Shown here one piece after another: positions 1 to 64,000 of a DNA stretch of 64,000 nt. The position numbers were made by a program, and so were the translations under genes. This DNA is from Bradyrhizobium sp. sBnM-33. GTDB taxonomy: Bacteria > Pseudomonadota > Alphaproteobacteria > Rhizobiales > Xanthobacteraceae. Location: assembly GCF_032917945.1 (NCBI RefSeq), contig NZ_CP136624.1, positions 7,006,001 to 7,070,000 on the forward strand, in the 5' to 3' direction. The notes under the pieces are model-generated. The model was not told where the DNA came from. It worked only from the letters and a program-made list of their open reading frames with translations, and made no database searches. The first letter of the stretch is position 1. Each line of letters begins with the position of its first letter.

Positions 1-214
1 CGCGCTCTCGTTGTGGTCCTGCTATACATCGTGTTTGGGCCGCCAACATGAACGAGAGTCCTCAAGCGGTAAGGCCACCTCGATGGACGGCCTCTCTATT
101 CGTAAGAGTCGCTAGTCATTCCCGATGAACTGCATTTTGGCCGTTTCAACGCCTGCAGCGCCAAGACTTCCAGAACAGCAAATCGTCCGTTAAAATGGCG
201 CCGCTGGCTACGCC
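1..214. other. Left edge, no gene recognised
   Basis: No reading frame here has recognisable protein content and no RNA gene or repeat was identified. The stretch leads into the tctA remnant that follows. Confidence 0.4.
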
Positions 215-429
215 TTCGGCCGCAGCATGCGCGCGACACTGCCGAACGCGTTATCGAACCGACCAGGCCGTCGACCAGAACACCTTCGGATCGCCGCCCG
301 AGCCGATCATCGACAGGCGGAACGCATCCTCGGCGCGGTTGCCAGCACCAGCCCGTTCATCATCAGGAGCAGCGTCTTCCAGGTCAACAGCACGGCGAAA
401 CCGTGCATCAAGAGGCCAAGGGCTTCCAT
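215..429 (-). pseudogene. Remnant of a tripartite tricarboxylate transporter permease (TctA), internally deleted
   Basis: Reading the minus strand from an ATG at 429, the first 30 or so residues (MEALGLLMHGFAVLLTWKTL and onward) have the look of the first membrane segment of TctA/DUF112 permeases, which take up carboxylates with a periplasmic binding protein and TctB. The frame stops at about 310. In another frame, at about 251-340, the string AEDAFRLSMIGSGGDPKVFW resembles the C-terminal part of the same family, and a further shift gives DGLVGSIT. TctA proteins are about 500 residues, so most of the gene is missing and the ends are joined out of frame. The family assignment comes from remembered family sequence, not a search. 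No tctB or tctC is in view. Confidence 0.5.
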
Positions 430-449
430 CAGGTAATACCAAGCATTTC

Positions 450-549
450 GTCATTGCGCGCAAAGCGAAGCAATCCATGCTAGGAAGCATGGATTGCTTC
501 GTCCGGAGCTTATCATCGGGCCGGACCCGTTGGCTCCTCGCAATGACGC
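450..549. repeat. Dispersed palindromic repeat, family A, copy 1
   Basis: The element begins TCATTGCG and ends CGCAATGA, with an inner inverted pair around GCAATCCATGC and GCATGGATTGC. Two further copies lie at 49,893-50,011 and 53,885-54,000 and share the core motifs GAAGCAATCCA, GGATTGCTTCG and the run ATCATCGGG/TGTCATCGGG. This matches the general form of REP-like elements abundant in Bradyrhizobium genomes. This copy is the most diverged of the three. Confidence 0.8.
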
Positions 550-657
550 AAATCAATGTGACCTATTGCCATTACCGCACTAACGAAACGGTCTGCCGGC
601 TGACATGTTGCCGCGATCGGCTACACTGCCCTTTCATTATCCCGTGAAAGGCATTCC

Positions 658-1134
658 ATGCGTATCATGATCCTCAATGGCCCGAACCTGAACATGCTCG
701 GCATCCGCGAGCCGCATATCTACGGCTCGACCACGCTCGATGCCATCAAGGCCTCGTGCGAGGAGTTCGCCGCCTTCACCGGCACCCAACTGGCGTTTCA
801 CCAGTCCAACCACGAGGGCGAGCTGGTCGATCTGATCCAGTCGGCGCGAAACTCAGCCGACGCCCTTATCATCAATCCCGCCGCCTACTCCTTCACCTCG
901 ATTGCGATGTTCGATGCCATGAAAATATTCGAGGGGCCGATCTACGAGGTGCACATCTCCAACATCCATGCCCGCGACGAGTTGCACCGGCACTCCAAGC
1001 TTTCGGCAGCCGTGAAAGGCGTGATTGCGGGCCTCGGCCCCTATTGTTACATCGTCGCGATGCAGGCTGCACTGCAGGGGGCCGGCCAATTGCCCGCGGC
1101 CCTTCCGGCCGCCATGCGCATCGGACCAAAGTAA
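658..1134 (+). CDS. aroQ: Type II 3-dehydroquinate dehydratase-like protein with altered active site
   Basis: The 158-residue protein has the flavodoxin-like fold signature of type II dehydroquinases, which dehydrate 3-dehydroquinate to 3-dehydroshikimate in the shikimate or quinate pathways. The opening ILNGPNLNMLGIREP, Tyr22 (catalytic in the family), Arg17, Asn73 and the EVHISNIHAR segment with His99 are present. Two positions usually conserved for substrate binding differ. The His of the family motif NxGxxTHTS is Phe79 here (NPAAYSFTS), and the Arg of REEFRRHS is His110 (RDELHRHS). It may therefore be a divergent paralogue with reduced or changed activity. The next gene starts 11 bases downstream behind a good ribosome-binding site (AAGGAAG), so the two were probably co-transcribed. 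Confidence 0.8.
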   Translation: MRIMILNGPNLNMLGIREPHIYGSTTLDAIKASCEEFAAFTGTQLAFHQSNHEGELVDLIQSARNSADALIINPAAYSFTSIAMFDAMKIFEGPIYEVHISNIHARDELHRHSKLSAAVKGVIAGLGPYCYIVAMQAALQGAGQLPAALPAAMRIGPK

Positions 1135-1145
1135 GGAAGCGGGAC

Positions 1146-1803
1146 ATGCAGGGATCCGGCTATCTCGCGATCTGGAGCGATCTGACGCCGCAGGACGAAA
1201 CCGACTGGGCGCACTGGATCACCCGCGAACACGCCGCCGAGCGCGTCGGCATCAACGGCTTCTCGCCTGCCGCATGTTCCGCGCGCTGGGCGCGTCGGTG
1301 AACCGCTATTTCATTCTCTACGAACTCGAGGACGAGCGCGTCGTCGGCGGGCCGGACTATCTGGCGCGGCTGAACGCGCCGACGCCATGGTCGCAACGCA
1401 TCATGCCGCGGCTCGGCAATTTCGCGGCGGCGGCGGCCGCGTTGCGGCGTCTGCAGGCACCGGCCAGGGCGGCATCGTCGCGCCTCTCCGCCTCGAGACC
1501 GCGCCATCCTGGGATGCCGCCACGCTTGTCGCCGAGATCGCGCGCCTCGACAGGATCATTGCCGCACGCGTGCTGCTCACCGACATCGCGCAGACGTCGA
1601 TCAAGACCCGCGAAAAGGGCATGCGAAGCAACGATGGCTCGTTCGCCGCCTTGTTGCTGATCGAGGGACTTGACGGAGCCGCCGTCCGCGACGCCCTTCA
1701 TCATCTGCGCAACAAGCTCCCCGCCCAGGATCACGGTGCGATCGACAGTCTGACGCTCTACCGGCTCACTTTCAGCCTGCCAAAGCGGCTGCTGTCGGAC
1801 TAA
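1146..1803 (+). pseudogene. Frameshifted conserved hypothetical gene downstream of aroQ
   Basis: Three successive reading frames join into one plausible protein of about 219 residues. The first (ATG 1146, MQGSGYLAIWSDLTP) runs to about 1262. The second carries ACRMFRALGASVNRYFILYE up to about 1430. The third runs from about 1430 to the TAA at 1801-1803 with GGIVAPLRLETAPSWD and a C-terminus ending KRLLSD. Each frame change fits loss of one base: restoring a C near 1262 gives GFLACRMF, and the second shift falls in a GCG/GGC run near 1430. I do not recognise the family with confidence; the alternation of short helices and strands would fit a duplicated dimeric alpha-beta barrel. If these are not sequencing errors, the gene is dead. 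Confidence 0.6.
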
Positions 1804-2137
1804 TGAAATCGTGGAACGTTTTTCCGCTCCTGAAAGTTGAATGGCCTAGGCGGACGCAACAACCCATTACGCCAAAATGGAATTTCGTAAGTGATCTCGG
1901 GCGCACGATGCCAACACGGTTGGTGTGAATTTGTACACGCAGGCATTCACCGTGTTGGATACCGCACCGTTCACCCTGCCCAGTCGACCTGGCACCTCGA
2001 GACGGCGCATATCTTGCGGGTGCCGCGGCTCACAAATCAGTGGAAAATGCTGGTTGACGACGACTTTTCCGATTTCTGCATCATGGCTTCCGAAGGACAC
2101 GAATGGCCGCGGGGACCGACCGGGCGAGGTCGCAAAA
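1804..2137. other. Intergenic stretch between two converging units
   Basis: This 334-base stretch separates the frameshifted gene (+) from the dehydratase gene (-). Open frames exist on both strands but none has recognisable content, and no terminator hairpin with a T tract was found. Confidence 0.5.
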
Positions 2138-4054
2138 TCAGGCGGCGTTCGATCTGAATTCCGGCACGGCATCCTTGAGCACCGCGCGGATGGTAGAGCG
2201 GTCATCCCGCGCGATTGCATCCTCCAGCGCCGCAAGCCATTTGCGCAAGGTCTGCATCGGCGGCTCATTCGGCTTGGCCGCCATGATGCCGGCGACCCCG
2301 ATCTCCATCGTCGGCTCCGCGCTGGCGAACAGGATCTCGTTCAGCCGCTCGCCCGGCCGCATGCCGGTGAACACCACCTCGATATCGACGCCCGGTTCGA
2401 GGCCGGACAGGCGGATCATCCGCTCGGCAAGCTCCACGATCTTGACCGGCTGTCCCATGTTGAGGACATAGACGGAGACGTCGGGCCGCGCCGGCGTTAG
2501 CGCGTGCGTGGCTGCGGTCAGCACGAGATCGCAGGCTTCGCGGATCGTCATGAAATACCGGACCATGTCCGGATGCGTCACCGTGACAGGACCGCCGGCC
2601 TCGATCTGCGCCTTGAATTTCGGCACCACCGATCCGTTCGAGGCCAGTACGTTGCCGAACCGCACCGAGATCAGCCTCATGTGCGGCTTGCCCTCCGATT
2701 GCGTCATCAGGTCGTGGTCGAGCGCCTGACAATACATTTCGGCGAACCGCTTGGTCAGGCCCAGCATCGAGACCGGCTCGATCGCCTTGTCGGTCGAGAT
2801 CATCACCATGGCTTCGGCGCCAGCCGCCTGGGCCGCGTCGGCGACATTGACCGATCCGAAGATGTTGGTCTTGACGCCCTCGCTCCAATCGCGCTCGAGG
2901 ATCGGCACGTGCTTCAGCGCGGCGGCATGGAACACGATATCGGGCTTGAACTCCCGCATCAGGCTTATGATCCGGTCACGATCGCGGATGTCGGCGATCC
3001 GGCCTTCGATGACGGCGTTGGCTGCGCGCGCCGTCAGCGCTTCCGTCACGGCGTAAAGCGCCGGTTCCGAGTGCTCGATCACCAACAGCCGCGCAGCGCC
3101 AAAGGTCGCGACGCGGTCGCATATCTCCGAACCGATCGAGCCGCCGCCGCCGGTGACGATCACCGCCTTGCCCCTCACCAGCGCTTCAAGCCGCGCGTAA
3201 TCGATCTTCTCGCTCGGCCGCAGCAAAAGATCTTCGACGGCGACATTGGTCAGCCTCGGCACGTCGCCGCCTTCGAGCGACGGCAGGCGGCTGACGAACA
3301 GCCCGAGCCGCTTGGCCCGCATCAGAACCGCCTCGGGGTGCGCCTCGGGTTCGAACGCCGACGGCGTCATCACGACCCGCGAAATCGGCTTTCCCCGTCC
3401 GGCATAATCGCGGACCACGTCCTCGACGTCGTCGATCCCGCCCAGCACCGGCACGTTGCGGATCGACTGCCCGCGGTCCGCGGCCGATGGCGACAGCACG
3501 CCAACCGGCCAAAGCTGCTTGACTGCGCCGCTCTCGATCGCGCGCAACAGCACCTCGGCGTCGGCGGCGCGGCCGATCAACAGCGTCGCCGACGCGCCTT
3601 CGGTCTGAGCATGGCGGCGAACCCGGGTGTAACGGAAATAGCGATAGCCGAAGCGAAGCGCGCTCAGCGCGAACACCTGAAGGAACCAGTAGAGCACGAT
3701 GGTGATACGGCCGAACAGCACCGGCGCCTTGCCGTTCGATGCGCCGAAAATGAAGGCATAGTCCAGCACGACGAGCGCGACCGCCAAAATGGTCGCCACG
3801 CGCAGGATGTTCAGCGCATCGGGGAGCGAAATGAAGCGCCATTTCGTCGTCGTCAGATTGAAGAAGTAGCAGATAACGACGCTGAAGGCGACGAACAGCG
3901 GTAAGATCTTCAGCAGCAGCGGCAGGCGGGCATAGAAGGCCTCACCTCCCTCGAAGCGCAGGTAGAAGCTTGCCAGCAGCGCAAGCGCTGTCGCCAGCGC
4001 ATCATGCGCTGCGATCAGGTAATTGCGACGGGTCAGTTGCGAAAGAGGCGTCAT
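2138..4054 (-). CDS. CapD/PglF/WbpM-type UDP-sugar 4,6-dehydratase, membrane-anchored
   Basis: The 638-residue protein has four to five hydrophobic segments in residues 12-135, a CoA-binding-like Rossmann region at about 155-270, and a C-terminal SDR domain from about 295. That domain has the NAD-binding motif TGGGGSIGSE at 301-310 and the family catalytic stretch ISTDKA near 419 with LGLTKR near 431. Such enzymes (PglF, WbpM, FlaA1 relatives) convert UDP-GlcNAc to the 4-keto-6-deoxy sugar, the first step toward modified sugars in O-antigen, capsule or glycoprotein glycans. It is the last gene of a minus-strand run hldD-hldE-ligase, 88 bases after the ligase stop. The exact nucleotide-sugar substrate cannot be read from sequence. 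Confidence 0.88.
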   Translation of the reverse strand: MTPLSQLTRRNYLIAAHDALATALALLASFYLRFEGGEAFYARLPLLLKILPLFVAFSVVICYFFNLTTTKWRFISLPDALNILRVATILAVALVVLDYAFIFGASNGKAPVLFGRITIVLYWFLQVFALSALRFGYRYFRYTRVRRHAQTEGASATLLIGRAADAEVLLRAIESGAVKQLWPVGVLSPSAADRGQSIRNVPVLGGIDDVEDVVRDYAGRGKPISRVVMTPSAFEPEAHPEAVLMRAKRLGLFVSRLPSLEGGDVPRLTNVAVEDLLLRPSEKIDYARLEALVRGKAVIVTGGGGSIGSEICDRVATFGAARLLVIEHSEPALYAVTEALTARAANAVIEGRIADIRDRDRIISLMREFKPDIVFHAAALKHVPILERDWSEGVKTNIFGSVNVADAAQAAGAEAMVMISTDKAIEPVSMLGLTKRFAEMYCQALDHDLMTQSEGKPHMRLISVRFGNVLASNGSVVPKFKAQIEAGGPVTVTHPDMVRYFMTIREACDLVLTAATHALTPARPDVSVYVLNMGQPVKIVELAERMIRLSGLEPGVDIEVVFTGMRPGERLNEILFASAEPTMEIGVAGIMAAKPNEPPMQTLRKWLAALEDAIARDDRSTIRAVLKDAVPEFRSNAA

Positions 4055-4142
4055 TCCATTGGCCGGCTGCGGAAAGCGAGGGGGATTCGCGAGGCGCGTC
4101 CCTCGCCCGCTGATATCTCATCTCTGGCGTGCATGCCAGCGA

Positions 4143-5432
4143 TCATGGCCGGACGGTTCCGGAAGATTCCGCCGCCTCCGATCTGGCGCGCAGCGCCATG
4201 CCTCCGGCAACTCCGACACCCAGCACATACATCCAGCCTTCATGGAAGTCGAAGATGTGGGAGTTGAACAGCGAGGTGAAGATATTCTGCACTACGACCA
4301 AAAGCCCGATCCAGTTCGCAAGCCCGTCGCCACGGAACAGGAGCAGGTGCAACAGCCACATCGCGTACAGTATGACGACACCAACAATGCCCCATTGCAC
4401 CGCGACGTTGAGCGTCTGGTTATGGGGATTTCCGATCACCTCGCTGCTGGCCTGGTATGAGTCGTGCGTGGCGACGCGCTCGAACAGGCCTCGCGTCGCG
4501 CCTGTGCCGTGGCCGATCAGCGGTGCCTCGGCAAAGAAGCCGAGAGACTTCCGCCAGAACTCGAGCCGCAGCCCAATCGATGTCGGAATGTTTTGTTCCT
4601 TGTAGAGCTGGTAGTCCCGGACAAACGTCTCGGCAGTCCGGCGCAACGCCGGTGAGCTCTGCCAGGCAACGGCGGCGAACGCGGCCGCTACGCACAGGAT
4701 GATGACGATGCTGCGCCATCTCAGATACAGCAGCGCAAACACCGCGAACATGATCGGCACCGTGACCAATGCCGTGCGCGACACCACCAGGAACGCCATG
4801 TTGACGAAGAAACCGAAGGCGATGGCGGTGAGCAGCACGGCCAGCGCAATCCGCTTTGCCCGCAGCAGCATGATGACAGGATAGGCCAGCGCAACCGCGC
4901 ACAATGTGAATTCCTGGCTCTGAGCGATGTAGTTCTTGACAAAGATGCCGCGTGCGGCGAGCTCTGGGGTCCGCAACGAAAGTTCAGGGCGGAGAAACAC
5001 CAGCCAAGACATCAGCATCAAGAGCGTGCACGAAACGAGGAACGCCACAAACACCCACGATCCGCGCGCCGAGCGCTCGAAATGATAGAGCAGGACCGGA
5101 AGCACCAGGAGCTTCGCGGCCGGCCCCACAGCATAGAATCGCGCGCCCCAAACGGCGTCCGACCACAGGGTTCCGACAAGCGCCAGAACAAACAGCGCGA
5201 TCGGCAGCGCGGAAACCGGCCGCTTCAGTGAGGCAAGAAAGCCCTTCAATTCAACCGTCGGCGCAACCGTGACCAGAAGCGCAGCGCCGAAAATACCGAC
5301 CAGCGAGGTCGACCATGGCAGCGACAGCGCAAGTAGAACCGCTATGACGTCGCTCACCTTCATCCATGCGGCAGGATCGCGCCAGAGAGGCAGCGCCTTG
5401 GCGATCGGCGACGAAGCTGCGTTTGCGCTCAC
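4143..5432 (-). CDS. O-antigen ligase family protein (WaaL/Wzy-type)
   Basis: The 429-residue integral membrane protein has about ten to twelve hydrophobic spans. A large periplasmic loop at about 285-340 carries [25 protein letters not shown] and the conserved NPHNQTLNV motif typical of the Wzy_C/O-antigen ligase superfamily. WaaL transfers undecaprenyl-linked O-antigen onto lipid A-core in the periplasm; Wzy polymerases share the fold, so ligase rather than polymerase is inferred from the heptose-gene context. The start overlaps the hldE stop by four bases (ATGA), showing translational coupling. Confidence 0.85.
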
Positions 5433-6901
5433 GCTTTGCCTCCCCGGGCGCGGCCGACCAGCGACGTCGTGCTGTGGCCGGGCAGGATATCGACGAGCAC
5501 GACCTCGCCGCCGGTAGCCTCGACGATCTCGTGGCCGACGACCTGCTCGCGGGTGTAATCGCCGCCCTTGACCAGCACGCTCGGCCTCACCCGCGTGATC
5601 AGGTCGATCGGCGTGTCTTCGGCGAAGATCGCGACGAGATCGACCGCCTCCAGCGCTGCCAGCACTTCGGCGCGCGCCCGCTCATCCTGCACGGGGCGTC
5701 CCTCGCCCTTCAATCGTTTCACCGAGGCATCGCTGTTGAGGCCGACGATCAGGCGGTCGCAGGCGCCGCGCGCGGCCGTCAGCACCTTGACGTGACCGGG
5801 ATGCAAAATATCGAAGCAGCCATTGGTGAAGCCGATGCGCAGCCCCTGCCTGCGCCACTCCACCAGATGCACGGCGAGATCGCCGCCTGCCGGCACGATC
5901 TTCTCTTCGGCCGCCAGCGATGCATGCGGCAGGATTTTCCGCCGCAGCTCCGCGGGCGTGACGGTAGCAGTGCCCTTTTTGCCGACCGCGACCGCGGCCG
6001 CGGCGTTCGCCATCCTGAGCGCCGTCTCCCAATCGGCCTGGGCCGCGAGCGTCAGCGCCAGCACCGCGACAACCGTGTCACCCGCGCCCGACACGTCGCG
6101 CACCTTGACGGGAAGCGCCGGCACATGGATCGCTTCGCCGCCGCGCACCACCAGCGTCATGCCGTGCTCGCTTTGCGTCACCAGCATGGCCTCGCAGTCG
6201 GCAAGATACATTGCGTCCTGCGCCGCCTCGGCAATGTTCTGGTCGGTGTCGGCGCGGCTGCGGGTGGCTTCGGCAAACTCCTTGCGGTTGGGAGTCAGCA
6301 GCGTGGCGCCGCGATAGATCGCAAAATTGGCGCTCTTGGGATCGACGATCACGCGCTTGCCGTGCTTTCTCGCGGCGTCGATAATGTTGCGGATGACGCG
6401 CGCTGTCAGCACGCCCTTGGCATAGTCGGACAGCAGAACGATATCGGCGCGCGGCACAAGCGGCAGAATTGCATCGATCAGCCGCTGCTCGACATCCGTC
6501 GAGGCCGGCACGGCCTGCTCCCAATCCGCGCGCAGCATATGCGTAGAAAAATGTTCGGAGACGAAGCGCACCTTGCGCGTGGTCGGGCGGGAAGGATCTG
6601 ATACCAGCACGGCCTCGACCAGGCTCTCCCGCGCCAGATCGGCCTTCAGTTTCGCGCCTGCCTCGTCCTCGCCGACAAGACCTGCAAAGATGCAGCGCGC
6701 GCCGAGCGAGGCAATGTTGCGGGCGACGTTGCCAGCACCGCCGACATTGGTCTCGCTACGCTGGACCGCGATGACGGGCGCCGGTGCTTCCGGCGAAACA
6801 CGGGATACGTCCCCATAGACGAACTCGTCGAGCATGAGATCGCCGACGCAGAGCACGGTCTGATTTGGGATCGCCTGGCTCAGGGCTTCAAAATCGAACA
6901 T
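5429..6901 (-). CDS. hldE: Bifunctional heptose 7-phosphate kinase / heptose 1-phosphate adenylyltransferase
   Basis: The 490-residue protein has the full two-domain HldE (RfaE) layout. Residues 1-320 form a PfkB/ribokinase-like sugar kinase with GGAGNVARN near 54 and the signature DVSGAGDT at 269-276. Residues 350-490 form a cytidylyltransferase-type nucleotidyltransferase with [14 protein letters not shown] and its HxGH at 367-370. It phosphorylates D-glycero-beta-D-manno-heptose 7-phosphate at C1 and, after GmhB dephosphorylation, adenylylates it, feeding inner-core LPS synthesis. It starts 18 bases after hldD and is coupled to the ligase gene. gmhA and gmhB are not in the window. Confidence 0.95.
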
Positions 6902-6919
6902 CCGTCTACCTGGTGCCCA

Positions 6920-7912
6920 TCAGCGAAAGCGATCGGGACGATCGAGAAAAACCTTCACGTAGGTCTCGACCGCGTCTTCGAGCGCAGTGAAGCCGCCATT
7001 ATACCCGACGTTCAGCAGCCGATCGACTTCGCTCTGGGTGAAGTATTGATAGCTGCCGCGGATCGCTTCGGGCATATCGATATACTGGATGTTCGGTGTA
7101 ACGCCGAGCGCGGCATAGGCTGACAGCATCAGATCGCGAAAGCTGCGCGCAGTGCCGGTTCCGACGTTGAAGATGCCGCTGACCGATGGCGTCGAGAGCA
7201 GCCACATCGTGACGCGCACGACGTCGTCGACATAGATGAAGTCGCGCCGCTGGTCCCCGTCGGCGATCCCTTCCCGATGCGACTTGAACAATTGCACCGG
7301 ACGGCCGGCCTTGATGTCGTCGAAGCGCCGCGCCAGCACGCTCATCATCGTGCCCTTGTGATATTCGTTGGGGCCGAACACGTTGAAGAACTTCAATCCC
7401 GCCCATTGCGGCGGCAACCGTTCGCCGCGCGCTGAGCGTTCGGCGACCACCATGTCGAACAAATGTTTGCTCCAGCCATAGAGGTTCATCGGCCGCAGCC
7501 GCTTCAGCGCGTCCATTGATTGGTCGTCGCCAAACCCCTGCTCGCCGTCGCCATAGGTCGCGGCCGAGGACGCGTAGATCAGCGGCGTGGCATTGGCCGT
7601 GCACCAGTCGAGCAACCGCATCGACAGGCGGAAATTGGTCTCGATCACCAGGTCGCCGTCGGTTGCCGTGGTCTCGGAGATGGCGCCGAGATGGATGACG
7701 GCTTCCAGCCGGCGACCCTTCAGCCAGTCCATCAGTTCCGACGGCGGTACGAAATCGGCTAGCCGGCGTTTGGCCAGATTGCGCCATTTGCCGTCGTGGC
7801 CGAGCACGTCGCACACGGCGACGTCCCGGCCGGCGTCATTCAACGCAGCCACGACGTTCGACCCGATAAAACCGGCGCCCCCGGTCACCAGCAACATGCC
7901 ATCCCCTGCCAT
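6920..7912 (-). CDS. hldD: ADP-L-glycero-D-manno-heptose 6-epimerase
   Basis: The 330-residue SDR protein has the nucleotide-binding motif TGGAGFIGSN at residues 10-19 and the catalytic YGWSK near 145. The segments KFFNVFGPNEYHKG and RDFIYVDDVV are typical of HldD/RfaD, which epimerises ADP-D-glycero-D-manno-heptose at C6 to supply waaC and waaF. It heads the minus-strand LPS run and is divergent from waaF, with 149 bases between them that must hold both promoters. An internal Met at residue 6 (position 7,897) immediately before LLVTGG is an alternative start. Confidence 0.94.
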   Translation of the reverse strand: MAGDGMLLVTGGAGFIGSNVVAALNDAGRDVAVCDVLGHDGKWRNLAKRRLADFVPPSELMDWLKGRRLEAVIHLGAISETTATDGDLVIETNFRLSMRLLDWCTANATPLIYASSAATYGDGEQGFGDDQSMDALKRLRPMNLYGWSKHLFDMVVAERSARGERLPPQWAGLKFFNVFGPNEYHKGTMMSVLARRFDDIKAGRPVQLFKSHREGIADGDQRRDFIYVDDVVRVTMWLLSTPSVSGIFNVGTGTARSFRDLMLSAYAALGVTPNIQYIDMPEAIRGSYQYFTQSEVDRLLNVGYNGGFTALEDAVETYVKVFLDRPDRFR

Positions 7913-8061
7913 GATTGTTCGGGCGAAAGCTTTGCCTCACTCCCGCGCGGCAGGCAACTTTGCTCCTTCGGCGCATAAGGATCGAATCGACCGGCTTTAC
8001 GTGTCGCTTCAGAGCGGTTACCGACGGGCCGGCAATTGCTTAGCGGTGAAACAGCCAAGAT

Positions 8062-9129
8062 ATGAATTTCAATTCACCAAATGCGATCGAAATGGAAGAT
8101 AGCGCCGACACCAGGCCTATTCTGATTGTTCCCTATATGTGGATTGGCGACTTCGTCCGCGGCCATACTGTGGTGCGGGTATTGAGGCAGCGCTGGCCGA
8201 ACCGCCCGGTGGACTTGCTCGTCACCTCCCTCTGCGCCCCGCTGGTCGACTATATGCCGGGCGTCCGTGCCGGATTTATCTGGGACCTCCCCCGCAGCCG
8301 GCTTGCTTTGGCCAAGCAGAGGGGCCTGGCCGCCGAACTGCGCGCCCGTGGCTATGGAACCGCCCTCGTCCTGCCCCGCACCTGGAAGGCGGCGATTGCG
8401 CCAGCGCTGGCGGGAATCCCCGAGCGCGTCGGCTTTTTCGGCGAGGCGAGATTTGGGCTGATCAACCGGATGCGCTGGGGCGAAAAGGCCCTGCCCCGCT
8501 TCATCGACAAGAATGCCGCGCTGGCGTTGCCTGACGGCGCTCCGCTGCCGCCGGAATGGCCGGTGCCGCAACTCGTCGTTCCGCCGGAGGAAACCGCCCG
8601 CTGGCGCCAGGCCAATAGCCTCGGCACAGGACCTGCGGTGGCGCTGGCGCCCGGCTCGGTCGGTGCGTCGAAGCGATGGACCTATTATCCGCAAGTCGCG
8701 CGGCTGTTGGTCGAGCGCGGGCTCGACGTCTGGGTGGTCGGTGGTCCCGGAGAGAAGGGGCTGGCGCAGGACATCGTCACCGCCGGCGGCGGCAAAGTCC
8801 GCGACCTCACCGGCACCGACCTGCGCAACGGCATTCTGGCGATGGCAGCGGCCGGCGTCGCCATATCGAACGATTCCGGCCTGATGCACATCGCGGCAGC
8901 GATCGGCACGCCGACTATGGGCATTTTCGGTCCCACCAGCCCCTATCTCTGGGCGCCGTTGAACGGTCTCGCGGCAACCGTCGTTCAGACCAAGACGGAG
9001 CTCGCCTGCCAGCCGTGCCAGCGCACCGTCTGCACCATGAACGACCATCGGTGCATGCGCGACATCGAAGCCCCCTACGTGGCCGACCTCGCACATCGCC
9101 TGCTGGTGACTCAGCCGAGCGTGCGGTAA
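8062..9129 (+). CDS. waaF: LPS heptosyltransferase II (GT9)
   Basis: The 355-residue protein has the N-terminal IVPYMWIGDFVRG of GT9 heptosyltransferases, the middle stretch ALAPGSVGASKRW and the nucleotide-binding region NDSGLMHIAAAIGTPTMGIF followed by GPTSPYLWAP. The C-terminal cysteine cluster CQPCQRTVCTMNDHRCM is common in WaaF. It adds the second L-glycero-D-manno-heptose to the inner core at the cytoplasmic face. An internal Met at residue 11 could also serve as start. The 3' end overlaps the convergent glycosyltransferase gene by 19 bases. Confidence 0.9.
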   Translation: MNFNSPNAIEMEDSADTRPILIVPYMWIGDFVRGHTVVRVLRQRWPNRPVDLLVTSLCAPLVDYMPGVRAGFIWDLPRSRLALAKQRGLAAELRARGYGTALVLPRTWKAAIAPALAGIPERVGFFGEARFGLINRMRWGEKALPRFIDKNAALALPDGAPLPPEWPVPQLVVPPEETARWRQANSLGTGPAVALAPGSVGASKRWTYYPQVARLLVERGLDVWVVGGPGEKGLAQDIVTAGGGKVRDLTGTDLRNGILAMAAAGVAISNDSGLMHIAAAIGTPTMGIFGPTSPYLWAPLNGLAATVVQTKTELACQPCQRTVCTMNDHRCMRDIEAPYVADLAHRLLVTQPSVR

Positions 9130-10157
9130 ACGGCGGCAATCGCGTTCGCCTCGGCGTCGAGGCTGAATTTCTCCAGCACGCGCGCACGCGCCCGCTCGCC
9201 CATCGCGACAGCCGTCGCCGGATCGCGCATTAGCGGCTCCAATGCAGCAACGAGCGCCTCAGTATCTCCCGGCGGCGTCAGCATGCCCGTCACGCCGTCC
9301 TCGACCACGAACTCCGCTGCGCCTGCCCGCGCCGCCACCAGCGCCGCGCCTGCCGCCATCGCCTCGATCAGCGTCAGGCCAAAGCCTTCATTGCGCGAGG
9401 TGAAGGCGTAGATTGTCAGCCGCTGATACCAGCGCTGCACTTCCTCGATTTCGAGCTCGCCCGTGATGACGATGCGCGATTGCAGCCCGGCCGCCTCGAT
9501 CTGCCGTTTCAAGCCGTCGGCAAAACCCTGCTGCTCCGGCACGACCGCGCCGACGATGACAGCGGTGAAATCGGGATAGCGCGGCAACAGCCGGCACATC
9601 GCCTCGACAAAGACATCCGTGCCTTTTTGCGCGCGCACGCGGCCGAAGCAACCGATAGCGTAGCGTCCGGGCAGTTTCGCTTCGGCAAACGCCGATGCGC
9701 GGTCGGCCGGCGGCGCATAGCGCATCGTATCGACGCCGTGCATCACGACCGTTGCGTTGCGCTTGAGGAACGAGGCCGACAGTTCGGATGTTGCGATCAC
9801 AGCATCCATCTGCCGGATCAGCCAGCGCGTCAGCCAGGTGTGATGTCGCTGCGCCGCCGACGTGAAGACCAGCTTCAGCGGCCAGCTGAGCGAACGCAGC
9901 AAGACGCCGACGATCATCTCGTCGTTGCGTCGCGCGTGCCAGATCAGCGGCGAGCGGTGCCGCCTTAATTTCAAAAGATCCGCAAAACCCATCCGCGCGA
10001 TGCCGTCGGGCGCGTGCGGTCCGAGCCATGCCGCCCGATACATCTGCGCAAGTTTTGGCGCCACCATCCGGTTGGTCGCCGTGACGCCCGAATAGCGCCT
10101 GTGCAGATTCGGCACGATCAGTTGCAGATCACTGGCCAAGTTGTTCTCGATCGGCAC
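9111..10157 (-). CDS. GT4 family glycosyltransferase, probably LPS core
   Basis: The 348-residue GT-B protein contains the C-terminal donor-binding region IGCFGRVRAQKGTDVFVEAM from about 177, a partner-specific VITGELEIEEVQRWY segment and the EX7E motif of GT4 enzymes (EGFGLTLIE, near 263-271). GT4 retaining transferases act on nucleotide sugars. Its position between waaF and galE suggests it adds a hexose to the LPS core, but donor and acceptor are inferred. It converges on waaF with a 19-base overlap and is divergent from galE with 127 bases between. Confidence 0.85.
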   Translation of the reverse strand: MPIENNLASDLQLIVPNLHRRYSGVTATNRMVAPKLAQMYRAAWLGPHAPDGIARMGFADLLKLRRHRSPLIWHARRNDEMIVGVLLRSLSWPLKLVFTSAAQRHHTWLTRWLIRQMDAVIATSELSASFLKRNATVVMHGVDTMRYAPPADRASAFAEAKLPGRYAIGCFGRVRAQKGTDVFVEAMCRLLPRYPDFTAVIVGAVVPEQQGFADGLKRQIEAAGLQSRIVITGELEIEEVQRWYQRLTIYAFTSRNEGFGLTLIEAMAAGAALVAARAGAAEFVVEDGVTGMLTPPGDTEALVAALEPLMRDPATAVAMGERARARVLEKFSLDAEANAIAAVYRTLG

Positions 10158-10284
10158 GTCCGGCTCCGTTTCGGCCAGTTCCTATACGCAACATTAAGCA
10201 TAGTGGCCAGTTCGCCGGCGCCGAAACCCACTCTTCACCGCAGCCCCGTTAGCATCGTTCCTAACAAATCGGGAGAGGTGGCCT

Positions 10285-11298
10285 ATGACCGTGCTCGTCA
10301 CCGGTGGCGCCGGCTATATCGGAAGTCATACGGTTCATGCGCTGGTTGATGCCGGCGAAAGTGTTGTCGTGATCGACAACCTGTCCACGGGATTTTCCTC
10401 ACTTTTGCCCCGCCCCGTGCCGCTGTTCATCGGCGACGCCGGCGACGAAAACCTCGTCGAGAGCGTGATCGCCCAGCACCGCGTCGAGAGCATCATTCAT
10501 TTCGCGGGCTCCGTTGTGGTGCCGGATTCGATGCGCGATCCGCTCGGCTATTACCGCAACAACACCATGACGACCCGCAGCCTCTTGAATTCAGCGGTGA
10601 AGGGCGGCGTCAGCCGCTTCCTCTTTTCATCGACGGCTGCCGTCTACGGCAATCCGGACCAGGTGCCGGTGCCGGAACACGCGCCGACGCGACCGATGTC
10701 GCCTTACGGCTCCTCAAAGCTGATGACCGAAATTATGCTGCATGACGTCGCCAGCGCGCACGATATGAAGTACGTCGTGCTGCGCTATTTCAATGTCGCC
10801 GGCGCCGACCCGAACGGCCGCTGCGGCCTGTCGACCATCGGCGCGACTCATCTGCTCAAGATTGCCGTTGAAGCCGCCACCGGGCAGCGCGCCAAGGTCG
10901 ACGTGTACGGAACCGACTATCCGACGCCGGATGGAAGCTGCATCCGCGATTTCATCCATGTCAGCGATCTCGCGGAAGCTCATCGCGCCGCGCTGTCGTA
11001 CCTGCGAGGCGGCGGAAGCTCGATCACGCTGAACTGCGGCTACGGCCGCGGCTACTCGGTGCTGGAAACCATCGAGGGCGTGCGCCGCGTCTCGATGCGC
11101 AATTTCGCGGTTCAATATGCGCCGCGCCGGCCCGGCGACATTATGGCCATGGTCGCCAATACCAGCCGCATCCGTTCCGTGCTGGATTGGACGCCGCAAT
11201 ACGACAATCTCGAAACCATCGCCGGCCACGCGCTGACCTGGGAAAAGAAACAGTTCAGCGAACGCGGCGGCCTTCCGCAGCACGCGGACTCGGCTTGA
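10285..11298 (+). CDS. galE: UDP-glucose 4-epimerase
   Basis: The 337-residue SDR enzyme has TGGAGYIGSH at residues 6-15, the catalytic Ser/Thr region FSSTAAVYG (about 114-122) and Tyr141 in YGSSK. The segments LRYFNVAGADPNG and RDFIHVSDLAEAH are diagnostic of GalE. It interconverts UDP-glucose and UDP-galactose in the cytoplasm, supplying galactose for surface polysaccharide. A plausible ribosome-binding site (GGGAGAGG) lies just before the ATG. The ABC exporter gene follows 104 bases later on the same strand. Confidence 0.94.
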   Translation: MTVLVTGGAGYIGSHTVHALVDAGESVVVIDNLSTGFSSLLPRPVPLFIGDAGDENLVESVIAQHRVESIIHFAGSVVVPDSMRDPLGYYRNNTMTTRSLLNSAVKGGVSRFLFSSTAAVYGNPDQVPVPEHAPTRPMSPYGSSKLMTEIMLHDVASAHDMKYVVLRYFNVAGADPNGRCGLSTIGATHLLKIAVEAATGQRAKVDVYGTDYPTPDGSCIRDFIHVSDLAEAHRAALSYLRGGGSSITLNCGYGRGYSVLETIEGVRRVSMRNFAVQYAPRRPGDIMAMVANTSRIRSVLDWTPQYDNLETIAGHALTWEKKQFSERGGLPQHADSA

Positions 11299-11402
11299 AA
11301 TCAAGCGCTTATTTGGCTTGAAAAAGCCCCTCTAAGCAGGCAAGGAGGCATCGCAGCAGCCCTGACGCGCCGGGCTATCCAGGCGCCGTCAATGGAACGC
11401 GA

Positions 11403-13223
11403 ATGACCGAACTTCCAAGCAAACCGACAAGAAAAATCACCGACGATCCCTATGGCGCGGCGATCCTGATTCGCCGCCTCGTCATGGAACAGGGGGTCGT
11501 CTACTGGCGGCGCTATTTGCTGGCATTCGCGCTGATGGGCCTCGCGGCTGGAGCTACCGCCGGCTCGGCCTACATCCTCGGCCAGGTAATCAACCAGGCC
11601 TATGTCGACAAGAACGTACTCGGCATCGCGCTGCTGTCGGGCGTCACGGTGATCCTGCTGTTCATCAAGGGCGTGGCGACCTACGGCCATTCCGTGATCC
11701 TGTCGAAGATTGGCAACGCCATCCTCGCCAACAACCAGCGGCGGCTGTTCGCCAAGCTGATGAACGAAAGCATCGGATTCTATTCCGAGCGGCATTCGTC
11801 CGAATTCCTGGCGCGGCTGACATCGGGCGCGCGCTCGATCACCGAGGTGATGGAGCTTCTGATCAACGCGGTCGGACGTGACGTACTGTTGCTGATTTCG
11901 CTGGTCGCCGTGATGGTCGCGCAGGATCCGATCCTGTCGCTGATCGGCCTTCTGGTGGTGCCGCCGGCGATGTTGTTCCTGCGCAAGCTGGTGAAGCGCA
12001 TCAAGGGCCTCGCGCACCACCAGTTCACCGGCAGCGCCGACATCATGGAGACCATGCAGGAAGCGCTGCAGGGCATCCGCACGGTGAAGGCGTTCACGCT
12101 GGAACAAGCCATGCAGCGGCAGATCGACGAGAACATCGCGATCGTCGAGCGTAACTCCAACAAAATGGCGCGGGTGTCCAATCGCGCCAATCCGCTGATG
12201 GAAATGCTCGGCGGCTTCGCGGTGGCCGGTTGCCTGCTCTATGGCGGCTACAGCGTGGTTGCGCTCGGCGCCACACCCGGCCAGTTCTTTTCCTTCATGA
12301 CGGCGTTTTTGCTGGCTACCGAACCCGCCAAGCGGCTGTCGCGGCTCAACATCGACCTCAACAGCAAGCTCGTCGGCGCCAGGATGCTTCTGGAGATCGT
12401 CGACAGCCCGGCGAGCGAGCCGCCCGACAACGACAAGCCGGCGCTGAAACTCTCCGATGCGCGCGTCGAGTTTCGCGATGTCACCTTCTCCTACCGGCCG
12501 AATGAGCCGGTGCTGCGACGCGTGAGCTTCGTCGCCGAACCCGGCAAGACGACCGCGCTGGTCGGCCCTTCCGGCGGCGGCAAGTCCACCGTGCTGGCGC
12601 TGTTGCTGAGGCTCTATGAGGTCGACAGCGGCGAAATCCTGATCGATGGCCAGGCGATCTCCGGTGTATCGCGACAATCGCTGCGGCGGCAGACCGCCTA
12701 TGTCGGGCAGGACGTCTACCTGTTCCGCGACACGATCGGCGCCAACATCGCCTTCGGCAAGGAAGGCGCCAGCCAGGACGAGATCGTGGCGGCGGCGAAA
12801 GCGGCCTGCGCGCACGATTTCATCATGGGCTTTCCGCTCGGTTACGACACCCCGGTCGGCGAGCACGGCACGCAGCTCTCCGGCGGCCAGCGCCAACGCA
12901 TCGCAGTCGCTCGGGCGCTGATCAAGAACGCGCCGATCATCCTGCTCGATGAGGCCACCGCGGCGCTCGATTCCGAATCCGAGAAAGCCGTGCAGGAGGC
13001 GATCGAGCATCTCTGCCAGAACCGCACCACCATCGTGATCGCCCACCGCCTGCACACCATCATGCATGCCGATGCCATCCTGGTGGTCGAGGCCGGCGAG
13101 ATCGTCGAGCGTGGCCAGCATGACGATTTGCTGCGTCGCGGCGGGCGCTATGCCTCCTTCTTCCGCCTGCAGCAGCGTGAAGCCGGTCCGCCCAGTCTGG
13201 CGCCGGTCAGCGCAACCGCGTAA
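11403..13223 (+). CDS. MsbA-like ABC exporter (fused membrane and ATPase domains)
   Basis: The 606-residue half-transporter has six predicted membrane spans in residues 35-330 and a nucleotide-binding domain with Walker A GPSGGGKST at 388-396, signature LSGGQRQ at 492-498 and Walker B IILLDEAT near 513. Domain order and length match MsbA and related lipid or multidrug exporters that act as homodimers in the inner membrane. Next to LPS core genes it may flip lipid A-core, but drug or glucan export cannot be excluded. The ribosome-binding site is weak (GGAACG), and the upstream 104 bases lack a clear terminator, so read-through from galE is possible. Confidence 0.88.
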   Translation: MTELPSKPTRKITDDPYGAAILIRRLVMEQGVVYWRRYLLAFALMGLAAGATAGSAYILGQVINQAYVDKNVLGIALLSGVTVILLFIKGVATYGHSVILSKIGNAILANNQRRLFAKLMNESIGFYSERHSSEFLARLTSGARSITEVMELLINAVGRDVLLLISLVAVMVAQDPILSLIGLLVVPPAMLFLRKLVKRIKGLAHHQFTGSADIMETMQEALQGIRTVKAFTLEQAMQRQIDENIAIVERNSNKMARVSNRANPLMEMLGGFAVAGCLLYGGYSVVALGATPGQFFSFMTAFLLATEPAKRLSRLNIDLNSKLVGARMLLEIVDSPASEPPDNDKPALKLSDARVEFRDVTFSYRPNEPVLRRVSFVAEPGKTTALVGPSGGGKSTVLALLLRLYEVDSGEILIDGQAISGVSRQSLRRQTAYVGQDVYLFRDTIGANIAFGKEGASQDEIVAAAKAACAHDFIMGFPLGYDTPVGEHGTQLSGGQRQRIAVARALIKNAPIILLDEATAALDSESEKAVQEAIEHLCQNRTTIVIAHRLHTIMHADAILVVEAGEIVERGQHDDLLRRGGRYASFFRLQQREAGPPSLAPVSATA

Positions 13224-13229
13224 AAGCTA

Positions 13230-13278
13230 GAGCATCATCCGGAAAAGTGGGCACCGGTTTTCCGAAAAGATCATGCTC
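13230..13278. repeat. Palindromic repeat, family D (CGGAAAA/TTTTCCG hairpin)
   Basis: The element has nested inverted arms: GAGCAT(C)AT with ATCATGCTC outside and CCGGAAAAG with GGTTTTCCG inside. This short hairpin is a common dispersed repeat in Bradyrhizobium and related rhizobia. Lying seven bases after the ABC exporter stop, it could end or stabilise that transcript. Confidence 0.7.
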
Positions 13279-13322
13279 AACTAGAAGACTCCGGATTTCC
13301 ACCGTAACCCGAGACCCTTTTC

Positions 13323-14024
13323 ATGACCGCAGCCTCCTACGTCATATCAGCAGCCCCGCAGCCCGCGCTTCCCGTCGTCGGCGAGACCGGCTCCTATCCG
13401 GTCCGCCGCATCTGGTGCGTCGGGCGCAACTATCTCGAGCACATCAGAGAGATGGGCAATGACGAGCGCGCGCCGCCGTTCTTCTTCGCCAAGCATGCTG
13501 ACATGCTGGTGTCCGACGGCGCCACGATCCCCTATCCGCCCCTGACCAAGGACCTGCATCACGAGGTCGAACTGGTCGTCGCGATGAAGAGCAGTGGCCT
13601 CAATATCCCGGCCGACAAGGCGCTCGCCCATGTCTACGGCTACGCGGTCGGCATCGACCTCACCCGCCGCGACCTGCAGATCGCCTCGCGCAAGAAGGAG
13701 CGGCCGTGGGAAGTCGGAAAGTCCTTCGACTATTCCGCGCCCTGTTCCGCGATCCAGCCCGCATCCAAGATCGGCCATCCCGCCAAGGGCAAGATTTGGC
13801 TGACGGTCAACGGCAAGGAAACGCAGAAGGGCGACCTCACCGAACTGATCTGGAGCGTGCCCGAAATCATCTGGCAGCTCTCGCAGCAGGTGAAGCTCGC
13901 CGCCGGCGACATCATCATGACCGGCACGCCGGCCGGAGTCTCGCAGCTCAATCCCGGCGACAAGATCGAGTGCGGCGTCGACGGCGTCGGCACGCTGAAG
14001 GTGAGTATCGGCAAGCCGGAATAG
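13323..14024 (+). CDS. Fumarylacetoacetate hydrolase family protein (fumarylpyruvate-hydrolase-like)
   Basis: The 233-residue single-domain FAH protein has the core starting RIWCVGRNYLEH, the metal-ligand stretch HHEVELVV and GIDLTRRDLQ, and the C-terminal GDIIMTGTPAGVSQLNPGD. These bind a divalent metal and cleave C-C bonds in 2,4-dioxo acids; acylpyruvate or fumarylpyruvate hydrolase is the closest general class. Nothing in the immediate neighbourhood reveals its substrate. It follows the ABC exporter and a palindromic repeat and is ended by a strong terminator. Confidence 0.85.
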   Translation: MTAASYVISAAPQPALPVVGETGSYPVRRIWCVGRNYLEHIREMGNDERAPPFFFAKHADMLVSDGATIPYPPLTKDLHHEVELVVAMKSSGLNIPADKALAHVYGYAVGIDLTRRDLQIASRKKERPWEVGKSFDYSAPCSAIQPASKIGHPAKGKIWLTVNGKETQKGDLTELIWSVPEIIWQLSQQVKLAAGDIIMTGTPAGVSQLNPGDKIECGVDGVGTLKVSIGKPE

Positions 14025-14050
14025 GCCGACGATATTTTCAACGACAACAA

Positions 14051-14077
14051 GCCCCGGAACATCCGGGGCCTTTTTAT
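14051..14077 (+). terminator. Rho-independent terminator after the FAH gene
   Basis: A perfect 8-bp stem (GCCCCGGA / TCCGGGGC) with a three-base loop is followed by CTTTTTATT, 26 bases past the FAH stop codon. Confidence 0.9.
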
Positions 14078-14118
14078 TGCAGGAGGGCCTGTTTCTACTG
14101 CTTCATTGCTGCTCAGAA

Positions 14119-14257
14119 CCCCTCATCCTGGGGAGCGCGAAGCGCGTCTCGAAGGATGTAATGTTTCTCCCGCCGATGCGAAGCATCGTCCGGAGATGCG
14201 CGGAGCCTGTCATTGGACCGCGCTGCGCGCGGACGTTGGCGCTGCTCACCATGAGCG
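14119..14257. repeat. Palindromic repeat, family B, copy 1
   Basis: The element begins CCTCATCCTGGGGAGCGCG and includes GTCTCGAAGGATG, ending CTCACCATGAGCGG. The related copy at 58,745-58,842 has the same two ends. The middle contains CGATGCGAAGCATCG, also found in the repeat at 62,393, and CGGAGCCTGTCATTGG, shared with family A, so this copy looks composite. Confidence 0.7.
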
Positions 14258-14297
14258 GATTATAACACAGTAAGGCTGTCCCGGCTTGCCGCGGCCG

Positions 14298-14705
14298 CTA
14301 TGGCGGCGGTGGATAGCGATCGAAGGTGGGCAGTTCGTGCACGCGCTCCATCCAGCGAAGGCGCTCTGCGACCTGGATATGCACCATGGCTGGCACGGCG
14401 TCGGGATCGTCGTAGGTCGCGCTCTGGATATCGACGATCCCGGGCAGCACATTGGCATTGGTGTAGAAGAGACCGGTGCCACAGTTCGCGCAAAACTGTC
14501 GCCGGCCATGTTCCGATGATTCGTAGATCTTGGGCGTTCCCTTCGTTACCTTGAGCGCGTCCTCCGCGTACATCGTCCACCCAACCATCGGCGCGCCGGC
14601 ATGACGGCGACAATCTGCGCAATGGCACAACGCATGAACGAGAGGCTTCCCCGCGATCTCATAACGGATGGCGCCACAGTGACAGCCGCCGGTGATGTTG
14701 CTCAT
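14298..14705 (-). CDS. GFA/CENP-V family zinc protein
   Basis: The 135-residue protein starts MSNITGGCHCG, preceded by a GGAGGCGAG ribosome-binding site; a longer frame reaching 14,774 lacks this support. The Cys pattern GCHCGAIRYE, CHCADCRR and FCANCGTGLF is that of the GFA (glutathione-dependent formaldehyde-activating) fold, which binds two zinc ions. Few members have a proven activity; a role with glutathione-aldehyde adducts is family lore, not shown here. It converges with the FAH gene and is followed upstream by a palindromic repeat separating it from hpnO. Confidence 0.85.
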   Translation of the reverse strand: MSNITGGCHCGAIRYEIAGKPLVHALCHCADCRRHAGAPMVGWTMYAEDALKVTKGTPKIYESSEHGRRQFCANCGTGLFYTNANVLPGIVDIQSATYDDPDAVPAMVHIQVAERLRWMERVHELPTFDRYPPPP

Positions 14706-14741
14706 GCTCGCCTCCAGATGGATGCGTTTTCGATCGATTGC

Positions 14742-14825
14742 AGCCCGGATGAAGCGCAGCGTAATCCGGGACAATCATCGGCCAATGAAGCAGCCCCGGA
14801 TTGCGCTTCGCTTCATCCGGGCTAC
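14742..14825. repeat. Palindromic repeat, family C (AGCCCGGATG / CATCCGGGCT)
   Basis: Long imperfect inverted repeat: AGCCCGGATGAAGCGCAGCG at the left pairs with CGCTTCGCTTCATCCGGGCT at the right, with inner copies AATCCGGG and CCCCGGATT. The form is a widespread dispersed element of Bradyrhizobium. It lies between hpnO and the GFA gene, both on the minus strand, 11 bases past the hpnO stop codon. Confidence 0.8.
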
Positions 14826-14836
14826 CAGGCCTATGG

Positions 14837-16228
14837 TTACGCCGACTTCCTGACCGCGTTGTCGACCAGCGTCTTGCCGAGCGACCAGATCGCGCCGGGA
14901 ACCTTGTGGCTGGCGGCAATGACGTCGTCGAACGATTTTTCGATCCAGGTGCAATCTTCTTCCGTGATCACCAGCGGCGGCAGCAGCTTGATGGTGTGGC
15001 TGCCGTGGCCGGAGACCTGCGTCAGGATCTTGTGATCCTTGAATAGCGGTACGGTGATGAGCTGACAGAACAGGCCTTTATTTGCGGTCTCCAGCAGATT
15101 CCAGGAAGCCTTCAGCTTCAGCGATTTCGGCGGGCCGAACTCGATGCCGATCATCAATCCCTTGCCGCGCACTTCCTTCAGCAATTCATAGCCGGGCACC
15201 ATGCGGGTCAGCGCAAGGCGAAGCTCGGCGCCGCGCTTGGCGGCCTGCTCGACAAGTTTCTCCTGCTTGATCACATCGAGAGTGGCGATGCCGGCGGCCA
15301 TCGCCATATCGTTCTTCGCAAACGTCGAGCCATGCACGACCGCGCGATCCATCTGGTTGAATATCTTGTCGAAGATGGACTTGCGGGTCAGCAGCGCGCC
15401 GACTGGCACGTGACCGCCCGACAGCGCCTTCGCCAGCAGCACCATGTCGGGCTCGACATTCCAGTGCTCGACCGCGAGGAATTTTCCGGTGCGGCCGATA
15501 CCGGTCTGGATTTCGTCGGCAATGAAGATCGTGCCGTATTTTTTGCACAGCGCGGCAGCGCCCGGCAAAAATTCGTCCGTGGGCATGTTGACGCCCTTGC
15601 CCTGGATCGGCTCGACGATGAAGGCCGCGACCTGGCGCGAGGACAGTGCCTGCTCGAGCGCGGCGAGATCGTTGAAATGTATCTGCGTGCATCCCGGCAG
15701 CAGCGGCTCGAAGCCGCTTCTGAAGTTCGCATCGTCCATCAGCGACAGCGCGCCGTAGGATAGGCCGTGGAAGGAATGCGAGCAGGAGACGATGCCGGGA
15801 CGGCCGGTCGCACCGCGCGCGAACTTGATTGCGGCCTCGACGGTCTCGGCGCCGGAATTGGCAAAGAACACCTTGTCCAGATACGGAACATGTTCGAGCA
15901 GGCGTTCCGCCAGTACGCCCGCGAGCGTCGAGACGTCGAGCTGCACCAGATTGGGAAAATCGCTGTCGAGCACGCTTTTCAGCGCCAGACGCAGCGCCGG
16001 ATGATTGCGGCCAATCGCAAAAACGCCAAATCCGCTGAGTAGATCGAGATAGCGGGCCCCATCACGATCGAACAGGTATTGACCTTGACCCTTCTGAAAG
16101 CCCACATCGTAGCCGATGGTCTTCAGCACCCGGACGAGCTGCTCGTTCAGATGGCGCGCATGCATGGAACTGCGCTGCGCCTGCCGCTCTACAAACAGCC
16201 CGAAAACGTCTAGAGATGAATCTGGCAT
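14837..16228 (-). CDS. hpnO: Hopanoid aminotransferase, aminobacteriohopanetriol synthesis
   Basis: The 463-residue class III PLP aminotransferase has FFANSGAETVEAAIKFAR near 121, the DEIQTGIGRTG cofactor site at 239-249 and the PLP lysine Lys267 in LLAKALSGGHVP. In Rhodopseudomonas, HpnO converts the ribosyl-derived hopanoid aldehyde to 35-aminobacteriohopanetriol. The assignment rests on family resemblance plus position: the next two genes are DUF2147 and hpnN in the hopanoid locus. An internal Met at residue 22 is an alternative start; neither start has a strong ribosome-binding site. Acetylornithine/succinyldiaminopimelate aminotransferases are the nearest alternatives. Confidence 0.88.
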   Translation of the reverse strand: MPDSSLDVFGLFVERQAQRSSMHARHLNEQLVRVLKTIGYDVGFQKGQGQYLFDRDGARYLDLLSGFGVFAIGRNHPALRLALKSVLDSDFPNLVQLDVSTLAGVLAERLLEHVPYLDKVFFANSGAETVEAAIKFARGATGRPGIVSCSHSFHGLSYGALSLMDDANFRSGFEPLLPGCTQIHFNDLAALEQALSSRQVAAFIVEPIQGKGVNMPTDEFLPGAAALCKKYGTIFIADEIQTGIGRTGKFLAVEHWNVEPDMVLLAKALSGGHVPVGALLTRKSIFDKIFNQMDRAVVHGSTFAKNDMAMAAGIATLDVIKQEKLVEQAAKRGAELRLALTRMVPGYELLKEVRGKGLMIGIEFGPPKSLKLKASWNLLETANKGLFCQLITVPLFKDHKILTQVSGHGSHTIKLLPPLVITEEDCTWIEKSFDDVIAASHKVPGAIWSLGKTLVDNAVRKSA

Positions 16229-16328
16229 TGGCTACATACGTCGGTTGATGGATGTTTCGTCAACTGAAAACACTCAATGCGGCGTTTTGACCCCGCTTGG
16301 ATCATCTACTTAAACACAGGTTCGAACC

Positions 16329-16994
16329 ATGTTGCACTGCCCAAGACCTATCGCGCGCACAATAGTTTATACGGGAATCTTTTTAGCCACAGGTCTTAAT
16401 GCGGCGCTGGCCGCCGATCCCACCGGTGACTGGAAAGTGGCCGATGGTGTTGCCAACATTCGTGTCGCCCAATGCAACGGCAACATGTGGGGCGTCGTTG
16501 CCTGGGAAAAGATGCCGGGCGGCAAGGACAAGAACAATCCGGATGCCTCAAAGCAGAAGAGGCCGACTTTGGGCATGCCGATCCTGATCGACATGAAGAA
16601 GAAGCCCGGCGTCAATGCGTGGGAAGGTGAGGTCTATAACGCCAAGGACGGACAAACCTACAGCGCGACCATCAAGCCGGTTGGGACCGACCAGCTTGAG
16701 ATTCAAGGCTGCGTGCTCGGCTTCCTCTGCGGCGGCGAGACCTGGACCCGTGTCGGTCCGCCGATCCCTTCAAGCCCCACCAACAGCATGGCCAAGGGCA
16801 CACCGAAGGGTGCACCCGGCGCATCGCCCAAGACCGCGGCGCCAGCCGCCCCGCCGGCGCCGCCGAAGACCACGGGTGCGGTAAATCCTGCGCCCGCGCC
16901 GAAGGCCGCGGCGGGTCAGAAACAGGCGGCCGCCCAGCCCGGCGATATCGGCGATATCTGCCTACTGCCCGACATCGCGCGGTTTGCCCATTAG
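16329..16994 (+). CDS. Secreted DUF2147 protein with Pro/Ala-rich tail
   Basis: The 221-residue protein has a signal peptide (hydrophobic core IVYTGIFLATGLNAALA) ending near ALAAD, then a DUF2147 domain at about 30-145 with DPTGDWKV, YNAKDGQTYSATI and GCVLGFLCGGETWTR. A low-complexity tail rich in Pro, Ala and Lys spans about 155-205. DUF2147 proteins are periplasmic or exported beta-rich proteins of unknown function. It is divergent from hpnO (100 bases between) and its last 33 bases overlap the convergent hpnN gene, placing it inside the hopanoid locus. Confidence 0.85.
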   Translation: MLHCPRPIARTIVYTGIFLATGLNAALAADPTGDWKVADGVANIRVAQCNGNMWGVVAWEKMPGGKDKNNPDASKQKRPTLGMPILIDMKKKPGVNAWEGEVYNAKDGQTYSATIKPVGTDQLEIQGCVLGFLCGGETWTRVGPPIPSSPTNSMAKGTPKGAPGASPKTAAPAAPPAPPKTTGAVNPAPAPKAAAGQKQAAAQPGDIGDICLLPDIARFAH

Positions 16995-19550
16995 TGCGGG
17001 CTGGAACAACAGCACGGCAGCAAGCGTGATCACGAACGAAAGCGCCAGCAGTTTTCCCATGCTGGCGGTGCCGGGATGACTAGATAGCCACAAGCTCCCG
17101 AACGCAGTCGCGGTCGTCAGCGCCGAGAAAAAGATCGCACGCGTCAGGCTCGACTGCAGCAGGTTATTTCTGCCCTCGCGCCAGGCCACGACGTAATAGA
17201 TCTTGAAGGCGACGCCGACGCCGAGCAGCAGCGGCAATGCTACGATGTTGGCGAAGTTGAGTGGCAGTTCGATCAGCACGCAGAGCTCCAGCGTCACCGC
17301 GCCCGCCACCAACAGTGGCACCATCGTCATCAGCACGTCAGTGACCCGCCGCAGCGTCAGCCACAGCAACAGGCTGATCACCAGCAGCGCCCAGATGCCG
17401 GCGTGAATGAATGCCCTCACAATGGTGTCGCCGGATTTGAGGATCGACACCGGTCCGCCGATCGCGTTCGGCTCGGCGGCCAGAACCGCATCGGCAAAAC
17501 GGCGCAAATTGTCGTTGTCGTTGGGATCGCCTTTCGGCAGCGCCTCAACGCGGATCAGCCCGTCCTTGGACTTCCAGCTATTCAACAGTTCCGGCGGCAG
17601 CGTCTTCAGCGTCACCGGCCCAGCCTGCATCGTGTTCCTGAGCTGCTCGAACACGATCTTGAGCGGGGCGACGAAGATATTCTGGGCCTTGTCGCGCGTC
17701 GCCTGGTCGCTTCCGGCAAGCTTCGACAGCGCGTCCGCCAACCTTCGCGAGGCAACCGCCCCCGGCCCCTTGCCGTCGCCCGCGGCCCTGCGCAAGCTGT
17801 CGACCGAACTCTTCAGCGCCTCCACATTCTCCTCATCGGTGGGCGCGGCGTCGACCGAGTCGGGATTGAGCGCGGGACCGACGACCTTCGCTGCCTTTGC
17901 GATCAACTGGAGCTTGGCTGGCTGGTCTTCGGGCACGAAGCTGTCGATCGACATCACGCGAAGAACTTCCGGCAACTTCTCCAGCCGCGCCTCGATCTTC
18001 TTGGCCTCGGCTTCGGAATTGGTCAGCACGTTGATGGCGTTGGCGCCGGTGTTGGGATCCTTGCGCAGGTCGAGGAAGGTCGCGATCGATTCGGCCTTCG
18101 GATTGCGCAGGTTGATCGGGTTGAAGTCGAACTTCATGAAGTAGAGCAACGGCAGGCCGGCCACCACGAGCAGCAGCGTTCCGGCGACGATGATGACGCG
18201 GTGCCGTTCGAGGAACGCGTCGACCGGCGCCAGAAATGCGTAACCGACAGGCTCGCTTTCTCCGGGCGGGTGAAGCAGCTTCAGCATGGCTGGCAGCACC
18301 GTGATGCTCGAGATGAACGCGATCAGCATGCCGGCGCCGGCAATCTTGCCGAGTTCGGAAATGCCCTTGTAGTCGGTCGGCAGGAAACAAAGAAAGCCGG
18401 CAGCGGTCGCCATCGCGGCAAGCGACAGCGGCACGGCCGAACGTCGGGCCGCGCTCTCCAGCGCCAGAGCCAGATCTTCGTTCTTGAAACGCTCGGAACG
18501 GTAGCGGACGCTGAATTGAATGCCGAAATCGACGCCGAGGCCGACGAACAGCACGGCAAAGGCGATCGACAGCAGGTTCAGCGATCCCACCATCATCAGG
18601 CCGACTGCGGTCGTCAGCGCCAGGCCGATGAACAGGTTCACGAACACCGCAAAAATGATCTTCGCAGAGTGCAGCGCCATCCAGAGAATGACGAGAACAA
18701 TAAGCACCGTTGCGACGCCGTTGACGATCGCGCCGTCCTGCACGGTCGAATATTCCTCGTTGGCGATCGGAACCGGGCCGGTCAGCCGGACGCGGGCGCT
18801 GTACTGGCTGGGGAAGTTGAGCTCGGTCGCGGCCCGCCGGATCGCATCGGTCGCGTCCTTGCCGGGTTCGAGTGCATTGTAATCGAGCTTCGGCTTGAAT
18901 TCGAGGAACGCGCGGCGGTCGGCATCGGTCAAAGGCTTGTCGCTGACGAGCTCGCGCCAGGAGAACGTCGCCGTCCCCTTGCTCAGCATGTCCTCGATCG
19001 TCTGGCTGATCAGGTTGAACGGGCGCTCGGTATTGTCGAGCTTGACCTGCCCGCGCTTGACGCCGGCAAGCCCGGTTTCCAGCGCGCCGGTCAGCCCGCG
19101 GATCGAGGGATCGCCGGCCATGATCTCGATCAGGGGCGCTGCGGCTTCGAGCTGGCCGGCGACCTTGCCGACTTCTTCCACCGGCAGGAACAACAACCCG
19201 TTCTTCTCGAAGAACTCGCCGGAACCCAGCGGCTGCACCGATTCGAAATGTTCGGTGTCGCCGGACAGCTTCGTGGCCAGCGCCTTGGAAGCGGCACTGG
19301 CGAGTTCCGGGGTCGGCGCTTCGACGACAGCCAGAATCAGCTTTTCACGGTCGAAGGCCTGCTCGAACTGATTGTCGCGCTTGCGCCAGTCGAGGTCGGG
19401 CGAAATCAGCGTATTGATGTCGGTGTTGATGGCGAAATGCCGGGCGGCATAGTAGGCCCCTCCGACCGCCAGAAGCAGGGAGACAATGACGACGAGAGTG
19501 GCAAACCGCGTACAGGTTCTGACGACGGCGACAACAATACTGGTCAGCAC
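16962..19550 (-). CDS. hpnN: Hopanoid RND transporter
   Basis: The protein of about 862 residues belongs to the RND/MMPL superfamily and has two repeats, each with one leading span, a large periplasmic domain and five clustered spans. Examples are VATVLIVLVILWMALHSAK and FVGLGVDFGIQFSVRYRSE in the first repeat. HpnN moves hopanoids from the inner to the outer membrane in Rhodopseudomonas and Burkholderia. The open frame extends to 19,766, but the added N-terminus is not membrane-protein-like; a GTG at 19,550 gives the expected start just before the first span (LTSIVVAVVRTCTRF). The 3' end overlaps the DUF2147 gene by 33 bases. It is divergent from ispH. Confidence 0.93.
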   Translation of the reverse strand: MLTSIVVAVVRTCTRFATLVVIVSLLLAVGGAYYAARHFAINTDINTLISPDLDWRKRDNQFEQAFDREKLILAVVEAPTPELASAASKALATKLSGDTEHFESVQPLGSGEFFEKNGLLFLPVEEVGKVAGQLEAAAPLIEIMAGDPSIRGLTGALETGLAGVKRGQVKLDNTERPFNLISQTIEDMLSKGTATFSWRELVSDKPLTDADRRAFLEFKPKLDYNALEPGKDATDAIRRAATELNFPSQYSARVRLTGPVPIANEEYSTVQDGAIVNGVATVLIVLVILWMALHSAKIIFAVFVNLFIGLALTTAVGLMMVGSLNLLSIAFAVLFVGLGVDFGIQFSVRYRSERFKNEDLALALESAARRSAVPLSLAAMATAAGFLCFLPTDYKGISELGKIAGAGMLIAFISSITVLPAMLKLLHPPGESEPVGYAFLAPVDAFLERHRVIIVAGTLLLVVAGLPLLYFMKFDFNPINLRNPKAESIATFLDLRKDPNTGANAINVLTNSEAEAKKIEARLEKLPEVLRVMSIDSFVPEDQPAKLQLIAKAAKVVGPALNPDSVDAAPTDEENVEALKSSVDSLRRAAGDGKGPGAVASRRLADALSKLAGSDQATRDKAQNIFVAPLKIVFEQLRNTMQAGPVTLKTLPPELLNSWKSKDGLIRVEALPKGDPNDNDNLRRFADAVLAAEPNAIGGPVSILKSGDTIVRAFIHAGIWALLVISLLLWLTLRRVTDVLMTMVPLLVAGAVTLELCVLIELPLNFANIVALPLLLGVGVAFKIYYVVAWREGRNNLLQSSLTRAIFFSALTTATAFGSLWLSSHPGTASMGKLLALSFVITLAAVLLFQPALMGKPRDVGQ

Positions 19551-19994
19551 TTCGTTTCTTTCTAAATCTAAAGGAGAGCTGGGCGAAAACGCCCCGCTGT
19601 CTAGCGGAGTTCCCACAGCCGATCTAATGTTGTTTTGGCTGCTTCCCCGAGGGTTCAAGCGAAGCCACCACAACAGACCGGAACGGGCGTTCGGGCGCCG
19701 GTATAGCCGGTCCGAGGGGGCGATAAAGTGGCGAACCGGTGAGGAACGAACGGCCGCGCAATGCATTTATTGGTATCTAAATACCTAACACGCGGTAACC
19801 ATAGCGCGATCCGCCTTTTCTATCTGCACGATTTTTGACACATAGTCCTGCGCTTCCATCTAATTGGATGGGGATTACCTACGGGTTCCGGTCGTGGTGC
19901 GGATATTGCAAATCCGGATGTGACCGGCTGCACGGAGACCTTCGGATGAATTTGCGAAATCAGTACCTCTTGCAACTTGCGTAATGGACATCCC
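19551..19994. other. Divergent control region between hpnN and ispH-hpnH
   Basis: The 444 bases between the hpnN GTG and the ispH ATG hold no convincing gene. They must carry promoters for both directions. AT-rich blocks are seen around 19,755-19,790 and 19,830-19,875, the latter holding the promoter candidate listed separately. Confidence 0.6.
19835..19864 (+). promoter_or_regulatory. Candidate sigma-70 promoter for ispH-hpnH
   Basis: A perfect TTGACA at 19,835-19,840 is followed after 18 bases by TCTAAT at 19,859-19,864 (five of six matches to TATAAT). It lies about 130 bases before the ispH start. Found by eye; no start-site data. Confidence 0.4.
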
Positions 19995-20921
19995 ATGGAA
20001 GTGTATCTAGCGCAGCCCCGCGGATTTTGTGCGGGTGTCGTGCGTGCCATCGAAATCGTTGAGCGCGCGCTCGAGAAATACGGCCCGCCGGTCTATGTCC
20101 GGCACGAGATCGTGCACAACAAATACGTGGTCGAGAGCCTGAAGGCCAAAGGCGCGATCTTCGTCGAGGATCTGTCGGAGGTGCCGCCGCTCGCGGTAAC
20201 CGTCTTCAGCGCCCATGGCGTGGCCCGTACGGTCGAGGAAGAGGCCGCTGCCCGCGGTCTGCCGGTCCTCAATGCCACCTGCCCGCTGGTCACCAAGGTC
20301 CATAATCAGGGTAAACGGTATATGTCCAAGGGCCGGACCCTGGTCCTGATCGGCCATGCCGGCCATCCCGAGGTCGAGGGCACCATGGGCCAGGTTCCGG
20401 GCCCGGTTCTCCTGGTCCAGAACGTCGACGACGTGGCGGCCCTGACGCTGCCGACCGACGCCCCTGTGGCCTATATCACCCAGACCACCCTCAGCGTGGA
20501 CGACACAAAGGACATAATCGCCGCCCTTCAGGCCAAATTTACAGATATTCAAGGCCCCGACATCCGGGATATCTGCTATGCGACACAGAACCGCCAATCT
20601 GCGGTAAGGGACCTGAGTAAGCTGGTGGACGTCATCTTGGTGGTGGGGGCTGCCAATAGTTCCAACTCAAACAGGCTTCGCGAAATCGGCACCGAGGTCG
20701 GCGTCGCGAGTTATCTCATTGCCGACGGGAGCGAGCTGAACCCTGATTGGCTGAAGGACGCAAAGGCTGTCGGCATCACAGCGGGCGCATCGGCGCCCGA
20801 AGTTTTGGTCGACGACGTGATCGAGGCTTTGAGGCGTATCGGACCTGTCACGGTCTCGGTGCTGCCTGGCCGGGAAGAAAATATCGAGTTCCGGCTTCCG
20901 GCCGAACTGACTGCGGGTTGA
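19995..20921 (+). CDS. ispH: 4-hydroxy-3-methylbut-2-enyl diphosphate reductase
   Basis: The 308-residue protein starts [14 protein letters not shown]; six extra codons upstream (from 19,977) lack family support. The three cysteines that hold the iron-sulfur cluster are Cys12, Cys96 (NATCPLV) and Cys194 (DICYAT). The catalytic region [11 protein letters not shown] with Glu126 and the SSNSNRL motif are intact. IspH makes IPP and DMAPP from HMBPP at the end of the MEP pathway. Pairing with hpnH, 41 bases downstream, links isoprenoid supply to hopanoid synthesis; many Bradyrhizobia carry a second ispH elsewhere, which cannot be judged here. Confidence 0.95.
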
Positions 20922-20962
20922 TCCACTTCAAGACTTACAGGTCCAGAAAGAAAATCTCCAAA

Positions 20963-22123
<1,161 letters not shown>

Positions 22124-22143
22124 GCGAGCACGGAAACAAGATT

Positions 22144-22185
22144 AAGGGCCCCGGTTCTCAGCGAATCGGGGCCCTTTTCTTTTTG
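22144..22185 (+). terminator. Rho-independent terminator after hpnH
   Basis: A 14-bp stem with one G-T wobble (AAGGGCCCCGGTTC pairing with GAATCGGGGCCCTT) has a loop of about five bases and is followed by TTCTTTTTG, 20 bases past the hpnH stop. Its near symmetry could also serve hpnG on the other strand. Confidence 0.9.
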
Positions 22186-22230
22186 TTTGACGCTTTCGAA
22201 AACTTTGAAGCTGCCTGCCGCCCCGCGCCC

Positions 22231-22977
22231 TCAGGCCTCCGCCATGGCAAAGCTATCACCGTGCAGGAAGCCGCGGCAGCCGCGGAGCGAGCGCAGCGCG
22301 CGATTGAAATCGATGCCGGTAGAGACCAGCGCGCGCAGCGTGGTGGGATTGCGCGCCACTCCGCGCAGCACCTTGCCCAAATCGATGTCACCGTTCGGCT
22401 TGATGGCGCTCTTGGCGAGCGCCGGAAGAGCCCGGGTGGCCGGATCGGAGATGACCCGCAGCGCCGCGAACGGAAGCCCCGCCTCGGCCGCATAGGCCGC
22501 CGCGATGTGGCTTTCCATATCGACCGCCGCAGCCCCGGTCTCCGAATGCAGCGCGGCCTTGCAGGCGGTCGCGGCGATCACCTGTTCGACGCCCGAAAGG
22601 ATGCCACGGACCACGCGCCGGCGGCGCAGCGCGGCACGGGCGATCATTTCCTCGTTCAGCGCCAGACCTGCCAGAAACCGGGTATCGCCGGCGAGAACCT
22701 CGGTCGCCACCACCACGTCGCCCGATTTCAGCGACGGATCCAGCCCGCCGGCGACGCCGAACGAGATGATACCCCTGAAAGTGGTAGGATCCAGCGTTGC
22801 CAGCAATGCGCGCAATTGCTGCGGGTCGCTGGAACTGCAGATAACGATCATGCCGGGCCCGGCCGCAATGCGGGCTTCCTGCACCAGTCCTGTAACGATC
22901 AAAACCGGCCGCGGATCATTCGAATTGCGATCAACCGAATTGTCCACGATCGCGGCGGCCCCCGCCCCCCAAGTCAC
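22231..22977 (-). CDS. hpnG: Adenosylhopane nucleosidase/phosphorylase HpnG
   Basis: The protein of about 248 residues is a PNP/MTAN-fold nucleosidase: PVLIVTGLVQEARIAAGPG at the start, ISFGVAGGLDPSLKSGDVVV in the middle and the substrate-site region AAAVDMESHIAAAYAAEAG followed by ALRVISDPA. HpnG removes adenine from adenosylhopane to give ribosylhopane. A GTG at 22,977 overlaps the shc stop as GTGA, a typical coupled start; the longer open frame on this strand is out-of-frame shc sequence. It is the last gene of the hpnC-D-E-shc-G run. Confidence 0.92.
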   Translation of the reverse strand: MTWGAGAAAIVDNSVDRNSNDPRPVLIVTGLVQEARIAAGPGMIVICSSSDPQQLRALLATLDPTTFRGIISFGVAGGLDPSLKSGDVVVATEVLAGDTRFLAGLALNEEMIARAALRRRRVVRGILSGVEQVIAATACKAALHSETGAAAVDMESHIAAAYAAEAGLPFAALRVISDPATRALPALAKSAIKPNGDIDLGKVLRGVARNPTTLRALVSTGIDFNRALRSLRGCRGFLHGDSFAMAEA

Positions 22978-24935
22978 ATCCCGACCCCTACCACCCTGCT
23001 GTTGGTGCTTCTCAAATTCCGATACCGCGCCAGCGCCCAGAGCGGAAAGAACTTCGAGTAGCCATGATAACGCAAATAAAACACCCGCGGAAAGCCCGTA
23101 GCCGTGTAGCGCGCCTCGTCCCAGAGCCCTTTCTCGGTCTGTGTGGCTTTTAGGTACTCCACGCCGCGCAAGACAGCCGGATGTTCCACTTCGCCGGCCG
23201 CCATCAGACCAAGCAAGGCCCATGCCGTTTGCGAAGAGGTCGATGGCGCCTGCTCATATCCCTTGTAATCGAGTCGGTAACTGACCGCATCCTCGCCCCA
23301 GCCGCCATCCCGGTTCTGGATCGAAACCAGCCAGTCCGCCGCCTTTCGGATCATGGGATCCTGGTGGTCCACGCCGGCGGCATTGAGTGCGCACAGCACC
23401 GACCAGGTTCCGTAGATGTAGTTCAGCCCCCAGCGGCCGTACCAGGAGCCCTCCGCGAGCTGGGTGCGGCGCAGATAGGCAATCCCGTCCGCGACCGCCT
23501 TGCTGGTCCGCGCGGTCTCCCCGAGCTGGGCCAGCATCGAAATGCAGCGCGCGGTGACGTCCTCGGTCGGCGGATCGAGCAGCGCGCCGTGATCGGAGAA
23601 CGGGATGTTGTTGAGGTAATATTCAAGGTTGTTGACGTCGAAGGCGGCCCAGCCGCCATCACGGCTCTGCAGGCCCTCGATCCACTCGCGGCCCCGCGCA
23701 ATCGCCTGATCGTATTCCTTGCTGCCGGTCTGCCGGCGCGCCCGGTCCATCGCCATCACGACGACGGCGGTATCGTCGAGATCGGGATAATAGTCGTTGT
23801 TGTACTGGAACGCCCAGCCGCCCGGACGAACGTCGGGCGCCTTCGCCGCCCAGTCGCCCTTGAGGTCGAGCACCTGCCGCGGCTTCAGCCAGTCGAGACC
23901 TTGCTTCATTTTCGCAAGTGTCTCTTCGCCACCGGTCTCGGCAAGCGCGTGGCAGGTCAGCGCGGTATCCCAGACGGGGGAGACGCAGGGCTGGCAATAG
24001 GCCTCGTGCTCGCCGATCACGAGCAGCTTTTCGATGCCCTTGCGGGTGACCGCACGCGGCGGATAATCCGGTCCCTTGCCGAGCGCGTCGTACATCATCA
24101 CGATATTGGCCATCGGCGGATAGATCGCACCCATGCCGTCTTCGCCGTTGAGCCGCTCCTCGGTGAACGCGAGCGCGGCGTCGATCGCGCGCTGGCGCAG
24201 CTTCTTCGGAAACAACGGCTCGACCACGCGCAGGATCTTGTCCAGCGTGCTGAACAGCGTGAACCAGCCCCAGCTTTGGTGCGGCGCCTTCGGCGTCATT
24301 CCGACCGATTTGGGATCCTGCAGGAACAACTCGTCGATGCCGACGCCCTTGGGATTCTTCGCCAGCGGCTTCAACGCCGCCATCACCATCAGCGGCACGA
24401 TCGTGGTGCGCGCCCAATAGGAAATCTTGTTGAGATGGAACGGCGACCACATCGGCAACAGCATGATCTCGATCGGCAGCACCGGCACTGCGCGCCAAGC
24501 CAATACACCGTAGAAGGCCAGCAGAAACCGCGTGAAAACGTTGACGCGGGCAGCACCGCCGCGGCAGCGGATCGCCTCGCGCGCGCGCACCATATGCGGC
24601 GCATCGATGGAATCGCCGATCATCTTCAGCGCGAAATAGGATTTGACGCTGGCACTCATGTCGAACGGGCCGTCCTGCACCAGCGGCCACCCGCTATGAT
24701 TGCCTTGGGTGCGACGTAGATAGTTCGCGATCTTGGCTTCGAGCTCACTGTCGATGGGCTCGGCGAGATAGTGGCGCAGCAGGATGTATTCGGCAGGGAT
24801 GGTGCTGTCGGCTTCCAGCTCGAATATCCAGTGTCCGTCGGATTGGCGGTAACCGAACAGAGCTTCGGTCGCGGAGGAGATGCTCTTCTCCAGGGCGACG
24901 GGATCGACTGCGTTTGTGTGATCGATGGCAAGCAT
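22974..24935 (-). CDS. shc: Squalene-hopene cyclase
   Basis: The 653-residue alpha-barrel triterpene cyclase (also called HpnF) has the protonating acidic motif DLDD at 385-388 within YYPDLDDTAVV and several QW repeats, for example QSRDGGWAAF, QLAEGSWYGRWG, QNRDGGWGE and QTEKGLW. It cyclises squalene to hopene and hopanol on the inner membrane. Length matches the family. It starts 64 bases past the hpnE stop and is translationally coupled to hpnG. Confidence 0.96.
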   Translation of the reverse strand: MLAIDHTNAVDPVALEKSISSATEALFGYRQSDGHWIFELEADSTIPAEYILLRHYLAEPIDSELEAKIANYLRRTQGNHSGWPLVQDGPFDMSASVKSYFALKMIGDSIDAPHMVRAREAIRCRGGAARVNVFTRFLLAFYGVLAWRAVPVLPIEIMLLPMWSPFHLNKISYWARTTIVPLMVMAALKPLAKNPKGVGIDELFLQDPKSVGMTPKAPHQSWGWFTLFSTLDKILRVVEPLFPKKLRQRAIDAALAFTEERLNGEDGMGAIYPPMANIVMMYDALGKGPDYPPRAVTRKGIEKLLVIGEHEAYCQPCVSPVWDTALTCHALAETGGEETLAKMKQGLDWLKPRQVLDLKGDWAAKAPDVRPGGWAFQYNNDYYPDLDDTAVVVMAMDRARRQTGSKEYDQAIARGREWIEGLQSRDGGWAAFDVNNLEYYLNNIPFSDHGALLDPPTEDVTARCISMLAQLGETARTSKAVADGIAYLRRTQLAEGSWYGRWGLNYIYGTWSVLCALNAAGVDHQDPMIRKAADWLVSIQNRDGGWGEDAVSYRLDYKGYEQAPSTSSQTAWALLGLMAAGEVEHPAVLRGVEYLKATQTEKGLWDEARYTATGFPRVFYLRYHGYSKFFPLWALARYRNLRSTNSRVVGVGM

Positions 24936-24999
24936 TCGCTATACATCCCATTATTCGCGACGGGCTCTGTGAAGCCGGTCACGCAACACGTCCTCAGGC

Positions 25000-26253
25000 C
25001 TAACGCCTCGCCAGGACCAGATCGGCGGCGCGATCGCCTGACCGCACCGATCCCTCGATGGTTGCCGGCAATCCGGTATCAGTCCAGTCGCCGGCGAGAA
25101 ACAGGTTTTTGAACGAGGTCACCGCCCCCGGCCGCAGCGCATCCTGCTCCGGCGTAGCCTCAAATGTCGCGCGTCGTTCGCGCACGATCTGCCAGGGCGG
25201 CAGCGGCAATTCGCCCGCCAGGCCGGCGGCCTTGCAGACATCCCGCCAGATCGCCAGCGCGAGTTCTTCGCGCGGCATGTCGACGAGCCGGTCGCCATTG
25301 CTGATGGTGACCGACAGCCGCTGCGGGAATGCGAACAGCCACTCCACCAGCCCGCTGACGACGCCGAGAATCGGCGGCGCATCCTTGGGCGGATCAAAGC
25401 GGAAATGCGCGTTGACGATGGCGCGGAATTTCGACGGCGTCTTCAATCCCGGCAGCAGCGCCGCCGCAGGGCGCGGCGGCACTGCGAGTACCACGACGTC
25501 GTCGGGGCCGAGCGCGATGGTGTCGCCAACGAATTTCAGCTCGCCGACATGGCTCCCCTTCATCACAAGTTCGCGCAGCTCATGGCCGAGTTGGATCGAG
25601 GCGCCCTTGTTCTGCAAAAGCTTGATCGCCGGCTCGACCAGCACAGCGCTGAGGCCATCGCGCGCGATCAGCGGCCGGCAGGCCTGCCCGCCCGCCAGCA
25701 GCGTTTCCCGTACGATCGCGCCGGCCAGACCCGCCGAACCCTCCGGCGGATCGACATTGAGCGCGGCCAACAGCAGCGGCTGCACCAGCCGCTGGTACAG
25801 CGTGCCCTTGCAGGGGATCGCATTGCCGACCAGTTTGTCGGTCCCTGCCCAGATCAGCGGCATCAATGCGAGGTAATCGAGCAGCTTCGTATCGGGGACG
25901 CGGCGCGCCTGGTCGAACACCCACAACGGCAACTTGCCGTCGCCAAGGTCGAGTTGCCAGCGCCGGCCGGTTGAGATGTCGACAAAGGGAAACTGCGCAA
26001 GCTTTGGTCCGACCAGCCCCGTCTCGGTGCCGATCGATTTGGCGTAGGCCAGCGCATGACGGTTGCCGGACAACAGCAAATGATTGCCGTTGTCGATGGT
26101 GAGGTTGGTGGCCGCATCGAAATAGGACCGGCAACGGCCGCCCGCCTGCTGCGTTGCCTCGTGGACATGCACCCGGTAATTGGCGTTGGCGAGCCGCACG
26201 GCCGCTGAAAGACCGGAAATGCCAGCGCCGATAATATGAACATTTTTCTGCAT
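25000..26253 (-). CDS. hpnE: FAD-dependent hydroxysqualene reductase HpnE
   Basis: The 417-residue protein begins MQKNVHIIGAGISGLSAAVR, a dinucleotide-binding motif of the flavin amine-oxidase/phytoene-desaturase fold, followed by GGRCRSYFD. The C-terminal FLAGDWTDTGLPATIEGSVRS closes the FAD site. HpnE reduces hydroxysqualene to squalene, the last step of the three-enzyme bacterial route. The ATG at 26,253 shares one base with the hpnD stop (TGATG); the longer open frame is hpnD read out of frame. Confidence 0.94.
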   Translation of the reverse strand: MQKNVHIIGAGISGLSAAVRLANANYRVHVHEATQQAGGRCRSYFDAATNLTIDNGNHLLLSGNRHALAYAKSIGTETGLVGPKLAQFPFVDISTGRRWQLDLGDGKLPLWVFDQARRVPDTKLLDYLALMPLIWAGTDKLVGNAIPCKGTLYQRLVQPLLLAALNVDPPEGSAGLAGAIVRETLLAGGQACRPLIARDGLSAVLVEPAIKLLQNKGASIQLGHELRELVMKGSHVGELKFVGDTIALGPDDVVVLAVPPRPAAALLPGLKTPSKFRAIVNAHFRFDPPKDAPPILGVVSGLVEWLFAFPQRLSVTISNGDRLVDMPREELALAIWRDVCKAAGLAGELPLPPWQIVRERRATFEATPEQDALRPGAVTSFKNLFLAGDWTDTGLPATIEGSVRSGDRAADLVLARR

Positions 26254-27092
26254 CAGATGATCGCGTATCGGAGAAGGATAGCGATTTTCGCCCATTTGTG
26301 GACGCGGACCGGCTCGCGCGGAGCGGCAAAGCCCCGGGCCAGCAGCAAGTCCAGGATCGCGCGGTAATATTTCGACATGATCCGCGGCGCGCGCACCACG
26401 CGCCGCGAATTGCGTTTCATGACTTCGTCGGCTTTCTCGAAATGCTTTTTCGCGCGCTCGGCCAGCGCCAGGCATACTTTCGGCAATGCGCGATCGACGA
26501 TCACCCGCTGCGGATCGTCGGTCGTGATGCCGGCAAGCAGCAGCCCCTCACGTGGCAGATAGAGGCGACCGAGGCCGGCGTCTTCATCGATGTCGCGCAG
26601 GATATTGGTCAATTGCAGCGCGCGCCCGAGGTGGTGGGCGAGCAGGATGCCGTCTTCCTCAGGAAGGCCGAACACGCGCACCGACAGTCGCCCGACGGCG
26701 CTAGCGACACGGTCGCAATAGAGATCAAGGGTAGCAAGATCTGGCGCCCGGATGTCCTGCGGTACGTCCATCTCCATGCCGTCGACGATGGCGAGAAAAT
26801 CCTCGCGCTTGAGACCGAAGGTTTTGACCGACGCGGCGTAATCCTGCAGACGCGGCGGTGGGTGACCCTGATACAGCGCATCTATATCGTCGCGCCATTG
26901 CTGGAGCGCAGCCAGCCGCTCGGGCCGCGGGCCGTCGGAATCGGCGATGTCATCGACCTGGCGGCAAAAGCTGTAGATCTGGAACATCGCCTCGCGCTGT
27001 GCGCGCGGCAGGATGCGCATCGCGGCATAAAACGAACTGCCGGACGCGGTGGTACCGTAATCTGCGTTGGCCGCCGCCGTCTGCAACGTCAT
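26253..27092 (-). CDS. hpnD: Presqualene diphosphate synthase HpnD
   Basis: The 279-residue squalene/phytoene-synthase-fold protein has both aspartate motifs: DDIAD at 47-51 and DIDED at 167-171 within LTNILRDIDED. It condenses two farnesyl diphosphates to presqualene diphosphate. It overlaps hpnC by four bases (ATGA) and hpnE by one, so the three squalene genes form one coupled message. Confidence 0.95.
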   Translation of the reverse strand: MTLQTAAANADYGTTASGSSFYAAMRILPRAQREAMFQIYSFCRQVDDIADSDGPRPERLAALQQWRDDIDALYQGHPPPRLQDYAASVKTFGLKREDFLAIVDGMEMDVPQDIRAPDLATLDLYCDRVASAVGRLSVRVFGLPEEDGILLAHHLGRALQLTNILRDIDEDAGLGRLYLPREGLLLAGITTDDPQRVIVDRALPKVCLALAERAKKHFEKADEVMKRNSRRVVRAPRIMSKYYRAILDLLLARGFAAPREPVRVHKWAKIAILLRYAII

Positions 27093-27970
27093 GCGCCGGC
27101 CGCCGGTTTTGTCTGGGGACGGCGTCCGATCGCGCGGCGGGTGATCTCGCCGGCGATGCCGCCGATGGTATGGCCGAGCAACTCCAGCTTGCTCAAATGC
27201 ACGCGTTCACTGAGCGGATCGCGCACTTTCAGCATGCCGACGATCTTGTCGGCAAAAGCCTGGATCACAGCAATATCGAGCCCGAGCCGGAAATCCTTCA
27301 CTTCGGCGTTGAGCGACTTGCTCTCGTTGAGGAGGGTTTCAGTCCGCACCGCGAGCGCATGGAGACATTGCAACAGCGCCGGCGGCGATTTCGTCTCGCC
27401 CAGCATCTCCACGGTGGCGCCGCTTGCTGCCAGCGCATCGCGCGGCAGATAGACGCGATTCAGATTCTTGTAGTCCTTGGCGCAATCCTGCAGATGGTTA
27501 TTGATCTGCAATCCCGCGCACAACGCGTCGGAAGCGGCCCAGGTCGAGGTGCTCTCGCCATGAACGTCGAGCATGAAACGGCCGACCGGCATGGCCGAAT
27601 AGCGGCAATAATGAGTGACGTCGTCCCAGTTCTCGTAGCGCAGCTTGGTGACGTCCATCCGGAACGCGACCAGCACGTCGAGCGCATGGCGCGGAGCCAT
27701 CGAACGCTCGGCGAGGGCCTGGCGGAGGCTGACCGCTTCCTTCTGCGTGTCGCCCGTGCCCAATAGTTCCGCCTCGAGCAGGTCGAGATAGCGCAGCTTT
27801 TCGTTCGCGCTAAGTGTCGCGTGGTCGGCGATATCGTCGGCGGTCCTGACGAAATTGTAGAATGCGAGGATCAGCGCCCGGTGACGCGGATGAATGATCC
27901 ACGACGCGACCGGAAAATTCTCGTCGCGGTCGGTCTTTCCGGATCGCAGGTCGCTCGCGCTGGTCATCAA
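27089..27970 (-). CDS. hpnC: Hydroxysqualene synthase HpnC
   Basis: The 293-residue paralogue of HpnD has DDIAD at 45-49 and the second metal site as DCAKD at 162-166 (NNHLQDCAKDYKN), as is usual in HpnC. It turns presqualene diphosphate into hydroxysqualene. It opens the hpnC-D-E-shc-G run; the 189 bases upstream should contain the promoter. The two adjacent Met codons make the start uncertain by one codon. Confidence 0.95.
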   Translation of the reverse strand: MMTSASDLRSGKTDRDENFPVASWIIHPRHRALILAFYNFVRTADDIADHATLSANEKLRYLDLLEAELLGTGDTQKEAVSLRQALAERSMAPRHALDVLVAFRMDVTKLRYENWDDVTHYCRYSAMPVGRFMLDVHGESTSTWAASDALCAGLQINNHLQDCAKDYKNLNRVYLPRDALAASGATVEMLGETKSPPALLQCLHALAVRTETLLNESKSLNAEVKDFRLGLDIAVIQAFADKIVGMLKVRDPLSERVHLSKLELLGHTIGGIAGEITRRAIGRRPQTKPAAGA

Positions 27971-28159
27971 AAACTGGCTACATCAATCGGGATTGGCGGC
28001 ATGCGCCGGTGCCCGGCGCATGCGAGGAGATCGCGAGCCCCATATAGGGGAATACGTCGCCAAAACCAATGCTATATGGGCTGATTAGCCCCGCCCGTGA
28101 CGCGCGTCATACAGCCGAGAATGGCTTTTCCGCGAGGGTTAACGGACGCTAGCCGCGCC

Positions 28160-28399
28160 CTATTGACCGTTGCGCTTGAGAACCTGATCGCAGGCCGCGC
28201 TAATCTTGGAGCGATGTTCCTTGAGGCACGCCAAGATGGTGAGGTCACCCTGGTCGATAACCGGACGGCAGTGCTTCTGCACGTCACGGGTACAGGCCTT
28301 CTGCTCCTCCGGCGTTCCGCTGCGCTGTTGCTGCTGGGCGAAGGCGCTCGACGAAACCGAGATCGACAACAAAGTGAGGGCGAGGAGAGATTTTCGCAT
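28160..28399 (-). CDS. Small secreted cysteine-rich-repeat protein
   Basis: The 79-residue protein has a signal peptide (MRKSLLALTLLSISVSSSAF, cleavage likely at AFA-QQ) and about 55 mature residues with four cysteines in the pattern ACTRDVQKHCRPV and ILACLKEH...AACDQVL, like a single cysteine-rich GLG1-type repeat. It is preceded by an AAGGAA ribosome-binding site. Such one-repeat periplasmic proteins are common in Bradyrhizobium and have no assigned role. It stands alone between hpnC and the next secreted protein gene. Confidence 0.8.
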   Translation of the reverse strand: MRKSLLALTLLSISVSSSAFAQQQQRSGTPEEQKACTRDVQKHCRPVIDQGDLTILACLKEHRSKISAACDQVLKRNGQ

Positions 28400-28824
28400 C
28401 GTATTCCTTCATTTCGGCAGCATGAAATCCTGTTCCCGATTTGCGTTTTCGGCATCGCCGGAACGGATTTGTATGGATGGCAGGCGCCGCGTAACGCAGC
28501 AACGTGCACAGGACAAGCATGGTAAATACGGCCAAATTTACGGCGATCTCAGCGCCGCAAATAACTGACTGATATCTAACGTGTATTTCTCTCTTGACGA
28601 TCTCGGCAATTGGCTGTTGCGGAGGATGCGGCGCGAAGTTAGATGCTGCGCGGACGGAGCCGATGCGAATATTGATTCCATTCGGCTGCTTGTGCCCTTT
28701 CCTGCCGCGACCGGCGGAAACAGCATGCCGTCATTTTGAACCTAAGATACTGCGGAAACACTAAATCTTCGATGCGGCGAGACGTATCTTGTAAGAGAAG
28801 CGTCTGTTTAGGGGAAAACTCACG
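28400..28824. other. Intergenic stretch between two small secreted-protein genes
   Basis: These 425 bases, between divergent genes, hold no recognisable coding or RNA feature. The sequence from about 28,520 to 28,600 is comparatively AT-rich and may include promoter elements. Confidence 0.5.
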
Positions 28825-29328
28825 ATGAAACTGTTTGGTTCCAGCTTGTTCGATCAGGCTCTCGCAGCGGCCGGGGTCGCCGCCGCGCTCATGCTGTCGG
28901 TCACCATTAGCCATGCCCAGGCCGGCGGCCCGTTTGCCGGTTTTGATGGAAACTGGAGCGGCACCGGCACCGTCGCGCTATCCAACGGCACCACCGAGAA
29001 CATCCGCTGCAAGGCCGACTACAAGGTCAACGCCAACGGCCTCGGCCTGAAACAACACCTCCACTGCGCCAGCGACAGCTACAAGTTCGACCTGTCGAGC
29101 GATGTCACCAGCCAGGGTGACCGGATCTCCGGCAACTGGAGCGAAAAGAGCCGAAATATCTTCGGCAATCTGCAGGGCACCGCCGGCGGCGGTCAGATCG
29201 ACGTGTTTGTCGAAGCATCGGGATTTGCAGCCAACCTGAATCTGCGCACCACCGGCAACAAGCAGAGCGTGCAGATCGACTCCAAGGGTGAGATCCGCGG
29301 CGTCAAGATTACGATGACGAGGACCTGA
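28825..29328 (+). CDS. Secreted hypothetical protein, beta-rich
   Basis: The 167-residue protein has a signal peptide (AAAGVAAALMLSVTISHAQA, cleavage near AQA-GG) and a mature part that opens FAGFDGNWSGTGTVALSNG with alternating polar and hydrophobic residues, like a small lipocalin-like beta barrel. The GGGGAAAA ribosome-binding site and terminator support a single-gene unit. The family was not named with confidence; similar secreted proteins of about this size are frequent in Nitrobacteraceae. No functional claim is made. Confidence 0.8.
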   Translation: MKLFGSSLFDQALAAAGVAAALMLSVTISHAQAGGPFAGFDGNWSGTGTVALSNGTTENIRCKADYKVNANGLGLKQHLHCASDSYKFDLSSDVTSQGDRISGNWSEKSRNIFGNLQGTAGGGQIDVFVEASGFAANLNLRTTGNKQSVQIDSKGEIRGVKITMTRT

Positions 29329-29354
29329 TAACTGTTCTTCAAAGCAGTAGGTAC

Positions 29355-29390
29355 GAATGGCGGCTCCCCCGGGATACCGCCATTTTTATT
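29355..29390 (+). terminator. Rho-independent terminator
   Basis: An AATGGCGG / CCGCCATT stem is followed by TTTATTTT, 27 bases after the stop of the beta-rich secreted protein gene. Confidence 0.85.
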
Positions 29391-29399
29391 TTCGGCAGC

Positions 29400-30458
29400 T
29401 CAGCGGAATCGCCAGCACCAATACGCGTCACCGCGGTCGCGGCGTTCCGTCACCTCGACGCGCACGAAGCGATCATGCGCGAGCGCGGCCCCCACCCACA
29501 ACTCGTTCCAGGCATCGAACACCTGAGGCGACAGCGCTTCGCGTTCCGCCATCAGGCGCCAAGAGGTCTGGCGCACGGTTGCGCCCGAGCCTTCGACTTG
29601 CAGTTCCGCATCATCGTCCTGCCCCCGCGCAAGCCGGGAAAAGGCCTTGGCGAAACCCACCGCTCCCGCCTCCACGCCGCCCAACAGCGCGGCGACGTCG
29701 TCGAAGGTGTGCATCCCGACGAGCCGCGCCGCGGCACCGGCGAGATGGCCGCCCTCCTCCGGTCCGAGCACGGCAATCGTCTCCGGAACGATCGAGGTGA
29801 TGTACTCCATCGCATAATTGCGAAGCACCTTCTGCAGCCGTTCCTCCGGCCATGTGTTCTCCGGCAGGCGCGGCGCGAGATCGGCGCGGAACGGCGGACA
29901 ACGCTCGCCCGGCGAAAACTGCAATCGCTCCTCGGGCGCGAGATCGTGATCCCACTCCTTGTAGTAACCTTCAAGCCCCGGCTGACCGTCGACGGTCTGC
30001 CCCGTGCAGACAAAGCCGAGCCTGGGATTATTGAGCACGACGCCGTTGTTGGCGTGCCATCCGCGCAGCATCGCCCGCGACACTTCCGAGGGGATTCCGC
30101 AAATGGCCGTGCCGGACCAGATCCAGCGCGGCGGCGGATAGCGTACCCAGGCCTTGCGGTCGCTCTCGTAGATATACTCCACCTTCACGCCGCCGACCTG
30201 GTTCGACAGATAGTGATATTGGGCGCAAGCGACCGCATGCGGAAGCTGATCAAGACCGAGCTTCTTCAATCCGGGAAGGAAGCGCGCCAGTTGCTGGCGC
30301 CGGAAGGTGCGAAATACCACCTCGGCGGCGCGTGGCGCGCCGGCCCGCGACGCCAGCATCAGGATCAGCCCGGTGAGATAGGAATGATAGATGTGTTCGA
30401 CCGCGCGGTAGGCGGCAGCGTCGGCCGCAGGGCGAGCGGCTAATCCTGCAGACGTCAT
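29400..30458 (-). CDS. Conserved hypothetical protein next to an MMPL transporter
   Basis: The 352-residue soluble-looking protein has no signal peptide or clear membrane span. It has a helical N-terminus, a middle part with YHYLSNQVGGVKVEYIYES, a WSGTAICGIPSEVSRAML segment, and a C-terminal WRLMAEREALSPQVFDAWNEL ending in CWRFR. I do not recognise the family. It is transcribed in the same direction as the MMPL transporter gene, starting 59 bases after its stop, so the two probably form a unit. That pairing, and the position between shc and hpnP, suggests a link to lipid traffic or modification; this is inference only. Confidence 0.75.
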   Translation of the reverse strand: MTSAGLAARPAADAAAYRAVEHIYHSYLTGLILMLASRAGAPRAAEVVFRTFRRQQLARFLPGLKKLGLDQLPHAVACAQYHYLSNQVGGVKVEYIYESDRKAWVRYPPPRWIWSGTAICGIPSEVSRAMLRGWHANNGVVLNNPRLGFVCTGQTVDGQPGLEGYYKEWDHDLAPEERLQFSPGERCPPFRADLAPRLPENTWPEERLQKVLRNYAMEYITSIVPETIAVLGPEEGGHLAGAAARLVGMHTFDDVAALLGGVEAGAVGFAKAFSRLARGQDDDAELQVEGSGATVRQTSWRLMAEREALSPQVFDAWNELWVGAALAHDRFVRVEVTERRDRGDAYWCWRFR

Positions 30459-30517
30459 TCCTCAAGCCTCTCTGCGGCTGCCGTTGGCCGGCAACCCCTG
30501 CTATTCAGCAGCGTTCG

Positions 30518-32908
30518 TTATTCGGCAGCTTTGTTCTTCGCTGGCTCGGTGTGACTGACGCCGCGAATCTTTTCCGACAGGTTGATCAGGAACATCGAGG
30601 TCGGCCGCAGGATGAAGAGGTCAGCGACCAGCGCCGCGATCATCGAGAACGCGCTGAGCCAGCCGAACAGCCGCAGCGACGGCAGATCGGAGAACACGGT
30701 GACGACGAGGCCGCAGGCCAGCACCACCGTGGTCAGGATCAGGGCCGGGCCGACCAGCACGGTGGCGCGCTCGACCGCCAGTCCCGAATTGACGCCCGGC
30801 TTGCTCTCCAGCCGAAGCCGGTTGAGGAAGTGGATCGTGGCGCTCAGGCCCAGGCCGAACGACACCGTGAGCGCGACGACGCTAGCGAATTGCAGCCCCT
30901 CGCCCAACATCCACAGCACCGTACCCGATGCCACCACCGGGAAAATGCCGGGCAAGATGCAGGAGAACATCACCACGACCGAGCGGAACGCGAGACCGAT
31001 GAAGACGGCGACAATGAGGAATTCAATCGTCAGGCCCTGGTTGAGCTTATCGATCATGTTGGCGCTGTTGCGCGCGGCAATCGCCGACAGGCCGGTGACG
31101 GCAATCTCAAAGCCGGGATGTTCGGCCCTTACCTTGTCGAGCGCCTTGTCGAGCTTGTCGACAACGGGAAGGATTTCGCTGGAATCGAGATCGGGAACGC
31201 GCCCTGACACCACCACCGCATCCTGATCGGCCGAGATGAATCGCCGCACCAGATGCTCAGGGATAACGCTGACATATTCCTTCAGCGTCGCGACGTCGGT
31301 GCTGCCCGCCTTCTCCGCGAGCCAGCGGCGCAGCGTTTCCAGCGACCAGACGTTGCCGACGCCGGCCGACTTCTCGACCATCGAGTGGACGTCGGCGATC
31401 GTCTTCAAGGTTTCCGGCGCGTAGAGCGAGGCGCCCTTGGGGAATTCGATCAGCACGTCGATCGGGTTGGCGCCGGTGAGCTTGGCGTCGAGCCGGCTCG
31501 ATGCCGCCACCGCCTGTCGCTTGTCCGGCACCTGATCGGCGAGCCGGTAGCGCGGCTCCAGCGTCGCGTAGATGTAGCCGAGCCCGCCGACGAAGAGCAA
31601 TGCGATCAGGCTGAACATGCCGGGGCGGCTGACCATGCGCACCGCAATCCAGTAACAGAAATTGCGCAGCGCCTGGACGCCGGCGTCGGCGCTCTGGAAT
31701 TTCACCGCAAAAATCTTCTCGTTGCGCACGAACAGCACGCCGAATACCGGCACCAGCGACAGCACGGCCACCAGCGCGATGATGGTGGCGGCAAGGCCGG
31801 CTTCGCCGAATTTTCGGATCAGTTCGGAATCGGAGAATTGCAGCGCGATGAAGGAAATGCCCGCGGTGCCATGGGTCAGTACGCAGGCCGGGCCGACTAC
31901 CAGCACCGCGTTGGTGAAGGCCTTCAGCTTGTCCTGGCCGGCAATGAGGCGGTCGCGCGCCGCGAACGTCAACTGCATCGAGTCCGAGAAGCTGATCACC
32001 ATGATGAGCGGCGTCATCACGTTCAGGAACATGTTGAGATTGAAACCGGCCCAGCCGAGGCCACCGAGCGAGAGCAAGATCGCGATGATCGGCGGGAAGG
32101 CCGCAACCACCATGAACGATATCTTGCGGAAGAAGATGATCGCGATGATGCAGCCAGCGAGAATGCCTAGAATGTTGTAGGTCAGCCCGTCGCGCTTGAC
32201 CGCGTTGCGGATCTCGAGCTGCATGACGGGTACCCCGGAAAGCTGGGCGTTGAGCCCGCTGCCGGAAAGATCCTCGGCCATGACTTTCCTGATTTCGCCG
32301 ACCACCGTGCCGAGCTCGTTCGAGGAAACGACCTTCGGCTCCAGCGACAGCACGATCAGCGCCAGCGTGCCATCCTCGGACAACAGCTTGCCGCGAATAA
32401 TCTCGTTGGATTTAACGGTCTCGACAAAACTGTCGTAGGCGGCGCCCTGCGGCAGTTCGGGCGGGAACAGCGCGGCCGGCAACTTGCCGGGCTCCGGCGC
32501 CTGACGTGCCGAAAACAGCGAGACCAGGCCGCGAACGCCCTCGATCAGTTGCAGGTCGGTGACCATGTCGCGGATCTTTTCGAGGTTCTCGCGGGCCAGC
32601 AGCGTCTTGCCCTCGACCACGACCAGCACGTCGAATTCGGTCGCCGGGAAGCGCTTGGTCACGGCCTCATATTGCTTGTAGTCCTTGGAATCGGAGCGGA
32701 ACAACTGGCTCAGCGAGTCGTCGATCTTGATTCGCTCGATGCCGAACAGCGCCGCCACGATCAGCACGGCGAGAATGATCAAGGACAGGATCGGCGCCTT
32801 GACCGCGATCAGGCCCATGCGCTCGAGCCCGAAGGCGATGCTCTTGCCCGGCGGCGGTTCCTCGGTGGCTTGGACGTGGACGTGACTTTCGGAGTTCTTG
32901 TCGAGCAT
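30518..32908 (-). CDS. MMPL/RND-family transporter, second in the hopanoid region
   Basis: The protein of about 796 residues has the two-repeat RND/MMPL layout. A first span lies near 35-58 (ILSLIILAVLIVAALFGIE), followed by a periplasmic domain, a five-span block with FSDSMQLTFAARD, a second periplasmic domain and a second block with FGLGLSATIHFLNR. The Asp/His residues in the fourth span of each block fit proton coupling. It is a distant relative of HpnN and of proteins with sterol-sensing-domain folds. An ATG at 32,908 (MLDKNSESHV) is preferred over a GTG six codons earlier. The substrate is unknown; a hydrophobic lipid such as a hopanoid is plausible from context. Confidence 0.85.
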   Translation of the reverse strand: MLDKNSESHVHVQATEEPPPGKSIAFGLERMGLIAVKAPILSLIILAVLIVAALFGIERIKIDDSLSQLFRSDSKDYKQYEAVTKRFPATEFDVLVVVEGKTLLARENLEKIRDMVTDLQLIEGVRGLVSLFSARQAPEPGKLPAALFPPELPQGAAYDSFVETVKSNEIIRGKLLSEDGTLALIVLSLEPKVVSSNELGTVVGEIRKVMAEDLSGSGLNAQLSGVPVMQLEIRNAVKRDGLTYNILGILAGCIIAIIFFRKISFMVVAAFPPIIAILLSLGGLGWAGFNLNMFLNVMTPLIMVISFSDSMQLTFAARDRLIAGQDKLKAFTNAVLVVGPACVLTHGTAGISFIALQFSDSELIRKFGEAGLAATIIALVAVLSLVPVFGVLFVRNEKIFAVKFQSADAGVQALRNFCYWIAVRMVSRPGMFSLIALLFVGGLGYIYATLEPRYRLADQVPDKRQAVAASSRLDAKLTGANPIDVLIEFPKGASLYAPETLKTIADVHSMVEKSAGVGNVWSLETLRRWLAEKAGSTDVATLKEYVSVIPEHLVRRFISADQDAVVVSGRVPDLDSSEILPVVDKLDKALDKVRAEHPGFEIAVTGLSAIAARNSANMIDKLNQGLTIEFLIVAVFIGLAFRSVVVMFSCILPGIFPVVASGTVLWMLGEGLQFASVVALTVSFGLGLSATIHFLNRLRLESKPGVNSGLAVERATVLVGPALILTTVVLACGLVVTVFSDLPSLRLFGWLSAFSMIAALVADLFILRPTSMFLINLSEKIRGVSHTEPAKNKAAE

Positions 32909-33295
32909 ACCCTGTCCAGTTCTCACGTCGGCCTGTTTGTGCAGCTTGGTTTTTTGTGCAGCTTGGTGGCGCGAATACGGCTTTGCCAGCCCCTATCTGA
33001 TTGGCGCTAGCCCTTGAAATCACGCGGTAAATTAATCGGCGCCGTTTTACAGGCCCGAACCTGATCCGGCAAGCACGCGCGGCAGGGCAAATCGGCACGC
33101 AAATGTCGAAAATACGCGTTAAGTCTCTGATTTGCCACACCTGCCAGCACCACCTTGGACCGCTTTGGCGCGTTCAGCCGAAAGCGCCAACGACGGCCGC
33201 TGCAACCTCACCGGTCAATTTTTGGAGAAACGGCTCACATTGGGTTGTCAGCCACGAGTTGGCTCACAACGGCGACGCAGGCGGATGTCGATCCG
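32909..33295. other. Intergenic stretch upstream of the MMPL gene
   Basis: 387 bases with no recognisable gene or RNA. A direct repeat TGTGCAGCTTGGT occurs twice (about 32,939 and 32,955). The stretch should include the promoter for the MMPL gene and the 3' region of eutC, since both are on the minus strand. Confidence 0.5.
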
Positions 33296-34069
33296 TCAAT
33301 CTATCGGTCTGGCGGCGATGAGCGCGGTTCTGCTTTCGTCCTTCAGCGCCACGCCCGTGACCTGGCGCGCGATGCCTTCACGCACCAACCACGCGATCTT
33401 GAAGGCGGCTTCATCATAGCTCAGGCCTGCGCCGTGGATGTTGGACACGCAATTGCGGTTCTCGTCGGTGAGGCCGATGCGCGGCGCAAACGTCAGATAG
33501 GCGCCGAGACTGTCGGGGGCCGACAGGCCGGGCCGCTCGCCGATCAGCATCACCACCATCCGCGCGCCCAACGCGGCACCGATCTCGTCGCCCAGCGCCA
33601 CGCGTGCGCCGGATGCAACCACGACGTGGCCACACCGGATCCCGACCTCCGCCAGGCGTGGAGCAAGATGGCGAACCAGCTCGAGCGCGTGGACATTGAC
33701 GGCCGCCGGCGAAAGCCCATCGCCGATCACGATCACAACCTGGTTCGCACTGCCGCCTTGCTTTTCCAGCGCGCCCCGCGAATCCGGGTCGAGCATCCGT
33801 CCGAGATCGGGGCGGCGCAGATAGTCGCGCCGGTTGCACGCCTGGCTGTAAACCTCACTGACCTGCAGGCCGAGGCCGGCCAATCCGGCAACCAGATGCT
33901 CCACATCGAATGCGGCATGCACGGCGTCGCGGGCGCGTGCATGGTCGAGCGTGAAGGCAAGCAGCGCGTCGGTCGGCATGCTCGCGCCGGAGCGGCCGAG
34001 CCCGACGCGCGCCGGCGTCAGCTGCCGCAGGGCTTCGAGTGAGCGGGTCGGCGACGTCGGTTCTTTCAT
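33296..34069 (-). CDS. eutC: Ethanolamine ammonia-lyase small subunit
   Basis: The 257-residue protein matches Eut[21 protein letters not shown] near the N-terminus, [12 protein letters not shown], the substrate/cobalamin-side stretch [17 protein letters not shown] and the C-terminal [18 protein letters not shown]. With EutB it forms the adenosylcobalamin enzyme that converts ethanolamine to acetaldehyde and ammonia. It starts 6 bases after the hpnP stop, so it is certainly co-transcribed with hpnP. eutB lies on the far side of hpnP, an unusual split of the two subunits. Confidence 0.95.
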
Positions 34070-34075
34070 GGGCTT

Positions 34076-35665
34076 TTACTCGGCAGGCACGGAGGCCTCG
34101 CGCAGCCGGATCGAATAGTTCGACGCGTTCTGCTGGCCGCCGGACGCCGCACGCGCGAACTTGATCAGATGATGCGCGATCGTGGCGGAACCGATCAGCC
34201 CTTCGAGATCGCCGCGCCTGAGGCGCCCGATCGCGAACTTCCAGAACACGCGCCTGTAATCGCTGAGCACCCCGACCTGCCAGAAGATGTTGCGCAGCAT
34301 GATCAGCGCACGCCTGATGTTGGGCCAGGTCTTCATTTCAGGCGCGACGGGCACCTTGATCCGGTTGGCGTAGGTGTAGTCGCATTGATACTGGTAACGC
34401 GCGTAGAGCTTCTCTGGCTGGTAGGCGACCTCCATGCATCGCTTCCAGGAACTGATGACCTGGTCGTAGGGCATCAGGAATTCGACGTTGGAGTCGCGGC
34501 TGTCGTCGTCATTGAGGCGCCCCTCGCGCTCCAGCCGGTCCCACAACGGCGTCTTCGGCAACGCTTGCAGCAGATTGATCGTCAGTAGCGGAATCCGCGA
34601 TTCATCGACGAAGTCGAGCAGTGCGTCCGCCGTGCCCGGTTTGTCGGTGTCGAGGCCCATGATGATGCCGGAGACGACCTCCATACCGTAGGAATTGATG
34701 GTGTGGATGCCTTCGTGGATCGGGACCATCATGTTGTGGTCCTTGTGCATTGCGTGCAGCGCGTCGGGATCGGGCGTCTCGATGCCGCAGAACACGGTAA
34801 CGAACATCGCCTCGCGCATCTTCTCCAGGATCTCGGGCCGCTTGGCTATGTTCAGCGTCGCCTCGCAGGCCAGCCGCACGACGTAGCCTGTCCTCTTCTG
34901 CCATTCGATCAGATGCGGCAGCAAATCCAGCGTGGCCTTGCGGTTGCCGATGAAATTGTCGTCGACGAAATAGACCGTGTCGGTGATGCCGCATTCGCGC
35001 ATCCTGTCGAGTTCGGCGATGATCTGTTGAGGCGTCTTCAAGCGTGGGTTGCGGCCATAGAGCCCGGGGATATCGCAGAACTCGCACTGATAGGGGCAGC
35101 CGCTCGAATACTGGATGCTGCCGAGCAGATATTTTTTCACTTCCGCCAGCTCGTAGGCCGGGATCGGAAACTCGGTCATCGCCAACCGATCCCTGGTCGT
35201 CAGCACCACCTGCTGGGCAGGGCGACGCGGGTCGCGCGCCAGACGTTCGATCAGCTCATTGGTGGCGTCACCGAGTTCGCCGACATGGAGATAGTCGAAC
35301 GAGGGATAGTAATCCGGGCACGCGCTCACCGACGGGCCGCCGATTGCGACCGCGAGATCGAACGCATGGGCGCGGCGGCAGATGTCGTTCATCTGCTGGC
35401 GCTGGATGTGCATGCCGCTGACGAATACCGCTTCCGCCCATTCGAAGTCTTCCTTGCCGGCGGGGCGAATGTTCTCGTCGATGAAACGCACCTGCCAGTT
35501 TGCCGGGAGATAGGCCGCAATCAGGAGGAGGCCCTGCGGCGGCATGAAAGCCTTCACGCCGGCGGTCAGGGGATAGGCGTATTCGAACGTGCCGAAAGAA
35601 GACGTATAGCGCGGAAAGACGCACAGGATACGCCGTACCGTTCCAATGCCCTCAGCTCTCATCAA
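34076..35665 (-). CDS. hpnP: Hopanoid C-2 methylase, B12-binding radical SAM
   Basis: The 529-residue protein has an N-terminal cobalamin-binding Rossmann domain (about 12-150, with MPPQGLLLIAAYLP and VSGMHIQRQQM) and a radical SAM domain with CX3CX2C at Cys190, Cys194 and Cys197 (SSGCPYQCEFCDIPGLYGRN). A C-terminal region ending NASNYSIRLREA matches what I recall of HpnP. HpnP methylates hopanoids at C-2 using SAM and cobalamin; the products leave 2-methylhopane biomarkers. Other B12-radical SAM enzymes (BchE-like, HpnR-like) are alternatives, but the hopanoid and eutBC context supports HpnP. It lies between eutB (129 bases upstream) and eutC. Confidence 0.88.
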   Translation of the reverse strand: MMRAEGIGTVRRILCVFPRYTSSFGTFEYAYPLTAGVKAFMPPQGLLLIAAYLPANWQVRFIDENIRPAGKEDFEWAEAVFVSGMHIQRQQMNDICRRAHAFDLAVAIGGPSVSACPDYYPSFDYLHVGELGDATNELIERLARDPRRPAQQVVLTTRDRLAMTEFPIPAYELAEVKKYLLGSIQYSSGCPYQCEFCDIPGLYGRNPRLKTPQQIIAELDRMRECGITDTVYFVDDNFIGNRKATLDLLPHLIEWQKRTGYVVRLACEATLNIAKRPEILEKMREAMFVTVFCGIETPDPDALHAMHKDHNMMVPIHEGIHTINSYGMEVVSGIIMGLDTDKPGTADALLDFVDESRIPLLTINLLQALPKTPLWDRLEREGRLNDDDSRDSNVEFLMPYDQVISSWKRCMEVAYQPEKLYARYQYQCDYTYANRIKVPVAPEMKTWPNIRRALIMLRNIFWQVGVLSDYRRVFWKFAIGRLRRGDLEGLIGSATIAHHLIKFARAASGGQQNASNYSIRLREASVPAE

Positions 35666-35794
35666 ATTTCCTCAACACTGACATGAATTTAAGCACGAGA
35701 TTGAAAGTTGGGCCAGAAATCCTTCAACATTGTGACAGTCAGCTCTAACTCGCTGCGGGTTCAATTGGTTGCACGAAAATCTGCAGACCGGAAT

Positions 35795-37177
35795 TCAGGC
35801 AATCAGCCGAGAGGCAAATTCGGGCAGCAGGCCGGTGTTGCCCGCAAGCCGGAAATTGCCGTCCGCGAGGCCGGAGCGGACCAGCCAATCGTCGAACTCC
35901 GGCGCCCGCTTCAACCCGAAGAGATCCCGGACATAGAGCGCGTCGTGGAACGAGGTCGACTGATAGTTCAGCATGACGTCGTCGGCGCCCGGCACGCCCA
36001 TGATGAAGGTGACGCCGGCGGCGGCCAATAGCGTCAGCAGATTGTCCATGTCGTCCTGGTCGGCTTCGGCGTGGTTGGTGTAGCAGACGTCGACCCCGAG
36101 CGGCAGGCCGAGCAGCTTGCCGCAGAAATGGTCCTCGAGCCCGGCGCGGATGATTTCCTTGCCGTCGTAAAGATATTCCGGGCCGATGAAACCGACGACG
36201 CTATTGACCAGCAACGGAGCGAATGCGCGCGCCACTGCGTAAGCCCGCGCCTCGCACGTCTGCTGGTCGACATTGTGATGGGCGTTGGCCGACAGCGCCG
36301 AGCCCTGCCCCGTTTCGAAATACATCACGTTTTCGCCGACCGTGCCGCGGCGGAGCGACAGCCCCGCCTCACGCGCCTCGCGCAGCAGCGCGAGATCGAC
36401 ACCAAAACTGCGATTGGCAGCCTCCGTTCCCGCGATCGACTGGAACACCAGATCGACCGGCGCGCCCTGCCCGATCAATCCGAGTGTCGTGGTGACATGC
36501 GTGAGCACGCAGCTCTGCGTCGGAATCTGCAGCCGAGAGATGATGCCGTCGAGCAGCCGCAGCAACTCGCCGATCACGGCCGGATCGTCGCTGGCCGGAT
36601 TGATTCCGATGCAGGCATCTCCTGATCCCAGCAGAATGCCGTCGAGGATCGAAGCGGTAATGCCCTTGGCATCATCGAAGGGATGGTTGGGCTGCAGCCG
36701 CACGCTCATCCGCCCCTTCAGGCCGATGGTGTTGCGAAAGGCCGAGGTCACGGCGCATTTCTTGGCGACCAGGATCAGGTCCTGGTTACGCATCGTTTTT
36801 GAAACGCCGGCGGCCATTTCCGGCGTGATCCCGCGCGAGACCTTCGCCAAAGACTCGCCTGTTGCGGCATCGGAGAGCAGCCAATCGCGGAAGCCGCCCA
36901 CGGTCAGTGACGATATGGCGGCAAAGGCCGGGGCATCATGGCTGTCGATGATCAGCCGGGTGACCTCGTCATCCTCATAGGGAATGACAGCCTCGTTGAG
37001 GAACTGCTTCAGCGGCACGTCGGCGAGCGCCATTCGCGCTGCGATCATCTGTTCCGCGCTATCGGCCGCGACGCCGGCAAGACGGTCGCCGGATCGCGGC
37101 GGCGTCGCCTTGGCGAGCAGCTCGCGCAAACCGTCGAACGCATAGGTGGTGGCACCGATGATCTGCCGATAGACCAT
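35795..37177 (-). CDS. eutB: Ethanolamine ammonia-lyase large subunit
   Basis: The 460-residue TIM-barrel subunit has EutB hallmarks: KTMRNQDLILVAKKC, SVRLQPNHPFDD, GDACIGINPASDDP, FETGQGSALSANAHHNVDQQ and VCYTNHAEADQDDMD. It carries the adenosylcobalamin and ethanolamine sites. It heads a eutB-hpnP-eutC run. No eutA reactivase, transporter or microcompartment shell gene is visible nearby, so this is the short, non-compartment form of ethanolamine use. Confidence 0.96.
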   Translation of the reverse strand: MVYRQIIGATTYAFDGLRELLAKATPPRSGDRLAGVAADSAEQMIAARMALADVPLKQFLNEAVIPYEDDEVTRLIIDSHDAPAFAAISSLTVGGFRDWLLSDAATGESLAKVSRGITPEMAAGVSKTMRNQDLILVAKKCAVTSAFRNTIGLKGRMSVRLQPNHPFDDAKGITASILDGILLGSGDACIGINPASDDPAVIGELLRLLDGIISRLQIPTQSCVLTHVTTTLGLIGQGAPVDLVFQSIAGTEAANRSFGVDLALLREAREAGLSLRRGTVGENVMYFETGQGSALSANAHHNVDQQTCEARAYAVARAFAPLLVNSVVGFIGPEYLYDGKEIIRAGLEDHFCGKLLGLPLGVDVCYTNHAEADQDDMDNLLTLLAAAGVTFIMGVPGADDVMLNYQSTSFHDALYVRDLFGLKRAPEFDDWLVRSGLADGNFRLAGNTGLLPEFASRLIA

Positions 37178-37884
37178 GCTGACCTTCCTGCGCCGTACCC
37201 ACTCCGTTTCCTGGCTAGTCTATGCCGGGCGAACAGCCAAGGCTACAGGCCGCAATCAGCGGAGTGTCGGCATTAATCCGGGCATCGATCCGCCCGAGGC
37301 TGTGCGGCGATCAGGACGCGCACGTGAAGATAGAGATCGAGATTGCCCGGCAAGGCGGCACTTTGAGTCATGAGTCCCAATTCTCACGCATAATCGAAGC
37401 AGCGCGGCGCCACCTTCGCCGTGCTCGCTGTCTAGCTTGATTCGCGCCACGGATGCTTGCCAATGCGAACCGTCCTTCCGGATACGCGCGGGTGCTTCCG
37501 TTTGGCGGCATTGCCCGCGTCGGACAGCGAGCATCCCATCCGCAGGATCAGGCGGGCAGCGCCGTCATGGCGGTATCGGCTCGTCTTACCGGGCAGTTGG
37601 GGCCCAGGCACCTTTCGCCGTACCAGCCACCTACAATTGCGCTGATATACCAAGGCCCGTTCCAATCGCAGCAATCTGCCGAATTTTCCCGGCGAGGCAT
37701 CCCGCAATACCGAACTAGTCGTTTGAAACTACTGATGATTTGCCTTTAGTTGCGGTTCCGAGAAATTCGCGCGTTAAGACATTCTCCACCAAACTTCAGC
37801 ACATTGCCTACGCTGACGGCATTCACTGGATCCTACTCCGGCGCCGGCACGGCTGAAATTTCCCGTACCTATTTTGGTGGCGCC
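37178..37884. other. Long intergenic stretch between eutB and a chemoreceptor gene
   Basis: These 707 bases lie between divergent genes. Several open frames of 60-100 codons exist on both strands but none looks like protein of a known family. The eutB promoter (minus) and the chemoreceptor promoter (plus) should be here. A partial B12-box-like string near 37,203-37,218 was considered and not accepted. Confidence 0.5.
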
Positions 37885-39591
37885 ATGGCATCCCGGTTTT
37901 CGCTTGCAGCCAAGTTGTATTCGATCTTCGCACTGGTCGCCGTGCTCGTCGCTGCTATCACGGCCCTGTCCGACTACAACACCCGCCAGAATGCTCAGCT
38001 CACCGAAGCGGTCTCGATCGCCAGCCGCGCCGCGCTCAATGTCGAGCGCATCAATTCGCTGGTCTATGCAGTCGTGATGGAATCCCGGGGCATCTACATG
38101 TCGACGGAACCGCCGGTGGTGAAGAAATACGGCGACGGGCTGCTCAAATTCAACGAGCGTATTCTCGAGGTGGTCAAGAACTGGGAAGCGCTGGTCCAGG
38201 CCGACGACGCCCAACAGTTCGCCACTTTCAAGAAGCGCATCGAACAGTTCGTCGACTTCCGCAAGGAGCTGGTTCGCCGCGGTGTCGAGATCAATGGAGC
38301 GGCGGGGCGTGAATGGGGCGACAACGATGCCAACCGCCAAGTGCGCACCGCGCTGAACAAGGATCTCGAGGCGCTCTCCAAGGTCTACGCCGAACGCAGC
38401 AAGAGGCTGGCCGAACAGACCGACACCAACCATACGATGGCATTTGTCCTGACTTGCCTCGGCGTGTTGGCGCTGGTGGTGGTCGTCCTCGGCGTGCTGA
38501 TCATTTCCCGTTCGATCGCGCGCCCGCTTTCGGTCATCACGGCCACCATCAAGCAGGTGGCCGACGGCGCCGAAGGCATCGAGGTTCCGCATACCGAACG
38601 CACCGACGAAATCGGCGCGCTCGCCCGTGCCATCAAGATCTTCCAGGATGCGATGGATCGCAACCGCAACCTCAATTCGCAGGTGCTGGAAGATTCCAGG
38701 GCGCGCGATGAGCGTACCCGCCACATCGAGGCCTCGGTCGATGCGTTCCGGGAAGCGATCGGCGGCGTGCTGCGCGCGGTCACCGACAATGCGAGCTCGA
38801 TGCGCGGCAGCGCACAGACCATCGCCAGCGTTGCGTCGGATGCCAACGGACGCGCGGTGGCCGCTTCCAGCGCGACCGAACAGGCGTCCAGCAACGTCTC
38901 CGCCGTCGCCAGCGCCGCCGAGGAGCTTTCCGCTTCCGTCGAGGAAATCGGCCGCCAGGTCCGCCAGTCGGCCGGTGCAGTCGAGCAGGCAGGCCAGCGC
39001 ACCGAGAAATCGGTCTCCGAAATCGAGGGGCTTGCGGCTGCGACCCAGCGCATCGACGGGGTGCTCAACCTGATCCAGGCGATTGCCGAGCAAACGAACC
39101 TCCTGGCGCTCAACGCAACGATCGAAGCCGCGCGCGCCGGCGATGCCGGCCGCGGCTTTGCCGTGGTCGCCCACGAGGTCAAGGCGCTGGCCGAGCAGAC
39201 TGCCAAGGCCACAGCCGAAATCGGCCAGAACGTCGGCCTGATCCAGACGTCGACGAAAACGTCCGTCGAAGCGGTCCGAGAAATCGGCAATGCAGTGCGC
39301 GAGATTAATGAGGTGACTTCCATCATTGCCAGCGCGATCGAGCAGCAGGATGCGGCGACCCGTGAAATCTCGGCGAATGCGCAACTGGCGGCGCAGGGCA
39401 ACGGAACGCTGGTCGTCAATATCGGGTCGCTCAGCGACGCCATCGGCACGACGAGCACGGCGGCGGCTTCCGTCCTCACCGCATCGAGCGAACTGACGGC
39501 CACGGCCGAGACGCTGTCGCGCGAGGTCGAGACATTCTTCCGCAACCTGCGCGCCGATTCGTCCGACCGGCCGCGGAAGACCGGCACTTAA
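37885..39591 (+). CDS. Methyl-accepting chemotaxis protein
   Basis: The 568-residue receptor starts [15 protein letters not shown]; a longer frame from 37,750 adds 45 residues without receptor character. There is a first span at about 10-28, a periplasmic four-helix-type sensor at about 30-180, a second span at about 185-207, a HAMP domain, and a cytoplasmic signalling domain. Its tip, [20 protein letters not shown] followed by [14 protein letters not shown], lies near 400. It senses an unknown ligand and signals to CheA/CheW. No C-terminal CheR-docking pentapeptide is seen. The sensor domain has no recognised ligand signature. Confidence 0.92.
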
Positions 39592-39750
39592 GCGGACAGC
39601 ATCTCCGGTCCGCGCCAGTGTGCCAGCTTAGACACGCCAACAGGGCGTTTTTCCTTGGGGCCGTGACAACAGGTGGGCATAATAGAACATCGCCAAACAG
39701 CATCATGTGTTGGGGTCGTAAATGACATAAAAGCGCAAGGGATGAAAACG

Positions 39751-40455
39751 ATGAGTGAAAGCCACATCGAAGGTAAGCAATCTGCATTCGACCCAGCTGA
39801 TATCACCGCGTTGTCGCACCTCTATCGCGGCGAGCTGTACCGTAGCACGGTCTGGCGTACACGCCTCGATGCAACGACCAATTGGGCGGTCCTTACAACC
39901 GGTATCGCACTATCACTTACGTTCAGCAGCGAAACCGCGTCCCCTCTGCCGCTGGTGCTTGTCGGTCTCTTGGTCGTTACCTTCTTATTGATCGAGGCGC
40001 GGCGTTACCGCTTTTTTGATTTCTGGCGCATGCGCGCGCATGTCCTCGAAGTCCAATTCTTCGGGCCAATTCTCCGCGGCGAGGGCGTTCAGGTCGAGAA
40101 TGGCTGGAACGAGATCCTCTACCAGGATTACCGAGCACCTAACCTTCATATTACTTATGCTGAGGCAGTGGGCCGCAGGCTTCGCAATAACTACAGCTGG
40201 ATTTTCGCGATCCAGGTGACCGCGTATGTCGGTAAACTGCTGATCCATCCGGCGCCGGTCGCCTCGGTGCAGGAGTTCTGGCTGCGAGCAGCGATTGGGC
40301 CCATTCCCGGTCAATTCGTCCTGCTGGCCGGACTCGCATTCCACGCAACATGGATCGCGATTGCGATTGCCACATATAGAAGCCGAAGGGGCGCAGGGCG
40401 CGCGCGGCCCCAGACTCCCGAGAGGGATCGGTTACTCGATCTTGCACGAGGATAG
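39751..40455 (+). CDS. DUF2270 membrane protein
   Basis: The protein of about 234 residues (start MSESHIEG at 39,751 with AAGGG about ten bases upstream; Met codons at 39,742 and 39,673 are alternatives) opens with ITALSHLYRGELYRSTVWR. It has two close spans at about 48-90 (NWAVLTTGIALSLTF, LVLVGLLVVTFLLIEARRYR) and hydrophobic segments near 175 and 205. RRYRFFDFWRMRAHVLEVQF and NYSWIFAIQVTAYVGKL are the DUF2270 hallmark regions. Its function is unknown. It follows the chemoreceptor by about 160 bases and is probably independent. Confidence 0.8.
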   Translation: MSESHIEGKQSAFDPADITALSHLYRGELYRSTVWRTRLDATTNWAVLTTGIALSLTFSSETASPLPLVLVGLLVVTFLLIEARRYRFFDFWRMRAHVLEVQFFGPILRGEGVQVENGWNEILYQDYRAPNLHITYAEAVGRRLRNNYSWIFAIQVTAYVGKLLIHPAPVASVQEFWLRAAIGPIPGQFVLLAGLAFHATWIAIAIATYRSRRGAGRARPQTPERDRLLDLARG

Positions 40456-40700
40456 GGGTAATCACGCAAGCGCTGCTGGCAATATCGCTGCGCCCGTCGT
40501 GCATCAGTCTGCTGTTCGCACTTTTGAGACATGCCGATTGGTCGAGCAATGTCCGAGTTCGAGGGCAAAGCGGAAAACATATGCTCACACTGAGTTCTTC
40601 GCAGTTGTGACTTTTCGGACTTGAGGCGATATCGGACCTGAGTCCGAAAAACGCTGCAAAGCGGACGTGGATTCACCAATCTCGATTTTGGGTCTACGGA

Positions 40701-42401
40701 CTACGCCGACCGGACAGTGGCGAGGAACTTGCCGACTTCGGCCTTGAGCCGCTTGTTTTCGTTGGAGAGCAGTTGCGCGTTGGCCAGCACCTGTGACGAC
40801 GCCGTGCCGATTTCGCCGGCGCCACGGTTGACGTCGGCGATGCTGGTCGCGACCTGGGTCGAGCCCACTGCCGCCTGCTGCACGTTGCGCGCGATTTCCT
40901 GAGTGGCAGCGCCCTGCTCCTCGATGGCGGCGGCGATCGCGGCGGCGATTTCGGAAACCCGGCCGATGGTGCCGCTGATCTCCTTGATGGCGTGCACTGA
41001 TTCCTGCGTCGCCGACTGCATCTCGGCGATCTGAGTCGAGATTTCGCTGGTTGCCTTGGCGGTCTGGGTGGCGAGCGCCTTGACCTCCTGGGCAACCACC
41101 GCAAAGCCGCGGCCGGCGTCACCGGCGCGGGCGGCCTCAATGGTCGCGTTGAGTGCCAGTAGATTGGTCTGCTCCGCGATCGTGGTGATCAACCTGGTTA
41201 CGTCGCCAATGCGGTTTGCCGCCTCCGACAATTCGATGATCCGGGCGTCGGTCTTTTGCGCCTGAGCGACCGCCTCGTTGGCGATCCGGTTGGAATTCGC
41301 GACTTGCCTGCCGATTTCATTGACGGAGCTGGCCATTTCCTCGGTGGCGGACGCCACCGACTGCACGTTGCTGGAGGTTTCCTCCGAAGCCGCGGCGACC
41401 ACGGTGGAGAGCTGTTGGGTGGCCGCACTGCTGTTGGTCAGGATCGCGGCGGAATTTTCCAGTTCGGCCGAGGCTGAGCCAACGTTCTCGACGATATTGC
41501 CGACGGCGATCTCGAAACTCTCGGCCAGATTATGAAGCTCCGTACGGCGGGCCGATGCCAGTTCGCGGTTCTTTTCCTCGCGCTCCGCCGTCTCGCGTTC
41601 GGCCTTGGCGATCGCCTGCACCTTGAACTCCTGTATCGCGTGCGCCATCTGGCCAACTTCATCGCGGCGCTCGAGGCCGGGCAACTGAACCTCGAAATTC
41701 CCGGCGGCGAGCTCGCGCATCGCCCGCGACATCGCCACGACAGGGCGGGAAATGCTTCGGCCGATCAGAAATGAAACGATGATGCCGGCGAGCGCAACGG
41801 CCAGAAGCGCAGCCATCAGCGTTATCTGCTGTTGCTCGAGCTTGATCCCGGCACGGGCAATTTCGCGGTCCTTGCTTTCGCTGCTGTGCGTGATCAGATC
41901 ATCGGCGAGCTTTTCGATAACGGCAAAGTTTCGTTCCGCACCCTTGATGAAGATCAGCGCCGATCCGGCATCACCGTCGGCCATCTCGATCGCATTTGTC
42001 GATTGCTTGAGATAGCCCGCAACCGCGGCTTTCAGCTTCTCGAATGTTTCCGGACTGAACCCGCCCTTGATAGTTTCTACGGCCTTCAGCGCGTCCGAAA
42101 TTTTGCCGGCCGCCACGGAAGCTTCCTTGGCGACCTGCGCAATTTTCTTCTCGTCCTTTTCGTTGGCCGCCGTGGCCGCAAGACGATACAGCTTGGCGTG
42201 CGCCGTCCACACCGTCGTGGTGAGATCGTTGGCCAGTTCCGATTGCCGTACCGGCCCGGACACCAGCGCGTCAACGGCGGCCTGATTCGACCGCAACGTT
42301 TGCAGCGCATAGGCACCGAGCCCGATCAGCACGACGATCAGAAAGGCCGGCGCGAGCTGGACTTTCCACGAAAGACCAATGTTCTTGATCCAGCCGAGCA
42401 T
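40701..42401 (-). CDS. Methyl-accepting chemotaxis protein paired with a Cache-type protein
   Basis: The 566-residue receptor has a first span at about 15-33, a helical periplasmic domain at about 35-185, a second span at about 190-210 ([21 protein letters not shown]), a HAMP domain and a signalling domain whose tip [20 protein letters not shown] lies near 400. The family is the Bradyrhizobium-type receptor with a C-terminus ending [15 protein letters not shown]. It starts 53 bases after the stop of a small secreted Cache-type gene on the same strand. That arrangement suggests the secreted protein is a ligand-binding partner. Confidence 0.92.
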
Positions 42402-42454
42402 ATCACCCCTTCAGTGCGGCGATCGCCGCACGACAACGCAACGCTTATTTGGGG

Positions 42455-42922
42455 TCAGAGCTTGTAGACGCCCGCGCAGACAGCCGTATTGTTCAGCTTC
42501 TCGCAGTACATTTCCTTCGGCTCGACTTTCTTGCTCACCGGATTGACGAATTTGTAGTCCTGCCAGAACGAAGGCTGCTTGGCGGCGAGTTCGACGCGTT
42601 CCTTGACGTAGAGCTTGCCATCGACATCCTGGGCGTCGATCAGGTCCTTGCCGACGAACTTTTCGTTCGAGCCGTGAGCCAGCACTTTGCCGTCAAGCTG
42701 ATAGACCACGACATAGAGATCGCGATCGTGGAACTTGCTGGCCTTGTTGGTGATCTCCGGGTACGCCTTTTCGGGCCCCTGCTCCTTGATGAAGGCAACG
42801 GCCTGCCTGACCATTGCGACGGCTTCGTCCTTGTTCGCTCCGCTGCCAGCACTGGCGGCACCTCCGAGAGCGAGCATAGCTGCCACGGCAGAAACGAACG
42901 GCTTTATTGACCAATTGTTCAT
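42455..42922 (-). CDS. Stand-alone periplasmic Cache-type sensor protein
   Basis: The 155-residue protein has a signal peptide (VSAVAAMLALGGAASAGSGA) and a mature domain resembling a single Cache: a long N-terminal helix (KDEAVAMVRQAVAFIKEQG), then KFHDRDLYVVVYQLDGKVLA and GKDLIDAQDVDGKLYVKERV. Two Cys near the C-terminus (MYCEKLNNTAVCAGVY) may form a disulfide. Cache domains usually sit within chemoreceptors; here it is a separate exported protein translated just before one. The ligand is unknown, small organic acids being common for this fold. Confidence 0.85.
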   Translation of the reverse strand: MNNWSIKPFVSAVAAMLALGGAASAGSGANKDEAVAMVRQAVAFIKEQGPEKAYPEITNKASKFHDRDLYVVVYQLDGKVLAHGSNEKFVGKDLIDAQDVDGKLYVKERVELAAKQPSFWQDYKFVNPVSKKVEPKEMYCEKLNNTAVCAGVYKL

Positions 42923-43092
42923 GATTGTCTCCCGGCTAGGTGGACTCGACTTGCAGGCGCAGGCCTGCGCACGTCACGATGGCAACAAAAGAACAAACCA
43001 TCCGTTAAAGTGCCTATCCGTAGTGCAGCGGAGATTGGCGTGGCTTAGGACAACGAATTCTTAAGAAATCCGGGCACCGAGGCATCCCAGCC

Positions 43093-43971
43093 TCACTCCA
43101 CCAGCAGCACGTCCACAGCGACGTTGAGCTTCTGCTTGGGCGATCCGACGATGATGCCATCGACCGGCGAGACGTCGGAGAAATCCCTGCCGATCGACAG
43201 GATGATGTGGTCGTTCTCGACCAGGAGGTCGTTGGTCGGATCGAAGCCGACCCAGCCGAGCTCGGCGCCGCACCAGACTGACACCCAGGCGTGGCTGGCA
43301 TCGGCGCCCTGCAGGCGCGGCTGGCCGGCGGGCGGGATGGTGCGCAGATAGCCGCTGACATAGGCCGCTGGCAGGCCAAGCCCGCGCAAGCCCGCAATCA
43401 TCACATGGGCAAAGTCCTGGCAGACGCCGTGGCGCTTCTCGAACACTTCCCTAAGCGGCGTCGAAATCACGGTGGCCTTGGAGTCGTACCTGAAATCGCT
43501 GCGGATGCGGCGCATCAGGTCGGCGGCGCCCGAGAGGATGCTGCCGCCCGGCGGGAAGCTTGGCGCAGCATAGGCAGTGACCGGCGCCAGCACCGGCACC
43601 AGCGAACTCGCAAAGACGTATCCGACCGGCGAAGCGGGACCGAGGCTGGTAGCCTCAAAGGCCACGTCGCGGATGCGCTCCCAGGGCGGGCTGGTTGCCG
43701 CGCGACCGGGCGCCTGACGCGCGACCGATACCCGTGACCGGGAATCGATCCGCAAATTGCGATGCGCGGTCTCGATCAGCACGCTCTCGGTATGCGTTCC
43801 GAAAAAGTCCCGCCGCACCGTGCGTTCGGCCGGCCGCGGCCGGATCTCGACAGTGTGGGAAATCAATTGCTGTCCGTCGCCGCTCCGCGGCTCCAATCGC
43901 AGCGAGCACCGCGCAAAGCTCACCGGGCTCTCGTAAGCGTAAGTCGTGACGTGACGGATGTCGTAGATCAC
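43093..43971 (-). CDS. Transglutaminase-like cysteine protease/ligase
   Basis: The 292-residue protein has a bacterial transglutaminase N-terminal beta domain (about 1-90, opening YDIRHVTTYAYESPVSFARC) and a transglutaminase core with the triad Cys184 (RHGVCQDFAH), His227 (ASHAWVSVW) and Asp244 (VGFDPTND). It has no signal peptide, so it should be cytoplasmic. It overlaps the ATP-grasp/alpha-E gene by four bases (ATGA) and is the last gene of a three-gene operon. Family members are predicted peptidases or amide-transfer enzymes acting with the ligase partners; no substrate is known. Confidence 0.9.
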   Translation of the reverse strand: MIYDIRHVTTYAYESPVSFARCSLRLEPRSGDGQQLISHTVEIRPRPAERTVRRDFFGTHTESVLIETAHRNLRIDSRSRVSVARQAPGRAATSPPWERIRDVAFEATSLGPASPVGYVFASSLVPVLAPVTAYAAPSFPPGGSILSGAADLMRRIRSDFRYDSKATVISTPLREVFEKRHGVCQDFAHVMIAGLRGLGLPAAYVSGYLRTIPPAGQPRLQGADASHAWVSVWCGAELGWVGFDPTNDLLVENDHIILSIGRDFSDVSPVDGIIVGSPKQKLNVAVDVLLVE

Positions 43972-46478
43972 GCAAGGCCTGTCAGCTTCTCCGGCCGGCT
44001 TGCATGCGGTCCGTGTGGGAAATAATGCTGGCCGATCGCGTCAGCGAGATTGAGCAGAGACTGTTCGAGCGCGAACAGGGTTGTGACATCAAGCGTCGTG
44101 GCCTCCGCTGTCGTCAGCGTCGCCTGCAATGCCACCGCCAACCGTTGCGGCCGCTCGATCAAACCGTGCTCCTTCAGGCTCGGCAGGGCTGCGATATGGT
44201 CGTTGAGCGCCGCGACCTGAAACGCCACCGAGCGTGGATTGAAGGGATCGAGCACCGCAAGATCCCGCACCGGCGCCAGCGCCGGGCCTACCAGGTAGCG
44301 CGACCTATAGGTGATCTGGCAATCCACCAACGTCAGCAGTACGTCGAGGTCTTCCTCACCCGCCTCGTCATAGGCGAACTGCCGGGCGAACCGTACGGTG
44401 TTGATAGCGCGCTCGGCGCGACGCCCCATGTCGAGGAAGCGCCAACCGGCGGCGCGGTTCATGTTCTCCTGCGCCAAGCCAGCAAGGCTCGCCAGCTCCT
44501 GCAGCGTCAATTCGGCGGCGCTGACGATGCTGTCGTCGTCGTCGACCTGCAGCGCAAGGCGCTCCACCATCTCGGTGATGATCTGCCAGGCGTCGGGCGA
44601 AAGCCGCTCGCGCAGCGAACTCGCCGTTCGCTGCACCGATCTCACCAATGAGAGCGCCGAGCCGAACTTCTCCTCGCTCTGCAGCGCCTCGGCGATGACC
44701 CGCGCTGGATTGGTCCGCGTCGCCTGTGAGGTGGCGCCCCAGGTCACGAGAATCCGCTGGATACGCTCGACCGAATGCAGCGCGGTTGATGCTCCCTTGG
44801 CTGGATCGCGCGTCGAGGTGCCGAGCGCACGGATCAGCCGCAGAGTCGCCTCGGCGCGTTCGAGATAGCGGCCGAGCCAGAACAGATTGTCCGCAGCACG
44901 GCTCGGCACCACGCCGGCGATCCGCCTGATCCGCACGGTGTCGGCACCGGGCAACAGTGTCGCCGACGAGACGGCCTTGTCGGAGACCACCCAGACGTCC
45001 GCCGATCGTACTCCGTCGCCCATCGACACTGCACGGGCATCCGCCTTTTCGGCGATCCGGCAGAAACCGCCGGGCAGGATGGTCCACCCTTGTGGAGTCG
45101 CCGCGGCAAACACCCTCAGCACGAACGGGCGCGGCGTGATCCGGCCCTGTTCCCACACCGGCGTCGTCGACAGCCGCACCAGTTCCTGGCCGACATAATC
45201 GATGCCGCGGTCCGTGATTGCCTGCCGCAGCCGGTCGCGCCCGGCTGGCGGCAGCTCGCCGGCGAGCACGGGCGCATGGCTGGAAAAGCCCGGAACGGCC
45301 CGGCCATAGGCACCCTCGATAACGAAATCCTCCAGCCGCGACAGTACTTCCTCGCGCGCCGATTTTTGGCCACACCACCAGGTCGCGATGTGCGGCATGA
45401 TCAAGGTCTCGCCGAGCAGGCGGCGGCACAGGCTCGGCAGAAATCCGAGCAGCGCCCTGGCCTCCAATACGCCGGAGCCCGGCATGTTAGCGACGACGAC
45501 GCCGTTCTTGCGCAGCACGTCGATCAGGCCGGGCACGCCGAGATGCGACGAGGCATCGAGCTCGAGCGGGTCGAGGAAATTGGAATCGACCCGGCGCAGC
45601 AGCACGTCGAGCCGCTTCAGGCCCGCGACGGTGCGGATATGGATGCGGTCGCCGCTAACGGCGAGATCGTCACCTTCGACCAGGAGAAAGCCGAGATAGC
45701 GCGCCAGCGTGGCGTGTTCGAAATAGGTTTCGCTGAAGGCGCCCGGCGTCAGCAAGCCGATGCGCGGCTCGTCGCGGTCGGCGCTGGCACGAAGGGAGTC
45801 GCGGAACGCCTCGAAGAACGGCGCCACGCGCTCGACGTTCATCGACTTGTAGAGACTGGAAAAGGCGCGCGACAGCACCAGGCGGTTTTCCAGCGCATAG
45901 CCCGCGCCCGAGGGTGCCTGCGTGCGGTCGTTCAGCACCCACCAGCGCCCGTCGGGGCCACGGCCGACGTCGGCGGCATAGAAATGGAGATGACGCCCGC
46001 CCGGCGGTTTGATGCCGCAGACGGCGCGCAGATATTCGTTGCTGCCGGCAATCGCGGCCGCGGGCACCGCGCCTTCGCTGACCAGCCTGGCCTCGCTATA
46101 GAGATCGCGCAGGATCATTTCGAACAATTGGGCGCGCTGCGCGATACCCGTGGTCAGTTGTTGCCAATCGGCCTCGTCGATGATCAGCGGCAGATGGCTG
46201 AGCGGCCACAGCCGGTCGGCAGTCTCGCCAGGCGCGCGATAGGTGACGCCGGCCTCGCGCAGATGGCGGTCGGCGGAGGCGAAGCGTCGCTCGATATCGC
46301 CGGGCGAAAGCGCCGCAAAGGCATCGAAGAAGCGGGCCCAGGCCGCCCGCGGCACGCCATCGGGCCCGATATATTCGTCGGGAATGCCGGGCAGCCGCGC
46401 ATAATCGCGCGCCCATTGCGCCATCCGGCGCTGACCCGGGCGGGCCTTGCTCTCCTGACTGCTGCCTTGGCCTGACAT
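43968..46478 (-). CDS. Circularly permuted ATP-grasp and alpha-E domain fusion protein
   Basis: The 836-residue protein fuses two modules that are often separate genes. Residues about 60-500 are a circularly permuted ATP-grasp (DUF404/DUF407-type) with PLIIDEADWQ, GRWWVLNDRTQAPSGAGY, VVANMPGSGVLEARALLGFL and PHIATWWCGQ. Residues about 520-830 are an alpha-E (DUF403) helical domain beginning RAADNLFWLGRYLERAEATL. ATP-grasp ligases join a carboxylate to an amine through an acyl-phosphate; alpha-E domains are found almost only with such systems. A GGGGA ribosome-binding site precedes the ATG, 28 bases after the DUF2126 stop. The substrate is unknown. Confidence 0.9.
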   Translation of the reverse strand: MSGQGSSQESKARPGQRRMAQWARDYARLPGIPDEYIGPDGVPRAAWARFFDAFAALSPGDIERRFASADRHLREAGVTYRAPGETADRLWPLSHLPLIIDEADWQQLTTGIAQRAQLFEMILRDLYSEARLVSEGAVPAAAIAGSNEYLRAVCGIKPPGGRHLHFYAADVGRGPDGRWWVLNDRTQAPSGAGYALENRLVLSRAFSSLYKSMNVERVAPFFEAFRDSLRASADRDEPRIGLLTPGAFSETYFEHATLARYLGFLLVEGDDLAVSGDRIHIRTVAGLKRLDVLLRRVDSNFLDPLELDASSHLGVPGLIDVLRKNGVVVANMPGSGVLEARALLGFLPSLCRRLLGETLIMPHIATWWCGQKSAREEVLSRLEDFVIEGAYGRAVPGFSSHAPVLAGELPPAGRDRLRQAITDRGIDYVGQELVRLSTTPVWEQGRITPRPFVLRVFAAATPQGWTILPGGFCRIAEKADARAVSMGDGVRSADVWVVSDKAVSSATLLPGADTVRIRRIAGVVPSRAADNLFWLGRYLERAEATLRLIRALGTSTRDPAKGASTALHSVERIQRILVTWGATSQATRTNPARVIAEALQSEEKFGSALSLVRSVQRTASSLRERLSPDAWQIITEMVERLALQVDDDDSIVSAAELTLQELASLAGLAQENMNRAAGWRFLDMGRRAERAINTVRFARQFAYDEAGEEDLDVLLTLVDCQITYRSRYLVGPALAPVRDLAVLDPFNPRSVAFQVAALNDHIAALPSLKEHGLIERPQRLAVALQATLTTAEATTLDVTTLFALEQSLLNLADAIGQHYFPHGPHASRPEKLTGLA

Positions 46479-46506
46479 TCCGATTCCCCGAGACCGTCGC
46501 TGCCGA

Positions 46507-49500
46507 TTAGATCAGGAGCGGCGTCCTCAAGTCGAGCGTCAAAGGGAATTCAATTGTGCGTTCCTCGGGCGGCGGCTCGATTCGGCCCGGGGTGTGGCCG
46601 TGATCCTGAAACCGAGCCAGCCGCCGCGCCTCCGCCTCATAGGAATTGACCGGCTTCGTATCGTAGTTGCGGCCGCCGGGATGGGCGACGTGGTAGACGC
46701 AGCCGCCGAGCGAACGGCCGTTCCAGCTATCAATCAAGTCAAATGTCAGCGGGGCGTGGACCGGGATGGTCGGATGCAGGCCTGAGGCCGGCTGCCAGGC
46801 CTTGAAGCGGACGGCCGCGACCGCCTCGCCCGAGCGGCCGGTAGGTGTCATCGGCATCCGCCTGCCGTTGCAGGTCACAATATGGCGGCCTTCGACAAAG
46901 CCGTTCGCCTTGACCTGCAACCGCTCCACCGACGAGTCGACATAGCGCACGGTGCCGCCGGCCGAGCCCTCTTCCCCGAGCACATGCCAGGGCTCCAGCG
47001 CCTGCCGCAATTCCAGCGCGACGCCGCCGTGGTGCACACGGCCGAACACGGGAAAACGGAATTCGAGCTGTGCCTGATACCATTCCGGCGAGAAATCGTA
47101 ACCGGATAGCTTGAGCTCATCGAGCACGCCGAGAAAGTCCTCCCAGAGGAAATGTGGCAGCATGAAGCGATCGTGCAACGCAGTTCCCCAGCGTACAAAC
47201 TTACCCTGCTGCGGCTCGCGCCAGAGCTTTGCGATCAGGGCGCGGATCAACAACTGCTGCGCCAGCGACATCCTGGGATCAGGCGGCATTTCGAGCGCGC
47301 GGAATTCGACGAGCCCGAGGCGGCCGGTCGGGCCATCGGGCGAATAGAGCTTGTCGATGCAGATTTCGGCGCGATGGGTATTGCCGGTGATGTCGACCAG
47401 AATATGCCGGAACAGCCGGTCGACCAGCCATAGCGGGGCTTCGATATCGGGCGGCGGCACATGCGAGAGCGCGATCTCCAGCTCATAGAGTCCGTCATGC
47501 CGCGCCTCGTCGATACGCGGCGCCTGGCTCGTCGGGCCGATGAACATGCCCGAGAACAAATAGGACAGCGAAGGATGGCGCTGCCAGTACAGCACGAGAC
47601 TCCTGAGCAAATCCGGGCGGCGCAGGAAAGGCGAATCCTGCGGCGTAGAGCCGCCGACCACGACATGATTTCCACCGCCGGTGCCGGTGTGGCGGCCATC
47701 GACAAGAAAGCGGTTGGCGCCGAGGCGAACTTTCGCGGCGTCTTCGTACAGGCCGAAGGTGATGTCCACCGCCTCGCGCCAGTTTTGCGCCGGCTGGACG
47801 TTGATCTCGATCACGCCGGGATCGGGCGTCACCTTGATGACGTCGATCCGCGGATCGTAAGGCGGCCCGTAGCCCTCGACATGAACCGCGATCTGCATCT
47901 CCTCGGCGGTTGCCTCCACGGCCGCGATCAATTCGAGATAGTGTTCGATCTTCTCGACCGGTGGCATGAAGACGCACAACACGCCGTCGCGGATTTCGAC
48001 TGAGGTTGCCGTGCGCACCGGCTTGGCCTTGCGCTTTACTTGCGGCTCTTGCGCCGGCCCTGGCGCTTCTCCCGCTCCGCTATCCTTGTCCTCGGCCGCA
48101 AGCTCCAGCCGCGGCTCCATCGGGTCCTGCTCGACGACGTAGGGATATTCTTCCGGCGGAACATGCGGCAGTGATGCCATCGGCAGCCGCAAGCCCAGCG
48201 GCGAATCGCCCGGGATCAGGAACAGATGGCTACGCCGAAGCTGCCAGCGCTCGCTCGTCCAGCCCGAGGCATCGGCATCTGCATGCTGGATCGGCAGCAC
48301 GAACCCTTTCGGCTTGTCGAGCCCTTCATCGAATACACGCGCCATGCGTGATCGTTCTTCGGGATCGGACAACTTGGAGTCGCCGGGATCGACATTGAAC
48401 GGAAGTGCCGCTTCCTTTTGCAGCCAATGCACGGGGTCTTCATAGGCCGGCATCACGTAGCTGGCGTCGAGGCCGAGCCGCTTCGCGATGCCTCCTATCA
48501 ATTGCCGGGCATCCGCGATATCGGCCTCGGGCGCATTCTCGATCCCTGCGATCAGATCGGCATTCTTCCAGATCGGGACGCCGTCCTTGCGCCAATAGAG
48601 GCCGAACGCCCAGCGCGGCAGGCTTTCGCCCGGATACCATTTGCCTTGCCCGTAATGCAGCAGCCCGCCCGGTGCAAAACGCGCGCGCAGCTTGCGGATC
48701 AATTCGTCTGCCAGCGCCTGCTTGGTTGGGCCGATGGCGGCGATGTTCCATTCCGGCGCTTCCAGATCGTCGATCGAGACGAAGGTCGGCTCGCCGCCCA
48801 TGGTCAGCCGCACGTCGTCGCGCCTGAGATCGGCGTCGACCTGCTCGCCGAGCCTATCGAGCCGTGCCCAGGATTCATCGGAGAACGGGCGCGTGATCCG
48901 CGGCGCCTCGCGGATTCGCCTGACGCTCATCTCGAAACCGAATTCGACATTGGCGAAACCCGCACCGCCGGAGACCGGTGCAGCGGAGCGATAATGCGGC
49001 GTGGCAGCGACGGGGATATGCCCCTCGCCCGTCAGCATGCCCGAGGTGACGTCGAACCCGATCCAGCCTGCGCCCGGAAGGTAGACCTCGGCCCAGGCAT
49101 GCAGGTCGGTGAAATCGGTTTCGACCTCGCGTGGGCCTTCGACCGGATCGATATCGGGACGCAACTGCACGAGATAGCCGGAGACGAAGCGCGCCGCGAG
49201 GCCGAGGTGGCGAAAGATCTGAATCAACAGCCACGCCGAGTCGCGGCACGATCCGGAGCCGCGCGCCAACGTCTCCTCCGGCGTCTGAATGCCCGGCTCC
49301 ATGCGGATGACATACTTGATCTTCTTCTGAAGCTGAGCGTTCAGCTCGACGAGGAAATTGACCGTGCTATCGGCCTCGCGCGGAATCTCCTTCAAGTAAG
49401 CCGTGAACAACGGCCCCTGCTCGGAGGTCGCGAGATAGGGCGTGAGCTCTGTCTTGAGATCGTTGCTGTACTGAAACGGAAAGGAGTTTGCGTAGGGCTC

Positions 49501-49785
49501 GACGAAGAAATCGAAGGGATTGACGACCGTCATCTGCGCGGTGAAGTCGACTTCGATCTTCAGCTCAGACGCCTTGTCCGGAAAGACGAAGCGCGCCAGC
49601 CAGTTGCCCTGCGGATCCTGCTGCCAGTTCACGAAATGATTGGCTGGCGTCACTTTGAGGGAATAGCTCAGGATCGGCGTGCGGGTATGCGGCGCCGGGC
49701 GCAGCCGCACGGTTTGCGGGCCGAGATCGATCGGTCGGTCGTATTTGTAGTGCGTGACGTGATGAAGTGCGACGAAGATCGACAC
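46507..49785 (-). CDS. Transglutaminase-DUF2126 fusion protein
   Basis: The 1092-residue protein has an N-terminal transglutaminase module (triad Cys180 in [12 protein letters not shown], His229 in DLHAWAEVY, Asp245 in GFDVTSG). It is followed by a DUF2126 region of roughly 800 residues with [40 protein letters not shown] and [22 protein letters not shown]2126 has been proposed from sequence analysis to be a carboxylate-amine ligase related to the glutamine synthetase fold; the Gly-rich TGTGGGNH stretch fits an active site. It heads the operon; its promoter should lie between 49,786 and 49,890. Confidence 0.9.
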
Positions 49786-49892
49786 GGACCGGAAGCTCCA
49801 GCGGCTTTTTTAAGCAGAACACCGGTTCCGGATGGGATCAAGCACTAACAGTGGGCACCGCGTGCCTGAAGTAAGGGCGACGCCGCCTCCCC

Positions 49893-50011
49893 GTCATTGC
49901 GAGGAGCGATAGCGACGAAGCAATCCATCGTCCCGCTTGCGGCGCTATGGATTGCTTCGCGGAGCCTGTCATCGGGCGCGCATTCGCGCGACCCGTTGGC
50001 TCGCAATGATG
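49893..50011. repeat. Dispersed palindromic repeat, family A, copy 2
   Basis: Begins TCATTGCGAGGAGCGATAGC and ends TTGGCTCGCAATGA, with inner arms GAAGCAATCCAT and ATGGATTGCTTC. An IS110-type element begins within a few bases of its right end. Confidence 0.85.
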
Positions 50012-50085
50012 GGGTGGACGGCCCCCGAACGGCATCGATGTGCCAGACTGGCGATGCTGAGTCGAACCAGACAAGGGGACCGTCC

Positions 50086-51109
50086 ATGACGAAGATTAGC
50101 ACGATTGGGTTGGATCTGGCTAAGAACGTGTTTCAGGTTCACGGGATTGATGCATCGGGAAGGGTTGTGCTGAGGCGGCAGCTCAGGCGGGCTGCCGTAG
50201 TTTGCGGGGTTGCCACCGTGCCTGGTTGGCATGGAGGCTTGCGGGAGCGCACATCATTGGGCCCGGGTGATCAGGCGCTATGGCCATGAGGTGCGACTGA
50301 TGCCGCCGGCCTATGTGAAGCCCTACGTCAAGCGCAACAAGAACGACGGCCGGGATGCGGAAGGTGTCTGCGAGGCAGTGGGCCGGCCGACGATGCGCTT
50401 TGTTCCGGTGAAGAGCGTCGAGCAACAGGCCACGCTGGCGGTTCATGGCACACGTGCCTTGCTGGTTCGCCAGCGGACGATGGTGGCAAACGCCTTGCGG
50501 GCAGCGCTGAGCGAGCTCGGGATCGTGGCCGCGCAAGGACATCAGGGGCTGTGTGAGCTGATGGCCAAGCTTGAGGAGCCGAGCGAAGAGATTCCGGAGA
50601 TGATGCGATGTGCTCTGTTGATGCTGGCGCAGCACTGGCAGGCGCTCAATGCCGATGAACGCGTGCTTGAACGGCAGATCGCGAAGGCTGCCAGATGCGA
50701 TCGGGACGCGCGCCGGCTGATGGAAGTCCCAGGCGTCGGCCCGATCATCGCCAGTACGGTGTTGGCCAAAGTGCCCGATGCGAAGGTGTTTCGCTCCGGT
50801 CGGGACTTCGCGGCCTGGATCGGGCTCACCGGCAAGGACCACGGTACTGGCGGCAAGCATCGCCCAGGGCGTATCTCCAAACAGGGAGATCGTATGTTGC
50901 GCGCGCTGCTGATCAGCGGAGCCAGCGCCCATCTGCGGCAGCAAAAGAGGCGCGGCGTCAGCGACCCGTGGCTGCGCGATCTTTTGGCGCGGCGGCCTTA
51001 CAAGGTCGCCATGGTGGCGTTCGCCGCTAAAGCCGCGCGCATCCTCTGGGCCATGCTGAGCAAAGGAGAAGTTTACCGAGACCGCGCGAGCGCGCCGGCT
51101 GCTGCCTAG
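50086..51109 (+). pseudogene. IS110-family transposase, frameshifted
   Basis: An ATG at 50,086 gives MTKISTIGLDLAKNVFQVHG, the DEDD-nuclease start of IS110/IS1111 transposases, but this frame ends at 50,289 in out-of-family sequence. The rest of the protein is in the next frame from about 50,210 (MPPCLVGMEACGSAHHWARV) to 51,109. It includes NKNDGRDAEGVCEA, the C-terminal serine-containing domain region VPGVGPIIASTVL and GKHRPGRISKQGDRMLR. The shift fits one extra base (or two lost) in the GTTTGCGGGGTT run near 50,200. The copy is therefore probably inactive unless the sequence is in error. Confidence 0.85.
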
Positions 51110-51356
51110 TTGAAGGGCGACAGCCGCCGCGCTCGCGCTCATCCCTATCGGAAGGGCAATTAAGGTGTGATGGCAAATGGTCAGGAAACCAGGATCGAAA
51201 CACTCCGACACGTCATCGCGCGTCACAGCGCGCCGCAATGATTGGAATTCGATCCGCGATCTCCATCAGGGCCCGCGGTCAATGGCCGCTTCTCGAGGCC
51301 GTATACATGACCGCTCCCCGATCCATTGCCGAAGCACCAAAAAGCCCTTGCCGAGA
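51110..51356 (+). other. Right noncoding end of the IS, possible bridge-RNA region
   Basis: These 247 bases lie between the transposase stop and the right inverted repeat. In IS1111-group elements the structured guide (bridge) RNA is encoded in the noncoding end. Short inverted pairs such as CGCGCGTCACAGCGCG (about 51,216) are present, but no RNA was folded here. Confidence 0.35.
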
Positions 51357-51396
51357 GGGGGCCGTCCATACATGACGTTGAGCAGCGTGCCTCCAC

Positions 51397-52923
51397 TCAC
51401 ATCGTAGCTCCAAGGACCCACGGCGCGAATTCGGCGCCGCCGAAGTCAAAACTCTCGCTCTTGGTCGGCTGGCCGGATGCCGTTTTCAGCATCAGCTCGA
51501 AAATGCGCTGGCCGCATTGCTGCACGGTTTCCTCGCCGTCGAGAATGGTGCCGCAATTGACGTCCATATCGTCTTCCATTCGCTTGTACATCGGCGTGTT
51601 GGTGGCGAGCTTGATCGAGGGCGCCGGCTTGCAGCCGAACACGCTGCCGCGGCCCGTGGTGAAGCAGACGAGGTTGGCGCCGCCAGCCACTTGGCCCGTG
51701 GCCGCGACAGGGTCGTAGCCGGGCGTATCCATGAAGACAAAGCCCTTCTTGGTGATGGGCTCAGCATAGTTGAGCACGTCGACCAGATTGGTGCTGCCGG
51801 CCTTCGCCATCGCGCCCAGGGATTTCTCAAGGATCGTGGTGAGGCCGCCGGCTTTGTTGCCGGGGCTCGGATTGGCATTCATCTCGGCGCCTTCGCGCCT
51901 GGTGTACTCTTCCCACCAGCGCATAAGGCCGACGAGTTTTTCGCCAACCTCGCGGCTGACCGCGCGGCGGGTCAGGAGATGCTCGGCGCCATAGGTTTCC
52001 GGCGTCTCCGAAAGGATCACCGTACCGCCGTGGCGCACCAGCAGGTCGCTCGCCGCACCCAGCGCCGGATTGGCCGATACGCCGGAGTAACCGTCGGAGC
52101 CACCGCATTGCAGCGCCACCGTCAATTCGCTGGCCGGCACCGGCTCGCGCTTTACTTTATTAGCGTCGGTCAGCGCCTCCTTCACGAATGCGACGCCAGC
52201 CTCCACCGTCTTGCGGGTGCCGCCGACTTCCTGGATATCCATCGCGCGCAAACGTCCCGCGAGCTTCTGCTCCTCCATCAGCCCGCCGATCTGGTTGACC
52301 TCGCAGCCGAGCCCCAGCACGATCACGTGGGAGAAATTCGCATGCCGCGCGTAGCCGCCGAGCGTCCGCCGCAACAATGCCAGCGGTTCGTTCTGCGTCA
52401 TGCCGCAGCCGGTCTTGTGGGTCAGCGCCACCACACCGTCGACATTCGGAAAATCCGCCAGCGGGTTATCGCCAGTAAATGGATTCTTCTTGAACATGTC
52501 GGCGACGATGCCGGCGACATGGGCGCTGCAATTCACCGAGGTGAGGATGCCGATATAGTTGCGTGTCGCCACGCGGCCGTCGGCGCGGCGAATGCCATCG
52601 AACGTCGCGGGCAGATCGAAGTTCGGCACCGGCTTGACGTCGACGCCGAACGCATAATCCTTGGCGAAGTCGCCCATGCCGCAGTTTTGCGTATGCACGT
52701 GCTGCCCCGGCGCGATTGGCGCTGTGGCAAAGCCGATGATCTGGCCGTAGCGGCGCACCGCCTCGCCTACGGCAATCGGCTTGATCGCGACCTTGTGGCC
52801 GGCCGGAATGCGCTCGACCGTAGTGACCCCATCGGTCACCAGCATGCCCGGCGGCAGGCTCGCGCGCGCGATCAGTACGCCGTCGTCAGGATGCAGGCGG
52901 ATCACGGGTGCCGGGGTGGTCAT
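51397..52923 (-). CDS. UxaA/GarD-family altronate or galactarate dehydratase
   Basis: The 508-residue protein starts MTTPAPVIRLHPDDGV with a GGAGAC ribosome-binding site; the open frame extends further without support. It has an N-terminal SAF domain (about 10-85) and a C-terminal dehydratase domain with TRNYIGILTSVNCS, HKTGCGMTQNEPLALL, GLGCEVNQIGGLMEEQ, LQCGGSDGYSGVSANP and GRGSVFGCKPAPSIK, whose cysteines bind iron. Family members dehydrate altronate, galactarate or related sugar acids; the substrate here is unresolved. It is last in a minus-strand run with the aldolase and the Ldh_2 dehydrogenase. Confidence 0.9.
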   Translation of the reverse strand: MTTPAPVIRLHPDDGVLIARASLPPGMLVTDGVTTVERIPAGHKVAIKPIAVGEAVRRYGQIIGFATAPIAPGQHVHTQNCGMGDFAKDYAFGVDVKPVPNFDLPATFDGIRRADGRVATRNYIGILTSVNCSAHVAGIVADMFKKNPFTGDNPLADFPNVDGVVALTHKTGCGMTQNEPLALLRRTLGGYARHANFSHVIVLGLGCEVNQIGGLMEEQKLAGRLRAMDIQEVGGTRKTVEAGVAFVKEALTDANKVKREPVPASELTVALQCGGSDGYSGVSANPALGAASDLLVRHGGTVILSETPETYGAEHLLTRRAVSREVGEKLVGLMRWWEEYTRREGAEMNANPSPGNKAGGLTTILEKSLGAMAKAGSTNLVDVLNYAEPITKKGFVFMDTPGYDPVAATGQVAGGANLVCFTTGRGSVFGCKPAPSIKLATNTPMYKRMEDDMDVNCGTILDGEETVQQCGQRIFELMLKTASGQPTKSESFDFGGAEFAPWVLGATM

Positions 52924-52945
52924 GGGGTGTCTCCTTGACTGTATC

Positions 52946-53067
52946 GTGCCCCGGATGCTGCGCAGCGCGAAGCGGTGCGCTGCTGATCCGGGGCCCATGC
53001 GCCGCTGCTTTCAGTTGGGTCCCGGCTCTGCGGAGCAGCGTTACACGCTGCACCGCGTCCGGGACAC
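52946..53067. repeat. Palindromic repeat, family E
   Basis: The element runs from GTGCCCCGGATGCTGCGCAG through GATCCGGGGCCCAT to GTCCGGGACAC, forming nested hairpins in the gap between the dehydratase and aldolase genes. Single copy in this window; the form matches dispersed repeats of Bradyrhizobium. Confidence 0.65.
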
Positions 53068-53074
53068 GAGGGCT

Positions 53075-53854
53075 TTACGCCTTACCGCCAGAATCCTTCC
53101 TCGTCTGATTCACCTGCATCTTGGCGTAGGTCATCATCAACCCGCTCTCGTTCGACAGCGTCACGAGCTTGAAGCCCATGTTGATGGCGCGCACCGCGCC
53201 CTCGGCGCCGGAGCAGTGGATGCCGGGATTGAGGCCGCGCTTGCCGCATTCCTTGACGATCTTCTCATAGATCTTGAGGATCTCCGGCTCGTCGCGATCG
53301 AGCTTCGGCACCAGGCCGTAGGAGAAGCCGAGGTCAGATGGGCCGATATAGACGCCGTCGATGCCCTCGACATCGAGGATCGATTCCATATTCTCGACCG
53401 CGGTCCTGGTTTCCATCATCGGCAGCAGCACGATCTCGTCATTCGCCGTCTGCTGGTAGCTGCCGGCCGAACCGTACATGCCGGAGCGGATCGGGCCGTT
53501 CGAGCGCGTGCCCTTCGGCGGATACTTCGCGTACTGGACGAGGTCCTTCGCCTCCTGCGGGGTGTTGATCATCGGGCAGATCACGCCATAGGCCCCGCCG
53601 TCGAGCACCTTGCCGATGATGCCGGGCTCGTTCCAGGGCACGCGGACCATCGGTGTGACGGGGTGGCCGTTCATCGCCTGAAAGCACTGGACCATCGAGA
53701 GGTAATCCTGCACGCCATGCTGCATGTCGACGGTGACACTGTCGAAGCCGCATTGCGCGATCACTTCGGCCGAGAAGCCTGAGGGGATCGCGAGCCACGC
53801 GTTCACCACGGCCTTACCCGAGGCCCATACCTTCTTGACGTTGTTGGTTGCCAC
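53075..53854 (-). CDS. HpcH/HpaI-family class II aldolase
   Basis: The 259-residue TIM-barrel aldolase has the family stretches GFDSVTVDMQHGVQDY, MVRVPWNEPGIIGKVLDGGA, LPMMETRTAVENMESILDVE and GVYIGPSDLGFSYG, with the metal ligands Glu (in METR) and Asp (in GPSDL). It starts with GTG behind AGGAGG. Such enzymes cleave 4-hydroxy-2-oxo acids to pyruvate and an aldehyde. Flanking genes suggest sugar-acid breakdown, but the hpa operon 2 kb away lacks the HpaI aldolase step, so it could serve that pathway. Confidence 0.88.
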   Translation of the reverse strand: MATNNVKKVWASGKAVVNAWLAIPSGFSAEVIAQCGFDSVTVDMQHGVQDYLSMVQCFQAMNGHPVTPMVRVPWNEPGIIGKVLDGGAYGVICPMINTPQEAKDLVQYAKYPPKGTRSNGPIRSGMYGSAGSYQQTANDEIVLLPMMETRTAVENMESILDVEGIDGVYIGPSDLGFSYGLVPKLDRDEPEILKIYEKIVKECGKRGLNPGIHCSGAEGAVRAINMGFKLVTLSNESGLMMTYAKMQVNQTRKDSGGKA

Positions 53855-53884
53855 TCTCTAGTCCTCCTGTTGATCTAACATTTC

Positions 53885-54000
53885 ATCATTGCGAGGAGCG
53901 AAGCGACGAAGCAATCCAGCTTGCTTGTGGCTCATGGATTGCTTCGCGGAGCCTGTCATCGGGCGGCGCTCGCGCCGACTCGTTGGCTCGCAATGACGGA
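53885..54000. repeat. Dispersed palindromic repeat, family A, copy 3
   Basis: Same ends and inner arms as the copies at 450 and 49,893 (TCATTGCGAGGAGCGAAGC at the left, GTTGGCTCGCAATGA at the right). It fills the gap between the Ldh_2 dehydrogenase and aldolase genes. Confidence 0.85.
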
Positions 54001-54003
54001 TAA

Positions 54004-55089
54004 TCATGATGTTGCCCGCTGAATGGCGGCTTCGCTGACGCCGACCTCGCGGGCGGTGTTGACGATCGCAGCCCAAGTGTCATCAGGCAGCGGTACGCCG
54101 TTCTTGGTACGCTCGGCGCGCATCTTGCGTTCGGGGTCACCGGGGACCAGCACGGATTCGACGCCGGCGATCGGCTTGGTCTCGCGGATGAAGTCGGTAT
54201 AGCGCGAGATTTCGGCGTCGAAATAATCGGTCGTGTCGATCACCTTGGGATCGATATAGAAGGCGAGCATGCCGTTGGCGAACTGCCGGCCACCCGAGGT
54301 GGCGCCGGTGCCGGTCAGCGCACCACCGAGCAGTTCGCAGATGAACGCCAGCCCCGAACCCTTGTGCTCGCCGAACGCGCGGATCGCGCCCGTGCCTTTG
54401 GTATGGTCGCGTGGCCCGTCGGGGGTGTAGGGACCATAGAGCACAGCCGGATCTTCGCTCAGCGTTCCGTCTTGATCGACGAGCGCGCCGGTCGGCAATT
54501 TCTTGCCGCCGCGGCTTGCGACCAGCACCTTGCCTTCGGCAACGATCGAGGTGGCAAAGTCGAGCACGATTGGGTCCTGACCCTGGCGCGGAATGCCGAC
54601 GCAGTAAGGCGCGGTCGAGAGCCGCTTCTGAACGCCGCCGTAAGGCGCCACCAGCAGCGAGCCGGCCGCGTTGACGAAGTGCACCGATACCAGCCCTTCG
54701 GCAGCAGCCATCTCAGCCCAGTCGCCGACGCGGCCGATATGGCCGGCATTGCGCAGCGCGATCGCCGACAGCCCCGCCTTCTTGCACTTCTCGATGCCGG
54801 TCCGCACCGCGAATGGCGTCACGGTCTGGCCATAGCCGAATTTGCCGTCGACCACGGCGAGCGACGGGGTGTCAACGACGATCTCGGGGGTCTGGTTGGG
54901 AACGACGTTGCCTGTCTTTTTCCAGCGGATATAGACCGGAACCCGGATCACGCCGTGGCTGTCATGGCCGGTGAGATTGGCTGTCGTGAGATAAGTGGCG
55001 ATGCGCCTTGCTTCCTCGGGCGAGGATTCCGAATGCGAAAAAACCTCAGCGACGAAGTCGATCAGATTGTTGACTTTTATTATGACCAT
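54004..55089 (-). CDS. Ldh_2-family malate/L-lactate-type dehydrogenase
   Basis: The 361-residue protein belongs to the NAD(P)-dependent Ldh_2 family (unrelated to Rossmann malate dehydrogenases): GHDSHGVIRVPVYI near 41, LRNAGHIGRVGDWAE, VPYCVGIPRQ-type loop and HKGSGLAFICELLGGALTGT. Members oxidise 2-hydroxy acids such as malate, sulfolactate, ureidoglycolate or 2,3-diketogulonate. It heads the run with the aldolase and dehydratase. A perfect 20-bp palindrome lies about 146 bases upstream of its start. Confidence 0.88.
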   Translation of the reverse strand: MVIIKVNNLIDFVAEVFSHSESSPEEARRIATYLTTANLTGHDSHGVIRVPVYIRWKKTGNVVPNQTPEIVVDTPSLAVVDGKFGYGQTVTPFAVRTGIEKCKKAGLSAIALRNAGHIGRVGDWAEMAAAEGLVSVHFVNAAGSLLVAPYGGVQKRLSTAPYCVGIPRQGQDPIVLDFATSIVAEGKVLVASRGGKKLPTGALVDQDGTLSEDPAVLYGPYTPDGPRDHTKGTGAIRAFGEHKGSGLAFICELLGGALTGTGATSGGRQFANGMLAFYIDPKVIDTTDYFDAEISRYTDFIRETKPIAGVESVLVPGDPERKMRAERTKNGVPLPDDTWAAIVNTAREVGVSEAAIQRATS

Positions 55090-55234
55090 GTCCGGAGTTT
55101 AGCCCTGTCCTTGCACGGGAAAGCCTGCGTTTGAGCAGCTACCCCCGTGACTCCCGCACCGGTTTTGATGACCTGCTTGGTCGGCACTTTGAACGAAAAA
55201 TCGCGCGCGTGTCTACCGCCTCGGTCGCATTTGA

Positions 55235-55254
55235 CAAATGATTGCAATCATTTG
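55235..55254. promoter_or_regulatory. Perfect 20-bp palindrome, probable operator
   Basis: CAAATGATTGCAATCATTTG is a perfect inverted repeat without spacer, preceded by TTGA, in the 210-base gap between hpaR and the dehydrogenase gene. Length and symmetry fit a dimeric regulator site (MarR, GntR or similar) controlling the minus-strand catabolic run. No T tract follows, so a terminator is unlikely. Confidence 0.55.
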
Positions 55255-55299
55255 CCCGGCCGCTATGCATCGGGCCAGTAGCATCATGCAAATTTGCGC

Positions 55300-55836
55300 T
55301 TACTCGTCAGCTTCGGCCTCGCCCTCACCCGCAACTTCCATCGCGGCAAGGCTGCGCTCGAGTTCGCCCAGCATGTCCTGCAATTCGGCGAGCTTGCGCG
55401 CGCCGAAACGGTGCGTGATCTCGGCGTAGATTGCTTCCGAGGTCGGCGCGACCGCCTCGATCAGCTTCAAGCCCTTGGATGAGATCGACACCTCGCCGCG
55501 GCGCAAATCCGCCTTGGCCGTGCGGCGCTCGATCAGATCGCGCCCCTCAAGGTCGCGCAGGATGCGCGACAGGCTCGGCCCCAGCAGGAAGGCGACGCGC
55601 GCCAGCTCCGTCACCTCGATGGTATCCACCGCCGTCAGCGCGCGCAGGATCCGCCATTGCTGCTCGGTCAGCCCGTGATTGCGCAAGGACGGACGGAACT
55701 GGCGCATCACCGCCTCGCGCGCGCGTAAGAGCGACATCGGCAGCGAACGCGAGAATTCGCGCATCGGCGTGCGGCGGGCCTCCGTCGTTCCCTCCTGGTC
55801 CGAACGCGATCCGTTCGGTGATTTCTTGCCTGACAT
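55300..55836 (-). CDS. hpaR: MarR-family regulator HpaR
   Basis: The 178-residue protein has a winged helix-turn-helix at about 50-125 with LTEQQWRILRALTAVDTIEV, LGPSLSRILRDLEGRDL and RRTAKADLRRGEVSISSKG, the pattern of HpaR repressors of homoprotocatechuate catabolism. The N-terminal MREFSRSLPMSLLRAREAVM is also characteristic; the first 24 residues may be an extension, with Met25 as alternative start. The tail is acidic. It is divergent from hpaH; the 148 bases between contain two inverted repeats that are likely operators. Confidence 0.92.
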   Translation of the reverse strand: MSGKKSPNGSRSDQEGTTEARRTPMREFSRSLPMSLLRAREAVMRQFRPSLRNHGLTEQQWRILRALTAVDTIEVTELARVAFLLGPSLSRILRDLEGRDLIERRTAKADLRRGEVSISSKGLKLIEAVAPTSEAIYAEITHRFGARKLAELQDMLGELERSLAAMEVAGEGEAEADE

Positions 55837-55890
55837 TCTTCAGTGGCCCGCCATCGGGGAATCCTCGATCGAGGCAAGGATAGAGTTTTG

Positions 55891-55922
55891 CGGCGCAACA
55901 AGCATCAAATCAGTTTGCGCCG
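55891..55922. promoter_or_regulatory. Inverted repeat CGGCGCAA-N16-TTGCGCCG in the hpaR-hpaH gap
   Basis: Two perfect 8-base arms 16 bases apart lie midway between hpaR and hpaH. Centre-to-centre spacing is 24 bases, slightly over two helical turns, so it could seat a regulator or be part of an RNA hairpin in a leader. Confidence 0.4.
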
Positions 55923-55928
55923 GATAAC

Positions 55929-55940
55929 TTAACATGTTAA
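55929..55940. promoter_or_regulatory. Palindrome TTAACATGTTAA, candidate HpaR operator
   Basis: A perfect 12-base palindrome, 45 bases before the hpaH ATG and in an AT-rich patch suited to a promoter -10 region. MarR repressors commonly bind such short AT-rich palindromes over their divergent promoters. Confidence 0.5.
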
Positions 55941-55984
55941 ACAAATTTCAGCACCCGCTTTTTTGCTGATCGAGCCGGACGCCC

Positions 55985-56791
55985 ATGGCCCTTTCCAGAG
56001 AGAATATTCGAAGCGCCGCCGAGCGGCTCGATGCTGCCGAAAAGACCCGCAAACAGATCCGGCAGCTTTCGCTTGAACATCCCGGCATAACGATCGAGGA
56101 TGCCTACGCTATTCAAAAAGCTTGGGTCGAGATGAAGGTCGCGCAGGGGCGCGCCGTGAAGGGCCACAAGATCGGCCTGACCTCGAAGGCAATGCAGAGC
56201 GCGCTCAATATTGACGAGCCTGACTCCGGCATCCTGCTCGATGACATGTTCTTTGCCGACGGCGGGCTTGTGCCCTCCGATCGTTTCATCGGCACCCGCG
56301 TCGAGGCCGAACTCGCCTTCGTGATGAAGTCGCGGCTGTCCGGACCTGACTGCACGATGTTCGACGTGCTCAACGCCACCGACTTCGTCGTGCCGGCGCT
56401 GGAAATTCTGGATACGCGGGTCGAGCGGATCGATCCGCAGACCAAGGCGACCCGGAAGATTTTCGACACCATCGCCGACAATGCCGCGAATGCCGGCATC
56501 GTGCTCGGCGGCCGCCCGATCCGGCCGATGGACACCGACCTGCGCTGGATCGGCGCGCTCTGTTTCCGTAACGGTCAGCTTGAAGAGACCGGGCTTGCGG
56601 CCGGCGTCCTCAATCATCCCGCCACATCGGTGGCCTGGCTGGCCAACAAGATCGCGCCGAATGGGCTAGCGCTAGAGGCCGGGCAAGTGGTGCTGGCGGG
56701 CTCGTTCATCCGCCCGATCGAAACCCGCAAGGGTGACACGATCCAGGCGGACTATGGACCTTACGGCTCGGTGAGTTGCTACTTCGCTTGA
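55985..56791 (+). CDS. hpaH: 2-oxo-hept-4-ene-1,7-dioate hydratase
   Basis: The 268-residue protein is of the MhpD/HpaH fold: KGHKIGLTSKAMQSALNI, the metal-binding PRVEAELAFV-like stretch TRVEAELAFVMKSRL, and LEILDTRVER. It adds water to 2-oxohept-4-ene-1,7-dioate in the homoprotocatechuate meta pathway, giving the substrate of the HpaI aldolase. It is the first gene of the plus-strand hpa operon under likely HpaR control; hpaF follows after 29 bases. Confidence 0.92.
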   Translation: MALSRENIRSAAERLDAAEKTRKQIRQLSLEHPGITIEDAYAIQKAWVEMKVAQGRAVKGHKIGLTSKAMQSALNIDEPDSGILLDDMFFADGGLVPSDRFIGTRVEAELAFVMKSRLSGPDCTMFDVLNATDFVVPALEILDTRVERIDPQTKATRKIFDTIADNAANAGIVLGGRPIRPMDTDLRWIGALCFRNGQLEETGLAAGVLNHPATSVAWLANKIAPNGLALEAGQVVLAGSFIRPIETRKGDTIQADYGPYGSVSCYFA

Positions 56792-56820
56792 CGCTTTAAG
56801 AGAGCGGGAGTCATCGGAAC

Positions 56821-57219
56821 ATGCCGCACTTCACGATTGAATATTCAGCCAATCTCGATGGACGCGTCGATATGGCCGCGGTCGTTGAACTCGTCCGCAA
56901 GGCGGCGGTCGAGGCCGGTATATTCCCGCTCGGAGGTATTCGCGTCCGCGCAATCAAATGCGAGCACTACGCGATCGCCGATGGCCGCCAGAACTACGCC
57001 TTTCTCGACATGGTGTTGCGGCTTGGCGAAGGCCGCGATCTCGCCACCCGCAAGACGGCCGGCGAGCATATTTTCAAGGTCCTGTCGGCCTATCTTGATC
57101 CGGTATTCGCGAACCAAAAGTTCGCACTGTCGTTCGACATGCAGATCAACGACAAGGAAACAAGCTGGAAACGCAACAACATCCACGAAGCTCTGAAGGT
57201 GGAGACGATCAATGGATAA
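56821..57219 (+). CDS. hpaF: 5-carboxymethyl-2-hydroxymuconate isomerase
   Basis: The 132-residue tautomerase has the catalytic Pro directly after the start Met (MPHFTIEYSAN) as in the 4-oxalocrotonate tautomerase superfamily. RVRAIKCEHYAIADG and SFDMQINDKETSWKRNNIHE complete the HpaF pattern. It isomerises 5-carboxymethyl-2-hydroxymuconate before decarboxylation. Its last eight bases overlap the hpaE start, so translation is coupled. Confidence 0.93.
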   Translation: MPHFTIEYSANLDGRVDMAAVVELVRKAAVEAGIFPLGGIRVRAIKCEHYAIADGRQNYAFLDMVLRLGEGRDLATRKTAGEHIFKVLSAYLDPVFANQKFALSFDMQINDKETSWKRNNIHEALKVETING

Positions 57220-58756
57220 GGTGACACCTAAGGACACGTTTCAGGCCAACCGCGACCGTGTGGCTCCCCTGCTCGCCAAGCTGAAGAGCGAAGGCATCGG
57301 GCACATGATCGACGGCAAGACTGTGCCGTCGGTCTCCGGCCAGACATTTGAGACGAAGTCCCCGGTCGATGGCGCGGTGCTGGCTACGGTCGCCCGCGGC
57401 AACGCCGAAGACATTGACCGCGCCGCAACCGCGGCCGCGACGGCCTTCAAATCCTGGCGCGAGATGCCGGCAGCCGCGCGGAAGAAATTGCTGCATCGCG
57501 TCGCCGACGCGATCGAGGACCACGCCGACAATATCGCGGTGCTGGAATGCATCGACACCGGCCAGGCCTACCGCTTCATGGCCAAGGCCGCGATCCGGGC
57601 GGCGGAAAACTTCCGCTTCTTTGCCGATAAGTGCGGCGAAGCCCGGGACGGCCTCAACATGCCCTCCGAGGAGCACTGGAACATCTCGACCCGGGTGCCG
57701 ATCGGCCCGGTCGGCGTGATCACGCCGTGGAACACGCCGTTCATGCTGTCGACCTGGAAGATCGCGCCAGCGCTGGCCGCGGGCTGTACGGTCGTACACA
57801 AGCCGGCGGAATGGTCGCCTGTCACCGCGGACCTGCTGGCGAAGCTTGCGAAACAGGCGGGCCTGCCGGACGGCGTGCTCAACACCGTGCATGGCATGGG
57901 TGAGGAGGCCGGCAAAGCGCTGACCGAGCATCCCGCGATCAAGGCGATCGGCTTTGTCGGCGAGAGTTCGACCGGTTCCGCGATTATGGCGCAGGGCGCC
58001 CCTACGCTGAAGCGCGTGCATTTCGAACTCGGTGGCAAGAACCCTGTGATCGTGTTCGACGACGCCGATCTCGACCGCGCGCTGGATGCCGTCGTCTTCA
58101 TGATCTATTCGCTCAACGGCGAGCGCTGCACTTCGTCGAGCCGACTGCTGGTCCAGCAAGGTATCGCCGATGAGTTCATCGAAAAGCTCGCCGCGCGGGT
58201 GAAGGCACTGAAGGTCGGGCATCCGCTCGACCCTGCCACCGAAATCGGGCCGCTGATCCACGAACGGCATCTCGCCAAAGTCTGCAGCTATTTCGAGGTC
58301 GCCCGGAAGGACGGCGCCACCATCGCGATCGGCGGCAACCCGCATGACGGCCCCGGCGGCGGGCATTACGTGCAGCCGACGCTCGTCACCGGCGGGCACT
58401 CAAAAATGCGGGTGGCGCAGGAGGAAGTGTTCGGCCCGTTCCTGACCGTGATCCCGTTCAGGGATGAGAAAGACGCCATCGAGATCGCCAACGGCGTGCA
58501 ATACGGCCTGACCGGCTACGTCTGGACTGGGGACATGGGCCGCGCGCTGCGTGTTGCTGATGCGCTCGAAGCCGGCATGATCTGGCTCAATTCCGAAAAC
58601 GTCCGCCATCTACCGACCCCGTTCGGCGGCATGAAAGCGTCGGGCATCGGCCGCGACGGCGGCGATTATTCGTTCGACTTCTACATGGAAACCAAACACG
58701 TCTCGCTCGCGCGCGGGACGCACAAGATTCAGAGACTCGGCCTGCCCTCATCCTGA
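57212..58756 (+). CDS. hpaE: 5-carboxymethyl-2-hydroxymuconate semialdehyde dehydrogenase
   Basis: The 514-residue aldehyde dehydrogenase has the NAD-site VITPWNTPFMLSTWKIAPAL near 171, catalytic Glu272 in FELGGKNPV and nucleophile Cys306 in NGERCTSSSR. It oxidises the ring-cleavage semialdehyde to the acid. The first 25 residues may be an extension; a later Met (residue 31, MIDGKTVPS) is possible but the overlap with hpaF favours the stated start. A family B repeat follows its stop. Confidence 0.93.
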   Translation: MDKVTPKDTFQANRDRVAPLLAKLKSEGIGHMIDGKTVPSVSGQTFETKSPVDGAVLATVARGNAEDIDRAATAAATAFKSWREMPAAARKKLLHRVADAIEDHADNIAVLECIDTGQAYRFMAKAAIRAAENFRFFADKCGEARDGLNMPSEEHWNISTRVPIGPVGVITPWNTPFMLSTWKIAPALAAGCTVVHKPAEWSPVTADLLAKLAKQAGLPDGVLNTVHGMGEEAGKALTEHPAIKAIGFVGESSTGSAIMAQGAPTLKRVHFELGGKNPVIVFDDADLDRALDAVVFMIYSLNGERCTSSSRLLVQQGIADEFIEKLAARVKALKVGHPLDPATEIGPLIHERHLAKVCSYFEVARKDGATIAIGGNPHDGPGGGHYVQPTLVTGGHSKMRVAQEEVFGPFLTVIPFRDEKDAIEIANGVQYGLTGYVWTGDMGRALRVADALEAGMIWLNSENVRHLPTPFGGMKASGIGRDGGDYSFDFYMETKHVSLARGTHKIQRLGLPSS

Positions 58757-58842
58757 GGAGCGGGCGCAAGCCCGCGTCTCGAAGGATGGGCCACTGGCCT
58801 CATGGTTCGAGACGGCGCTTCGCACCTCCTCACCATGAGGGT
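58745..58842. repeat. Palindromic repeat, family B, copy 2
   Basis: Begins CCCTCATCCTGAGGAGCGGG and ends CCTCACCATGAGGGT, with inner GTCTCGAAGGATG and GGTTCGAGACGG. It overlaps the last codons of hpaE and fills the gap before hpaD, inside what is otherwise one operon. It is the partner of the element at 14,119. Confidence 0.8.
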
Positions 58843-58866
58843 CAACCACTCAGGACTGGAAACCAC

Positions 58867-59850
58867 ATGCCCGTTCCGACACACACATTCACCCCGCCGT
58901 TCAACATCATCCGCTGCAGCCACGCCGTGCTCGATGTGGTCGATCTCGGCAAGAGCCGCGCCTTCTACGAAACCACCGTCGGCCTCCACGTCGAGGATAG
59001 TGACGACAAGGCGGTGTACCTGCGCGGCAGCGAAGAGCATCAGCATCACTCGCTGGTACTGCGGAAGGCCCCAGCTCCAGCCTGCAATCGGCTCGGCTTC
59101 AAGGTCGGCAATGACGGCGATCTCGACAAGGCAGCGACTTTCTTTTCCGAGAACGGCATCCCTTACGCCTTCGCCGATCAGCCGTTCCAGGGCCGCACCC
59201 TGCAGTTCACCGATGCCGCCGGCTTCCAACTCGAGCTCTATGCGTCGATGGACAAGCGCCCGCATCTGCTGCGGCGCTACGATCTCTACAAGGGTTGTCA
59301 TCCGCAGCGGCTCGATCATTTCAACGTCTTCGCGCCCGAGGTTCAGGGCACCATCGATTTCTATGCGCGGCTCGGCTTCCGGCTGACCGAATATGGCGAG
59401 GAAGATGGCCCGAACGGGCGGATCGCGGCGGCCTGGATGCACCGCAAGGGCAACGTCCATGACCTCGCCATCACCAACGGCCGCGGTCCTCGCCTGCATC
59501 ATTTTGCCTATTGGGTGCCGACAGCGATGAACGTGCTGCATCTCTGCGACGTCATGGCTTCAAGCGGATATCTGAAGAACATCGAGCGCGGCCCGGGCCG
59601 CCACGGCATCTCGAATGCATTCTTCCTCTATGTCCGGGATCCGGACGGCCACCGGCTCGAACTCTACACCAGCGATTACTTCACCGGCGATCACGACCAC
59701 GAGCCGCTGCGTTGGTCGCTGAAGGACCCGCGCCGGCAAACGCTGTGGGGCGCGCCGGCGCCGCGCTCCTGGTTCGAGGAGGGTTCGCCCTTTACGGGGC
59801 AAGAGGTGCGCGATCCGCTCTTCGTCGCCGACGTCACGATTGCGGATTGA
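58867..59850 (+). CDS. hpaD: 3,4-dihydroxyphenylacetate 2,3-dioxygenase
   Basis: The 327-residue protein starts MPVPTHTFTPPFNIIR; the longer open frame upstream is repeat sequence. It is a type I extradiol dioxygenase of two VOC modules with metal ligands His151 (LDHFNVF), His212 (LHHFAYW) and Glu265 (HRLELYTSDY). It opens homoprotocatechuate between C2 and C3. hpaG starts four bases after its stop. Confidence 0.93.
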   Translation: MPVPTHTFTPPFNIIRCSHAVLDVVDLGKSRAFYETTVGLHVEDSDDKAVYLRGSEEHQHHSLVLRKAPAPACNRLGFKVGNDGDLDKAATFFSENGIPYAFADQPFQGRTLQFTDAAGFQLELYASMDKRPHLLRRYDLYKGCHPQRLDHFNVFAPEVQGTIDFYARLGFRLTEYGEEDGPNGRIAAAWMHRKGNVHDLAITNGRGPRLHHFAYWVPTAMNVLHLCDVMASSGYLKNIERGPGRHGISNAFFLYVRDPDGHRLELYTSDYFTGDHDHEPLRWSLKDPRRQTLWGAPAPRSWFEEGSPFTGQEVRDPLFVADVTIAD

Positions 59851-59854
59851 TCGG

Positions 59855-60727
59855 ATGGCCCCTCCCCGTCTCGCTACCTTCACCGTCAACGGCACGCTGA
59901 AATACGGCGCCGTGACCGACGCCGGCATCGTCGATCTCTCGGCGCTCTTCGCAAAGGAATATCCGACGCTGCGCGAGGTCATCGCAGCCGGCGCATTGAT
60001 GAAACTCGCCGAGGACGCGGCGCGCCGCTCGCCGGACCATGCGCTGGATGCGATCAATTGGCAGCCGCCGATCCCCGCGCCGGAAAAAATTATCTGCATC
60101 GGCGTCAACTACCCCGACCGCAACGCCGAATACAAGGACGGCCAGGACGCGCCGAAATATCCGAGCATGTTCATGCGGACACCGCGCTCCTTTGTCGGCC
60201 ACAACGCGCCGCTGGTCCGCCCGCGCGCCTCGGCGCAACTCGACTACGAGGGCGAGCTGGTGCTTGTGATCGGCAAGGCCGGACGGCACATCAAGGAGAG
60301 CGACGCACTGGACCACATCGCAGCCATCACGCTCTGCAACGAAGGCACCATCCGCGACTGGGTGCGGCACGCCAAATTCAACGTCACCCAGGGCAAGAAT
60401 TTCGATTCCACCGGCAGCCTCGGCCCCTGGCTCGTGCCCTACACCGATGAAAGCCAGATTGCGGACATTCGTCTCACCACGAAAGTCAATGGCGAGACGC
60501 GGCAGGACGACCGCACCGGCCGGTTGATCTTCGGCTTCCGATACCTGATCAACTATCTGTCGACCTTCACCACGCTGGTGCCGGGCGACGTCATCGTGAC
60601 GGGAACGCCGACCGGCGCCGGCGCGCGGTTCGATCCGCCGCGCTATCTGAAGCCCGGCGACGTCATCGAGATTGAAGCCGAGGGCGTCGGTGTGCTCAAA
60701 AACGACGTCATCGACGAAGCCGGATAA
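59855..60727 (+). CDS. hpaG: FAH-family decarboxylase/isomerase HpaG
   Basis: The 290-residue protein (start MAPPRLATFTV, four bases after hpaD) is a single FAH domain with KIICIGVNYPDRNAEY, LDYEGELVLVIGKAGRHIKE, QGKNFDSTGSLGPWLV and VIVTGTPTGAGARF. In the pathway, the decarboxylation of 5-oxopent-3-ene-1,2,5-tricarboxylate and the following isomerisation are done by HpaG, which in E. coli is a fusion of two FAH domains. Here only one domain is present, so either it does both or a second protein elsewhere helps. Confidence 0.88.
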   Translation: MAPPRLATFTVNGTLKYGAVTDAGIVDLSALFAKEYPTLREVIAAGALMKLAEDAARRSPDHALDAINWQPPIPAPEKIICIGVNYPDRNAEYKDGQDAPKYPSMFMRTPRSFVGHNAPLVRPRASAQLDYEGELVLVIGKAGRHIKESDALDHIAAITLCNEGTIRDWVRHAKFNVTQGKNFDSTGSLGPWLVPYTDESQIADIRLTTKVNGETRQDDRTGRLIFGFRYLINYLSTFTTLVPGDVIVTGTPTGAGARFDPPRYLKPGDVIEIEAEGVGVLKNDVIDEAG

Positions 60728-60752
60728 ATCCTGAGAAGCGAGTGGAAATAGC

Positions 60753-62381
60753 ATGACTTCAACTTCGGGCGGCGAAGCGATCGTCAATGGCCTTGTCGCG
60801 CACGGCGTCGACACGGTATTCGGCCTGCCGGGCGCGCAGATCTACGGTCTATTCGACGCCTTCCATCAGGCGCAGTTGAAGGTGATCGGCGTGCGGCATG
60901 AACAAGCCTGTGGCTACATGGCCTTCGGCTATGCACGCTCGTCGGGCAAGCCGGGCGTGTTCAGCGTGGTGCCTGGCCCGGGCGTACTCAACGCGAGCGC
61001 GGCGCTGCTCACCGCATTCGGCTGCAACGAGCCGGTGCTCTGCCTGACCGGACAGGTGCCGACGGCGTTTCTCGGCAAGGGCCGCGGCCATCTGCACGAG
61101 ATGCCGGACCAGCTTGCGACGCTGCGCACGTTTGTGAAATGGGCCGAGCGGATCGAATATCCCGACGCGGCGCCCGCCGCGGTGTCGCGCGCGTTTCAGG
61201 AGATGATGTCGGGTCGCCGCGGTCCGGTGTCCCTGGAAATGCCGTGGGACACCTTTACGCAGCGCGCGCAAGTCGGCGCGTCAGCCGTGTTCGACCCCTT
61301 CCCGCCGCCGCAGCCGGATCCCGACCGGATCAAAGCGGCAGCGGCGTTGATCAAGGACAGCAAGCGCCCGATGATCTTCGTCGGCAGCGGCGCGATCCAT
61401 GCGCGCGAGGAAATTCTCGAACTCGCCGAAATGATCGATGCGCCTGTCGTGGCGTTCCGCAGCGGCCGCGGCATTGTCTCCAATGCGCACGAGCTCGGGC
61501 TGACGATGGCGGCGGCCTACAAGCTCTGGCCGAACACCGATCTGATGATCGGGATCGGCACGCGCATGGAGTTGCCGGCCTCGGGATTCCGCTGGCCATA
61601 CCAGCCGAAGGGACTGAAATCCGTTCGCATCGATATCGATCCGGCCGAGATGCGCCGGCTCACATCCGATGCCGCCGTGGTCGCGGATGCGAAAGCTGGC
61701 ACGGCCGATCTCGTGGCTGCTGTGAAGAAGGCTGGCTATAGCAGGACCAGCGGCCGGCGCGCCGAAATCGACGAAGCCACCGCGGCGGCGCAGCAGGAGA
61801 TCCAGAAGGTGCAGCCGCAGATGGCCTATCTGAACATCCTGCGCGAGGTACTGCCTGATAATGCGATCGTCACCGACGAGCTATCGCAGGTGGGCTTCGC
61901 CTCCTGGTACGGCTTTCCAATCTACGAGCCACGCACCTTCATCACCTCGGGTTATCAGGGCACGCTCGGCTCGGGTTTCCCCACTGCGCTCGGCGCCAAG
62001 GTCGCCAATCCGCAGCGGCCGGTGGTCGCGATCACCGGCGATGGCGGCTTCATGTTCGGCGTGCAGGAACTGTCGACCGCGGTGCAATTCAAGATCGGCG
62101 TTGTGACACTGGTGTTTAATAACAACGCCTATGGCAACGTGCGCCGCGACCAGCGCCAGCATTTTGACGGACGCGTCGTGGCGTCCGACCTGGTCAATCC
62201 GGATTTCGTGAAGCTCGCCGAATCCTTCGGCGCGGGAGCTGCGCGGGTGACTTCGCCGGATCAGTTCCGGCCCGCGCTGGAGAAGGCGCTGGCCGACGGC
62301 GGCCCATATGTGATCTCAGTCGAGGTGCCGACGGATTCGGAAGTCTCGCCGTGGACGTTTATTCATCCGCCGAAGCCGTAA
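60753..62381 (+). CDS. Thiamine-diphosphate-dependent enzyme, acetolactate-synthase-like
   Basis: The 542-residue protein has the three ThDP-family domains: a pyrimidine-binding domain with catalytic Glu50 in VRHEQACGYMAFGYAR, a central domain at about 195-330, and a pyrophosphate-binding domain with GDGGFMFGVQELSTA at about 429-443 and the NNNAYGNVRRDQ metal site. It resembles acetolactate synthase and oxo-acid decarboxylases without a regulatory subunit gene nearby. It starts 25 bases after hpaG, so it is likely part of the hpa transcript. Whether it handles an aryl oxo acid or pyruvate from the pathway is not known. Confidence 0.88.
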   Translation: MTSTSGGEAIVNGLVAHGVDTVFGLPGAQIYGLFDAFHQAQLKVIGVRHEQACGYMAFGYARSSGKPGVFSVVPGPGVLNASAALLTAFGCNEPVLCLTGQVPTAFLGKGRGHLHEMPDQLATLRTFVKWAERIEYPDAAPAAVSRAFQEMMSGRRGPVSLEMPWDTFTQRAQVGASAVFDPFPPPQPDPDRIKAAAALIKDSKRPMIFVGSGAIHAREEILELAEMIDAPVVAFRSGRGIVSNAHELGLTMAAAYKLWPNTDLMIGIGTRMELPASGFRWPYQPKGLKSVRIDIDPAEMRRLTSDAAVVADAKAGTADLVAAVKKAGYSRTSGRRAEIDEATAAAQQEIQKVQPQMAYLNILREVLPDNAIVTDELSQVGFASWYGFPIYEPRTFITSGYQGTLGSGFPTALGAKVANPQRPVVAITGDGGFMFGVQELSTAVQFKIGVVTLVFNNNAYGNVRRDQRQHFDGRVVASDLVNPDFVKLAESFGAGAARVTSPDQFRPALEKALADGGPYVISVEVPTDSEVSPWTFIHPPKP

Positions 62382-62392
62382 GCGAAACACCG

Positions 62393-62494
62393 TCGTTCCG
62401 CGGCGATGCGAAGCATCGAACTATGATGCGCAATTGCGCATCTGAGAACCTCGAGATTCCGGGTTCAATGCTTCGCATCGCCCCGGAATGACGA
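62393..62494. repeat. Palindromic repeat, family G
   Basis: Outer arms TCGTTCCGCGGCGATGCGAA and TTCGCATCGCCCCGGAATGA pair over about 100 bases, with an inner hairpin ATGCGCAATTGCGCAT. It lies between the converging ThDP-enzyme and MFS genes and may end both transcripts. Confidence 0.75.
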
Positions 62495-63736
62495 CTAAAC
62501 TCCCCTCTCCTTCGCCGCACCCCGCTGCATCCGCGACGCCGCGATCACCAATAACCCCGCCCCTGCAACCGACCAGCACGCCACCGGCGCCCACTGCAAC
62601 AGCGGCGCATATTCCGGCAGCTTCTGCAGGCCGCCGGCGACCGCCGCCATTCGCACAAAGGTCGCAAGCGCCAGCGCGGAGAACACCAGCCCCACCACCT
62701 TGCCCTCGGCGCCGGTCTCGCCAATCGCCAGTGCCGCTGAAACCGCGGCCATCAGCATGCAGCCCCACGCAGCACCAGCGACGAACTGCGCCGCGATCAG
62801 CATGTTGAGATTGCCGGCCATCTCCGCGCCCAGTACGGCGAGCGCACCGAGCAGGCCGGCCGCGCCCATCACGATCAGCCCGCCACGGTGCTTGACCACG
62901 ACGCTTGCCGGAAACATCGCGATGTTGAAGCCGATCCAGAACACCGGCATCAGCCATGGCAATTCGTCCGGCTTGGCAAAGCGCAGGAAGAACGGCGTGC
63001 TGTTGATGGAAAAATGCAATTGGTAGCCGAGCGAGAGGATGACCATCGAAGCGATGAAGAACATCGGCACCGGGCCGAGCGATTTTGCAGGCGCCGCAGG
63101 CTGTTTCGCGACCGGTGGCGCCTGCGCCAGATCGCGCTCGACCTTCGAGAGCGCCAGGGTGGTGAGCAGCAATACCACGCCCGAGATCACGAAGGGCAGC
63201 CGCGGGTCGTGGTTACGCAGCACCACGCCGAGATAGGGCGAGACAGCGCCCGCCAGGCCGTAGCCGAGCATCGTCAGCGCCGACAAAAACGGAATCGCCG
63301 GCCGCGCGGCGTATTTGCCTAACAGCGTCAGTGGCGGCGCGCGCAAGGCCGACGACGTCACGACCCACACAAGAATCAGGACGATGAACCAGACCTGTGC
63401 ACCCGGCCCCGTACCCGCCACGAACGGCAGCGCGACAAAGGCCGCGCAGGAGATCGCGGTCAGGGCGCCGACGAACACGCCGAGTTTGCCGACGAACGGC
63501 ACGATCCTGTCGGCGGCGATTCCCATCGCGGTGTCGGTGACGGTGAAGATCGCCTGATCCAGCATCAGGATCAGGATCACGGCCGTCGGCGCAATGCCGA
63601 CATCGGCGCAGAGTTTTGGCAGGTAGATGACGTAAGTTGTCCAGCCCAGCGTGAACACCAGTTGCAGCACGGCGAGATAGACGCCGGTGCTATTAGCACT
63701 GGTGGCGGTGTCGGACTTTGCTTCTGTGGTGGTCAT
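62495..63736 (-). CDS. MFS transporter
   Basis: The 413-residue protein has about twelve hydrophobic spans in two halves (for example VYLAVLQLVFTLGWTTYVIY at the start, ISGVVLLLTTLALSKVE at the end of the first half) and a central loop rich in Pro and Ala near 215. It starts MTTTEAKSDT behind a G-rich ribosome-binding site; the longer open frame to 63,877 is repeat sequence. Substrate unknown. It converges on the hpa operon rather than sharing its transcript, so a role in aromatic-acid uptake is only a guess. Confidence 0.88.
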   Translation of the reverse strand: MTTTEAKSDTATSANSTGVYLAVLQLVFTLGWTTYVIYLPKLCADVGIAPTAVILILMLDQAIFTVTDTAMGIAADRIVPFVGKLGVFVGALTAISCAAFVALPFVAGTGPGAQVWFIVLILVWVVTSSALRAPPLTLLGKYAARPAIPFLSALTMLGYGLAGAVSPYLGVVLRNHDPRLPFVISGVVLLLTTLALSKVERDLAQAPPVAKQPAAPAKSLGPVPMFFIASMVILSLGYQLHFSINSTPFFLRFAKPDELPWLMPVFWIGFNIAMFPASVVVKHRGGLIVMGAAGLLGALAVLGAEMAGNLNMLIAAQFVAGAAWGCMLMAAVSAALAIGETGAEGKVVGLVFSALALATFVRMAAVAGGLQKLPEYAPLLQWAPVACWSVAGAGLLVIAASRMQRGAAKERGV

Positions 63737-63789
63737 GTCGGCCCCCCCGGCGGAGAGAGCATAGACCACGGGAAAGCTCGATGGAACGC

Positions 63790-63932
63790 CTCTTCCCTTC
63801 TCCCCTTGTGGGAGAAGGTGCCTTCGCGAAAGCGAAGGCGGATGAGGGGTCTCTATCCGCGGAGGCAGACCCCTCATCCGTCTCGCTGCCGCTTCGCGTC
63901 AGCGATCCACCTTCTCCCACAAGGGGGGAAGG
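63790..63932. repeat. Palindromic repeat, family F (CTTCTCCC / GGGAGAAG)
   Basis: Left end CCTTCTCCCCTTGTGGGAGA, right end CCTTCTCCCACAAGGGG, with an inner pair GATGAGGGGTCT and AGACCCCTCATC. This is a long composite palindrome between the MFS gene and the partial gene at the window edge. Its form matches a widespread rhizobial repeat. Confidence 0.8.
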
Positions 63933-63936
63933 AAGA

Positions 63937-64000
63937 TCACCGCGCTTTCCGAAAGGTCAGGTTGATGCGCTGGCGCCCCATCACGGCATGCTCGCCGTCG
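63937..64000 (-). CDS. C-terminal end of an AlkB-like dioxygenase (partial)
   Basis: Only the last 20 codons and stop are in view: GEHAVMGRQRINLTFRKAR. The RINLTFR string resembles the C-terminal strand of 2-oxoglutarate/Fe(II) AlkB-type DNA/RNA demethylases (RYNLTFR in E. coli AlkB), whose Arg residues contact 2-oxoglutarate. With so little sequence the assignment is tentative. Confidence 0.45.
   Translation of the reverse strand, partial: DGEHAVMGRQRINLTFRKAR

Follow-up and report, generated by a model that had tools for sequence, protein, structure and literature searches.

A transglutaminase-DUF2126 gene trio in a Bradyrhizobium-type genome as the probable accessory half of a larger amide-bond pathway, with an ATP-grasp/Alpha-E protein that has lost its canonical ATP site

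Does a tightly packed trio of predicted amide-bond genes in a Bradyrhizobium-type genome act as a pathway of its own, or does it belong to a larger one? The window analyzed here is a stretch of 64,000 nucleotides (bases 7006001-7070000 of one 9.18-Mb genome), and the trio lies on its minus strand. Gene 1 (49785-46507; 1092 aa, GTG start) fuses a transglutaminase-like domain (residues 1-275) to DUF2126 (residues ~278-1092), a putative amidoligase of the glutamine synthetase fold; gene 2 (46478-43968; 836 aa, ATG start) joins a circularly permuted ATP-grasp (CP-ATP-grasp, residues ~30-500) to an Alpha-E domain (residues ~525-820); and gene 3 (43971-43093; 292 aa, GTG start) encodes a stand-alone transglutaminase-like protein. 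A sequence-only reading of the locus had described these genes as separated by a 28-base gap (genes 1 and 2) and then a 4-base overlap (genes 2 and 3), and the ORF coordinates and Pfam assignments agree with that layout: gene 1 matched PF08379, PF01841 and PF09899, with Bact_transglu_N and Transglut_core at its N-terminus and DUF2126 (PF09899; 1328.5 bits, model positions 3-826 of 826) at its C-terminus; gene 2 matched PF14403 and PF04174 (CP_ATPgrasp) together with PF04168 (Alpha-E, 227.5 bits); and gene 3 matched PF08379 and PF01841. None of these proteins had a model in NCBIfam.

The arrangement is conserved far beyond chance, since a full-length gene 2 accompanied gene 1 in 71 of the best 80 loci among the matches listed. 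Within the same best 80, gene 2 was partial or broken in three loci, a contig end lay within 0.8 kb of gene 1 in three, and gene 2 was not found in another three (over 1.9 kb in L039, and over 10 kb each in L057 and L077), while gene 3 was full length in 72. The named relatives of gene 1 at 82-91% identity are almost all from Bradyrhizobium. All of the best 120 of about 8000 gene 1 homologues share its domain set, and the best 120 of 7989 gene 2 homologues are all ATP-grasp/Alpha-E fusions, so that fusion is the normal state of the family. The fusion and the pairing of two transglutaminases in one unit had both been read as signs of novelty; the first is shared by all of these gene 2 homologues, and the second recurs in the acidobacterium Granulicella, where the same trio is present. 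Rv2566, Rv2567 and Rv2569c of Mycobacterium presumably represent this trio as well. Rv2566 appears in a 2008 study that described the transglutaminase-DUF2126 fusion as a carboxylate-amine ligase (Iyer et al. 2008, PMC2588565). Gene 1 has both features of that family, an N-terminal transglutaminase and a C-terminal DUF2126, and the same predicted ligase fold, and it shows nothing distinctive within the family. The gene set has thus been described and predicted already and is not new; in the literature searched it is still a predicted amide-bond operon without a defined product, as the sequence-only reading had put it.

The two transglutaminase domains carry intact triads, as that reading had claimed: Cys180, His229 and Asp245 of gene 1 align with Cys184, His227 and Asp244 of gene 3. 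Leaving aside three short matches, the catalytic Cys, His and Asp were each present in 123/123 transglutaminase-DUF2126 proteins, and in the gene 3-type proteins the counts were 108/108, 108/108 and 106/108, respectively. By sequence, the nearest solved structures to gene 3 were TgpA (6g49; E 1e-8) and a Cytophaga putative protease (3isr; E 3e-7). For DUF2126, the proposed comparison with ligases of the glutamine synthetase fold did recover that fold (model residues ~295-1017), with an aligned identity of 7-15% and with DUF2126 much larger than glutamine synthetase. Its candidate Glu, His and Arg catalytic residues are invariant in 78 sequences and, on a reading of the motif, may correspond to those of glutamine synthetase. 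Within the trio, DUF2126 is the one likely ATP-dependent ligase, with a predicted ligase activity.

The same genome carries one DUF2126, two Alpha-E domains and two CP-ATP-grasps. The second ATP-grasp lies at 4.44 Mb, 2.6 Mb from the trio, in a core operon of ATP-grasp (472 aa), Alpha-E (314 aa), transglutaminase (281 aa) and Anbu genes. This stand-alone ATP-grasp has an intact site, and the Anbu protein matches known Anbu structures, both natural and designed, with E values down to 2e-80; HslV is encoded elsewhere in the genome, beside an AAA+ protein. The trio contains the same three kinds of enzyme as the Anbu operon (CP-ATP-grasp, Alpha-E, transglutaminase and Anbu) described in PMC6376114 and PMC5666114, but differs from it in that no Anbu was found among the five neighbouring ORFs scanned with it, its ATP-grasp site is lost, and DUF2126 has been added. 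The core ATP-grasp gene is preceded, at a distance of just under 60 bases, by a sigma54-type motif; at least one such match arose in the same 16-kb stretch in 55/200 shuffles, and the interest of the motif therefore lies in its place alone. Upstream of the window unit no sigma54-like site was found, a difference that counts against a single pathway.

Across genomes, the two units travel together. In a class sample of 144 genomes that were at least 90% complete, CP-ATP-grasp was present in 59 and DUF2126 in 23; every one of the 23 DUF2126 genomes had a stand-alone ATP-grasp and 18 had the fused protein (here an open frame of at least 798 aa; such frames proved to be fusions in the loci retrieved). 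A stand-alone ATP-grasp was likewise present in all 22 carriers of the fused protein. The trio is not obligatory, since 4 of these 22 lack DUF2126 and the fused protein is missing from 5 of the 23 DUF2126 genomes. This weighs against the one-pathway view, as do L057 and L077, in which gene 1 is present but the 10 kb downstream contain no gene 2. In a phylum sample of 199 Pseudomonadota genomes, which overlaps the class sample in some genomes, CP_ATPgrasp_2 was found in 117 (115 over the cut-off) and DUF2126 in 60, and among the matches listed all 60 also had a stand-alone-type ATP-grasp, the type being judged by frame length and score (and confirmed for one genome, G307, as L149). The association of DUF2126 with stand-alone ATP-grasp gave Fisher p values of 6e-19 and 5e-11 in the two samples, kinship being ignored.

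The units are also often neighbours. Among the matches listed, DUF2126 lay within 10 kb of a stand-alone ATP-grasp in 30/60 genomes from 14/22 families, and the two shared a contig in 38/60. In three loci (L091, L092 and L097) the genes for transglutaminase-DUF2126, fused protein, transglutaminase, stand-alone ATP-grasp and Alpha-E stand in a row, and in others (L146-L149, L151-L153, L156-L158 and L160-L162) the same genes lie close by in other orders. On an IncFII plasmid of Enterobacter roggenkampii the five genes are consecutive on one strand, with overlaps of 1 to 4 bases at three of the four junctions. Anbu adjoins transglutaminase-DUF2126 in L156-L158 and again in L159 and L129, where the fused protein is absent. 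These loci were picked for carrying the genes and therefore show occurrence, not frequency. The window unit thus looks like an add-on to the core ATP-grasp/Alpha-E/transglutaminase/Anbu operon, and is probably not self-contained, because it co-occurs with, and often adjoins, an Anbu-type core operon.

An alternative is that two paralogous pathways run in parallel with similar chemistry. The window unit would then yield a product of its own without the core operon, DUF2126 being its only ligase and gene 2 a scaffold within it, and co-occurrence would reflect genome size and a shared nitrogen ecology. The distance between the two loci in the window's own genome fits this account, as do the close association of gene 2 with gene 1 in the loci surveyed and the 30/60 carriers without a stand-alone ATP-grasp within 10 kb of DUF2126, although 22 of these 30 have the genes on different contigs, so that the lack of linkage may partly reflect assembly. 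In the window's own family linkage was found in 0/7 genomes (its own genome and six others sampled), which likewise speaks against one pathway. However, the presence of stand-alone ATP-grasp in every DUF2126 genome of both samples, close linkage in 14/22 families and the four genomes that have the fused protein without DUF2126 are difficult to square with independence, and we regard this alternative as unlikely.

What, then, does gene 2 contribute? Its residues ~30-500 keep the fold of CP-ATP-grasp 3n6x, glutathione and glutathionylspermidine synthetase, YgiC/YjfC and Cp1B, but lack the metal and ATP residues. Alignments to 3n6x and to the homologue from the same genome place N183-D-R185 at the ExN metal motif, VIEGAYGRAVPGF in place of the lysine/glycine-loop motif VVKEVHGSGGYGM, and SMGDGVRSAD in place of NSSQGGGTKD. 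Just 1/11 canonical key positions (ExN, ATP lysines, glycine loop) is kept, these columns having been picked after the difference was seen; in an unselected count, the fused proteins share 52 of the 113 columns that stand-alone proteins conserve, a milder loss than at the key columns. The Mg/ATP residues are gone from each of the 115 fused proteins examined, which represent three phyla, with single canonical residues surviving in some; this set includes L153, which keeps 2/11 canonical positions, and excludes the partial L028 and the second piece of L011. In the ExN motif E is kept in 1 of the 115 and N in none, and the canonical lysines at positions 388 and 493 of gene 2 remain in 13/115 and 29/115. 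As judged from these alignments, the canonical ATP/Mg site of gene 2 is lost, and the claim of intact ligase signatures is contradicted in the ATP-grasp half. The sequence-only reading had named degenerate ATP-grasp and DUF2126 sites as evidence against it, and this applies in part, through the ATP-grasp half; DUF2126 has the glutamine synthetase fold. D170 is retained (D in 100/115 fused proteins), and the loss of the canonical site leaves room for gene 2 to bind ATP in another way, which with the surviving single residues is a point against the one-pathway view.

The ATP-grasp half is nevertheless under strong purifying selection and is not decaying. Between the window sequence and eight hand-chosen relatives, dN/dS was 0.06-0.22 for this half, 0.04-0.18 for the Alpha-E half, 0.10-0.21 for DUF2126, 0.08-0.13 for the gene 1 transglutaminase domain and 0.10-0.20 for gene 3. 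Both Alpha-E ER motifs are kept in gene 2, and with two short matches omitted they are almost invariant in the fused proteins (E540 110/112, R541 112/112, E689 110/112, R690 111/112). A tree built by a quick method from 55 fused and 51 stand-alone proteins (106 in all) separates the two kinds at a single branch with SH-aLRT 100; among the fused proteins, L109 and L110 have long terminal branches. Where the metal site used to be, this clade of fused proteins has R185 in 110/115 and Q187 in 102/115 proteins, and nine invariants are peculiar to it: W91, G128, G193, L262, E306, E339, L359, W368 and G370. Such newly conserved residues would fit a gene 2 repurposed as a different enzyme, one that works in the ATP-grasp cleft by a chemistry other than the canonical one, such as hydrolysis or the transfer of a phosphoryl or acyl group from a core ligase intermediate. 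No such activity is known, however, and the glycine loop is variable with no new conserved motif in its place, and we consider this reading rather improbable. It is very unlikely that the trio, in line with the sequence-only reading, forms a self-sufficient pathway for a small molecule or for protein tagging, with the ATP-grasp protein itself an active ligase: the kept fold, the purifying selection, the retained conserved columns and the tight packing are in favour of this, but the Mg/ATP residues are lost in every fused protein examined, and a stand-alone ATP-grasp accompanies the fused protein in 22/22 and DUF2126 in 60/60 genomes among the matches listed.

We therefore consider it probable that the trio is the accessory half of a larger amide-bond pathway whose core half lies at 4.44 Mb, with gene 2 as a pseudo-ligase. 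The core ATP-grasp, with its intact site, would act as an ATP-dependent ligase, the DUF2126 of gene 1 would add a second amide bond, and the papain-like transglutaminase domain of gene 1 would cleave an amide or transfer it. In gene 2, selection has preserved an ATP-grasp fold that lacks the usual ATP/Mg site and bears new invariant residues. As a non-catalytic subunit, gene 2 would bind a substrate or a partner, either gene 1 or the core ATP-grasp/Alpha-E pair, and it might form a complex with the catalytic pair or serve to present the substrate. Gene 3 would serve as a second transglutaminase, by hydrolysis or transfer. A stronger version is a serious possibility that we hold tentatively: the ATP-grasp/Alpha-E fusion would be a pseudo-ligase clade of single origin, a non-catalytic partner dependent on an active stand-alone pair, and the core and DUF2126 module (5-7 genes) would form one multi-ligase machine. 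Iyer et al. 2009 reportedly covers the transglutaminase-DUF2126 fusion family and the carboxylate-amine ligase superfamily. In the literature searched we found no statement of the ATP-grasp site loss, the single origin or the dependence on stand-alone ATP-grasp, of which that paper may contain part, nor of a pseudo-ligase as non-catalytic partner in a multi-ligase machine, which it may also state. Anbu-type ATP-grasp/Alpha-E/transglutaminase genes are widespread, and their role has been open since about 2008-2009; a conserved pseudo-ligase as one of the two ATP-grasps, in a full set of five to seven genes, would show which enzyme is worth assaying and between which pair binding should be sought, and could account for any failure of assays on single members.

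Studies of related operons bear on this proposal. The ATP-grasp of the Yersinia Anbu operon releases phosphate from ATP, and its authors considered ligation or hydrolysis possible; Yersinia Anbu itself had no peptidase activity and did not assemble stably with the other proteins of its operon, which argues against a simple proteasome-like role and calls for caution over the complex proposed for gene 2 (PMC6376114). The rlo operon of Pseudomonas is described as likewise combining an ATP-grasp and a transglutaminase-like protein, but its transglutaminase is membrane-bound and inactive, its ATP-grasp is 24% identical to RimK, and it includes retropepsin-like proteases (PMC12239564). Our best guess for the product, by analogy, is a peptide-like compound tied to nitrogen economy, because core operons depend on NtrC/sigma54 in Burkholderia cenocepacia (I35_5080-5083, with I35_5083, the large transglutaminase protein of the cluster, a possible transglutaminase-DUF2126 fusion; PMC5491218) and respond to nitrogen source in Pseudomonas putida, where PP_2685 and PP_2688 are higher on nitrate than on ammonium (PMC8050072). 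In one record from another strain, an ATP-grasp locus that may be the counterpart of I35_5080-5083 carries ATP-grasp, Alpha-E and transglutaminase genes without DUF2126, which lies elsewhere.

The segment of about 1.5 kb that separates gene 1 of the three-gene unit, the TG-DUF2126 gene, from the altronate-dehydratase-like gene (window positions 49881-51398) was missing in all six relatives compared. It contains a transposase reading frame on the plus strand (about 50086-51109), which we take to be IS110-like and which carries an apparent frame shift near 50200, and this frame is adjoined by a palindromic-looking repeat at about 49890-50010. The segment may have displaced the promoter of the three-gene operon. 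At L085, the core operon of the same genome, a sigma54-type motif, TGGCCCGAGCCTTGCT, lies just under 60 bases 5′ of the ATP-grasp gene of the Anbu operon (L085:9983-9998). Downstream of the three-gene unit, two methyl-accepting chemotaxis proteins are encoded at 37750-42401 of the window, one on each side of a DUF2270 membrane protein; DUF2270 was found in none of the best 80 related loci listed, at E 1e-40.

At L107-L110, the fused, predicted pseudo-ligase and the transglutaminase were present, and no DUF2126 was found in those genomes. Stop codons interrupt the DUF2126 gene in two genomes, G106 (L131) and G189. In Tsukamurella (L165), a hypothetical protein gene at 9234-10340 directly follows those for the fused protein and transglutaminase, and is possibly a further member of the set in Actinomycetota. 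An IncFII plasmid of Enterobacter roggenkampii (L168) carries the core plus DUF2126 module as five successive genes, and this plasmid location in an enterobacterium hints that the whole set can move as one unit. Some TG-DUF2126 proteins (P0255, P0297, P0319 and P0322) are named 'IMP dehydrogenase' in public sources, probably a misannotation that is spreading.
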